DNA of 32,531 nt, taken from the NCBI GenBank assembly GCA_029556545.1, contig JAKQEQ010000125.1, positions 1-32,531 of the forward strand, written 5' to 3'. Numbering within the stretch: position 1 is the stretch's first letter; the number at the start of each line of letters is the position of its first letter. Positions 1 to 32,531 of this stretch are shown piece by piece. Position numbers and translations under genes: made by a program. The notes under the pieces were generated by a model that made no database searches, had not been told where the DNA came from, and worked only from the letters and a program-made list of their open reading frames with translations. This stretch comes from Candidatus Hydrogenedentota bacterium. Its GTDB lineage: Bacteria > Hydrogenedentota > Hydrogenedentia > Hydrogenedentales > JAGMZX01.

Positions 1-1182
1 GCGGGAAGCGAAGCGCTCGGGATCGACGGTCCATTCGGCGTTCGGGTCGAAGACGCAGACGTCCGCCGGGCCGCCTTCGCGCAGGACGCCCACGCCGAGG
101 TCGCAGATGCGGGACGGCTCGCAGGTCATTAGGGCGATGGCGCGTTCGATGCTGAGGTGGCCGGGCGCGACGAGGTCGGTGATGGTGAGTCCGAGGAGGG
201 TTTCGAGTCCGACGATGCCGAACGGGGCGAAGCCGAACTCGACGTTCTTCTCGGTGGCGGTGTGTGGTGCGTGGTCGGTGGCGATGCAGTCGATTGTGCC
301 GTCCTTAAGCCCCTCGATGATGGCGGCGACGTCTTCGGCTTCGCGGAGCGGCGGGTTCATCTTGGCGTTGGTGTCGAATTCGAGGACGGCGTCGTCGGTA
401 AGGGTCCAATAATGGGGGCAGGTCTCGCACGTGACGTTGATGCCCTTGGCCTTTGCGCGGCGGATGATGTTCACGCCTTCGGCGGTGGTGACGTGCTGAA
501 TGTGGAGATGGGCGCCGGTCAGTTCGGCGATGCGGATGTTGCGTTCGATGGCGATTTCCTCGACGGCCTTGGGGATGCCGGGGATGCCGAGTTTGGTGCT
601 GTTGAAGCCTTCGTTCATCGCGCCTTCGGCGCCGAGTGTGGGGTCCTCGCAGTGGGCGAGCACGGGGAGTCCGGCCATCTTCGCGTATTCGAGTACGCGG
701 CGCATGGTCCAACTGCTTGGGATATCGCGTCCGTCGTCGGTGACGGCGACGGCCCCCACGTCATGCAGTTCGGCCATCTCGGTGAGTTCCTCGCCTTTCA
801 TGCCTTTCGTGGCGCAGGCGGCGGGCCGGACCTTGATGCAGCCTTCCTCGCGGGCGCGGCGCTGGACGAACTCGACCATGCCGGCGTTGTCGATGGGCGG
901 CGCGGTGTTGGCCATGGTGACGACGGTGGTGACGCCGCCGCGGGCGGCGGCGCGGCAGCCGGTCTGGATGGTTTCCTTCGATTCGAAGCCGGGCTCGCGG
1001 AAATGGACGTGGATGTCGACGAGTCCGGGGCAGACGACGCAGCCGGAGGCGTCGATGACCTGGTCACCGGTGAGGCCCGTGCCGATTTTGGCGACCACGG
1101 ATCCGTCGATGAGGAGGTCGAGCGGCGCAGCGGTTCCAGCGGCGGGGTCAATGAGATGTCCATTCACGATAGCGAGGGTCAT
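1..1182 (-). CDS. pyrC: Dihydroorotase, C-terminus cut off by the window edge
   Basis: Catalyses reversible cyclisation of N-carbamoyl-aspartate to dihydroorotate, the third step of de novo pyrimidine synthesis, in the cytosol. The reading frame is open from the ATG at 1182 to position 1, giving 394 codons with no stop, so the protein is partial at its C-terminus. Visible motifs are the metal-binding DIHVHFREPG near residue 55, an AHCED segment, HIQHVTTAEG, and the late DHAPH motif characteristic of type I (PyrC/AllB-like) amidohydrolases. The start overlaps the pyrB stop as ATGA, so translation is probably coupled to pyrB. It is the last visible gene of a pyrR-pyrB-pyrC operon read leftwards. 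Active-site residues expected in the visible part are present, so I infer an active enzyme rather than a PyrC-prime pseudo-enzyme. Confidence 0.95.
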   Translation of the reverse strand, partial: MTLAIVNGHLIDPAAGTAAPLDLLIDGSVVAKIGTGLTGDQVIDASGCVVCPGLVDIHVHFREPGFESKETIQTGCRAAARGGVTTVVTMANTAPPIDNAGMVEFVQRRAREEGCIKVRPAACATKGMKGEELTEMAELHDVGAVAVTDDGRDIPSSWTMRRVLEYAKMAGLPVLAHCEDPTLGAEGAMNEGFNSTKLGIPGIPKAVEEIAIERNIRIAELTGAHLHIQHVTTAEGVNIIRRAKAKGINVTCETCPHYWTLTDDAVLEFDTNAKMNPPLREAEDVAAIIEGLKDGTIDCIATDHAPHTATEKNVEFGFAPFGIVGLETLLGLTITDLVAPGHLSIERAIALMTCEPSRICDLGVGVLREGGPADVCVFDPNAEWTVDPERFASR

Positions 1183-2204
1183 GAACCGAGTCCTTGTCTT
1201 GCCTGTGTCTGGGGGGCCGACGCGGCGGCCTGCGCGCGGGGGCTGTTGGCCAGCAGGTGCATGACGGCCATGCGAATGGCGACGCCGTTGCTGACCTGTT
1301 CGAGGATCACGCTGCGGGGCCCGTCGGCGACTTCGGTGGCGAGTTCGAGGTCGCGGTTGATGGGTCCGGGATGCATGATGAGGGCGTGGGCGGGGGCGTG
1401 GCGCAGCGAATCGTTGTCGATGCGGAAGAGTCGGATGTATTCGCGGATGCTGGGGAAGAGGCCGCGTTGCTGGCGTTCGAGTTGGATGCGGAGGGCGTAG
1501 ATGACGTCCGCGCCTTCGAGGGCCTCTTGGAGCCGGGAGGTGACGCGGACACCCATGCGATCGACGGCGACGGGCATGAGCGTGGTCGGGCCGCAAAGGG
1601 TCACTTCGGCCCCGAGCTTGTTGAGGCACCAGATGTTGCTTCTTGCGACGCGGCTGTTGGCGACGTCGCCGATGATGGAGACGCGCAGGCCGTCAAGGCC
1701 GGCGTCGGGATCATTGCGTAGTTTGCGCACGTGCCGGCGCATGGTAAATGCATCGAGCAGGGCTTGGGTGGGGTGTTCGTGGCGGCCATCGCCGGCGTTG
1801 ACGATGTGGGATCGGTGCCGGCGCGCGAGGATGTGGGGCGCGCCCGCGCAACTGTGTCGGATCACGATGATGTCGGTGTGCATCGCCTCGATGTTGGCGA
1901 GGGTGTCGTGGAGCGATTCGCCCTTGACCTCGCTCGAACTGCTGGAGGTAATCGCGAGCGTGTCGGCGCTGAGCCGTTTTGCCGCGAGTTCGAACGAGGT
2001 TCGGGTGCGCGTGCTGGGCTCGTGGAACCAATTGACGACGAGGCGTCCCTGCAATAGGGGCACCTTCTTGATCCCGCTCTCGCGCCGCGAAATCTCGACG
2101 AACTGGGGCGCGGTATCGAGGATTAGTTCGAGCTCGTCTCGTGCAAGGTCCTCGATGCCGATCAGGTCCTTGCGCGTCCAGACCGTCGATGGCGCCTCCC
2201 TCAT
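1179..2204 (-). CDS. pyrB: Aspartate carbamoyltransferase catalytic subunit
   Basis: Condenses carbamoyl phosphate with aspartate to give N-carbamoyl-aspartate, the committed step of pyrimidine synthesis. The 341-residue protein has the carbamoyl-phosphate loop STRTRTS near residue 65, the SSSS-EVKGES segment, the HPTQALLD motif, and HPGPINRD near the C-terminus, all diagnostic of the family. It is slightly longer than the usual 300-310 residues because of short N- and C-terminal tails. No pyrI regulatory-subunit gene is seen beside it. That fits a pyrR-controlled, PyrB-PyrC type of arrangement, although complex formation with the adjacent dihydroorotase is only inference. It starts 6 bp after the pyrR stop, with a purine-rich GGAGGAG stretch upstream, and its stop overlaps the pyrC start by 4 bp. 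Confidence 0.96.
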   Translation of the reverse strand: MREAPSTVWTRKDLIGIEDLARDELELILDTAPQFVEISRRESGIKKVPLLQGRLVVNWFHEPSTRTRTSFELAAKRLSADTLAITSSSSSEVKGESLHDTLANIEAMHTDIIVIRHSCAGAPHILARRHRSHIVNAGDGRHEHPTQALLDAFTMRRHVRKLRNDPDAGLDGLRVSIIGDVANSRVARSNIWCLNKLGAEVTLCGPTTLMPVAVDRMGVRVTSRLQEALEGADVIYALRIQLERQQRGLFPSIREYIRLFRIDNDSLRHAPAHALIMHPGPINRDLELATEVADGPRSVILEQVSNGVAIRMAVMHLLANSPRAQAAASAPQTQARQGLGS

Positions 2205-2210
2205 GGCGCG

Positions 2211-2801
2211 TTATTCTCCTCCCTCTGTGGTTGTTCGGGCGCGGCGTTCCTCGAGGACCGCGTCCTCTCCGTCGATCTCCTTCAGGCGGACCGTCACCCA
2301 GTCGTTTGGATGCGTGGCGACGGTCCATCCGAGGTAATCGGGCTGTATGGGCAGTTCGCGGCCGCCGCGGTCCACGAGACACGCGAGTTGGATGCGCCTC
2401 GGGCGGCCATAGTCCATGACTTCGTCGAGGGCGGCGCGGATGGTGCGTCCGGCGGCCAAGACGTCGTCGACGAGGACCACGGTTCGGTTGTCCACGCTGA
2501 AATCGAAGTGGGTGGTCCCGCCCAGTTTGGCCTCGCCGACGCCGGCGCGGAGGTCGTCTCGGTAGAGCGTGGTGGCGAGGGAACCGACTGGTGGCCGGAA
2601 ATGGGCCATTTCGGCGATGGTGTCCGCAAGCCGGTCCGCGAGGGGACGTCCGCGCGTGAGGATGCCAAGGAGCACGAGCGACTCGATGTCCTCGTTGGCG
2701 TCGATGATGGCGCGGGCCATGCGTTCGAGGGCCTCGCGCATGGCCTGGGCGTCCATGAGCACGGTCTTTTCGGAGGAGGTGTTGTCGTTCTGCGTCGCCA
2801 T
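2211..2801 (-). CDS. pyrR: Bifunctional pyr operon regulator / uracil phosphoribosyltransferase
   Basis: PyrR proteins bind pyr-operon leader RNA in response to UMP/UTP and cause premature termination. Many also convert uracil plus PRPP to UMP. The product, 196 residues from the ATG at 2801, has the PRPP-binding signature VVLVDDVLAAGRT in its second half and the LVLLGILTRG segment that forms the PyrR core. A GTG at 2810 in the same frame would add three residues (M-T-G). I prefer the ATG, although neither start has a strong ribosome-binding site. The gene is first in the operon, directly behind a perfect 12-bp hairpin with a U-run, which is the setting expected for attenuation. Regulation through that leader is inferred; the canonical PyrR-binding loop is not clearly present. 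Confidence 0.93.
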   Translation of the reverse strand: MATQNDNTSSEKTVLMDAQAMREALERMARAIIDANEDIESLVLLGILTRGRPLADRLADTIAEMAHFRPPVGSLATTLYRDDLRAGVGEAKLGGTTHFDFSVDNRTVVLVDDVLAAGRTIRAALDEVMDYGRPRRIQLACLVDRGGRELPIQPDYLGWTVATHPNDWVTVRLKEIDGEDAVLEERRARTTTEGGE

Positions 2802-2806
2802 TCCGG

Positions 2807-2857
2807 TCACACAAAAAAAGCCCTTCTCACCGTGATGAGAAGGGCTTGCTGTTTCAT
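2807..2857 (-). CDS. Possible 16-residue leader peptide of the pyr operon
   Basis: A short frame starts with ATG at 2857 and ends with TGA at 2807, encoding MKQQALLITVRRAFFV. It is preceded by a purine-rich GAAAAGG a few bases upstream that could act as a ribosome-binding site. The frame runs straight through both arms of the attenuator hairpin and its U-run, and it stops just before the pyrR start. Translation to the end would keep the hairpin from forming, as happens with the pyrBI leader peptide of E. coli. A 17-codon frame could occur by chance, and no homologue is known to me, so this is a candidate only. Confidence 0.35.
   Translation of the reverse strand: MKQQALLITVRRAFFV
2813..2847 (-). 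terminator. Attenuator-type intrinsic terminator ahead of pyrR
   Basis: Read on the minus strand, a perfect 12-bp stem (arms 2836-2847 and 2818-2829) with a 6-nt loop is followed by a run of seven T. This is a textbook intrinsic terminator. It lies between the pyr promoter and the pyrR start, so it must be conditional. An upstream AAGGGC at 2882-2887 (minus sense) can pair with the left arm GCCCTT and act as an antiterminator. The same stretch can instead close a small GGGC-GTG-GCCC hairpin. These alternative pairings are inferred by eye. Confidence 0.85.
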
Positions 2858-2915
2858 GGCCTTTTCAATCCTCGGGGCCACGCCCTTTCGGTCGAAACGT
2901 TTCAGTACGTTGCGG

Positions 2916-2944
2916 ATTCTATCAGGGCGGCGGGAGGGAATCAA
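2916..2944 (-). promoter_or_regulatory. Sigma-70-type promoter of the pyr operon
   Basis: On the minus strand, TTGATT (2939-2944) and TAGAAT (2916-2921) are separated by exactly 17 bp. The predicted transcription start near 2909 gives a leader of about 100 nt containing the attenuator. Confidence 0.65.
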
Positions 2945-3008
2945 GGCGACAATTGGGGGAGCGTTGGGTTGATCGGAGGTGGGGCAGGTTTGGAGGCGGG
3001 ATGAGGGC

Positions 3009-3044
3009 GATTACGATTACGATTACGATTACGATCACGAGTAC
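3009..3044. repeat. Six tandem GATTAC-like hexamers
   Basis: Four exact GATTAC units are followed by GATCAC and GAGTAC. They lie in the roughly 170-bp gap between the pyr promoter and the CbiX-like gene. Apart from this repeat and the pyr promoter and leader, I see nothing else in 2811-3115. Confidence 0.9.
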
Positions 3045-3115
3045 GAGGGGGAGGGGGCAGGAATCAGGGCGCGGGGTTCGGGTGTTGGTTCTGGAAGTTA
3101 CTGGAACTCGGGCAG

Positions 3116-3517
3116 ATGGGAACGCTTGAAATGACGAATGTCACGGAAGACGTTGGCGTTATTGTCGTGGACCATGGTTCGCGGCTTGAGGCGGCGAACG
3201 CGATGCTTTACGAGGTGTGCCGGGTCTATGCGGAGGCGACGGGGATGCGCAATGTCGAGCCGGCGCACATGGAACTGGCGAAACCGACGATTGCGCAGGC
3301 GTTCGCGCGGTGCGTGGCGCGGGGGGCGCGGCAAATCATCGTATTGCCCTACTTTCTGTCGCCGGGCCGGCACAGTATGCAGGATATTCCGCGGTTCGCC
3401 GCGGAAGCGGCGGCGCGGTTTCCGGGCGTGGCTTACCGGATCGCCGAGCCGCTCGGGGTGGACGCGCGTATGGCGGAGATCATGCACCATCGGGTCCTCA
3501 ACGCGCTGGGGCGATAA
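3116..3517 (+). CDS. cbiX: CbiX/SirB-type sirohydrochlorin chelatase
   Basis: A small, single-domain class II chelatase (133 residues) that inserts Co2+ or Fe2+ into sirohydrochlorin, for anaerobic cobalamin or siroheme synthesis. The N-terminal VVDHGSR motif holds the metal-binding/catalytic histidine. The mid-protein segment IIVLPYFLSPGRH supplies the second conserved histidine region. The length matches small CbiX (CbiXS) proteins, which dimerise to form the active site. A second ATG at 3131 (M-T-N-V) is an alternative start. Metal specificity cannot be read from sequence. No other cobalamin or siroheme genes are adjacent, although a BtuFCD-like transporter lies about 3 kb downstream. The stop is 3 bp from the end of the convergent DUF2059 gene. 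Confidence 0.85.
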   Translation: MGTLEMTNVTEDVGVIVVDHGSRLEAANAMLYEVCRVYAEATGMRNVEPAHMELAKPTIAQAFARCVARGARQIIVLPYFLSPGRHSMQDIPRFAAEAAARFPGVAYRIAEPLGVDARMAEIMHHRVLNALGR

Positions 3518-3520
3518 CGT

Positions 3521-3982
3521 CTACTGGCCGCGCTGGGCGCGTTCGTGGAGGAGGTTTTCGAGTTCGGGGAGGTGCTCCTGGACGCGCTGGACGCCGAGTT
3601 CGGCGCCGCGTCGGAGGAGGTCGGGCATGACGAGGACGGCTTTTTGGCCGGTGTCGGTGCTGTAGAATGCGATGAGGTCGTGGAGTTCGGCTTCGGAGAA
3701 GGATTCGACGTAGAGGTCGAGGAGGTCCTCCTTGAGGGCGTCCCAGTTCATGTGGCGGCGGAAGAAGTCGAGGAGGAGTTCGCGGTAGGGCTTGAGATCG
3801 GGGTTGGCGATGATTTGGGCGTCGATGGTCTGTTCGTAGGACTGCTCGATGAGGCGGTCCATGTGGAGCAGGCCGGCGACCTGGTTCGCGGCGTCGCGGT
3901 GGGTGTCGATGGCGGCGATTACCGAGGCGGAAACGAGGGCAAGGCCAAGAATGAGGGCGGCCGAAATGGCGTACTTGTTCAT
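3521..3982 (-). CDS. Secreted DUF2059-family protein
   Basis: A 153-residue protein with an N-terminal signal sequence: a short basic start, then a hydrophobic stretch at about residues 5-24, with an alanine-rich cleavage region. The mature part contains the helical DUF2059 hallmark. The key stretch is FFRRHMNWDALKEDLLDLYV followed by SEAELHDLIAFYSTDTGQKA, in which an acidic/aromatic helix precedes a Y-x-T-x-x-G-Q-K element. Its function is unknown; it is probably periplasmic. The gene converges on cbiX and diverges from the lipoprotein at 4193. A ribosome-binding site GGAGAAG precedes the ATG, and an extended -10 promoter lies at 4025-4033. Confidence 0.8.
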   Translation of the reverse strand: MNKYAISAALILGLALVSASVIAAIDTHRDAANQVAGLLHMDRLIEQSYEQTIDAQIIANPDLKPYRELLLDFFRRHMNWDALKEDLLDLYVESFSEAELHDLIAFYSTDTGQKAVLVMPDLLRRGAELGVQRVQEHLPELENLLHERAQRGQ

Positions 3983-4024
3983 GATTTAGCTTCTCCGGCG
4001 GCGTTGTGTTGCTGTTGCGGGGGC

Positions 4025-4033
4025 AGTATAGCA
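4025..4033 (-). promoter_or_regulatory. Extended -10 promoter for the DUF2059 gene
   Basis: Minus-strand TGCTATACT matches the extended -10 pattern TGnTATAAT with one change. A TTGCGC lies 19 bp further upstream, a poorly spaced -35. It is located 43 bp before the DUF2059 start codon. Confidence 0.5.
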
Positions 4034-4066
4034 GCGGAGCGGGCGGGCGGCGCAATTCGTGGGGCG

Positions 4067-4075
4067 TGGTATACT
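4067..4075 (+). promoter_or_regulatory. Extended -10 promoter toward the lipoprotein gene
   Basis: TGGTATACT matches the extended -10 pattern. It faces away from the promoter at 4025-4033, so 4025-4075 is a compact divergent promoter region. The transcript would include the hairpins at 4092-4173. Confidence 0.45.
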
Positions 4076-4091
4076 GGAAGGGCGGTATGGA

Positions 4092-4173
4092 GACCACGCG
4101 CGGCGCGTGGTCGGGCCGGTGGCGCGGTCGGGAGACCGGCCACAACATGCTAATCGGGGGCAAGATGCCCCCG
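4092..4173. repeat. Three consecutive palindromes in a 5' untranslated region
   Basis: There are three inverted repeats in a row. The first, 4092-4112, is a perfect palindrome with 10-bp arms (GACCACGCGC) and one central base. The second pairs GGCCGGT (4114-4120) with ACCGGCC (4135-4141). The third, 4155-4173, has CGGGGGC and GCCCCCG arms around the 5-nt loop AAGAT. The third shares the 7-bp stem and 5-nt loop layout of the repeats at 11817-11903 and 29601-29619. No T-run follows, so these are not terminators. They fill the 5' region of the lipoprotein gene. Confidence 0.75.
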
Positions 4174-4192
4174 CTCCTATGGAGATGGTTTT

Positions 4193-4756
4193 ATGCGGGT
4201 GATCGCCATAGCGACGCTTTCGGCGCTGTTTGCGTGGGGGTGCGGCGTGGAGGTGGTCACGGTCGCGGCGACGCAGGCGGAGTTGCAGCGGCAGGCGGCC
4301 ACGGCGGCGACGCGGCATTTGGAGCGTGCGGAGCAGGACACGGCGCGCGCGCGGATCCAGAACGCGGTGCAGACGTATCAGGCGGAGCATGGAGTTTTTC
4401 CGCCGACGCTGGATGCGCTCGTGCCGGCGTTTCTACCGGGTATCCCGCTGAAGGCGGACGGTACGCCTTATGGTTATGACCCGACTACGGGGCGGGTGTT
4501 GGACCGGCCGCTGACCGGCCCGAATCCGGCGGACTTGCAGAAGATCGAGGAAATCCGGGGGGCTATCCATCGGTACGGCACGGCGACGGGGTATTATCCG
4601 CCCACGCTGGATGCGCTGGCGCCGGTGTACCTGCCGGCGCCGCCGCGCACGGTGGACGGACGCCCGTTCGTCTATAACAACCAGAACGGGTTCGTCGGGC
4701 TGCCGGAGGCGGCTCCGGCGGGGGCGGAGAGGGCGTTGGGCGGGGGGAAGCAGTAG
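4193..4756 (+). CDS. Lipoprotein with two pseudopilin (GspG)-like C-terminal modules
   Basis: A 187-residue protein starting with a lipoprotein signal: a hydrophobic stretch at residues 2-15 ending in the lipobox FAWGC, with Cys17 as the lipidation site. A coiled, Ala/Gln-rich helix (about residues 25-60) leads into two similar modules. The first reads AVQTYQAEHGVFPPTLDALVP, then FLPGIPLKADGTPYGYD. The second reads AIHRYGTATGYYPPTLDALAP, then YLPAPPRTVDGRPFVYN. Both resemble the C-terminal part of type II secretion major pseudopilins (GspG), in which helix, Y-P-x-x-L and G-x-P-Y-x-Y elements recur. The prepilin leader and N-terminal methylated helix are absent, so it is not a standard pseudopilin. 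No secretion genes lie nearby. Its function is unknown; anchoring to the cell envelope is inferred. Confidence 0.7.
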   Translation: MRVIAIATLSALFAWGCGVEVVTVAATQAELQRQAATAATRHLERAEQDTARARIQNAVQTYQAEHGVFPPTLDALVPAFLPGIPLKADGTPYGYDPTTGRVLDRPLTGPNPADLQKIEEIRGAIHRYGTATGYYPPTLDALAPVYLPAPPRTVDGRPFVYNNQNGFVGLPEAAPAGAERALGGGKQ

Positions 4757-4767
4757 CGGGCTTGAAA

Positions 4768-4933
4768 ATGGACGGGATGGACGGTATGGACGGGGCGCGG
4801 CCAAGAAGGACCAAAAGGACCAAAGGGACCAAAGGGACCAAGAGGACCGAAGGGACCGAGAGGACCGAAGGGACCGAGAGGGCCGAAGGGACTAAGAGGG
4901 CCGAAGGGACTAAGAGGACCGATGGGACCAAGG
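4768..4933. repeat. 9-bp tandem repeat blocks (ATGGACGGN and GGACCAAAG families)
   Basis: ATGGACGG-type units occur at 4768, 4777 and 4786 with a 9-bp period. Fourteen GGACCAAAG-type units then run from 4808 to 4933, also with a 9-bp period. In the later half GGACCGAAG alternates with GGACTAAGA, giving an 18-bp higher-order unit. Reading frames through it give only low-complexity peptides on both strands, and I do not call a gene. The block fills most of the gap 4757-5153. The rest of that gap shows only a weak TATGCT-like -10 at 5092 before trpS. Confidence 0.9.
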
Positions 4934-5153
4934 TCTCCGACGCGCGCTCTCAGGCGGCTTTCTCGACGTGCGGGCAATAGCGGAAGCGGAGACACTGTTG
5001 TGGTCGGTCGTCTGACCGAGCCATTGGGCCGGGAGATTGGCGGCAACGGATATTTCGCGGGTTTTCCTGGATTCGGGGGGGGCGCATTCGCTATGCTGTG
5101 GTTCTCGCGGTCAATGAATTCCACTTTTGCCGGTAATCAAGGAAAGGAAAGGC

Positions 5154-6212
5154 ATGTCTGAGAAGCGGGAAGTGATCTTGTCGGGGATTCGCCCGACGGG
5201 TCGGCTGCATTATGGGAACTATTTCGGGGCTATCCAGCATTTCATCCGGCTCCAGGACGAGGGCCAGTGCTGTTATTACTTTATTGCGGATTATCATGCG
5301 CTGACGACGATTACGGAGCGGGAGGACTTTTACGGTCAGACGATCGAGATGCTGCGGACGTATGTGGCGTGCGGGCTCGACCCGGAGAAGTCGGTCATCT
5401 ATCGTCAGAGCGATCTGCCGTGCACGGCGGAGTTGATGCTGCTTCTGGGCATGATCACGAACATCGGCTTTCTGGAACGGGGGACGACGTACAAGGATAA
5501 GCTGACGAAGCTGCAGGAGGATCCGAAGTCGGAGGGCAATCCGCTTTCGTATGGGCTGCTTGGGTATCCGGTGCTGATGGCGGCGGATATTCTGATAGTG
5601 CGAGCGGACAAGGTGCCGGTGGGCGACGATCAGCGGCAGCACGTGGAGATGGCGTGCGATATCGCGCAGCGGTTCAACAGCCGCTTCGGCGACACGCTGC
5701 ACGTGCCGCATCCGGTGGGTCGCGACGCCTTGCGGCTGCCTGGGCTCGATGGGGCGTCGAAGATGGGGAAGAGCGAGCACAATACGCTGGATTTGCTCGA
5801 TGAACCGGAGACGGTGCTGAAGAAGATTCGCGGGGTGGAGACTTCGACGGATCCGCTGCCGCTGGAGGTGGAGAGCAACGACCCGGACATCATCGTGCCG
5901 CGCATGCCGGGCGGGGTGGGGGTGTTGTACCGGCTGCTGCATTTGCTCGCACCGGAGGAGGTGTATCTTGATTTTGTGGGCAAGTACCGGCGCAAGGAGA
6001 AGTTCTACGGCACGTTGAAGCAGACGCTGGCGGAGTACGTGTCCGCGTTTAACGCGCCGATCATCGAGCGGTACAACGCGCCGGGGAACGACGAGGCGTC
6101 GGTGTGCGACTTCCTTCGGGCGAACGCGAAGCAGGTGACGCCGGTGGCGCTTAATATGGTGGAGCGCTGTCGCGCCGCCATCGGGATCGGGCACAGCCTG
6201 TACCGGGCGTAG
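5154..6212 (+). CDS. trpS: Tryptophanyl-tRNA synthetase
   Basis: Charges tRNA-Trp with tryptophan in the cytosol. The 352-residue class I synthetase has the HIGH-equivalent motif PTGRLHYGN (residues 14-22), in which the usual HxGN reads H-Y-G-N. The KMSKS-equivalent motif KMGKS is at residues 203-207. The tryptophan-pocket segments DYHALT and GDDQRQH are also present. The ATG at 5154 is preferred over an in-frame TTG at 5127 because AAGGAAAGG lies just upstream of it. Its length is typical of bacterial TrpRS. The following transporter genes start 24 bp after the stop and may be cotranscribed. Confidence 0.97.
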   Translation: MSEKREVILSGIRPTGRLHYGNYFGAIQHFIRLQDEGQCCYYFIADYHALTTITEREDFYGQTIEMLRTYVACGLDPEKSVIYRQSDLPCTAELMLLLGMITNIGFLERGTTYKDKLTKLQEDPKSEGNPLSYGLLGYPVLMAADILIVRADKVPVGDDQRQHVEMACDIAQRFNSRFGDTLHVPHPVGRDALRLPGLDGASKMGKSEHNTLDLLDEPETVLKKIRGVETSTDPLPLEVESNDPDIIVPRMPGGVGVLYRLLHLLAPEEVYLDFVGKYRRKEKFYGTLKQTLAEYVSAFNAPIIERYNAPGNDEASVCDFLRANAKQVTPVALNMVERCRAAIGIGHSLYRA

Positions 6213-6236
6213 CGGCGTTCTCGAAGGGGAGTGCGT

Positions 6237-7154
6237 ATGCGGCGGGAGCCGTACACAGGCGGCGCGAAGCTCTGCTTCAGGAAGCGCGATCGGGCGATCG
6301 CGCGCGTTTGCGTTCTTGGGCTCCTGGCGCTGATGGGTTGCGGGGGCGAGACGTTGCCTCGGGGGGGCGTCGTGTCGATGGGTCCGAATATCACGGAGAC
6401 GGTTTTCGCGCTGGGGCAGGGGCATCGGCTGAGCGGGGTGGACTCGTTCAGCGATTATCCGGCGGAAGTCGCGCGCCTGCCGCGGGTCGGGGGGTATATC
6501 GACCCGAATCTCGAACGACTCTCGATCATTCGTCCGGAACTCATCCTGCTGGCGGGGCAATACCCGAAGGTTATGGACTTCGCCGGGCCGCGCGGCCTGC
6601 CGACGCTTGTGGTCGCGATGGACAGCCTCGCGACCATCGACGCGGGCATTGGCAGGGTCGGGGATGCATTGGAGTGCGTCGCGGCGGCGGATGGCCTGCG
6701 GGCGGCGATCAGGAACGGGCTCGATGCGGTGCGCGGGGCGGTGGCGGGCCGGCCGCGTCCGCGGGTGCTCGTTATTACCGGGCGATCAACTCATGACTTG
6801 CACGCGCTTCAGACGGCGGGCGGGAGTTCGTTTATTTCGGAGGTGGTGGCGTGCGCGGGCGGGGACAACGTCTTCGCGGAGGAAGCCGCGCCGTATTTCG
6901 AGGCGTCAAAGGAGACGGTCGTGACGCGCGCGCCGGAGGTCATCCTCGAATTTCACGCGGGCGAGACGCTGAGCGCGCGCGACCGCGCGGCGTTCGTGGC
7001 CGATTGGGGGGCGATGCCGACCTTGCCGGCGGTGCGCGACGGGCGAGTATACTTGGTCACGGAAGCACACGCGCTGCGACCGGGGCCGCGCATTGTCGAC
7101 GTGGCCGGGCGTCTCGCGGCGCTGTTACATCCCGAGGCCGAGTTGCCGGAATGA
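6237..7154 (+). CDS. ABC transporter substrate-binding lipoprotein, BtuF/FecB-like
   Basis: Captures a metal chelate (cobalamin, heme or siderophore class) in the periplasm and delivers it to the permease encoded downstream. The roughly 305-residue protein has a basic start, a hydrophobic core and the lipobox ALMGC. Next come the family hallmark SMGPNITETVFALG, the GVDSFSDYP segment, the GGYIDPNLERLSIIRPELIL segment, and a C-terminal lobe ending in a D-G-R-V-Y-L element. The ATG at 6237 has GGGGAG about 7 nt upstream. A GTG at 6231 is the only alternative. The stop overlaps the start of the ATPase gene as ATGA. No cobalamin riboswitch is visible upstream. The presence of cbiX in the window slightly favours a corrinoid substrate, but this is inference. 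Confidence 0.88.
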   Translation: MRREPYTGGAKLCFRKRDRAIARVCVLGLLALMGCGGETLPRGGVVSMGPNITETVFALGQGHRLSGVDSFSDYPAEVARLPRVGGYIDPNLERLSIIRPELILLAGQYPKVMDFAGPRGLPTLVVAMDSLATIDAGIGRVGDALECVAAADGLRAAIRNGLDAVRGAVAGRPRPRVLVITGRSTHDLHALQTAGGSSFISEVVACAGGDNVFAEEAAPYFEASKETVVTRAPEVILEFHAGETLSARDRAAFVADWGAMPTLPAVRDGRVYLVTEAHALRPGPRIVDVAGRLAALLHPEAELPE

Positions 7155-7948
7155 ACCGCTGTCTTGCCGCCGAATCCGTGGCGTTCGCCTATGAACCGGG
7201 CGCGCCCGTGTTGCGCGACGTGGCGGCCACGGTGCGCGGGGGCGCGGTCGCGGGGATCGTGGGGCCGAACGGTTCGGGGAAGAGCACGCTGCTGCGGCTG
7301 CTTTGCGGTCTGCTGGAACCGGGGTCGGGGCGCGTGACGCTCGATGGGCGTCCGCTGGCTTCGTTTCGTCCCCGGGAGCGGGCGCGTTCGTTGGCGTTTC
7401 TGCCGCAGGGGGTGCAGCCGGTCTTTTTGCTGAGCGCGTTCGAGGTGGTGTGCCTTGGGCGGTATCCGCACGTCGGGGCGCTGGCGGGACCGAGCTCGCA
7501 TGACCTTGAGGTCGCGCGGCGTTGCATGCGCGACACGGCCACGGATGATATCCGGCATCGCAGTTTCATGGAACTGTCGGGCGGCGAGCGGCAGCGTGTG
7601 CTGCTGGCGAGCATCCTGGCGCAGGAACCCGAGTTATTGCTGCTCGACGAGCCGACCGCGGCGCTTGATATTCACCACGAGACGGAGGTGTTCACGCTGC
7701 TGGCGCGGCTCGCGGGGGACGGCTACGGCGTCGGTGTGGTGACCCACGACCTGAATCTGGCGGCGCGTTTCTGCGACACGATGGTGCTTCTGTCGCGCGA
7801 ACACGCGGTGGCTGCGTGCGGCGCGCCGGAGGCGGTGCTCCGCGAGGAGACCTTGAGCGCGGCTTACGGCGCGCGGATTCGGGTGGGCGCGCACCCGTTC
7901 ACGGGGACGCCGCTCGTGTACGCGGAACCGCCGGAGGGCGCGCCATGA
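7151..7948 (+). CDS. ABC transporter ATP-binding protein, BtuD/FecE-like
   Basis: The cytoplasmic ATPase that powers the adjacent permease. The 265-residue protein has Walker A GPNGSGKST (residues 38-46), a Q-loop in LPQGVQP, the ABC signature LSGGERQR, Walker B LLLLDEPTAALD and the switch histidine in VVTHDLNLA. The architecture and length match the FecE/BtuD/HmuV group of chelate-uptake ATPases. The start codon overlaps the binding-protein stop by 4 bp, and the stop overlaps the permease start by 4 bp. The three genes are therefore translationally coupled and should give stoichiometric subunits. Confidence 0.94.
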   Translation: MNRCLAAESVAFAYEPGAPVLRDVAATVRGGAVAGIVGPNGSGKSTLLRLLCGLLEPGSGRVTLDGRPLASFRPRERARSLAFLPQGVQPVFLLSAFEVVCLGRYPHVGALAGPSSHDLEVARRCMRDTATDDIRHRSFMELSGGERQRVLLASILAQEPELLLLDEPTAALDIHHETEVFTLLARLAGDGYGVGVVTHDLNLAARFCDTMVLLSREHAVAACGAPEAVLREETLSAAYGARIRVGAHPFTGTPLVYAEPPEGAP

Positions 7949-8976
7949 CGCGCCGGGTTTCCGCCGGCCATGCCGTGCTTGCGGCGACGGCGCTGTGCGT
8001 CATCGTGATCGCGGCGAGCCTGAGCATCGGGCCCGAGCCGTTGGGTCCGTTGCATCTGCTGCGACAGTGGCGCGCGGGTGAGTCCATCGAGGATGCCGCG
8101 TACATCCTGTTCAGTCTGCGCCTGCCGCGCACGCTGGCGGCGTTTCTGGCGGGGGCGGGGCTGGCGCTTGTCGGCTGCGCGTTCCAGGCGCTGTTGCGCA
8201 ACCCGCTAGCGACGCCGTACACGCTTGGCCTTGCGGGCGCGGGGTCTTTCGGCGCGTATACGGCGCTGGTGCTCATCGATTTCGGGCGGCTGCCTTACAG
8301 CGTGATCGGCGTGCCGATGGTCCAGGCGTTTGCGTTTCTTTTCGCCGCGGCGGACGTGCTGCTCATCTTCCTCGTGGCGTCGCGTCGCGCGCGCCCGACG
8401 CCGGCGGTGCTCTTGCTGACCGGCGTGACGTTGGGCATCATCGCGAATTCCGGGATTATGCTGACCCGTTACTTCGCGCGGCCTGAGCGGCTGATCGATA
8501 TGGACCGCTGGCTGATGGGCGGCGTCGATATCGTCGGGTATCGCCCTGTGGCGGTACTGGCGATCGGCGTGGTGCCCGCGTGTTTGTGGCTGCTGACGCA
8601 GGCGGGCAAACTCGACCAGTTCGGGTTCAGCGAAGAAATGGCCGCGGGCCGCGGCGTGAATATCACGCGGCTTCAATTGACCGTGCTCCTGCTGGGATCG
8701 TTCATCACGGGGGTCATTGTTTCCGAGGTTGGCCCGATTGGTTTCGTGGGACTGGTCGTGCCGCACACGGTGCGCGCGTTCACGGGGGCGGGGCACCGGC
8801 TGCTCATGCCGGTCAGCCTGCTTTCCGGCGGGGCGTTCCTTTGCTTGTGCGACCTCGCGGCGCGGAAGGTGCCGGTCGCGGGGGAAATTCCGATCGGTAT
8901 CATTACGACGCTGATCGGCGGCCCGTTCTTCCTGTACCTGCTGGTGCGCGGGCGCTTCGCCGACTGGGAGACGTGA
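7945..8976 (+). CDS. FecCD-family chelate ABC transporter permease
   Basis: An inner-membrane permease of the BtuC/FecCD/HmuU family with 343 residues and about ten hydrophobic segments. Diagnostic motifs are LRLPRTLAAFLAGAGLALVG, QALLRNPLATPYTLGLAGA, and the late coupling-helix region GPIGFVGLVVPHTVRAFTG. The C-terminal segment GEIPIGIITTLIGGPFFLYL is typical. It works as a dimer with two ATPase subunits and one periplasmic binding protein. It is the last gene of the three-gene transport set, and the following gene starts about 100 bp later behind its own promoter. The substrate is unresolved (corrinoid, heme or ferric siderophore). Confidence 0.94.
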   Translation: MTRRVSAGHAVLAATALCVIVIAASLSIGPEPLGPLHLLRQWRAGESIEDAAYILFSLRLPRTLAAFLAGAGLALVGCAFQALLRNPLATPYTLGLAGAGSFGAYTALVLIDFGRLPYSVIGVPMVQAFAFLFAAADVLLIFLVASRRARPTPAVLLLTGVTLGIIANSGIMLTRYFARPERLIDMDRWLMGGVDIVGYRPVAVLAIGVVPACLWLLTQAGKLDQFGFSEEMAAGRGVNITRLQLTVLLLGSFITGVIVSEVGPIGFVGLVVPHTVRAFTGAGHRLLMPVSLLSGGAFLCLCDLAARKVPVAGEIPIGIITTLIGGPFFLYLLVRGRFADWET

Positions 8977-8998
8977 TATCTCTGTAGGCGCGAGTTTC

Positions 8999-9007
8999 TG
9001 GTATATT
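8999..9007 (+). promoter_or_regulatory. Extended -10 promoter of the hicBA pair
   Basis: TGGTATATT matches the extended -10 pattern TGnTATAAT with one change. No good -35 lies 16-18 bp upstream, which is tolerated by extended -10 promoters. It is about 75 bp ahead of hicB. Confidence 0.5.
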
Positions 9008-9080
9008 GGGGTGGTTGTTGCGCCGAGAAGGACGCATTGGCCGAGAGGCCGGGTGCGTAAGAAAGGATGAAGGGAAAGCG

Positions 9081-9332
9081 ATGAGTCGTATTGCCAGAAT
9101 ACCGCTGGTGCTCACGCCGCAGCCTGAAGGCGGTTTTACCGTTACGAGTCCCGTCCTGCCTGAACTGCTTACTGAGGGCGATTCCATTGACGAAGTGCTG
9201 GAAAATGTCCGGGATGCGCTCGATGCCACCTTGGAACTCTATGACGATCTCGGCAAAGCCCTTCCCTCGGTGCTCGTGCAATCGACCCCTGATGCGCCCA
9301 TCACCTTCGATTGTCTTACGGCTGTGTCATGA
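9081..9332 (+). CDS. hicB: HicB-family antitoxin, short form
   Basis: An antitoxin that binds and masks the HicA toxin. The 83-residue protein has the HicB partial-RNase-H fold: a strand-rich start (RIPLVLTPQPEGGFTVTSPVLPEL), then a helix TEGDSIDEVLENVRDALDATLELY. It has no C-terminal helix-turn-helix or ribbon-helix-helix domain, unlike longer HicB proteins such as the E. coli one. Direct DNA-binding autoregulation is therefore doubtful. The ATG at 9081 is chosen because AAGGGAAAG precedes it. The stop overlaps the hicA start as ATGA. The antitoxin gene is first here, the reverse of the classical hicA-hicB order but a known variant. Confidence 0.88.
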   Translation: MSRIARIPLVLTPQPEGGFTVTSPVLPELLTEGDSIDEVLENVRDALDATLELYDDLGKALPSVLVQSTPDAPITFDCLTAVS

Positions 9333-9541
9333 CGTATCGGGAATTGGCCAAGCGGCTGCGTGAACTTGGCTGCGTGGAGATTGAACGCAGGGGTTCCGGT
9401 TCGCATCGCAAATGGAAGAATCCCGACAAGGACCGTGCGACGGTGATTCCCGACTGGGGCGCCAAAGACTTGAAGCTTGGAACCGTACGCGCGAGTATCC
9501 GTCAATTGGGTCTGGAATGGGACGACTTCGCCCCAAGGTAA
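9329..9541 (+). CDS. hicA: HicA-family mRNA interferase toxin
   Basis: A ribosome-independent mRNA interferase with a double-stranded-RNA-binding-like fold. The 70-residue protein has the typical beginning YRELAKRLRELGC, then the catalytic motif GSGSHRKW with His26, and the closing segment KLGTVRASIRQLGL. All of these are expected for an intact toxin. It is coupled to hicB by a 4-bp overlap, which keeps toxin output tied to antitoxin. The pair sits alone between the chelate transporter and the MsbA-like exporter, with a palindromic repeat downstream, and may be a mobile cargo. The last codon is followed by AGGAGG, but the frame behind it is only 16 codons. Confidence 0.9.
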   Translation: MTYRELAKRLRELGCVEIERRGSGSHRKWKNPDKDRATVIPDWGAKDLKLGTVRASIRQLGLEWDDFAPR

Positions 9542-9719
9542 AGGAGGATGCCTGGAACAGCGAAGTCGCGGTTTCTATGTCTCCATCTCGTCCAATAGAA
9601 ACGCGGACACCTGAGTCGCTGCCCTGTCCGGATTGCGGGAAAGAACGGATGATGCGCACGGTATAGAGTTATTGTGTCGCAGCCGGATTTGCGGTCAGGC
9701 AGCTTCAGCACTTAGGATC

Positions 9720-9760
9720 GGGGACAGGCACGTCTCGAAGACTCGCTTGTGCCAGTCCCC
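9720..9760. repeat. Imperfect inverted repeat of the GGGGACAGGCAC type
   Basis: The arm GGGGACAGGCAC (9720-9731) pairs with GTGCCAGTCCCC (9749-9760), with one mismatch across a 17-nt loop. I recall similar elements scattered in many bacterial genomes, often near REP-associated transposase genes; none is seen here. It ends 18 bp before the MsbA-like start. The gap 9542-9778 otherwise holds only a 29-codon frame at 9577-9666 with a CPDCGK motif, which I do not call. Confidence 0.75.
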
Positions 9761-9778
9761 GGTCGGGCAAGGGTTTTT

Positions 9779-11746
9779 ATGGTCGATCTCGGCGCGCAAT
9801 CGGATGTAACGGGTGTGCCCGCGTCGCGGGCTCGCGGAACCGCCTGGGGCGTGTACCGGCGGTTGATGGGGTATGCCTGGCGGTATAAGGGCCGGCTGCT
9901 TTTGGCGCTGTTTTTCGCGCTGGTGATCGCGGTTTCGTTCGGGGGGATGTTGGTCAGCATCGGGACGGTGGTGAAGATCACGTTCTACGAGCCCGCGCCG
10001 CCGAAGCCGGGCGAGGCCGCCCGGATTGATCCGGGGGAACGGCTGATCGAGGACATCCGCGGCGGCAACGCGTGGCTTGAGGACCACGTGGGTTGGGCGC
10101 CGCGGGGGCTGGAGGCGCGGGCGGCGGCGCTGGTGCGTTCGATGCGCGAGGATAAGATGCGGGCGCTGCGGATCGCGTGCGCGATCGTGATGGTGCTGGC
10201 GGTGGTTATCGGCGGGGCGCGCTTTCTTCAGGAGTATTTCGCGGGGGCGATCTGCACGTACATTACGACGGATCTGGGGGAGGAGATGTACGAGAACCTG
10301 ATGCGGCAGTCGGTGGGGCTGTTCGAGACGCGCAGTTCGGGGGATATCCTTTCGCGGTTCACGAATGACATCTTCATGGTGAACCGGGGTTTGCTCGGGG
10401 TATTCGAGAAGGTGCTGCGCGAGCCGCTGAAGGCGCTGACGTTCCTGGTTATCGCGATAGCGGTGGATCCGGCGCTGACGTTCATCGGGCTGTGTGTGCT
10501 GCCGCCGATGGCCTACGTGCTGGCGTATATTGGGATGCGCGTACGGAAGAGCGTGCGGCGATCGTTGCAGAAGATTGGGTCGATGGCGTCGGTGGTGAAT
10601 GAAACCGTCACGGGGATCACGATCGTGAAGGGTTTCGGCATGGAGGCGTACGAGATCGGGCGGGTCAAGGGCGAGATCAAGAAGTTGAAGCGGTTCCTGA
10701 TGAAGATGATCCGGGACAGCGCGGCGACGGGTCCGCTGACGGAGTTGATACTCGTCGTTGGGTTGATCATTTTCGTGCTGATGAGCGGTAAGCGGGTCGT
10801 GGACGGACGGCTCGATGCGGGGGACTTGGTGCAACTCTATTTCGCGCTGGCGATGATGCTGGATCCGGTCCGGAAGCTGTCGGCGGTCAACAACATGGTG
10901 CAGACGAGCATCGCGAGTGCGGAGCGGGTCTTCGAGTTCATCGATCTTGAGCCGGACGTGCGGGAGGCGGTTGACGCCGCGGACCTGCCGCCGTTGCGGG
11001 ATCGGCTGCGCTTCGAGGACGTGCATTTCGCCTATGACGGCGGCGCGGAGGTGCTGCGCGGGCTTAGCTTCGAGGTGAAGAAGGGGGAGATGGTGGCATT
11101 GGTCGGGTTCAGCGGCGCGGGCAAGAGCACGGTTACAAAGTTGATCCCGCGTTTCTACGACGTGACGGGGGGCGCGATCACGTTTGACGGGGTGGACATT
11201 CGGCGTGCGACGTTTTCGAGTCTGCGCGAGCAGATCAGCCTCGTGACGCAGAACACGATCCTCTTCGACGAGTCCATTCGCGACAATATCGCGTTTGGCC
11301 GCGCGGATTTCTCGGATGAGCGGGTGGAGGCGGCGGCGCGGGCTGCGCACGCCCACGAGTTTATCGTGCGGCTGTCGCAGGGCTACGCGACGCGCATCGG
11401 CGAGGCGGGCCTGACGTTGTCGGGCGGGCAACGGCAGCGTCTGGCGATCGCGCGGGCCATCGTGAAAGACCCGACGATTCTGATCCTCGACGAGGCGACA
11501 TCGAGCCTCGATTCGGAAAGCGAGCGGCTGATCCAGGAGGCGCTGGACGAGTTTGTGGCGGGCCGCACCGCGATTGTTATCGCCCATCGGCTGTCCACCA
11601 TTCAGCGGGCGGACCGCATTCTGGTCATTGACGAGGGCGTGGTGGCGGAGCAGGGGACGCACCAGGAACTTCTGGCGCGCGACGGGCTGTATAAGCGCCT
11701 GTACGATGTGCAGTTTGCCTCGGCGAATCAGGAGAACGGCGCATGA
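9779..11746 (+). CDS. msbA: MsbA-like ABC exporter (lipid A / lipid flippase type)
   Basis: A half-transporter with six membrane helices fused to an ATPase, acting as a homodimer to flip lipid-linked substrates such as lipid A core across the inner membrane. It has 655 residues from the ATG at 9779, with AAGGG just upstream. TM1 lies about residues 39-66 and TM2 about 130-150. Between them is an unusually long, charged extracytoplasmic loop (about 67-127) rich in Pro and Glu, which makes the protein longer than the usual 580-600 residues. The ATPase has Walker A GFSGAGKST, a Q-loop SLVTQNTILFDESIRDNI, signature LSGGQRQR, Walker B ILILDEATSSLD and H-loop IAHRLST. The substrate is inferred from family; a general lipid or drug exporter is possible. 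Its stop overlaps the following lipoprotein start. Confidence 0.88.
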   Translation: MVDLGAQSDVTGVPASRARGTAWGVYRRLMGYAWRYKGRLLLALFFALVIAVSFGGMLVSIGTVVKITFYEPAPPKPGEAARIDPGERLIEDIRGGNAWLEDHVGWAPRGLEARAAALVRSMREDKMRALRIACAIVMVLAVVIGGARFLQEYFAGAICTYITTDLGEEMYENLMRQSVGLFETRSSGDILSRFTNDIFMVNRGLLGVFEKVLREPLKALTFLVIAIAVDPALTFIGLCVLPPMAYVLAYIGMRVRKSVRRSLQKIGSMASVVNETVTGITIVKGFGMEAYEIGRVKGEIKKLKRFLMKMIRDSAATGPLTELILVVGLIIFVLMSGKRVVDGRLDAGDLVQLYFALAMMLDPVRKLSAVNNMVQTSIASAERVFEFIDLEPDVREAVDAADLPPLRDRLRFEDVHFAYDGGAEVLRGLSFEVKKGEMVALVGFSGAGKSTVTKLIPRFYDVTGGAITFDGVDIRRATFSSLREQISLVTQNTILFDESIRDNIAFGRADFSDERVEAAARAAHAHEFIVRLSQGYATRIGEAGLTLSGGQRQRLAIARAIVKDPTILILDEATSSLDSESERLIQEALDEFVAGRTAIVIAHRLSTIQRADRILVIDEGVVAEQGTHQELLARDGLYKRLYDVQFASANQENGA

Positions 11747-12459
11747 GGCCGTGGGCCGCGGCGGCGGTGGTGATCGTGCTGATTGGGTGCGGGAGCGAGG
11801 CTCCTGCGCCGAAAGGACATGGGCAGGATGCCCATGCTACTGGGGAAGAACATGGGCAGGATGCCCATGCCACGGGGGCAGAACATGGGCAGGATGCCCA
11901 TGCTACGAGGGGCCAAGTCAAGGGTTACATCCGCACGGTGGACCTCGAGGGCCGCCCCTTGGCGAATATGGCGCCGATCGCCACGTTGCAGCCGAATGCT
12001 TTTGACGCGCCGATCGCCACGGGGCCGCTCACGGGGGATGACGGGCGGTCGCACTTGCTGTTTCCCGCCGACCAGCGTGTTTGTCTGCGGGCGTGGGACC
12101 CGGAATTGCGGTACTTCGCCAACAATTTTCTCGAAGTGTTGCCGCACACGGGAAACGTGACGGATGAGACGGACATTGTCATGGTTCGCGCGGCGTCGTT
12201 GGCCGCGACGCTGATCCTGCGCGACGGCGCGCCGGCGGCGGGGCGCAACGCGGGGCTGATGCTGTTCCATCCGACGCGGGGCGCGTGGTGGCCGGGCGAA
12301 GCGGATGCGGATGCAACGGGGCGCGTGGAGTTTGCTCCGATTCCTCCGGGGCGTTTTGTGGTGAAGCTGAAGTTGGACAGCGGCGAGGCCGTCGATTTGC
12401 CGGAGGTAAGCCTGCCTCCCGCCGCGGCGGTCGACTTGGGGCCGATACTCCTGCAGTAA
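11743..12459 (+). CDS. Lipoprotein with carboxypeptidase-regulatory-like fold and repeat-derived N-terminus
   Basis: A 238-residue lipoprotein: hydrophobic residues 4-14 end in the lipobox VLIGC. Directly after it, residues 25-54 are encoded by three copies of a palindromic DNA repeat and read HGQDAHAT three times with an 11-residue period. The rest looks like one or two beta-sandwich repeats of the carboxypeptidase-regulatory/Cna-B type. Features include GYIRTVDLEGRPLANM, DDGRSHLLFPADQ, and a second LILRDGAPAAGRN with RVEFAPIPPGRFVVKLK. The function is unknown; a surface or periplasmic structural role is inferred. It overlaps the exporter by 4 bp (ATGA), so the two are translationally coupled and may work together in the envelope. 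Confidence 0.7.
   Translation: MRPWAAAAVVIVLIGCGSEAPAPKGHGQDAHATGEEHGQDAHATGAEHGQDAHATRGQVKGYIRTVDLEGRPLANMAPIATLQPNAFDAPIATGPLTGDDGRSHLLFPADQRVCLRAWDPELRYFANNFLEVLPHTGNVTDETDIVMVRAASLAATLILRDGAPAAGRNAGLMLFHPTRGAWWPGEADADATGRVEFAPIPPGRFVVKLKLDSGEAVDLPEVSLPPAAAVDLGPILLQ
11817..11903. repeat. Three in-frame copies of a 33-bp palindromic repeat
   Basis: The element ACATGGGCAGGATGCCCATGC starts at 11817, 11850 and 11883, exactly 33 bp apart. Each copy folds as a 7-bp stem (CATGGGC / GCCCATG) around AGGAT. Because 33 is a multiple of 3, all copies keep the lipoprotein frame open. The design matches the hairpins at 4155-4173 and 29601-29619. Confidence 0.92.
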
Positions 12460-12499
12460 AGGTACACGGATCGGGATGCGGTAACGAGAGCGAGGCGTC

Positions 12500-13234
12500 A
12501 TGCCGATATTCCGACTTACGCGCGACCTGGCGTTTCCGCCGCCGGAATTGGCGGAGGAGGGCTTGCTTGCGGTGGGCGGCGACTTGAGCCCGGAGCGGCT
12601 ATTGCTCGCGTATCGGTGCGGCATCTTCCCGTGGTATTCGGACGGCGAGCCGATCCTCTGGTGGTCGCCGAACCCGCGCATGGTCATCTTCTCGGAGCAA
12701 TTGCACGTGTCGCGGCGCCTGGCGCGGGTGCTGCGACAGGGGAAGTTCCGCTTCACGGCCGACGCGGCGTTCGCGGAGGTGATTCGCGGCTGCGCGAAGG
12801 CGACACGGCCGCGCGAGCGGGGGACGTGGATCACGCGCGACATGATCGCGGCGTATACACAGTTGCATGAGCAGGGTTACGCGCATTCGGTCGAGGCGTG
12901 GCACGAGGGGCGACTGGCGGGGGGTATCTACGGGGTGTCGCTGGGGGCGTGCTTTTTCGGCGAGTCCATGTTCACGCGCGTGACGGACGCTTCGAAGGCG
13001 GCGATCACGACGCTTGCGCGGCAATGCGCGCGCTGGGGCATATCGGTGATCGATTGCCAGTTGCCGAATCCGCACCTGCGGCGGCTGGGCGGGGTCGCGA
13101 TGCCGCGTGCGCAGTTTCTGCGCCGGCTTGAAGAGGCGCTGGAAGGCTCGACGCGGCAGGGGCGGTGGCGGCTCGATGACGACCTCGCGGTTTCGGCGTT
13201 CACGCCACCGTCTGGCGGGTCGCAATTCGAATGA
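12500..13234 (+). CDS. aat: Leucyl/phenylalanyl-tRNA--protein transferase
   Basis: Transfers Leu or Phe from aminoacyl-tRNA to N-terminal Arg or Lys of proteins, making them N-degron substrates for ClpS/ClpAP in the cytosol. The 244-residue protein shows the family's N-terminal FPPPELAEEGLLAVGGDLSP, the YRCGIFPWY-SDGEPILWWSPNPRMV block, GTWITRDMIAAYTQLHEQGYAHSVEAW, and the core GGIYGVSLGACFFGESMFTR followed by DASKAA. The length matches E. coli Aat (about 234) plus a short tail. The ATG has GAGG six bases upstream. It lies 40 bp after the lipoprotein, and its last 35 bp overlap the convergent ATP-grasp-like gene. Confidence 0.96.
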   Translation: MPIFRLTRDLAFPPPELAEEGLLAVGGDLSPERLLLAYRCGIFPWYSDGEPILWWSPNPRMVIFSEQLHVSRRLARVLRQGKFRFTADAAFAEVIRGCAKATRPRERGTWITRDMIAAYTQLHEQGYAHSVEAWHEGRLAGGIYGVSLGACFFGESMFTRVTDASKAAITTLARQCARWGISVIDCQLPNPHLRRLGGVAMPRAQFLRRLEEALEGSTRQGRWRLDDDLAVSAFTPPSGGSQFE

Positions 13235-14333
13235 GCGCGACGGCCTCGGCGGCATGCGCGAGGGCGTCCTCGCGGCGCGCGCCGACGGCGAGCACGTACC
13301 CGATGCGGTCGCGCGATTCTTCGTCGACGACGTGGCCGAGCGCGTGGCCTGGGGCCGCGGCGAGGGTCGCCTTTCGCACCCCCGGCGCGTTCCGCGCCTG
13401 CTCGACACCGGAAATCGTCTCGATGACGCCGCTGTGGGAGGGAATCCATCGGACGGCGGCGGCCAGCGCGCGGCGGGGCGTCTCGAGGGGCATGTCGCCG
13501 ACCGCCACACGCAGGCAGTCGCGTTCGAGGTCGATGCCGAGCGCCTCGACAAGGAGGTCGTTGTATGCGGGGTGGGCAACGGGGGCGGCGGCGCAGCCGA
13601 TGAGCAGCGGCGCATCCCCGTCGAGCGCGAGCTCCAGCGCGACAAGGCCGCAACCGCAGGGCAGATTCCGCGCGGCTTTGGCCGCGATCTCGATTATGTC
13701 TTGGTAGTCGTGTTGGGAAAGCGTTGGCGGATACGTGAGACCGAGGGGGGTCGGAAATGGCCCGGGCGACAATTGTTCCGCGACGATTTCGACTGCGGCG
13801 AATTCACGGCCCCGCTTGAAGCCGAGCAGGCGATAGACTGGGCCGGCCCATGCGCGTTGGACCCACACGGGCGCATTCGGCGCGATCTTGCGCGCCTTGA
13901 CGAAGGCGAGGGGGAAGTCGGCCTCGTGCTCGACGCGAAAGCGCATCCCGGCGCCGCCGCCGGCGCAGGTCTCGACCCAGGCGGGCGTCTCGATCGCTTC
14001 GGCTGGGTCCGGGGCGTCCGTTTGCGGCGGGACGACATGGAACGCCGCCACGGGCAGCGCCGCCGCGCGCATGGCTTGGAGACATTCGAGCTTCGCGCCC
14101 GGCTGAAGCCATTCGAGGCCAAGGCACGGCAAATTCAGGGCGTGCGTGACCTCGACAACGGGCGCGAGTGCGGCGTGGTTGCAGGCCAGCAGGCCGTCCA
14201 CGCGGTGATCGCGCGCCGCCTGCAAGAGCGCGTCGCGATCGGGAGTCCCCGCGAAGCGCACCGGATCAATGTCGATGGCGCGCGCCTTTTCGGCAAAGTG
14301 GTCCCCGCCGACGAGCAACAACCGTTTCGACAT
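13200..14333 (-). CDS. ATP-grasp-like protein, substrate unknown
   Basis: A 377-residue protein resembling the carbamoyl-phosphate-synthase-like ATP-grasp ligases. It has an N-terminal nucleotide-like alpha/beta domain (KRLLLVGGDHF, then DGLLACNHAALAPVVEVTHAL). The LPCLGLEWLQPGAKLECLQAMRAAALPVAAF region matches the G-x-x-x-x-x-x-x-x-x-K-x-x-x-R entry to the ATP-grasp fold. A glycine-rich loop AGGGAGMRF follows, and there is a C-terminal domain with GLVALELALDG. The loop is preceded by WVET where a lysine is normal, so ATP binding may be altered. The ATG at 14333 is favoured by GGAAGG upstream. It is separated from waaF by 124 bp with a possible own promoter. I cannot name its reaction; a ligase or a degenerate relative are both possible. 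Confidence 0.6.
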   Translation of the reverse strand: MSKRLLLVGGDHFAEKARAIDIDPVRFAGTPDRDALLQAARDHRVDGLLACNHAALAPVVEVTHALNLPCLGLEWLQPGAKLECLQAMRAAALPVAAFHVVPPQTDAPDPAEAIETPAWVETCAGGGAGMRFRVEHEADFPLAFVKARKIAPNAPVWVQRAWAGPVYRLLGFKRGREFAAVEIVAEQLSPGPFPTPLGLTYPPTLSQHDYQDIIEIAAKAARNLPCGCGLVALELALDGDAPLLIGCAAAPVAHPAYNDLLVEALGIDLERDCLRVAVGDMPLETPRRALAAAVRWIPSHSGVIETISGVEQARNAPGVRKATLAAAPGHALGHVVDEESRDRIGYVLAVGARREDALAHAAEAVALIRIATRQTVA

Positions 14334-14431
14334 ATAGACCTTCCGCCTTGAGCCCAATGATTGCTTACCCGCGAAAACGCGCGTCTTTCCCGGGGCGTCC
14401 CCTTTGCGCGCGCGTCACGGATTTGTCCCCT

Positions 14432-14460
14432 ATTCTAGCGCGTGACGCCGGCGCGTATCA
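14432..14460 (-). promoter_or_regulatory. Possible promoter for the ATP-grasp-like gene
   Basis: Minus-strand TAGAAT (14432-14437) lies 17 bp from TGATAC (14455-14460), a poor -35. It is in the only 124-bp gap between waaF and the next gene. Confidence 0.3.
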
Positions 14461-15519
14461 CGTCATGTGCCCGGACCGAGCGGGCAGGTGCGCGAGGACG
14501 GCTTCGATGACGGATTCGACGTCGATGCGGGTCATGCAGCGGTGGTCGGTGTTGCAGGTGGGTTTCTGGCAGGGGCCGCAGTCGACTTCGACGCGGAGGA
14601 CGCAGCCGCGTTCCCAGGGGCTTTCGGTGTATCGGGGCGAGGTGGGGCCCATGATGCAGACGACGGGCTTCTTTAAGGCCACAGCGACGTGGCGGGGGCC
14701 GGTATCGTTGCAGAGGAGCAGATCGGCTTGCGAGATCAGGGCCTTCAGCAGGGCGACGCCCGAAGCGCGGAAGGGGCCGTCGATGATGGGCGCACAGGTC
14801 TGTTTCGTGAGGGCCGCGCGCACGTCGGCCTCGTCCGGGCCGGTGAGGACGAGGAAGCGCGCGCCGACCTCGGCGGCGAGGCGGTTCATGACTTCGGCGT
14901 AGCATTCGACGGGCCAGCGCTTGCTCGGGCCGAAGGCGGCGCCGGGGGCGACGCCGATGACGGGGGCGGCGTCGCCGAGGGCCAGCCGGACTTCCGCGAC
15001 AGCGTCAGGGTCGGCGTGGAGTTCGAGTCCGGCATCGTTGTCTTGGCATCCGAGCGGTTCGAGGAGATCCAGGTATTCGCGGGCCATGTAGACGGGGGTG
15101 ATGTGTCCGTCCTCGCAATAGGGCGGGACAGGGTGCGTGAGCAGGGGGGTGCGCCCGCCGCGGGCGTAGCCGAGGCGGAGTTGCGCGCCTGCAAGCCGCG
15201 CGAGGAGCGCTGCGCGGAACGAGTGGGGGAAGATAACGGCGAGGTCGCGCGCATGGGGACGCAGCGCGCGGGCGAGCCGTGTCATTTCGTGGAGGGCGGG
15301 CCGCGGAGGCATCGTGACGCAGCGGGTGACGTGGGGGAGACCGTCGAGCAGGTCGCACACGGCGCGGCGGGCGGCCACGGTGATCTCGGCATCGGGAAAA
15401 CGGCGGCGCAACGCGCGCAGGGCCGGGGTACACATTGCGGCGTCGCCGAGCCAGTTGGGCGCGAGGACCAGGATTCGGGTGATTGCGGCGGGGCCGTCGC
15501 TGGTGGAAGTGCGTCTCAT
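14458..15519 (-). CDS. waaF: LPS heptosyltransferase II-like glycosyltransferase (GT9)
   Basis: Adds heptose to the LPS inner core from ADP-heptose at the cytoplasmic face of the inner membrane. The 353-residue GT-B protein has the N-terminal hallmark RILVLAPNWLGDAAMCTPALRAL. It also has the central HxTPVYMAREYLDLLEPLG region, the second-domain start VIGVAPGAAFGPSKRWPVE, and the nucleotide-sugar site DLLLCNDTGPRHVAVAL-KKPVVCIMGPTSPRYTE. A Cys-rich end, CGPCQKPTCNTDHRCM, is common in WaaF-like proteins. It starts 18 bp after the small membrane protein gene. The sugar donor is assigned by family; other ADP-heptose-using or related transferases are possible. Confidence 0.9.
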   Translation of the reverse strand: MRRTSTSDGPAAITRILVLAPNWLGDAAMCTPALRALRRRFPDAEITVAARRAVCDLLDGLPHVTRCVTMPPRPALHEMTRLARALRPHARDLAVIFPHSFRAALLARLAGAQLRLGYARGGRTPLLTHPVPPYCEDGHITPVYMAREYLDLLEPLGCQDNDAGLELHADPDAVAEVRLALGDAAPVIGVAPGAAFGPSKRWPVECYAEVMNRLAAEVGARFLVLTGPDEADVRAALTKQTCAPIIDGPFRASGVALLKALISQADLLLCNDTGPRHVAVALKKPVVCIMGPTSPRYTESPWERGCVLRVEVDCGPCQKPTCNTDHRCMTRIDVESVIEAVLAHLPARSGHMT

Positions 15520-15537
15520 GGGGCCGCGCGCCTCGAT

Positions 15538-15882
15538 CTAACGTTTTCGTTCGCGGATGCGGCGGCTGAGCGCGTCCGTGAACGATTTTTCGCCGAGGGT
15601 TTCGCGGAAGGAGTCGCGCTCGTCGCGGAGGCGTCTGCGCGCGATCTCGAAGAGGTCCATGACGGCGCGCACGAGCAGTACGCCGAAGAAGAGGAAGAGC
15701 AGCGAGAGTACAAGGGCGAACCGCCTGGGATTATCGAGGGAAAACGCCATTTGCAGGCCGAGGAGCATGACGATCGGCACGGCGAGCAGGAGATAGAAAC
15801 TTAGAGGACGCCAACGGCGCGATTGCCGGGTCTCCCGCGCTTCCTCCGCACAGGTTTCTTCCTGATCTTCGGGGTCGGGCAT
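15538..15882 (-). CDS. Small two-helix membrane protein
   Basis: A 114-residue protein of unknown function. An acidic N-terminus (PDPEDQEETCAEEARE) is followed by two hydrophobic segments, FYLLLAVPIVMLLGLQMAF and RFALVLSLLFLFFGVLLV, and a charged helical tail rich in Arg, Glu and Asp. The ATG at 15882 lies 14 bp after the FmdB-like stop, and waaF begins 18 bp downstream, so the three are probably cotranscribed. A longer open frame upstream overlaps fmdB and is rejected as the start. No family motif is recognised. Confidence 0.65.
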   Translation of the reverse strand: MPDPEDQEETCAEEARETRQSRRWRPLSFYLLLAVPIVMLLGLQMAFSLDNPRRFALVLSLLFLFFGVLLVRAVMDLFEIARRRLRDERDSFRETLGEKSFTDALSRRIRERKR

Positions 15883-15896
15883 GCGGTGTTCCGTGG

Positions 15897-16118
15897 TTAT
15901 TCCATGCAGCAGCCGCCCATGGGGCAACTCGAAGCGGCGGCGCAGGCACCCGAGGCGCACGCGGGCTCGGCGGGGGCGGCGCTGATGGCGGCAAAGCGGC
16001 TTGCCTGTTTTTCCAGGGCCTTCGAGCCGCATTCGGGACAGGCGGGGCGCTGATCGCCGCGGACCAGAATTTCGTGCTGCGCGCCGCAGGCGGCGCATTG
16101 ATAGCTGAACAGGGGCAT
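15897..16118 (-). CDS. FmdB-family zinc-ribbon protein
   Basis: A 73-residue putative regulatory zinc ribbon. It begins MPLFSYQCAACG with a second pair CPECG, giving two CxxC knuckles separated by about 20 residues, the FmdB/CxxC-CxxC-SSSS pattern. The C-terminal tail is Ala/Ser/Cys-rich and ends with three more cysteines (CPMGGCCM). The ATG at 16118 is preceded by GAGGA eight bases upstream. The longer in-frame extension to 16151 has no such site. The family is linked by name to formamidase regulation, but its real role is mostly unknown. It heads the small operon that continues to waaF. Confidence 0.85.
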   Translation of the reverse strand: MPLFSYQCAACGAQHEILVRGDQRPACPECGSKALEKQASRFAAISAAPAEPACASGACAAASSCPMGGCCME

Positions 16119-16157
16119 GGCGCATTCCTCGAATGACAAGACGCACGTCACAGCGGG

Positions 16158-16186
16158 ATCATAACAGGCGGGCCGGACGAAAGAAA
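16158..16186 (-). promoter_or_regulatory. Possible promoter ahead of the fmdB-like gene
   Basis: Minus-strand TATGAT (16158-16163) and TTTCTT (16181-16186) are 17 bp apart in the 73-bp gap between the two genes. Confidence 0.35.
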
Positions 16187-16191
16187 GCCGG

Positions 16192-17502
16192 TCACCATGC
16201 CTTTCCGGTTACGGGCGGGAGGTCGTGGGCGGCGTCGCGCATGGCGTGGAGGTACTCGGCGAGGGCGCGGTGCATCCAGGCGAGGCCCCAACGAGGGCAC
16301 ACGAGGCGCGAGGTGTAGCGGCGGTAACGGCGGTAATAGGGTGCGCCAGTCTCGGGGTCTCGGAGGTACCAGTAGGCCCAGCGCAGCGCCATGGTGGCTT
16401 GTTGGAGGGCGCTCTTGCGGCGGGCGGCGAACGCGGAGGTGCATAGGACGGCCTCGGCGCAGGCGTGGATGTCCACGGGATAGCGCCCGTAGTCGTTGAC
16501 GGGCATGCCGTAGGGCCCCCAGAGATTTTCGAGATAGTAGCGAAAGCCGCGGGACAGGGCGGCGTCGACGTCCTCGTCGGGGAAGACTTCGTGGATCGCG
16601 AGCAGGGAGCGGAGCACGAAGCCGGTGTGATGGTGGTCGATCATACGCAGGTTCGCCGCGTCATAGGGTTCGTTTTCCGAAAACTCGCCGTAATGCCACG
16701 CGCCGTCCTCGCGTTGCCGCGGGAGAGAAAAACGCAGCGCGGCTTCCGCCGCTTCGCGGAGGGCGTCTTCGCGCGTGACGGCCCAGAGACGGAATAAGTG
16801 CTGCGCGGCCAGAAGGTTGGCGTTGTGGACGCGGCGGTGGTCTCCGACGGCGTAACCGAAGCAGAAGGCGCCGTCGGTATGACGCAGGCGGGGGAGGTCT
16901 TCGAGGATGAACGCGGCGACGGAGCGCGCGGCCTCGATGTAACGGGCGTCTCCGGTCAGGGCGTGCGCGCGGAGCAGGGCCTCTCCGGCAATCGCGCTGA
17001 CGACGAGCACGGGCGTGCCCGCGGGGGTGTCGAGTCCCTTCGCGTAGACGCGAAAGGGATAGCCCCAACATAGCCCGGAATGGCCTTGGGCGGCGTGGCG
17101 TTCGAGCCACGCGACGTGGGTCTTGGCGTGTTCGAGGTATTCTTCGTCGCGCGTGATCTCGAATAGTCGCATGCGGCCAAGCGCGAGGAGCGCGTGTGCC
17201 TTCGGGTTCTCGGTCTTGGGCACGCGGAGCAAGCGGCGGAGCGCATTGGGGAACAGGTCGCACAGGGCGGTGGTCGCGCGGCGCGGCAGGCGATAGGGTT
17301 GAGCGGCGCGTATCCAGGGGTGTTGTTTGATATCGAAGGGGTCGTGGCCGATCAGGCCGTTCGCGTGGACCCAGGCTTCGAGATCGCAGAGCCAGTCCTG
17401 TGCGATGGCGACGTCCGGCTGATTCGAGGGCGGCATCCCGCGCGGCGCCTTCGCGTAGTGGGGGACAGGCAGGGGGGCGGTATGTTGATCCGTGGCGATC
17501 AT
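16192..17502 (-). CDS. VpsJ-like alpha/alpha-toroid polysaccharide-cluster protein
   Basis: A 436-residue protein built of repeated helical hairpins typical of six-hairpin glycosidase or epimerase folds. Segments such as AHALLALGRMRLFEITRDEEYLEHA, YIEAARSVAAFIL and ALREAAEAALRFSLPRQREDGAWHYG alternate with loops. Aromatic and acidic residues in the loops (CWGYPF, GAWHYGE, DNRRVHN-like, DHHHTGFVLRSLL, WGPYGMPVNDYGRYPVDIHACAEAV) suggest a carbohydrate cleft. Similar proteins are annotated VpsJ in exopolysaccharide clusters. The enzymatic reaction is unknown. The ATG at 17502 has GGGAG five bases upstream. It follows the glycosyltransferase gene after a 136-bp gap containing a 9-bp repeat, so cotranscription is likely but uncertain. 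Confidence 0.65.
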   Translation of the reverse strand: MIATDQHTAPLPVPHYAKAPRGMPPSNQPDVAIAQDWLCDLEAWVHANGLIGHDPFDIKQHPWIRAAQPYRLPRRATTALCDLFPNALRRLLRVPKTENPKAHALLALGRMRLFEITRDEEYLEHAKTHVAWLERHAAQGHSGLCWGYPFRVYAKGLDTPAGTPVLVVSAIAGEALLRAHALTGDARYIEAARSVAAFILEDLPRLRHTDGAFCFGYAVGDHRRVHNANLLAAQHLFRLWAVTREDALREAAEAALRFSLPRQREDGAWHYGEFSENEPYDAANLRMIDHHHTGFVLRSLLAIHEVFPDEDVDAALSRGFRYYLENLWGPYGMPVNDYGRYPVDIHACAEAVLCTSAFAARRKSALQQATMALRWAYWYLRDPETGAPYYRRYRRYTSRLVCPRWGLAWMHRALAEYLHAMRDAAHDLPPVTGKAW

Positions 17503-17582
17503 AAGTCTCCCAGGGCATTGTTGGTGGTTGCGCTAATGGTGTTTCGAGTCTGAGGGCGACGCGAGCGGCCGATGGGGGCCGC

Positions 17583-17624
17583 ATGGACGCAATGGACGGT
17601 ATGGACGAGATGGACGGAATGGAC
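17583..17624. repeat. Five ATGGAC units with a 9-bp period
   Basis: ATGGAC occurs at 17583, 17592, 17601, 17610 and 17619. The unit and period are the same as at 4768-4792. It sits between the glycosyltransferase stop and the next start. Confidence 0.9.
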
Positions 17625-17638
17625 AAGGTATTGCGAGG

Positions 17639-18784
17639 TCATTCTCGGTCTCGCGGTTGCTGTGGGGCGGCGACGGCCGATTTGCCCGGTCCGCTCGCGG
17701 CGACCTGGTCGATCATCGCCTTGAATTTCGGGTAATTCGCTTCATGGGAATAGCATTCCTGCATGCGGATGCGGGCGGCGCGGCCCATGCGCTCGCGGAG
17801 CGCGGCGTCCTTAATCAGCATCTCCAGTTTCTCGAGCCATTGTTGGGGCGTTTCGGCGAGGAATCCGGTGACGCCGTCCTCGATGACTTCCGCGTTCATA
17901 CCGACGGGCGAAATGACGCAGGGTGTGCCGACGGCCATGTACTGCATGGCCTTATACGCGCATTTGCCGCGCGCGCGGGGGCTGTCGACGAGGGGCATGA
18001 GCCCGATGTCCGCTTCCTGGAGATATTCGATTTCGCGATCGAGGGTCCAGTGATGGTTGACGACGCGGACGCCTTCGAGGCGATAGGGTTTTCCGGTGGC
18101 GACGGAGAGCACGATGTCGTGGCGTCGGGCCAGATCGCGCAGGGTGTCCTGGATGGCCTCGAAGTAGCCGAGGTTCGTGTGGAGACCAGTCCAGCCGAGG
18201 ACGACGGGCCGCTTGTCGGGGGGCGGGTACCGCTTTTGCGTGTGGCGGTCCATGTCGACGCAGGTGGGGATAATTGTGAGGTTGGGCTGTTTCGGTGCGA
18301 CTTTCTTGTGGAGATATTGGTTTCCGACGACGCCGTGGGCGCACATGGCGCACATCTTCCAAATCCATTGGTGGTCCATGAAGCGCTCGAAGAAGGAATC
18401 GACGTAGGCGGGCGGTTCCCAGACGGCGTCGTCGATATCGAAGACCATGCGTGGGTTGAGCAGGTGAGTCAATCGTTCGAGGAAGGGCGGCCCATACGGG
18501 AGGAGCGGTCCGCGGAAGAACACGACGTCCGCGCCGATCACGTGGCGCAACTGGGCCGCGCGCCTGGCGAGCACAAGCAGGAAATACAGGGCTTTCGCGA
18601 GGGGTCCCCGGTTCTCGTAGAGGCTGCGCCACAGGGCGAGCGACGAGGTAAGACATACGGTGCAGTCGTATCCGTCCGCGCGCAGCATCTCGGCGAACGT
18701 GATGACGCGGTAGCGAATCGCGGCGATGCGCTCGGTCTCGTTTCCGAACAAGATGACGCGCGGACGGTTTGAACCGAATGTCAT
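17639..18784 (-). CDS. GT-B glycosyltransferase (group 1 / GT4-like)
   Basis: Likely adds a sugar to a lipid-linked glycan on the cytoplasmic side of the inner membrane. The protein of about 381 residues has an N-terminal domain with FRGPLLPYGPPFLERL and FDIDDAVWEPPAY. The second domain has VVLGWTGLHTNLGYFEAI and the nucleotide-sugar-binding E-x7-E-like region ARGKCAYKAMQYMAVGTPCVISPVG followed by VIEDGVTGFL, typical of GT4. The ATG at 18784 has GGAGAAG directly upstream. Earlier ATGs at 18808 and 18814 would overlap the previous gene by up to 17 bp. It directly follows the sugar-phosphate transferase gene, which supports a role in envelope glycan assembly. The donor and acceptor sugars are unknown. 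Confidence 0.85.
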   Translation of the reverse strand: MTFGSNRPRVILFGNETERIAAIRYRVITFAEMLRADGYDCTVCLTSSLALWRSLYENRGPLAKALYFLLVLARRAAQLRHVIGADVVFFRGPLLPYGPPFLERLTHLLNPRMVFDIDDAVWEPPAYVDSFFERFMDHQWIWKMCAMCAHGVVGNQYLHKKVAPKQPNLTIIPTCVDMDRHTQKRYPPPDKRPVVLGWTGLHTNLGYFEAIQDTLRDLARRHDIVLSVATGKPYRLEGVRVVNHHWTLDREIEYLQEADIGLMPLVDSPRARGKCAYKAMQYMAVGTPCVISPVGMNAEVIEDGVTGFLAETPQQWLEKLEMLIKDAALRERMGRAARIRMQECYSHEANYPKFKAMIDQVAASGPGKSAVAAPQQPRDRE

Positions 18785-18797
18785 TATCTTCTCCGCA

Positions 18798-19898
18798 TCA
18801 CTCGACATCTGCATTTGATTCCGGGGGGGCGGCGCGTCCGCCGTTTCGGGCGAAGCCTTCGATGAAGCGCAGGACGACGACGCAGAAGGCGATGGCCATG
18901 GCAGCGAGCACGAGGATGAGGAATCCGTAGGCGCCGGGGACGCCGGAGAGGATGAAGGCGAGGAGTCCCATGCAGGCGGAGAGGTAGTAGAGGGAGAGCA
19001 CGACCTGGCGCTGGCTCAGGCCGAGGTCGAGGAGGCGGTGGTGGAGATGGTCGCGGTCGGGCATGAAAAACTGTCCCTGGCGGGCACGGAGGAGCCTGCG
19101 GTAGAAGCTGAGGAGCGTGTCGAGAATAGGGACGGTGAGTACGACCATGGGCACGGCCAGGGCGACGACGGCGACGCCTTTTTGCCGCTCGATCAGGGTA
19201 GATGCGCCGAGGACGAATCCGAGGAAGAGGGCGCCGGCGTCGCCCATGAAGATGGATGCGGGATGGAAGTTGTAGCAGAGGAAGGCGAGCGTACAGCCCA
19301 TAAGATAGGCCATCATGATGCAGGAGGTGGTCTGGCCGCGGGTGAAGCCGATGGCGAATATGGCGGCTGCGCAGACGAAGACGAGGCCGGCGGCGAGTCC
19401 GTCGAGTCCGTCGGAGAAGTTGACGGCATTGACGACGCCGGCGATCCAGAGGGGGGAGAGGATCAGTGCGAGCCAGCCGACGTGGATTGTGCCGCCGAAG
19501 GGATGGGCGATTTCGGTGGCGCGGAAGCCGCCCCAGAAATAGAGGAGGATGAAGAGGCCGAGTTCGAGTAGCAGCTTGCGCGAACTGGACATGTTCGCGA
19601 CGTCGTCATAGAGTCCCATGAGGACAATGAGGGTGCCGACTAGGCACATGGGAAAGAAGGACGCCTGACTGTACTGGGGATAGAACGCCTCGATGAAGAG
19701 AATGGTTCCGAGAAACGCGAGGTAGAAGGGCACGCCGCCGAGATAAGGGATGACGCGGCGGTGGACCTTGCGCGCCTCGCTGGGGCGGTCGACCACGTCG
19801 AGTCTCCGGGCGAGCCATCGAAAAGCGGGCACCAAGACGAAGGTGACGAGAAACGCTCCCGCGGCGACGAGCAGATAGAGCGTCCAAGGTTGCTTCAT
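18798..19898 (-). CDS. Undecaprenyl-phosphate sugar-1-phosphate transferase (WecA/TagO/MraY superfamily)
   Basis: Starts lipid-linked glycan synthesis by moving a HexNAc-1-phosphate from UDP-sugar to undecaprenyl phosphate in the inner membrane. The 366-residue protein has about ten or eleven membrane helices and the family's catalytic motifs: DD at residues 98-99 in MGLYDDVAN, NFSDGLDG (160-167), NFHPASIFMGD (210-220), and the cytoplasmic histidine motif DRDHLHHRLLDLG. The last is typical of WecA/TagO rather than MraY. The ATG at 19898 overlaps the upstream stop as ATGA, so an upstream in-frame GTG is less likely. It presumably supplies the first sugar for the glycan built by the downstream glycosyltransferases. 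Confidence 0.92.
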   Translation of the reverse strand: MKQPWTLYLLVAAGAFLVTFVLVPAFRWLARRLDVVDRPSEARKVHRRVIPYLGGVPFYLAFLGTILFIEAFYPQYSQASFFPMCLVGTLIVLMGLYDDVANMSSSRKLLLELGLFILLYFWGGFRATEIAHPFGGTIHVGWLALILSPLWIAGVVNAVNFSDGLDGLAAGLVFVCAAAIFAIGFTRGQTTSCIMMAYLMGCTLAFLCYNFHPASIFMGDAGALFLGFVLGASTLIERQKGVAVVALAVPMVVLTVPILDTLLSFYRRLLRARQGQFFMPDRDHLHHRLLDLGLSQRQVVLSLYYLSACMGLLAFILSGVPGAYGFLILVLAAMAIAFCVVVLRFIEGFARNGGRAAPPESNADVE

Positions 19899-20953
19899 GA
19901 CGCCGCTCCCCACGGTCGCAGCACGCCACAGGCGACAGGATGGCCGTCGCAGGTCTCGAATCGTTCCGGCGCCCAGGCCTGCAACGCCGAGCTGCGGGGC
20001 GCGCCCTTCACGCCAATCGCGGCGAGGCTATGGCGGAGTCCCACAAGCGCGGGGGCGCGGTCGACGAGGGCGGCCCGTTCGAGCCCGAACCGCAGGAGTT
20101 CGATTTCGAGTTCTTCGGTCATGTTGACCGAGCCGTCGTCGAAGACTGCGAACGCGCCGATGCAGCCTTCGGGCGCGCGGTGTAACAGGCGGGCCAGACG
20201 CTGTGCCGCCGTGGCATCATCGTAAAGGTCGAAGCAATCCCAGTGCAGGACCTCGGCGGTCGCGGGGTCGAAAAGCACGACGTGGATGCCGCGTTCGCGG
20301 CGGGCGTAGTCGCGGCCGTTGACGACGATGTGGGCGGCGCGCTGGACGCCCTGACCGCCGCCGCTCTGGACGAGGATGTCCACGGGGCAGGCCACCCCCG
20401 TTTCGCCGATGATGCCGTCGGTGCGGAATTCGCCGCCTGCGATGGATAAGAGGGCGAAGTGTTCCTCGAATCCCATGTCCAATATGGCGCGTCCTGCGCC
20501 GTAAACGGCGGTGAGGTTGACGGCGAAGCGCTGTAGGGCCTCCGCCGTGACGGGCGCGACTCCGGGAGGCTTGTCTTGTTGAAGACGAGCGCGCGCGGCG
20601 TCGCGGAGCATGGCGTCGCGCCGGTCGGGGTCCACGTTTTCGAGGGCGGCGCGGAACATAACGGTCGGTTCGAGCGCGTCGTGCGCGGCGAGGTCGCCGG
20701 CTTGCGCGTAGAGGCGCAGGAGCTGCTCGTAGGGCGCGGCGCACGACGGGCGAAACGCGGCAATACCGCGTTCGAGCGCTGCGATGGCGTCCTGAACGCG
20801 GCCGTTCGCTTCGAGCCTCTGCGCGTATGCGGTGAAATTGGCGGGGTCCGTGCGGACACGATGGGCGTTCAGCGGCCAATAGGCGGCGTTGAACGCGGCG
20901 AAGCAGGCCGCGGTGACGGCCCACAGAACCACGATGCGTGTGAAAGGCGTCAT
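19895..20953 (-). CDS. Membrane-anchored protein with ILEI/PANDER-like domain
   Basis: A 352-residue protein. Residues about 5-25 form one hydrophobic helix (IVVLWAVTAACFAAFNAAYW), then a TPR-like helical stretch (NFTAYAQRLEANGRVQDAIAALERGIAAF). The second half matches the ILEI/PANDER (FAM3-type) lectin-like domain: QRAAHIVVNGRDYARRERGI, then VVLFDPATAEVLHWDCFDLYDD, IGAFAVFDDGSVNMTEELE and LVGLRHSLAAIGVKGA. That domain also occurs in bacterial polysaccharide clusters and in vertebrate glycan-modifying proteins. Here it heads the block with the polyprenyl-phosphate transferase, overlapping it by 4 bp. The ATG at 20953 is favoured because an ATG at 20989 lies within the promoter -10. The function is unknown; glycan binding is inferred. 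Confidence 0.7.
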   Translation of the reverse strand: MTPFTRIVVLWAVTAACFAAFNAAYWPLNAHRVRTDPANFTAYAQRLEANGRVQDAIAALERGIAAFRPSCAAPYEQLLRLYAQAGDLAAHDALEPTVMFRAALENVDPDRRDAMLRDAARARLQQDKPPGVAPVTAEALQRFAVNLTAVYGAGRAILDMGFEEHFALLSIAGGEFRTDGIIGETGVACPVDILVQSGGGQGVQRAAHIVVNGRDYARRERGIHVVLFDPATAEVLHWDCFDLYDDATAAQRLARLLHRAPEGCIGAFAVFDDGSVNMTEELEIELLRFGLERAALVDRAPALVGLRHSLAAIGVKGAPRSSALQAWAPERFETCDGHPVACGVLRPWGAAS

Positions 20954-20987
20954 ATAAGGTTGCCGAATAGTGTTGGTGACGCGCCTC

Positions 20988-21016
20988 ATACTAGACGTAA
21001 GCGGGCGGAGGATCAA
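20988..21016 (-). promoter_or_regulatory. Promoter of the envelope-polysaccharide operon
   Basis: Minus-strand TTGATC (21011-21016) and TAGTAT (20988-20993) are 17 bp apart, back to back with the hflK promoter. Confidence 0.6.
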
Positions 21017-21026
21017 TATTAACGAT

Positions 21027-21055
21027 TTGCGCGGGCAGGGAGCGTCGAATAAGAT
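21027..21055 (+). promoter_or_regulatory. Promoter of hflKC
   Basis: TTGCGC (21027-21032) and TAAGAT (21050-21055) are separated by 17 bp, about 45 bp ahead of the hflK start. Confidence 0.5.
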
Positions 21056-21098
21056 AGCGGTCTCGCGTGTAATAGACGCAAAAGGGAGGACCGCGCCG

Positions 21099-22193
21099 AT
21101 GAAACGGATTCCCGATCGCCCGCCGGAGTTTCGTCTTCCGCAACTGCCGCCGGAGATTCGTATCCCTCATATTCCGAAAGGCGTTCTGGCCGGCGTGTTG
21201 GCGGTGCTCGTGCTGCTATTGATCGTGGGCGGCGGGCTTGTTTACACGGTCGCGCCGGACGAGCAGGGGGTCATTCTCACGTTTGGCCGCTATTCCGGCA
21301 TCGCGAACGCCGGATTCCACTTCAAGTGGCCGTGGCCGATCCAGACGGTCGAGAAGCCGCGGGTGGCGGAGGTGAAGCGCATCGAGATCGGATTCCGGTC
21401 GCGGACGGTGGGCGACGCGATGTATTACCAGACGTTCCTTGATACGCCGGCGTTGCGGCAGGAAGCGCAAATGCTGACGGGCGACGAGAACGTGGTGGAC
21501 TGCTCGATGGCGGTGCAGTACCGGATCAAGGACGCCATCGATTATCTCTTCAATTTCCGGGCGGGCGAGGCGGAGTTGTCGTTGCGTGCGGTGGCGGAGG
21601 CGGCGGTGCGTCAGGCGGTGGGGGATCACCACATCGACGACGTGCTGACGACGGGCAAGTTCGAGGTGCAGAACGAGGTGCAGACCAAGATGCAGGAACT
21701 GGCCGACAAGTATGGGCTCGGCGTCACGGTGCTCGCCGTGCAGTTGCAGGACGTGCAGCCGCCGGACGAGGTGGCGCCGGCGTTCCGCGACGTGGCCACG
21801 GCCCGGGAGGAACGGGAGCGCATGATCAACGAGGCGCAGGCTTACGAGCGGGAGCAAATCCCGCGCGCGGAGGGCGAGGTGGCGCGTATTAAACAGGAGG
21901 CGGAGGCGTATCGACAGACGCGGGTCGCGGAGGCGAAAGGGCAGGTGGCGCGTTTCCTCGCCATCGCCGGGCAATACAAGGCGTCGCCCGAGGTGACGCG
22001 GCTTCGCCTGTACCTCGACGCGATGGCGGCGTTGATCGCGAAGGCGCGGTTGACGGTGATCGACGAGGCCACGGGACTGGATAACCTGCGGCTGCTCGAG
22101 GGAGGCGACTTGCCTCCGCCGCCGGCGGCGACGCAGGACAGCCCGGCCGCGGGCGCCGCCGCGGCCACAACGCACCGGAGGGTCGCGCGATGA
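21099..22193 (+). CDS. hflK: HflK, SPFH-domain membrane protein
   Basis: Forms with HflC the large inner-membrane complex that surrounds and modulates the FtsH protease. The 364-residue protein has a proline-rich cytoplasmic start (PPEFRLPQLPPEIRIP) and one membrane helix at about residues 31-51. The SPFH domain follows (VAPDEQGVILTFGRYSG, WPIQTVEKPRVAEVKRIEIGFR, LTGDENVVDCSMAVQYRI), then the long helix with AREERERMINEAQAYEREQIPRAEGEVARI. The C-terminus is Pro/Ala-rich. The ATG at 21099 has GGGAGGA upstream. The stop overlaps hflC by 4 bp. No ftsH is seen in the window. Confidence 0.94.
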   Translation: MKRIPDRPPEFRLPQLPPEIRIPHIPKGVLAGVLAVLVLLLIVGGGLVYTVAPDEQGVILTFGRYSGIANAGFHFKWPWPIQTVEKPRVAEVKRIEIGFRSRTVGDAMYYQTFLDTPALRQEAQMLTGDENVVDCSMAVQYRIKDAIDYLFNFRAGEAELSLRAVAEAAVRQAVGDHHIDDVLTTGKFEVQNEVQTKMQELADKYGLGVTVLAVQLQDVQPPDEVAPAFRDVATAREERERMINEAQAYEREQIPRAEGEVARIKQEAEAYRQTRVAEAKGQVARFLAIAGQYKASPEVTRLRLYLDAMAALIAKARLTVIDEATGLDNLRLLEGGDLPPPPAATQDSPAAGAAAATTHRRVAR

Positions 22194-23269
22194 ATCCCGC
22201 GAAGCTGATTGCCGCCGTCGTGCCTGTTGTGATTGTGCTGATTGGGCTGCTGTCTTCGATGTACATCATCGACGAGCGGGAGCAGGCGGTGATTACGCGC
22301 CTGAGCCGGCCCGTGCGGGTTATCGTCGGCGACGTGGCCGACGATCGCTACGAGTCGATCAAGGGCGCGGTTCAGGAGACCGCGCGGAACCTGGCGAAGG
22401 GGGCCGAAGTGGAGGTGGCGCGGGGGGCGGGCCTGTACTTCAAACGGCCTTTCATTGACACGGTCAATCGTTTTCCGGACACGCTGCTTTTTTACGACGC
22501 GGAGCCGGAGGACGTGATCCTCGCGGACAAGAAGAAGCTGATCGTGGATAACTTCGCGCGGTGGCGCATCGAGGACCCGCTCCTGTTCTGGATCAGCGTG
22601 CAGGACGAACTGCGCGCGCGCGGCCGCCTCGACGATATTATTTACTCGACGGTGCGCGAGGAACTGGGCCGGAATGACCTCATCGAGGTCATTCGGACGT
22701 CGAACCGGATGATCGAGGCGCCTCTCGCGCCCGCCGAGGACGCCGTGGTCGAGGAAATCGTCGTGTCGGCGGTCGAGGCGAGCGACGATCCGTCTCGCCA
22801 GATCATCCAGCGGGGCCGCGAACGCATCATGGACACGGTCTCACGGCGCGCGGATGAGCAGGCGCGCAAGCAGTTCGGCATTCGCATCGTCGACGTGCGC
22901 ATCAAGCGCGCGGAGTTGTTGCCCGACAACCTTCAGGCGGTGTTCGAGCGGATGACCGCGGAGCGGTCGCGCATCTCGAAGGCGTACCGGAGTGACGGCG
23001 GCAAGCAGTCCGAGATCATCAAGAGCGAAACGGACAAGCGGGTGCAGGTGCTGCTGGCCGAGGCGCGGCGGGACGCGGAAATGGTGCGCGGCCAGGGCGA
23101 GGCGGAAGCGCTGGGCATCATCGCGGAGTCGTTCGGCTCGAATGCCGAACTGTACCGCTTTATCCGCACGCTCGAAGTGATGGAGAAGGATACGCCGGAC
23201 GGCAGCGAATTCATCATCGGGATCGATTCGAGTATCTATCGCGCCATCCGTGGGCCGGAAGGTCCGTAA
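22190..23269 (+). CDS. hflC: HflC, SPFH-domain membrane protein
   Basis: Partner of HflK. The 359-residue protein has one N-terminal membrane helix (LIAAVVPVVIVLIGLLSSMY), then the SPFH domain beginning YIIDEREQAVITRL. The typical FKRPFIDTVNRFPDTLLFYDAEPEDV is followed by KKLIVDNFARWRIEDPLLFW. The C-terminal helical region reads RIVDVRIKRAELLPDNLQAVFERMTAERSRISKAYRSDGG, ending with a conserved helix FIRTLEVMEKDTPDG. An insertion of about 50 residues (residues 45-65 and 165-195 region) makes it slightly longer than the E. coli protein (334). Translation is coupled to hflK through an ATGA overlap. Confidence 0.94.
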   Translation: MNPAKLIAAVVPVVIVLIGLLSSMYIIDEREQAVITRLSRPVRVIVGDVADDRYESIKGAVQETARNLAKGAEVEVARGAGLYFKRPFIDTVNRFPDTLLFYDAEPEDVILADKKKLIVDNFARWRIEDPLLFWISVQDELRARGRLDDIIYSTVREELGRNDLIEVIRTSNRMIEAPLAPAEDAVVEEIVVSAVEASDDPSRQIIQRGRERIMDTVSRRADEQARKQFGIRIVDVRIKRAELLPDNLQAVFERMTAERSRISKAYRSDGGKQSEIIKSETDKRVQVLLAEARRDAEMVRGQGEAEALGIIAESFGSNAELYRFIRTLEVMEKDTPDGSEFIIGIDSSIYRAIRGPEGP

Positions 23270-23378
23270 ATGGGGCGCGCGCCGGACGGGTGCGTGTCTC
23301 GCCCCAGGCGGTTGTGGCATGATGCGCGGCGGGAAACGCGCATAGGCTTGAAACCCGAGAAGAGGGAGGTTCGCGGCC

Positions 23379-24347
23379 ATGTTTGATTTGCTTGCGCTTT
23401 TTGTTCTGGGTGCGCCGGATTCCGGCGGGCTGGTTGCCGGTGAAGTGGAGGTGGTGGCGGAGGGGTTTCAGTTTACGGAGGGGCCGGTCTGGCTGCCGTC
23501 CGAGGGGTTGATCTTCAGCGACATTCCGGCGGACACGATCTACCGCGCGGACAAGTCGGTGTTCCGCCAGCCCAGCGGGCAGTCGAACGGGTTGATCGTG
23601 GACGCGCGGGGCCGGCTGATCGCGTGTGAGCACCGGAACCGGCGTGTGACGCGAACAGAAAAGGATGGAACGGTTACTGTGTTGGCGGACCGTTTCGAGG
23701 GGAAGCGGTTCAACAGCCCGAATGACGCGGTGGCCGCCGCGGACGGCGCGGTGTATTTCACGGACCCGCCGTATGGGCTGGAGGGCGGGCTTAAGGGGCC
23801 GAACGCGGAATTGGACTTCTGCGGCGTGTTCCGGGTGGACGCCTCGGGCGAGGTGCGGGCGCTCGCGCGGGATTTCAAGAAGCCGAACGGCATCGCGCTG
23901 TCGCCGGACGGGAAGACGCTCTACGTCGCGGATACGGAAGGGGGCCACGTTCGCGCGTTTGACGTGGCGGAGGACGGATCGCTGCGGAATGACCGGGTGT
24001 TCTTCAAGGTGTTCTCGCCGGACGGCATGGCCGTGGACGCGCGCGGGAACGTCTGGACCACGGGCGGGAAGGCGGTCACCGTCGTCAGCCCGGAGGGCGA
24101 ACAATTGGAGCAAATCGAGTTCCCCCACATCCCGGCGAATTGCGCCTTCGGCGACGCGGACGGTATGACGCTGTATGTGACCGCGCGCACGACGGTCTAC
24201 AAGGTGCGGACGGGGGTTGGGGGGAAGTGGGAAGTGGGAAGTGAGAAGTGGGAAGCGGGAAGCGGGAAGCGGGAAGTGGGCGGCATGTCCACACATGTTG
24301 CACACAACTTCCACCTACGTTGGACAGTAGCGCGCGGACCCTCTTGA
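23379..24347 (+). CDS. SMP-30/gluconolactonase-family protein with repeat-derived tail
   Basis: A six-bladed beta-propeller of the SMP-30/gluconolactonase/LRE family, which hydrolyses sugar lactones or related esters with a bound divalent metal. The 322-residue frame shows the blade motifs FTEGPVWLPSEGLIFSDI, NGLIVDARGRLIACEHRNRRV, the metal-site segment FNSPNDAVAAADGAVYFTDPPYG, KPNGIALSPDGKTLYVAD, and SPDGMAVDARGNVWTTGG. The Glu, Asn and Asp metal ligands expected of the family are visible in these. An N-terminal hydrophobic stretch (FDLLALFVLG) may be a weak signal. After about residue 278 the frame runs into a 7-bp DNA repeat and unrelated sequence. The last 40 or so residues are therefore not native family sequence. 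The substrate is unknown. Confidence 0.87.
   Translation: MFDLLALFVLGAPDSGGLVAGEVEVVAEGFQFTEGPVWLPSEGLIFSDIPADTIYRADKSVFRQPSGQSNGLIVDARGRLIACEHRNRRVTRTEKDGTVTVLADRFEGKRFNSPNDAVAAADGAVYFTDPPYGLEGGLKGPNAELDFCGVFRVDASGEVRALARDFKKPNGIALSPDGKTLYVADTEGGHVRAFDVAEDGSLRNDRVFFKVFSPDGMAVDARGNVWTTGGKAVTVVSPEGEQLEQIEFPHIPANCAFGDADGMTLYVTARTTVYKVRTGVGGKWEVGSEKWEAGSGKREVGGMSTHVAHNFHLRWTVARGPS
24222..24280. repeat. Eight GGGAAGT-type heptamers
   Basis: A 7-bp unit GGGAAG(T/C) is repeated eight times, with one GAGAAGT variant, ending with GGG. Since 7 bp shifts frame each unit, the peptide repeats every 7 residues (the WEVGSEK-like pattern). It lies in the 3' end of the SMP-30-like gene. Confidence 0.95.
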
Positions 24348-24373
24348 CAGGATGCATCTAACCGTAGTACTGT
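24344..24373 (+). promoter_or_regulatory. Promoter of the cas operon
   Basis: A consensus -35 TTGACA (24344-24349) is 18 bp from TACTGT (24368-24373). The -35 overlaps the last codons of the preceding gene. An imperfect inverted repeat (TCCACC, 3-nt centre, GTTGGA) at 24310-24324 could be an operator. The first cas gene starts about 160 bp downstream. Confidence 0.5.
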
Positions 24374-24407
24374 TGCGGTAATCGATTCGATGGAGAGGGG
24401 GGCGATT

Positions 24408-24521
24408 ATGCCCGCACTGGAAGGACCGCCAGGCTTCGTTGGCGCGCCGCGCGCCACGGGTGCGAGGCTCCATGTCACCGCCGCGCAAGCCGCGCCACGA
24501 TACCCGCAAACTGTCCCGTAA
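24408..24521 (+). CDS. Possible 37-residue ORF leading the cas operon
   Basis: An ATG at 24408 is preceded by a strong purine run (GAGAGGGGGGCGATT) and opens a 37-codon frame ending in TAA at 24519-24521, 13 bp before the cas8e ribosome-binding region and start. The peptide is Pro- and Ala-rich, beginning MPALEGPPGF. It has no recognised homologue. It could be a leader peptide, a remnant of a lost gene (for example cas3), or chance in GC-rich DNA. Its composition is closer to the chromosome than to cas8e. Confidence 0.25.
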   Translation: MPALEGPPGFVGAPRATGARLHVTAAQAAPRYPQTVP

Positions 24522-24534
24522 CTCGGAGGCCGCC

Positions 24535-26019
24535 ATGAACTACAACCTCTTGAAGGAAGACTGGATTCCAGTCCTCTACGCGAACGGAGAATGGAAGCGG
24601 GTCGGGATTCTCAAGGCATTCGAGCATGCGCACCGAATCCGACAAATCGCCGCGACTAATCCGATGGACCGAGTAGCCATCCTTCGTTTCCTGCTTGCTA
24701 TCCTGTACTGGTGCAAGGGAAGTCCACCTGAAACTACGAACGCGGACTTGCCCAAGTCGTTTCCAGCAGAGTGGTTTGCCAAACTCGAAGAGAATCGAGA
24801 ATGCTTCAATCTCCTGGGCGAGGGAAGACGGTTCTTTCAGATTAGGAAATGTGGCGAGGCAGTACAAACGAAGCTTCCGTCAAACTACCTCATTCACGAG
24901 ATTCCCACTGGCCGGAATGCGTGGCATTTTCGACACTCAAGGGATGGAGCAAACGGATTGTGCCTTGCTTGCTGTGCGGTCGGGCTCTTGCGGCTGCCGT
25001 TGTTTGCGACATCTGGTGGCCGCGGCAAGCCACCGGGCATCAACGCTAAACCACCACTCTATGCAGTTCCCGTGGGGCCTTCGCTGGCCACGACATTGTG
25101 GCTTTCATGGTGTGAGCAACCAAACTTGGGGACACCTGCGTGGGAGTCCGTAAACGTAGAGCTTCCACCAACGGGCGCCGTCCCGACACTGGTCGGGCTG
25201 ACATGGCTGCCGCGACGAGTATGGTTGGATGATCCCGAAAATTGTTCTGACCAATGCATTTCCTGTGGTCGGGAGGAAACGCTTGTTCGAAGATGTGTAT
25301 TTGCTGGAGTCGGCAGCACGAAGACAGGCGACGGTGAATCGAGTCGGCTGTGGAGCGATCCGCACGTTATTTACGTTCGCGATTCCAAAGGTAACGTCAC
25401 ATCGATGCATGCGAGTGATGCCTTGGGCGCTCCTGATGCCGCAGCGGGGCAATGGGCAAGAATTGCCGCAAGTATGGTTGCACAGCGGGAGAACGGGGAT
25501 ATCACAAGCCTTGGGTGGGCAGACGCAATCGAAGGAACTCGGGCGCACGTATGGCTGGTGGGTTTCTCAACTGTGCAAAACGACAAATACTTGGAGGCAA
25601 TGGAAGCCGTTGTTGATCTGCCTTTCGACGTTCAGGAGTTGTCAGAGGTCATCGCGCGATTCACGCGGTGGCAAGCGCAAGGACGCAGTCTAGAGGCGCG
25701 TATCCAAGCCATCGAGCGGCCCGAGAAAAGAGGCAAGTCCGAGAAGAGAGCAGTGAGCGTCGTTGCGGCGATACGTCCACATGTCGAGGGGCTTGTATCG
25801 GGCCTCACGGACCAACTTGTTGTCGGTGGCGACGAGAAGTGGCAGGAAGCAGCCGAAACGTACCGGCCAATGATGAGCGCTGTATCCAAGTCATTGTCGC
25901 CGGGGTTTACTGTGCAAGCCGTGCAACGGCGACGGCAAATGGGCGCGCTGATGCCGGATGTGTGGCGTGCAACGAAAGTCACGAAAGAAGAGAGACGAAA
26001 GAAGGGAGGTGCGCGATGA
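24535..26019 (+). CDS. cas8e: Type I-E Cascade large subunit Cas8e (Cse1/CasA)
   Basis: The large Cascade subunit recognises the PAM and helps unwind target DNA; in standard I-E systems it also recruits Cas3. The 494-residue length matches E. coli CasA (502). The typical start NYNLLKEDWIPVLYANGE is followed by VGILKAFEHAHRI. Cys pairs (CLACC near residue 145 and CSDQCISC near 240) could bind zinc. The protein ends in a helical bundle with VSVVAAIRPHVEGLVSGL and PGFTVQAVQRRRQMGALMP. The ATG at 24535 has GGAGG six bases upstream; a longer in-frame start at 24439 lacks such a site. The stop overlaps cse2 as ATGA. With no cas3 here, the Cas3-docking role may be lost (inference). Base composition is visibly less GC-rich than the preceding genes. 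Confidence 0.9.
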   Translation: MNYNLLKEDWIPVLYANGEWKRVGILKAFEHAHRIRQIAATNPMDRVAILRFLLAILYWCKGSPPETTNADLPKSFPAEWFAKLEENRECFNLLGEGRRFFQIRKCGEAVQTKLPSNYLIHEIPTGRNAWHFRHSRDGANGLCLACCAVGLLRLPLFATSGGRGKPPGINAKPPLYAVPVGPSLATTLWLSWCEQPNLGTPAWESVNVELPPTGAVPTLVGLTWLPRRVWLDDPENCSDQCISCGREETLVRRCVFAGVGSTKTGDGESSRLWSDPHVIYVRDSKGNVTSMHASDALGAPDAAAGQWARIAASMVAQRENGDITSLGWADAIEGTRAHVWLVGFSTVQNDKYLEAMEAVVDLPFDVQELSEVIARFTRWQAQGRSLEARIQAIERPEKRGKSEKRAVSVVAAIRPHVEGLVSGLTDQLVVGGDEKWQEAAETYRPMMSAVSKSLSPGFTVQAVQRRRQMGALMPDVWRATKVTKEERRKKGGAR

Positions 26020-26522
26020 GTCCTACGGAGCAATATATCGAGGCACTAAGCAACTTGAAGTCCGGGGATTTGGGCCTGCTCCGGACACATGCCGGACAAG
26101 GGCTAGATCAATCAGTAGAGGGATTTGACCTCTTCGCCGGGCTATGGTGGCCGTTGCGGGACAAGAATCACCGCGCGCCGCGCCGACAGGTGGCTTGGCT
26201 TATAGCGAAACTCTACGCATGCTGTCCAATCGAGCACGCTGACGGCCAAGTACTCGGGCGTCAACTTCGCCAGTGTTGGCTTCACGTTCCGGCAGATAAG
26301 CGCGAGCGATTCCGGGCGCTTGTTGACCAACTCCTTGTCTCAAGCCTTGCGGAGATTGAGCCTGCGATACGTTGGGCGTTGATGGAAATCAGCGACAGGG
26401 AACTTAAACTTGATTGGGTCAAGTTGACCGATGACCTTTCCATTTGGGAACGAGAGAGTACCCGCCTTCGGTGGGCGGAACAGTTTATTGCTAACAACGG
26501 AGGGTTGAAAGATGTTGATTGA
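26016..26522 (+). CDS. cse2: Type I-E Cascade small subunit Cse2 (Cas11e)
   Basis: The small alpha-helical subunit that forms a dimer along the Cascade belly and stabilises the crRNA-DNA hybrid. The 168-residue all-helical protein is rich in Arg, Leu and Trp. It shows Cse2-like segments: GDLGLLRTHAGQGLDQSVEGF, FAGLWWPLRD, RRQVAWLIAKLYACCPI, and FRALVDQLLVSSLAEIEPAIRWALMEI. Length and gene position (between cas8e and cas7e) agree with E. coli CasB (160). The start ATG at 26016 has GGGAGG upstream and overlaps the cas8e stop. Its 3' end overlaps the cas7e start by 11 bp, a compact operon arrangement. Confidence 0.85.
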   Translation: MSPTEQYIEALSNLKSGDLGLLRTHAGQGLDQSVEGFDLFAGLWWPLRDKNHRAPRRQVAWLIAKLYACCPIEHADGQVLGRQLRQCWLHVPADKRERFRALVDQLLVSSLAEIEPAIRWALMEISDRELKLDWVKLTDDLSIWERESTRLRWAEQFIANNGGLKDVD

Positions 26523-27672
26523 CATGCATGTGATTCAGAACCACAGTCCCGCGAATCTCAATCGGGACGACTTGGGCGCGCCGAAGACGTGCTACTTTGG
26601 CGGAGTACTTCGCTCTCGAATTTCCAGTCAGTGTATTAAACGAAGTATTCGCATGAGTGAGCAGTTTAGGGTGCTTTGTGGTGGAGTGAGAACGCGCCAA
26701 CTGGCAAAGTTGATCACTGATCGGATAGAAGGCGGGCCAGAGGTTCAGAAGCGCGCCGAGAAGATTCTGGAGATTTGCGGTCTCAAGCCGAAGAAATCGA
26801 AGAAGGAGGAATCTGAGCAGAGTGGTTCAGAACGGAGCAAGATGCTGGTCTATACAAGTCGCGACGCGATTGAAGAAATGGCCCGGCTACTTCAAGCCAG
26901 CACTGGCAAGAGCGATGACAAGTTGGCCGAGGAATTCGGCAAACTAATTGCCACGCGGACCGCGGTTCCAGATATGGCGCTCAGTGGGCGGATGCTGGAG
27001 ACAGGCGTGCTTAAAGATACCACCGTTGAAGCCGCTTTGCAGGTAGCGCATGCCATTTCCACCCACGAGGCGCGGCCGGAAGTGGATTACTACGTTGCCG
27101 CCGACGATATCCCAGGGGACGACGCGGGAGCCGGCTATGTGGACGAGGCCATGTTTGCCTCGGCTTGCTTCTACAAGTACTTCTCTATCCACTGGGAGAT
27201 GCTGGTCGAGAATCTTCAAGGCTACTTGGAGTTGGCCGCACATACGGTCGGGGCATTCATTCGGGGTGCTGCGCTGACCAACCCGACGGGAAAGCAGAAC
27301 AGTTTTGCCGCGCACAATCCACCGGATGGCATGCTTATCGAGTTCAAGGACACGCCAATCAGTTACGCGAATGCGTTTGCGAAACCGGTGTCTCTCGACG
27401 GGGGGCGGGACATGATCTCGCAGAGCATTGCGCAATTGAGCCAGTATGCCTACGACCTGGAAGCGGGTTATGGTCCGCCTCGGGAACGTTTCTGGTTCTC
27501 GCCTAATGAGAGGTATTCCCTGAATGTTGAGAAGGACACGGAGCGTTCCCTTACTCCAAACAGCTACAAGTCTTTGGATGCCTTGATCGAGGCGGTGATT
27601 AAGGGTATTGACCCGAAGTTGGACTGGCAACAAGTGCAGCAAGCCGTAGTCTGTTCCGAGGTGGCCCCATGA
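26512..27672 (+). CDS. cas7e: Type I-E Cascade backbone subunit Cas7e (Cse4/CasC)
   Basis: The backbone subunit, present in about six copies along the crRNA spacer. The 386-residue protein starts with the strongly conserved LIDMHVIQNHSPANLNRDD and GAPKTCYFGGVLRSRISSQC, the RRM-fold entry of Cas7e. Also visible are the thumb-like segment TAVPDMALSGRMLE, DYYVAADDIPGDDAGAGYVDEAMFAS, and the conserved GAFIRGAALTNPTGKQNSFAAHNPPDGMLIEF. The length is slightly above E. coli CasC (363), with a charged insertion KPKKSKKEESEQSGSERSK at about residues 92-110. The start has GGAGGGTTGAAAG upstream. The stop overlaps the cas5 start as ATGA. Confidence 0.95.
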   Translation: MLIDMHVIQNHSPANLNRDDLGAPKTCYFGGVLRSRISSQCIKRSIRMSEQFRVLCGGVRTRQLAKLITDRIEGGPEVQKRAEKILEICGLKPKKSKKEESEQSGSERSKMLVYTSRDAIEEMARLLQASTGKSDDKLAEEFGKLIATRTAVPDMALSGRMLETGVLKDTTVEAALQVAHAISTHEARPEVDYYVAADDIPGDDAGAGYVDEAMFASACFYKYFSIHWEMLVENLQGYLELAAHTVGAFIRGAALTNPTGKQNSFAAHNPPDGMLIEFKDTPISYANAFAKPVSLDGGRDMISQSIAQLSQYAYDLEAGYGPPRERFWFSPNERYSLNVEKDTERSLTPNSYKSLDALIEAVIKGIDPKLDWQQVQQAVVCSEVAP

Positions 27673-28766
27673 GTGGAAACACGCTCTTTCTACGGCTCGA
27701 AGGCCCTATGCAGGCATGGGGCAATCAGGAGTCGAAGTTTGTTATTCGCCGCACGACGGACGCACCAACGAAGTCCGGGGTGCTCGGCCTATTATGCGCC
27801 GCGATGGGTGTGCCTAGAGTCGAAGCGTCACGCGAGCGGCTGCCGCGACTGGTGGCACTGCAAATGGCCGTGCGTTGCGACAGGCCGGGCATACACTGGT
27901 GGGATTACCACACCGTCGGCGCCGGAATGCGCATGAGAACGGCGGAGGGCGGGATGAAGGCGGACACCATGCTGACCAGGCGCGAATACTTGTGTGACGC
28001 CAGTTTCCTTGTTGTCCTTCAGGGCGATCCGCCGGTGATCGAGGAGTTGGCCGGCGCCTTGCGGAATCCGGTATGGCCGCTGTACTTGGGGAGAAAATGC
28101 TGCCCCGTCTCGCGACCAGTGGCAGAGGCGGAGTCAGTGACGTGCTCCGATCTCTTGTCGGCCCTAGCGTTCCTTCCGTGGCGGCCGCGATATGAAGGTG
28201 ACGAAGTCCCTGAATCCGTGGATTGTCTGTTCGATTGGGTGCCGACTGCCCAGGAAAGCGAAGCACCGCCGGAGACGGAAGTCTGGTATGACGTACCGAT
28301 TTCGTTTGAACCGCCAAGCCATCGACCAAGGTTTGTTTCTCGAAGGCAATTGCAGTTGGGCAGGGACGGTCAAGTGGAGACCGGAGAGCCAACCCAACGC
28401 AGGACTCCGCGCCCGCCGCGGCCACGCGCCAATTACGGGAATACACAGTACCGGCGGGTTCGCCAAGAGCGATTAGATCGTGACAAGCATCTCTGTGTCT
28501 TCTGCAAGTCTTCCGCGACGACTGTACAGCATGTCACTTATCGGCACGCTGGCGGCGACGAACAAATTGAGGAACTTCGTTCACTCTGTCGCCTGTGCCA
28601 TGACGCCGTGACAATGATCGAATATGGCCTCGGGATGGGACTGGACAGAATCAATCCCGAGGAACAGCGATGGCGAGACACGATTATTCGTAAGCGGGAC
28701 GAGATCATACGCTTTCGGTCCCTGGAGACGCGGCGAAGGAGACTGGCGGCAGAGGAGGTCGAATAA
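27669..28766 (+). CDS. cas5e: Cas5e fused to a C-terminal HNH nuclease domain
   Basis: Residues 1 to about 228 are a complete Cas5e, which caps the crRNA 5' handle: LFLRLEGPMQAWG, then TTDAPTKSGVLGLLCAAMG, YHTVGAG, YLCDASFLVVLQGD, and the end WYDVPISFEPPSHRPRFVSRR. That is about the whole length of E. coli CasD (224). A Pro/Arg-rich linker (about 229-257) leads to an HNH domain at about 258-320. The zinc Cys pairs are C276/C279 and C307/C310. The beta-beta-alpha metal core is VQHVTY with H288, then EELRSLC, then CRLCHDAVT with H311. Position 287 is Gln where many HNH proteins have His or Asp. A charged helical tail follows (330-365). The frame is continuous with no stop between the domains. 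It probably provides the DNA-cutting activity in place of Cas3. Confidence 0.92.
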   Translation: MSGNTLFLRLEGPMQAWGNQESKFVIRRTTDAPTKSGVLGLLCAAMGVPRVEASRERLPRLVALQMAVRCDRPGIHWWDYHTVGAGMRMRTAEGGMKADTMLTRREYLCDASFLVVLQGDPPVIEELAGALRNPVWPLYLGRKCCPVSRPVAEAESVTCSDLLSALAFLPWRPRYEGDEVPESVDCLFDWVPTAQESEAPPETEVWYDVPISFEPPSHRPRFVSRRQLQLGRDGQVETGEPTQRRTPRPPRPRANYGNTQYRRVRQERLDRDKHLCVFCKSSATTVQHVTYRHAGGDEQIEELRSLCRLCHDAVTMIEYGLGMGLDRINPEEQRWRDTIIRKRDEIIRFRSLETRRRRLAAEEVE

Positions 28767-29518
28767 TGTACCTGTCGCACCTCTTGATCAATGTTGGCGA
28801 CAATCCGGACCGGCCGCGGCCGGGGCGGCTGTGGCTGCGAAATGTTTACCATGTGCACCAGCGGCTTTGGATGGCGTTTCCCACCGAGGCGCAACGCACG
28901 GCCGATCCGGAGTTCCTTGCCCCCTTCAATCCGAAGGGCTTCGCGGCCCCGCGCTTCCTCTTTCGTGTGGACAATAGCGTCGAGCGCAATTGTCCCCGCG
29001 CAGTAATCGTGGTCCTGTCGGGGTCGGAACCGAATTGGCGCTATGCCTTTCAGAATGCGCGCACGTTCCTTGCCGCCGAAGCGGAAACGCGCGAATATAG
29101 TCCAACGTTTGCGACGGGGCAGGAGTTCTGCTTCCGCATTCGCGTCAACTTGAGCAAGAAAAGCGTGAAGTATCGCAAGACAGGGGAGAAGACGGACACA
29201 GAAGGACGCCCGCGAACACAGGGCAAGCGTATTGCGCTGACGTGGGAGAAGGACCAGCGGCCTGACGAGGTCATCGTTCCCTGGTTTGCGAGAAAGGGGC
29301 CACGGAACGGCTTCGAACTGCGGAAATGCGAAGTGATTCAAATCGGTTGGGTAAACGCGTTTCGGCCCGGCAAAGGCGAGCGGATGAAGTTCCGGTCCGC
29401 GCTTCTCGAAGGCATTTTCGCGGTAAAGGACGAGAAAGCGCTTGCCGATGCTATTGCCGCCGGCATCGGTTCGGCGAAGGCGTTTGGTTTTGGTTTGCTT
29501 TCGGTTGCGCCGCGCTGA
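28766..29518 (+). CDS. cas6e: CRISPR repeat endoribonuclease Cas6e (Cse3/CasE)
   Basis: Cuts the pre-crRNA at the 3' base of each repeat hairpin and stays bound to the crRNA 3' end. The 250-residue protein has two ferredoxin-like halves. It starts MYLSHLLINV. The segment YHVHQRLWMAFP aligns by pattern with E. coli CasE YQLHQGLW; H31 corresponds to the catalytic histidine. The family Gly-rich end GIGSAKAFGFGLLSV is present. It is somewhat longer than CasE (199), mostly through a charged segment at about residues 125-165. The start shares a base with the cas5 stop (TAATG). It is followed by a 128-bp gap before cas1 containing a palindromic repeat. Confidence 0.93.
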   Translation: MYLSHLLINVGDNPDRPRPGRLWLRNVYHVHQRLWMAFPTEAQRTADPEFLAPFNPKGFAAPRFLFRVDNSVERNCPRAVIVVLSGSEPNWRYAFQNARTFLAAEAETREYSPTFATGQEFCFRIRVNLSKKSVKYRKTGEKTDTEGRPRTQGKRIALTWEKDQRPDEVIVPWFARKGPRNGFELRKCEVIQIGWVNAFRPGKGERMKFRSALLEGIFAVKDEKALADAIAAGIGSAKAFGFGLLSVAPR

Positions 29519-29600
29519 TTGGCGCGGCGTTGCAGCGCGGGTTCTTTGACAGTTGAATCGTGTGAGAGCGGCGTGAGGATGTTGCCTACGGTGTTGAAGA

Positions 29601-29619
29601 CACGGGCGGGACGCCCGTG
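29601..29619. repeat. Palindromic element between cas6e and cas1
   Basis: CACGGGC and GCCCGTG arms surround GGGAC. This has the same 7-bp stem and 5-nt loop as 4155-4173 and the repeats at 11817-11903. It splits the cas genes into cas8e-cas6e and cas1-cas2 groups. A TTGACA at 29546 lacks a -10 and is not called a promoter. Confidence 0.8.
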
Positions 29620-29646
29620 CCACGAACTTGGGAAAAGGGGGAAGCC

Positions 29647-30612
29647 ATGAGAACAAAGGACTATCACGAAATCCCGAAGGTGCGCGATAAGTGGAGTTAC
29701 CTGTACGTCGAGCACTGCCGGGTGGATCAGGAAGAAAAAGCGATTGCGGTGCATGATCAGTACGGGGTGACGCCGGTACCGTGCGCGAATTTGACGTTGT
29801 TGATGCTGGGTCCCGGCACGAAGATCACGCATGCGGCCATTACAACGCTGGCGGACACGGGCTGTATGGTTGTCTGGTGCGGGGAACAGGGGGTGCGCTT
29901 CTATGCGGCGGGTACGGGCACGACGCGCAACGCGGATAAGCTGCTGCATCAGGCGAGTCTGTGCACGCACCGTCAGAGTCGCTTGCACGTGGTGCGGCGC
30001 ATGTACGAGATGCGCTTCGAGCAGGATGTCGATCCGAACCTGACGCTGCAACAGATTCGCGGGATGGAAGGTGTGCGGGTGCGGGAGGCGTATGCCCGCG
30101 CTTCGCTCGAAAGCGGCGTGCCCTGGCGCGGGCGGTCGTATGACCGCGGCCAATGGGCGAAGGCGGACCCGGTGAATCGGGCGCTATCCGCGGCAAACTC
30201 GTGCCTGTACGGTGTCTCCCATGCGGCGATTGTGGCGGCGGGGTATTCCACGGCGCTCGGGTTCATCCACACGGGAAAGCAATTGTCGTTTGTCTACGAC
30301 ATCGCGGACCTCTACAAGGTGGACGTCACCGTGCCCGCGGCTTTTCAGGCCGCCGCGTCGGTCGAGAAGAACGTCGAGCGCGAGGTGCGCCTGCGGTGTC
30401 GTGATACGTTCGCGCAGAAGAATCTTCTGCCGCGTATCGTGGATGATATCGATTACGTGCTGGCGTTTGCGCCGCCGGAAGAAGAACCCACGGGGGATTT
30501 CGACAGCGACCCGGCCAGACCCGGGGACCTGTGGGACCCGGAAAGGGGCGTGACGCCGGGCGGGGTGCAGTATGGCGGTGAGCCGCCCACGCAGGAGGAA
30601 CTGCCGTTATGA
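29647..30612 (+). CDS. cas1: CRISPR integrase Cas1 (type I-E)
   Basis: Integrates new spacers as a complex with Cas2. The 321-residue protein has the expected catalytic residues at E141 (in MEGVRVRE), H208 (in GFIHTGKQLSFVYDIADLYK), D218 and D221, the same numbers as in E. coli Cas1 (305 residues). The I-E pattern SAANSCLYGVSHAAIVAAGYSTALGF precedes the active site. The C-terminus is an acidic, Pro/Gly-rich extension of about 40 residues (EEEPTGDFDSDP onward). The ATG at 29647 has AAAAGGGGG upstream; earlier in-frame codons from 29617 cross the palindromic repeat. The stop overlaps cas2 as ATGA. Confidence 0.96.
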   Translation: MRTKDYHEIPKVRDKWSYLYVEHCRVDQEEKAIAVHDQYGVTPVPCANLTLLMLGPGTKITHAAITTLADTGCMVVWCGEQGVRFYAAGTGTTRNADKLLHQASLCTHRQSRLHVVRRMYEMRFEQDVDPNLTLQQIRGMEGVRVREAYARASLESGVPWRGRSYDRGQWAKADPVNRALSAANSCLYGVSHAAIVAAGYSTALGFIHTGKQLSFVYDIADLYKVDVTVPAAFQAAASVEKNVEREVRLRCRDTFAQKNLLPRIVDDIDYVLAFAPPEEEPTGDFDSDPARPGDLWDPERGVTPGGVQYGGEPPTQEELPL

Positions 30613-30890
30613 TGGTGATGATCCTCGAACGCGTGCCTGCTTCGTTGCGGGGCGAACTCAGCCGATGGATGATCGAGCCGCATACCGGCGTCTTCGTCGG
30701 TACGGTGTCCGCCATGGTCCGCGAAAGACTGTGGCAGAAGGCGTGTGGGAGCGTGAAAGACGGCGCCTGCATGCTGATTTGGAGTTCCAATACGGAACAG
30801 GGCTTCAAGATCGACTTCTGGGGCGGCACGAAGCGCCATGTGACTGACTGGGAGGGACTTCAACTGGTAACAAAGCCACGAGAGCCTTAA
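30609..30890 (+). CDS. cas2: CRISPR adaptation protein Cas2 (type I-E)
   Basis: Cas2 bridges two Cas1 dimers in the spacer-integration complex. The 93-residue protein matches the type I-E form of Cas2 (E. coli 94 residues). It starts MVMILERVPASLRGELSRWM, then PHTGVFVGTVSAMVRERLW and GSVKDGACMLIWSSNTEQGF, ending with a short basic tail. The ATG overlaps the cas1 stop by 4 bp. Its TAA stop is only 10 bp before the first CRISPR repeat, so the usual leader and any host-factor site are missing or lie within the cas2 coding sequence. Confidence 0.93.
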   Translation: MMVMILERVPASLRGELSRWMIEPHTGVFVGTVSAMVRERLWQKACGSVKDGACMLIWSSNTEQGFKIDFWGGTKRHVTDWEGLQLVTKPREP

Positions 30891-30900
30891 AATGCAATGT

Positions 30901-32531
30901 GTGTTCCCCACGCACGTGGGGATGAACCGAATGATTGACACCATCGCCTTCGAAGTCCCAAGTGTTCCCCACGCACGTGGGGATGAACCGAATAGGACGC
31001 GCCTTGCGGACGAGGCATGGGAGTGTTCCCCACGCACGTGGGGATGAACCGTACCTTTTCCCTATACTACCTGTACTACACGCGTGTTCCCCACGCACGT
31101 GGGGATGAACCGCTCCGCGACCGTCGCCTGGCGTATGAACTCGGGTGTTCCCCACGCACGTGGGGATGAACCGGCGGACGCCAAGCCTCTTCTCTCGCGT
31201 TGCACGTGTTCCCCACGCACGTGGGGATGAACCGCGGGGGACAAAGCCACCGAGGGCGCGCGCAAAGTGTTCCCCACGCACGTGGGGATGAACCGAATCG
31301 CGGTTCTCGTGGACGCCACAAAATCCAGTGTTCCCCACGCACGTGGGGATGAACCGGACATGGACCCGCGAGTAGCAAAGTTAGCCGCGTGTTCCCCACG
31401 CACGTGGGGATGAACCGGAGAGCAATGACGTGGCAAGAGCGCATAGAACGTGTTCCCCACGCACGTGGGGATGAACCTTCAGACGCGCCCGCATCCGCCT
31501 CGGGCTGAACGTGTTCCCCACGCACGTGGGGATGAACCGCGAGTTGCAGGAACGTTCCATTACATTCGCTCGTGTTCCCCACGCACGTGGGGATGAACCG
31601 ACGCCGGACACAACCAAACTGATACGGCCTGTGTGTTCCCCACGCACGTGGGGATGAACCGTAGCACGCCCGACTTCCCTACGCACCTATAACGTGTTCC
31701 CCACGCACGTGGGGATGAACCGGGCGAAGGACACCGGCGAGACATGGGTCGCGCGTGTTCCCCACGCACGTGGGGATGAACCGACGAGTGCGGGGTCGCC
31801 CTCCAGGGCCGGGGGGTGTTCCCCACGCACGTGGGGATGAACCGGAAGAGGAACAAGAAGAAGAGCAGCAAGAAGAGTGTTCCCCACGCACGTGGGGATG
31901 AACCGAGCTAGAGATAGGCGTTGTGGATGATGAAATTGTGTTCCCCACGCACGTGGGGATGAACCGGTCTGAGCCGGATGCAGCAGTACGGGACGGTGGT
32001 GTTCCCCACGCACGTGGGGATGAACCGAGAAACGCGGGCTCGCGCTCGCGGGCAGCACCGTGTTCCCCACGCACGTGGGGATGAACCGCATTGGGCCGGT
32101 CGTCTGGGCGGGTTCCGGGCGTGTTCCCCACGCACGTGGGGATGAACCGCCATGACCTACCACATCATCGTAATCGCCGCGGTGTTCCCCACGCACGTGG
32201 GGATGAACCGAGGAGACCCAGGACCGCGCCAAGGGACCCGCCGTGTTCCCCACGCACGTGGGGATGAACCGGCGGGAAAAGGCCCGGAAACACGGCGGGA
32301 TCCGTGTTCCCCACGCACGTGGGGATGAACCGTCCGAGTCCGTAAGGCTAAGTGCAGCAAAGACGTGTTCCCCACGCACGTGGGGATGAACCGAGGGATG
32401 AGCGCGGTGAGGGGGACGGAGCGGAGTGTTCCCCACGCACGTGGGGATGAACCGTACTTCCGCACCTGCGCCGCGCCGTACATCAGGTGTTCCCCACGCA
32501 CGTGGGGATGAACCGACTTACGAATCGTTGT
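30901..32531 (+). CRISPR. Type I-E CRISPR array, 27 repeats, continuing past the window
   Basis: A 29-bp repeat begins GTGTTCCCC and ends GGGGATGAACCG. It recurs with a strict 61-bp period (29 + 32-bp spacers) from 30901 to 32487, giving 27 repeats, 26 full spacers and a partial one. The inner part, CCCCAC-GCAC-GTGGGG, forms the hairpin cut by Cas6e. The 3' part ATGAACCG would be the crRNA 5' handle when transcribed in the plus direction, the same sense as the cas genes. Repeats look identical except the tenth (31450-31478), which ends in T instead of G. No spacer is duplicated, by eye. The sixteenth spacer is a purine-only-like run of GAAGAG/CAAGAA units. Confidence 0.98.

Follow-up and report, generated by a model that had tools for sequence, protein, structure and literature searches.

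In Candidatus Hydrogenedentota, a short leader open reading frame (ORF) crosses a predicted intrinsic terminator and has its stop on the start of pyrR, an arrangement that is real and conserved and, on comparative sequence grounds, probably a new variant of translation-coupled pyrimidine attenuation. We think it probable that transcription of the pyr operon is attenuated here through coupling to translation, with pyrimidine shortage, acting via a slowed RNA polymerase, as the likeliest signal. No paper on this element turned up among the listed titles and abstract beginnings of the open-licence PMC literature searched.

The window, by which we mean the whole 32,531-nt stretch of DNA analysed, carries the element on its minus strand, followed downstream by pyrR, pyrB and pyrC in that order (Table 1). 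An earlier note on this DNA had placed a promoter with 17-bp spacing and a perfect terminator ahead of pyrR, and both were borne out. The promoter is the sole sigma-70-like match between positions 2000 and 4000, where shuffles gave a mean of 0.3; the promoter script always returns a best match, so the promoter by itself is no test. A transcript placed from the −10 would start near 2909. The predicted terminator has 13 pairs and a 4-nt loop, and two residues of its T7 run are paired within the stem while five lie beyond it. Downstream, pyrB and the likely start of pyrC share 4 nt at the pyrB stop, and pyrB follows pyrR in 28/28 loci with sufficient downstream DNA. The start of pyrR would be either the GTG at 2810, which overlaps the leader ORF as GTGA, or the ATG at 2789, and coupling to the leader ORF stop points to the former. 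Among named relatives, those closest to the window PyrR are from Candidatus Hydrogenedentota MAGs.

Table 1. Positions of the attenuator features and pyr genes in the window.
Feature	Position	Strand	Remark
Promoter TTGATT-17-TAGAAT, TG-extended −10	2916..2944	minus	sigma-70-like; best promoter-like matches in relatives at similar positions
Short leader RNA, ~60 nt	2848..2909	minus	no structure or antiterminator beyond shuffles
Hairpin CGUGGCC/GGCCAUG, 7 bp, hiding the leader AUG	2855..2882	minus	possible, genus-level; not significant
Leader ORF, 16 codons, MKQQALLITVRRAFFV	2807..2857	minus	coupling to pyrR conserved
Intrinsic terminator, 13-bp stem (2847-2818) and remaining T-tract	2813..2847	minus	predicted from sequence
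CCUUCUC core, terminator 5′ arm	2837..2843	minus	near-invariant across the phylum
pyrR, PyrR/uracil phosphoribosyltransferase family	2211..2810	minus	NF003549, E 6e-59
pyrB, aspartate carbamoyltransferase	1179..2204	minus	
pyrC, dihydroorotase	1..1182	minus	extends past the window end

The terminator is widespread across the phylum. Among 68 genomes searched, 61 yielded a pyrR match (including one truncated gene, L107) and 7 yielded none, and the upstream regions of all 61 pyrR loci were examined; loci L004-L017 were taken as duplicates of G loci and counted once. A terminator lies between a promoter-like site and pyrR in 45 of the 61, spread over 31 genera, a count that, like all those given for the phylum, comes from genomes that are not independent. 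The script called 42 of these terminators and three (L053, L079 and L104) were found by hand; on slightly longer stretches from the same 61 loci, the terminator finder called 43, against 0.8 expected in shuffles. We rejected the reading of the hairpin as the terminator of an upstream gene because a promoter-like site precedes it. Sixteen pyrR genes (L062, L063, L067, L068, L074, L082-L084, L087, L088, L094, L095, L102, L103, L105 and L106) have no terminator in front of them, among them all examined loci of genera g5, g7, g9 and g18, and the regulation of these sixteen must differ.

The leader ORF was also as first described. In the window, its ATG occupies 2857-2855 and its TGA 2809-2807, the latter overlapping the pyrR GTG (2810-2808) in the shared letters GTGA, and L003, from the same genus, has the same frame and GTGA with the leader peptide MKQRALLIPVRRAFFV. 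Across the 45 loci, a frame with any start that crosses the hairpin from end to end and overlaps pyrR by 4 nt at its stop was found in 23, compared to 6.1-9.5 in controls in which the frame between hairpin and pyrR was shifted by one or two bases. Restricting the start to ATG gave 19/45 versus 0.8-4.9, and weighting by genus gave 11.4/31 versus 0.7-4.4. When one preferred start was taken per locus, 20 leader ORFs, from 13 genera in 6 families, had the 4-nt overlap at their stop, 15 ended from 25 nt before to 40 nt after the pyrR start, 6 stopped within the hairpin and 1 ended 76 nt upstream of the nearest pyrR start, with 3 loci lacking an acceptable start. A conserved leader peptide was rejected, as the peptides differ and CCUUCUC can fall in any of the three reading frames. 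The earlier note had suggested a combination of PyrR-type attenuation with the translation-coupled attenuation of E. coli pyrBI; these comparisons give strong support to a pyrBI-like half, in which translation of the leader ORF would carry on across the terminator and be coupled to the gene that follows, but the PyrR half was not supported (see below).

As in E. coli pyrBI/pyrL, the leader ORF of a pyrimidine operon passes through an intrinsic terminator and ends beside the next start, and the E. coli terminator, which reads AGCCCCUCAAUCGAGGGGCU followed by a U-tract, likewise has a pyrimidine-rich 5′ arm. The two differ in that pyrL has 44 codons and ends 3 nt before pyrB, whereas the window leader has 16 and its stop overlaps the start of pyrR; the 7-nt core described below is conserved in the phylum. 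They also differ in that E. coli carries a U-rich tract before the hairpin, whereas the phylum has none, its pyrimidine run of 7-10 nt lying within the 5′ arm. Between the leader ATG and the stem, a T4 run was seen in 1/38 loci and not in the window.

The position of the leader start relative to the hairpin is conserved. An ATG lies 13-16 nt before the terminator core in 23/45 loci, compared to 5.0 in shuffles, and the 45 loci had no excess in two more distant ranges (6 versus 8.0 at 20-26 nt; 12 versus 18.7 at 27-45 nt). In the window the leader AUG is 10 nt before the stem, and the leader Shine-Dalgarno sequence is weak or poorly spaced (−5.9 kcal/mol in the window, −3.5 in L003).

The most conserved part of the hairpin is the CCUUCUC core of its 5′ arm, which is exact in 36/45 loci. 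Three loci without a recognisable core (L053, L079 and L085) were left out of the core-pair and fold analyses; in the remaining 42, the four C-G pairs of the core never changed. At its remaining three positions the pair is U-A or U-G, in rare cases C-G; the exceptions are mismatches at one position in L050, L080 and L081 and a reversed G-C pair in L081. The outer stem pairs vary with compensation. Changes from A to G that leave a wobble pair are tolerated in the 3′ arm, and in 40/45 loci the pyrimidine run at the 5′ arm is 7-10 nt at its longest. Other terminators in the fetched loci (n = 8) were too few to compare, and a genome-wide count was used instead: the hairpin pattern with its T-tract matched 33 sites in 32 of the 68 genomes, 32 of them pyrR leaders, while the same search run backwards gave one match. 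A stricter pattern matched in 14 genomes, each time at the pyrR leader, with 0 control matches. Judging from the conserved core and the near confinement of the pattern to pyrR leaders, the 5′ arm is under constraint beyond pairing; what is kept may be either the pyrimidine strand or a binding site. The sole off-target site, in genome G002, lies within a long open frame on the opposite strand and is for that reason probably a chance match.

If the constraint were on a binding site, CCUUCUC would be recognised by an RNA-binding protein or small RNA, and the leader ORF would merely couple translation, opening the hairpin. An arm conserved beyond the needs of pairing, opposite a 3′ arm that tolerates wobble, is what such a site would produce, but the 13-16 nt AUG spacing is left unexplained, and we consider this reading quite unlikely; we know of no candidate factor. 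A DNA operator was rejected, as the two arms are unequally conserved.

The attenuator that we favour would work as follows. By default, RNA polymerase would halt at the terminator before pyrR. A ribosome arriving in time on the leader ORF would cover the 5′ arm and block the hairpin, letting transcription go on, and on reaching the ATGA or GTGA overlap it would re-initiate on pyrR. Because the 5′ arm core is pyrimidine-only, a shortage of pyrimidines, the likeliest signal, would be expected to slow polymerase there. At that point polymerase is some 15 nt beyond the leader AUG, which would just be emerging from it together with the Shine-Dalgarno site, so that a ribosome could load before the hairpin is completed. 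The leader AUG lies closer to the hairpin than in pyrBI, so that without a slowing of polymerase termination should be the normal outcome. According to one study, terminators lying up to 100 bp into a coding region, one of them 30 bp past the start codon, work because translation is as yet uncoupled, and pausing sites give the coupling in pyrBI (PMC4824070); another holds that in the pyrBI leader tight coupling is needed to prevent the terminator (PMC5021804). In the window genus, the GAGAAGG of the terminator 3′ arm stands at ribosome-site distance from the pyrR GTG at 2810 (score −5.8) and may act as its Shine-Dalgarno sequence, in which case opening of the hairpin may serve translation too. 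Counting against this mechanism are the 16 loci that lack the terminator, the leader ORFs that stop within the hairpin or well short of pyrR or have no acceptable start, the weak or poorly spaced Shine-Dalgarno sequence of the window leader, the missing U-rich tract, and an arm whose conservation would suit a binding site equally well.

The alternative pairings upstream of the terminator that the earlier note had pointed out can be drawn but are no stabler than chance. The 97-nt leader including the terminator folds at −34.5 kcal/mol (z −3.0); without the terminator, the rest of the window leader gives z −0.31. The upstream hairpin listed in Table 1 has the same letters in L003, where the predicted fold differs. 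Alternative structures of the B. subtilis type, an antiterminator with an anti-antiterminator, would account for a bulged pairing of GAAAGGGC with GCCCUUCUC that the eye can trace in both the window and L003, and the best duplex between leader and arm reaches −11.6 kcal/mol in both. Over 42 loci, though, the mean z against shuffles was +0.20 for pairing with the terminator 5′ arm (window −1.03) and 0.00 for the leader fold upstream of the terminator (window 0.02), which makes this explanation very improbable. Individual loci reach lower values, namely L066 (−1.96) and L099 (−1.86) for the leader fold and L070 (−2.14) and L066 (−1.66) for the arm duplex. An antiterminator and an upstream aptamer were rejected on the shuffles. 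No Rfam element was found in the window at cut-offs, and a known riboswitch or other Rfam element was rejected, with a weak match to L10_leader at 24.8 bits (cut-off 44; E 0.058) in an alignment that includes the terminator.

A pyrimidine-rich arm could also serve CTP-controlled attenuation. In B. subtilis pyrG, G residues added at the 5′ end of the RNA pair with the pyrimidine-rich terminator arm, and such an arm is common to pyrG and to the phylum, which differs in having no conserved initial G run. A G3, A4 or T4 run was present in the start region of 5/45 loci, and one of these was a G run. Slippage at the start site was rejected because the start region has no conserved run, and we regard control of the pyrG type as extremely improbable here.

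As in B. subtilis PyrR attenuation (RF00515), the attenuator precedes pyrR in a pyr operon; unlike that system, the phylum has antiterminator pairing at chance level and no PyrR loop that we could find, in keeping with the note's remark that none was clear in the window. The Rfam model RF00515 exceeded its cut-off in 0/68 phylum genomes and 2/14 control genomes, and weaker matches occurred in three genomes, none on a pyrR contig. At its cut-off, RF00515 misses loops in front of outgroup pyrR genes that are obvious on inspection, its single match in outgroup loci L018-L048 being a site in L021 downstream of pyrR. Given this insensitivity, we built our own loop model, trained on 19 outgroup loops over 35 positions, whose result counts for more. 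It recovered about 20 upstream loops among L018-L048. It also matched L042 and L021, both from outside the training set, and a second site in L033, and it was positive in 6/6 outgroup genomes, five of which had supplied training loops. In the Hydrogenedentota it found a loop in 0/61 loci at E up to 5, and a scan of the 68 genomes with E limited to 0.1 also gave none, the latter under stricter filters by which weak matches can be lost. Its best score on the window was 7.4 bits, falling on the terminator itself. A bare TCCNGNGAG occurs upstream of pyrR in 2/61 loci (L075 and L081), without a stem.

The protein has changed as well. The window PyrR scores 198.5 bits against NF003549 (cut-off 138), and its PRPP motif is VVLVDDVLAAGRT; the motif is kept, with variants, throughout the phylum. 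Savacool and Switzer, in 2002, reportedly identified H22, K40, H140, R146 and K152 as RNA contacts of PyrR. In the 61 Hydrogenedentota PyrRs, the equivalents of B. subtilis H22, H140 and K152 are kept in 3, 1 and 3 cases, respectively, that of K40 is leucine in 60/61 and that of R146 is glutamine in 55/61; R141 is kept in 60/61, the exception being the truncated gene. Outgroup PyrRs with an upstream loop, by contrast, retain H22, H140 and K152 in 21/21 and R or K at position 146 in 20/21, the 21 including L018, whose loop was accepted on inspection by eye together with a weak score from the loop model (18.3 bits, E 0.24). Among outgroup PyrRs without an upstream loop, 6/10 miss at least one of these residues. 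A review describes RNA binding by PyrR as involving a basic concave surface (PMC7430163). From the sequences, control through PyrR-RNA binding appears unlikely in this phylum, where PyrR is probably an enzyme only or acts in another way. The earlier note had named two findings that would speak against it, an RNA structure conserved without the leader frame and a clear PyrR loop able to explain regulation alone; the comparison instead gave conserved leader coupling with unconserved upstream structure, and no PyrR loop.

The outgroups, mostly Ignavibacteria and kin with Bacteroidota and others, suggest where the arrangement may have come from. In many of them the 3′ strand of the PyrR loop (AAGGA or alike) resembles a ribosome site that would serve a leader ORF. 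Five of the 21 loop-bearing loci (L023, L032, L035, L036 and L042) go further, in that the PyrR loop is followed by a leader ORF that starts in or just after the 3′ end of the loop and overlaps pyrR by 4 nt. The terminator finder caught 7/21 loop-bearing outgroups, L032 and L035 being without a called terminator, so outgroup hairpin counts are too low. In the pyrR-pyrB-bbc-pyrC operon of Thermus ZO5, Van de Casteele is said to have proposed in 1997 that a ribosome on the leader ORF prevents the terminator, that there is no antiterminator and that PyrR acts on the leader. The layout of the five outgroup loci, from other phyla, fits that proposal, and the window shares with it the pyrR-pyrB-pyrC order and a leader ORF running into a terminator before pyrR-pyrB; it differs in that PyrR would act on the Thermus leader, whereas in the phylum no PyrR loop was found and the PyrR face has changed.

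PyrR might then still regulate in the Thermus manner: by way of a diverged RNA site, UMP-bound PyrR would cover the ribosome site of the leader and halt its translation, so that the terminator forms. The resemblance of loop strand and ribosome site in some outgroups, with the five overlapping cases, lends this some substance, as do the retention of R141 and, for the window genus, a possible hairpin that would enclose the AUG. Against these stand the lack of any loop in 61 loci or 68 genomes with working controls, the residues H22, H140 and K152 that loop-bearing outgroups always keep and this phylum has nearly always lost, and upstream structure that is on average at chance. We therefore hold Thermus-like regulation to be unlikely, and continue to prefer attenuation by translation coupling and a slowed polymerase.

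The Hydrogenedentota look like the loop-bearing outgroup system after loss of the PyrR loop, a direction of change that we infer. More tentatively, and with doubts of our own, we suggest that the terminator 5′ arm is itself the pyrimidine sensor: at low UTP or CTP, CCUUCUC would slow polymerase at the very moment when the AUG, 13-16 nt upstream, emerges from the exit channel, and this protein-free race would have replaced the PyrR-RNA switch of the outgroups, leaving PyrR as an enzyme alone. The comparison suggests that the phylum kept the attenuator and leader ORF while the sensor was exchanged, and it warns that the gene name pyrR need not imply PyrR-RNA regulation. The element also provides a simple model, open to testing, in which readthrough hinges on a start codon that lies 10-15 nt ahead of a terminator.

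The window contains three further repeats. A six-base tandem repeat, CGATTA, is present in 6.5 copies at 3008-3046, between a cbiX-like gene and the promoter. About seven copies of an 18-bp tandem repeat fall within overlapping open frames at 4801-4932. At 30901-32332, repeats of about 29 bp (GTGTTCCCCACGCACGTGGGGATGAACCG) recur at a step of about 61 bp and resemble a CRISPR array.

What the first reader, a model, noticed from the sequence alone, without database searches (positions are those of the whole stretch)
27669..28766. HNH nuclease domain fused to Cas5e: a candidate single-complex DNA cutter
The sequence shows one uninterrupted frame in which a full-length Cas5e (about residues 1-228) is followed by a Pro/Arg linker and an HNH domain with C276, C279, H288, C307, C310 and H311. 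In a standard type I-E system, Cas5e ends at about 224 residues and Cas3 does the cutting. A nuclease on Cas5 would sit at the crRNA 5' handle end, next to the PAM and Cas8e, and could make a defined cut instead of Cas3's long degradation. I recall, without being able to check, a 2023 clustering survey reporting Cas5-HNH and Cas8-HNH Cas3-less type I systems. This locus would be a further natural example.
Basis: partly seen in the sequence, partly recalled or inferred. Interest (0 to 1): 0.95.

Follow-up and report, generated by a model that had tools for sequence, protein, structure and literature searches.

The report
Cas3-less CRISPR with nuclease-fused Cas5
This is an ordinary-looking member of a recently described bacterial immune system (CRISPR subtype I-E2) in which the usual DNA-shredding Cas3 protein is missing and a small cutting domain fused to the Cas5 protein most likely makes a single precise cut; it adds a new host lineage to a kind that is already known and structurally solved.

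Summary
27669-28766 is one open frame (365 aa): Cas5e (Pfam Cas_Cas5 E=8e-43) followed by an HNH domain (Pfam HNH E=4e-5, above cut-off) with all six residues as stated. It is not a frame error: 47 homologues from many phyla have the same fusion. The reading as a Cas3-less type I-E system with a built-in nuclease is also right, but this kind is already known. The best Protein Data Bank match (E=1e-123) is the Cas5-HNH subunit of the Candidatus Cloacimonetes Cascade (8yb6 and others), characterised in 2023-24 and named I-E2 in 2025. The window carries the full I-E2 operon, no cas3 locally or above cut-off in a 96%-complete genome, and a 27-repeat array with 32-nt spacers. One mechanistic detail is contradicted by published work on the homologue: the HNH lies between Cas6 and Cas11 and cuts on the PAM-distal side, not next to the PAM. 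The window adds I-E2 in a probable Hydrogenedentota genome, and the survey adds 52 loci from about ten phyla, one with a cas3 remnant at the expected place. New member of a known kind; low-to-moderate interest.

The parts
24532..26019 (+). cas8e (cse1), large subunit, 495 aa
   Evidence: Pfam CRISPR_Cse1 E 1.1e-44; best solved match is the Cas8e of the same Cas5-HNH Cascade 8yb6_J, E 3e-64
26013..26522 (+). cas11e (cse2), small subunit, 169 aa
   Evidence: Pfam CRISPR_Cse2 E 2.7e-12
26512..27672 (+). cas7e, backbone subunit, 386 aa
   Evidence: Pfam Cas_CT1975 E 1.4e-92
27669..28766 (+). cas5e-HNH fusion, 365 aa
   Evidence: Pfam Cas_Cas5 and HNH; phmmer to 8yb6_A E 1.3e-123; Foldseek E 7e-50
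28434..28763 (+). HNH region (residues 256-365): Zn knuckle C276/C279/C307/C310; catalytic H288, E302 (D in most relatives), H311
28766..29518 (+). cas6e, crRNA-processing endonuclease, 250 aa
   Evidence: Pfam CRISPR_assoc E 5.7e-38; Cas6e in PADLOC
29617..30612 (+). cas1e, integrase, 331 aa; the only Cas1 found in the genome
   Evidence: PADLOC Cas1e E 3e-124; own-genome search
30609..30890 (+). cas2e, 93 aa
   Evidence: Pfam Cas_Cas2CT1978 E 6.4e-33
30901..32531 (+). CRISPR array, 27 repeats of 29 nt (GTGTTCCCCACGCACGTGGGGATGAACCG), 26 spacers all 32 nt; the contig ends 16 nt after the last repeat

Best explanation
The locus is a complete subtype I-E2 (Cas5-HNH) CRISPR-Cas system. Cas6e cuts the array transcript into crRNAs with a 32-nt guide. 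Cas8e, Cas11, Cas7e, Cas5e-HNH and Cas6e assemble on each crRNA. [quoted passage not shown] Cas1-Cas2 add new spacers. Shown here: gene content, fusion, conserved active-site and zinc residues, no Cas3 found. Inferred from the 55%-identical, experimentally studied homologue: assembly, cut position, cleavage of both strands by one HNH.
For: Full operon and array. Cas5-HNH matches the solved Cloacimonetes Cas5-HNH over nearly its whole length, E 1.3e-123; 55% identity to the Cloacimonetes UBA4175 protein overall, 56% in the HNH part. Its Cas8e also prefers that Cascade, E 3e-64 against 4e-10 for the best other Cas8e. Zinc cysteines, H288 and H311 are invariant in 48 sequences; position 302 is D (37), E (10), A (1). 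No Cas3 core over the cut-off in the genome; the cas3_HD near-miss (37.4 bits, cut-off 43.45) lies in an ORF that reads as an OB-fold plus HD protein of the YhaM exonuclease kind, not Cas3 (assignment from its sequence, no profile search run). In 52 genome loci no intact cas3 was found beside the operon, and L033 keeps a broken cas3 N-terminus directly upstream of cas8e. The homologue's activity, cut sites and structure are published (PMC10910872, PMC11822464).
Against: No experiment on this protein. The genome is a 195-contig assembly (96.0% complete, 4.3% contaminated), so a Cas3 on an unassembled stretch is not excluded. The third HNH position is E302 where most relatives have D. No protospacers were found, so use of the array was not shown.
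Confidence: 0.93

Rival explanations
1. The HNH is intact in sequence but inactive or weakened (for example by E302), so that the complex only binds DNA and represses or blocks it.
For: Most relatives have D at 302; Cas8-HNH has N318 there. One relative (L011) has a partly lost zinc knuckle, so decay of the domain does occur in the kind.
Against: E occurs at 302 in 10 of 48 sequences spread over several phyla, with all other active-site residues invariant; D or E is a usual metal ligand (family knowledge).
Confidence: 0.04
2. A canonical I-E system in which the HNH is an accessory and a Cas3 elsewhere in the genome does the degrading.
For: 12 of 54 genomes or records searched (the window's genome, four relatives of its phylum with the fusion, and the records of the related loci) hold a Cas3 over the cut-off somewhere.
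Against: The window's genome holds none over the cut-off; no intact cas3 was found beside the operon in any fetched locus; the homologue cuts without Cas3.
Confidence: 0.02
3. The fusion is a sequencing or assembly artefact joining cas5 to a free HNH gene.
For: Draft assembly only.
Against: The same architecture with a linker of similar length in 47 other sequences and in solved structures.
Confidence: 0.005

Closest known systems
CRISPR subtype I-E2 (Cas5-HNH Cascade), Candidatus Cloacimonetes bacterium; PDB 8yb6, 8yha, 8zlu, 8zp7, 8zp9, 8zol, 9jxs
   Same: Effector gene set, Cas5-HNH architecture, active-site and zinc residues, absence of cas3, 32-nt spacers
   Different: 55% identity; E at 302 where the reference has D; repeat ends ATGAACCG where most relatives read GTGAACCG; different host lineage
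Canonical type I-E Cascade plus Cas3 (E. coli, Thermobifida)
   Same: Cas8e, Cas11, Cas7e, Cas5e, Cas6e, Cas1e, Cas2e families and 29/32 repeat-spacer pattern
   Different: No Cas3; Cas5e carries about 140 additional residues including an HNH nuclease
Subtype I-F4 (Cas8-HNH), Selenomonas sp.
   Same: Cas3-less type I with an HNH replacing Cas3, precise PAM-distal cuts
   Different: HNH inserted in Cas8 of an I-F complex; independent origin according to the published work
Type IV-A2 CasDinG-HNH
   Same: HNH domain recruited to a class 1 CRISPR effector
   Different: HNH sits on a helicase and the DNA is shredded processively

Membership tests
CRISPR subtype I-E2 (Cas5-HNH) | HNH nuclease fused to the C-terminus of Cas5e | tested here: met
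CRISPR subtype I-E2 (Cas5-HNH) | Type I-E effector set Cas8e, Cas11, Cas7e, Cas6e in one operon | tested here: met
CRISPR subtype I-E2 (Cas5-HNH) | cas3 typically absent | tested here: met
   None in the locus, none over the curated cut-off in the genome; genome 96% complete
CRISPR subtype I-E2 (Cas5-HNH) | Intact HNH active site and zinc knuckle | tested here: met
   C276, C279, H288, E302, C307, C310, H311. Two peptides around H288 and H311 were used as search patterns, so the invariance there is partly built in; C276/C279 were not in the patterns
CRISPR subtype I-E2 (Cas5-HNH) | Array with 32-nt spacers | tested here: met
   26 spacers of exactly 32 nt
CRISPR subtype I-E2 (Cas5-HNH) | PAM-dependent, RNA-guided cleavage of both strands on the PAM-distal side | not testable with these tools
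   Needs biochemistry; known for the homologue
Canonical type I-E with Cas3 | Cas3 helicase-nuclease | tested here: not met

The most novel reading that the evidence does not exclude
The subset of I-E2 nucleases with glutamate at the third HNH position (E302, as here) has a cleavage behaviour different from the studied D-type enzyme, for example in metal use, preference for one strand, or collateral single-strand cutting.
Probability: 0.1. Interest if true: 0.4.

Novelty: new member of a known kind. Interest (0 to 1): 0.22.

Why it matters
I-E2 is described in the literature as rare, and the one example whose experiments I could read about is from Cand. Cloacimonetes. This locus and the 52 others found here, in about ten phyla, give a natural panel of Cas3-less, probably precisely cutting Cascades for comparing PAMs, cut geometry, collateral activity and editing efficiency. 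The cas3 remnant in L033 is a further example of the published idea that the HNH replaced Cas3 at the same locus. The existence of the system itself is not a new discovery.

Tried and rejected
Frame or assembly error: rejected, 47 other sequences share the architecture. Hidden Cas3 in the genome: cas3_core matches are all 22-31 bits against a cut-off of 102, and the cas3_HD near-miss at G000:C71 reads as a YhaM-like OB-HD protein. Protospacer and PAM search: the whole array against phage records gave only four weak matches of 60-80% identity, not followed further; 22-nt starts of three spacers in IMG/VR gave none; the repeat itself gave none in IMG/VR. Plasmid-borne relatives: matches under 60% identity covering about 60% of the query, i.e. 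Cas5e without the HNH part in the rows listed. A tree placed the window inside the main I-E2 clade (98/96) but without a supported sister.

Full report
Observation. The window holds a complete operon on the + strand: cas8e (24532-26019), cas11 (26013-26522), cas7e (26512-27672), cas5e-HNH (27669-28766), cas6e (28766-29518), cas1 (29617-30612), cas2 (30609-30890), then an array of 27 repeats with 26 spacers of 32 nt running to the contig end. The fusion frame is open for 365 codons. Pfam finds Cas_Cas5 on residues 5-217 and HNH on 280-314 above its cut-off.

Identity. phmmer against solved structures returns the Cas5-HNH subunit of a type I-E Cascade (8yb6, 8yha, 8zlu, 8zm3, 8zol, 8zp7, 8zp9, 9jxs) at E 1.3e-123 to 3.3e-122; the next, canonical Cas5e, is at 1.4e-25. 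The last 94 residues alone match it at E 6.6e-29. Cas8e also matches this Cascade best. AlphaFold2 on the 48-sequence alignment gives mean pLDDT 90.9 but pTM 0.70, i.e. the placing of the two domains is less sure; Foldseek returns the seven Cas5-HNH entries first, the whole-chain superpositions having a large rmsd (about 10 A), as expected if the HNH arm is placed differently, while shorter chains of 205-227 residues fit at 1.8-2.5 A.

Literature. Altae-Tran et al. 2023 (PMC10910872) described Cas5-HNH systems that mostly lack cas3, showed PAM-dependent dsDNA cleavage, 3-4 bp and 8 bp beyond the PAM-distal end on target and non-target strand, collateral ssDNA cleavage, editing in human cells, and loss of editing when HNH catalytic residues were changed. 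A 2025 highlight (PMC11822464) of Zhang et al. 2024 puts the HNH between Cas6 and Cas11 with its cleft towards Cas11. Makarova et al. 2025 (PMC12669027) name it variant I-E2 and say that it typically lacks Cas3. The Zhang et al. paper itself was not read.

Cas3. In the window's own genome (6.1 Mb, 195 contigs, 96.0% complete) no cas3_core match exceeds 31 bits (cut-off 102); the best cas3_HD match is 37.4 bits (cut-off 43.45), in an ORF whose sequence looks like a YhaM-type OB-HD exonuclease (reading from the sequence, not from a profile search). There is one Cas1. tblastn of eight Cas3 proteins, taken from relatives' genomes, against the window and 57 loci finds only one significant trace: in L033 (Chloroflexi) 5854-6066, in the usual cas3 place directly upstream of cas8e, an N-terminal piece with stops around it. 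Several loci are short and do not reach upstream of cas8e, so for these nothing can be said. 12 of 54 genomes or records have a Cas3 over the cut-off somewhere, on places not shown to belong to this operon.

Relatives. One scan of 84,980 species genomes with two peptide patterns gave 52 loci, a lower bound because the patterns demand well-kept peptides. Hosts by record title include Planctomycetota, Armatimonadota, Chloroflexota, Cloacimonadota, Nitrospinota, Nitrospirota, Myxococcota and other Deltaproteobacteria, Desulfomonile, Hydrogenedentota, Kapabacteria and a gammaproteobacterium. In the window's own phylum 5 of 68 genomes have a match, including the window; two of these, G016 and G017, are the records L048 and L052, titled Candidatus Hydrogenedentota or Planctomycetota in the same order of matches, identified by identical sequence, so the window is probably from Hydrogenedentota (inference). 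Gene order cas8e-cas11-cas7e-cas5HNH-cas6e-cas1-cas2 is kept almost throughout. The window's protein is nearer to those of other phyla (67-69% to L012, L013, L064) than to the Hydrogenedentota ones (52-56%), the tree shows phyla mixed, and the cas genes are poorer in G+C than the rest of the window (58% against 65%). Together this suggests horizontal spread, which the tree alone does not prove.

Active site. C276, C279, H288, C307, C310 and H311 are invariant in the 48-row alignment. Position 302, which corresponds to N318 of Cas8-HNH by its spacing of nine from the last His, is D in 37, E in 10 (this window among them) and A in 1. Because the search patterns covered the H288 and C307-H311 peptides, invariance there is partly built in; G057, found by whole-segment search, still keeps these residues, while G006 keeps both His but loses part of the zinc knuckle.

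Mechanism and verdict. The best explanation is an I-E2 system that cuts target DNA precisely with the Cas5-borne HNH. What is shown is composition, homology and no detectable Cas3; assembly, cut position and double-strand cleavage are inferred from the homologue. It is a new member of a known kind.

Noticed in passing
window 30880-30930, and first repeats of about 30 I-E2 loci (e.g. L015, L022, L031, L053, L063): The first CRISPR repeat starts only about 10 nt after the cas2 stop codon, leaving no room for a usual leader; a similarly short gap (about 5-25 nt) is common among I-E2 loci, others having 30-98 nt, so any leader signal would have to lie inside the cas2 3' end.
   Followed up: partly
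L033 5854-6066: Broken N-terminal piece of cas3 directly upstream of cas8e in a Chloroflexi I-E2 locus, fitting loss of cas3 in a lineage with the HNH fusion.
   Followed up: yes
L011 (G006) 744-1844: A divergent Cas5-HNH with both catalytic His but a partly lost zinc knuckle (CVFTG...LSNLCH).
   Followed up: partly
L029 3372-8732: The N-terminal half of cas5-HNH is replaced by an RHS/YD-repeat-like frame, cas8e, cas11 and cas7e are not found, and transposase-like genes lie upstream: a disrupted I-E2 locus with a long array, or a misassembly.
   Followed up: partly
L057 and L062: Two different I-E2 loci on two contigs of one Cloacimonadota assembly.
   Followed up: no
L064: A Cas5-HNH operon 68% identical to the window's on a short IMG/VR contig (8.3 kb); probably a bacterial fragment, but not checked for phage genes.
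   Followed up: no
L047 (Kapabacteria): HNH domain with an enlarged insert between H288 and C307 (NYRQSSKEANLQALSDEKIMNKHIINHRTLC) and A at position 302 in the alignment.
   Followed up: no
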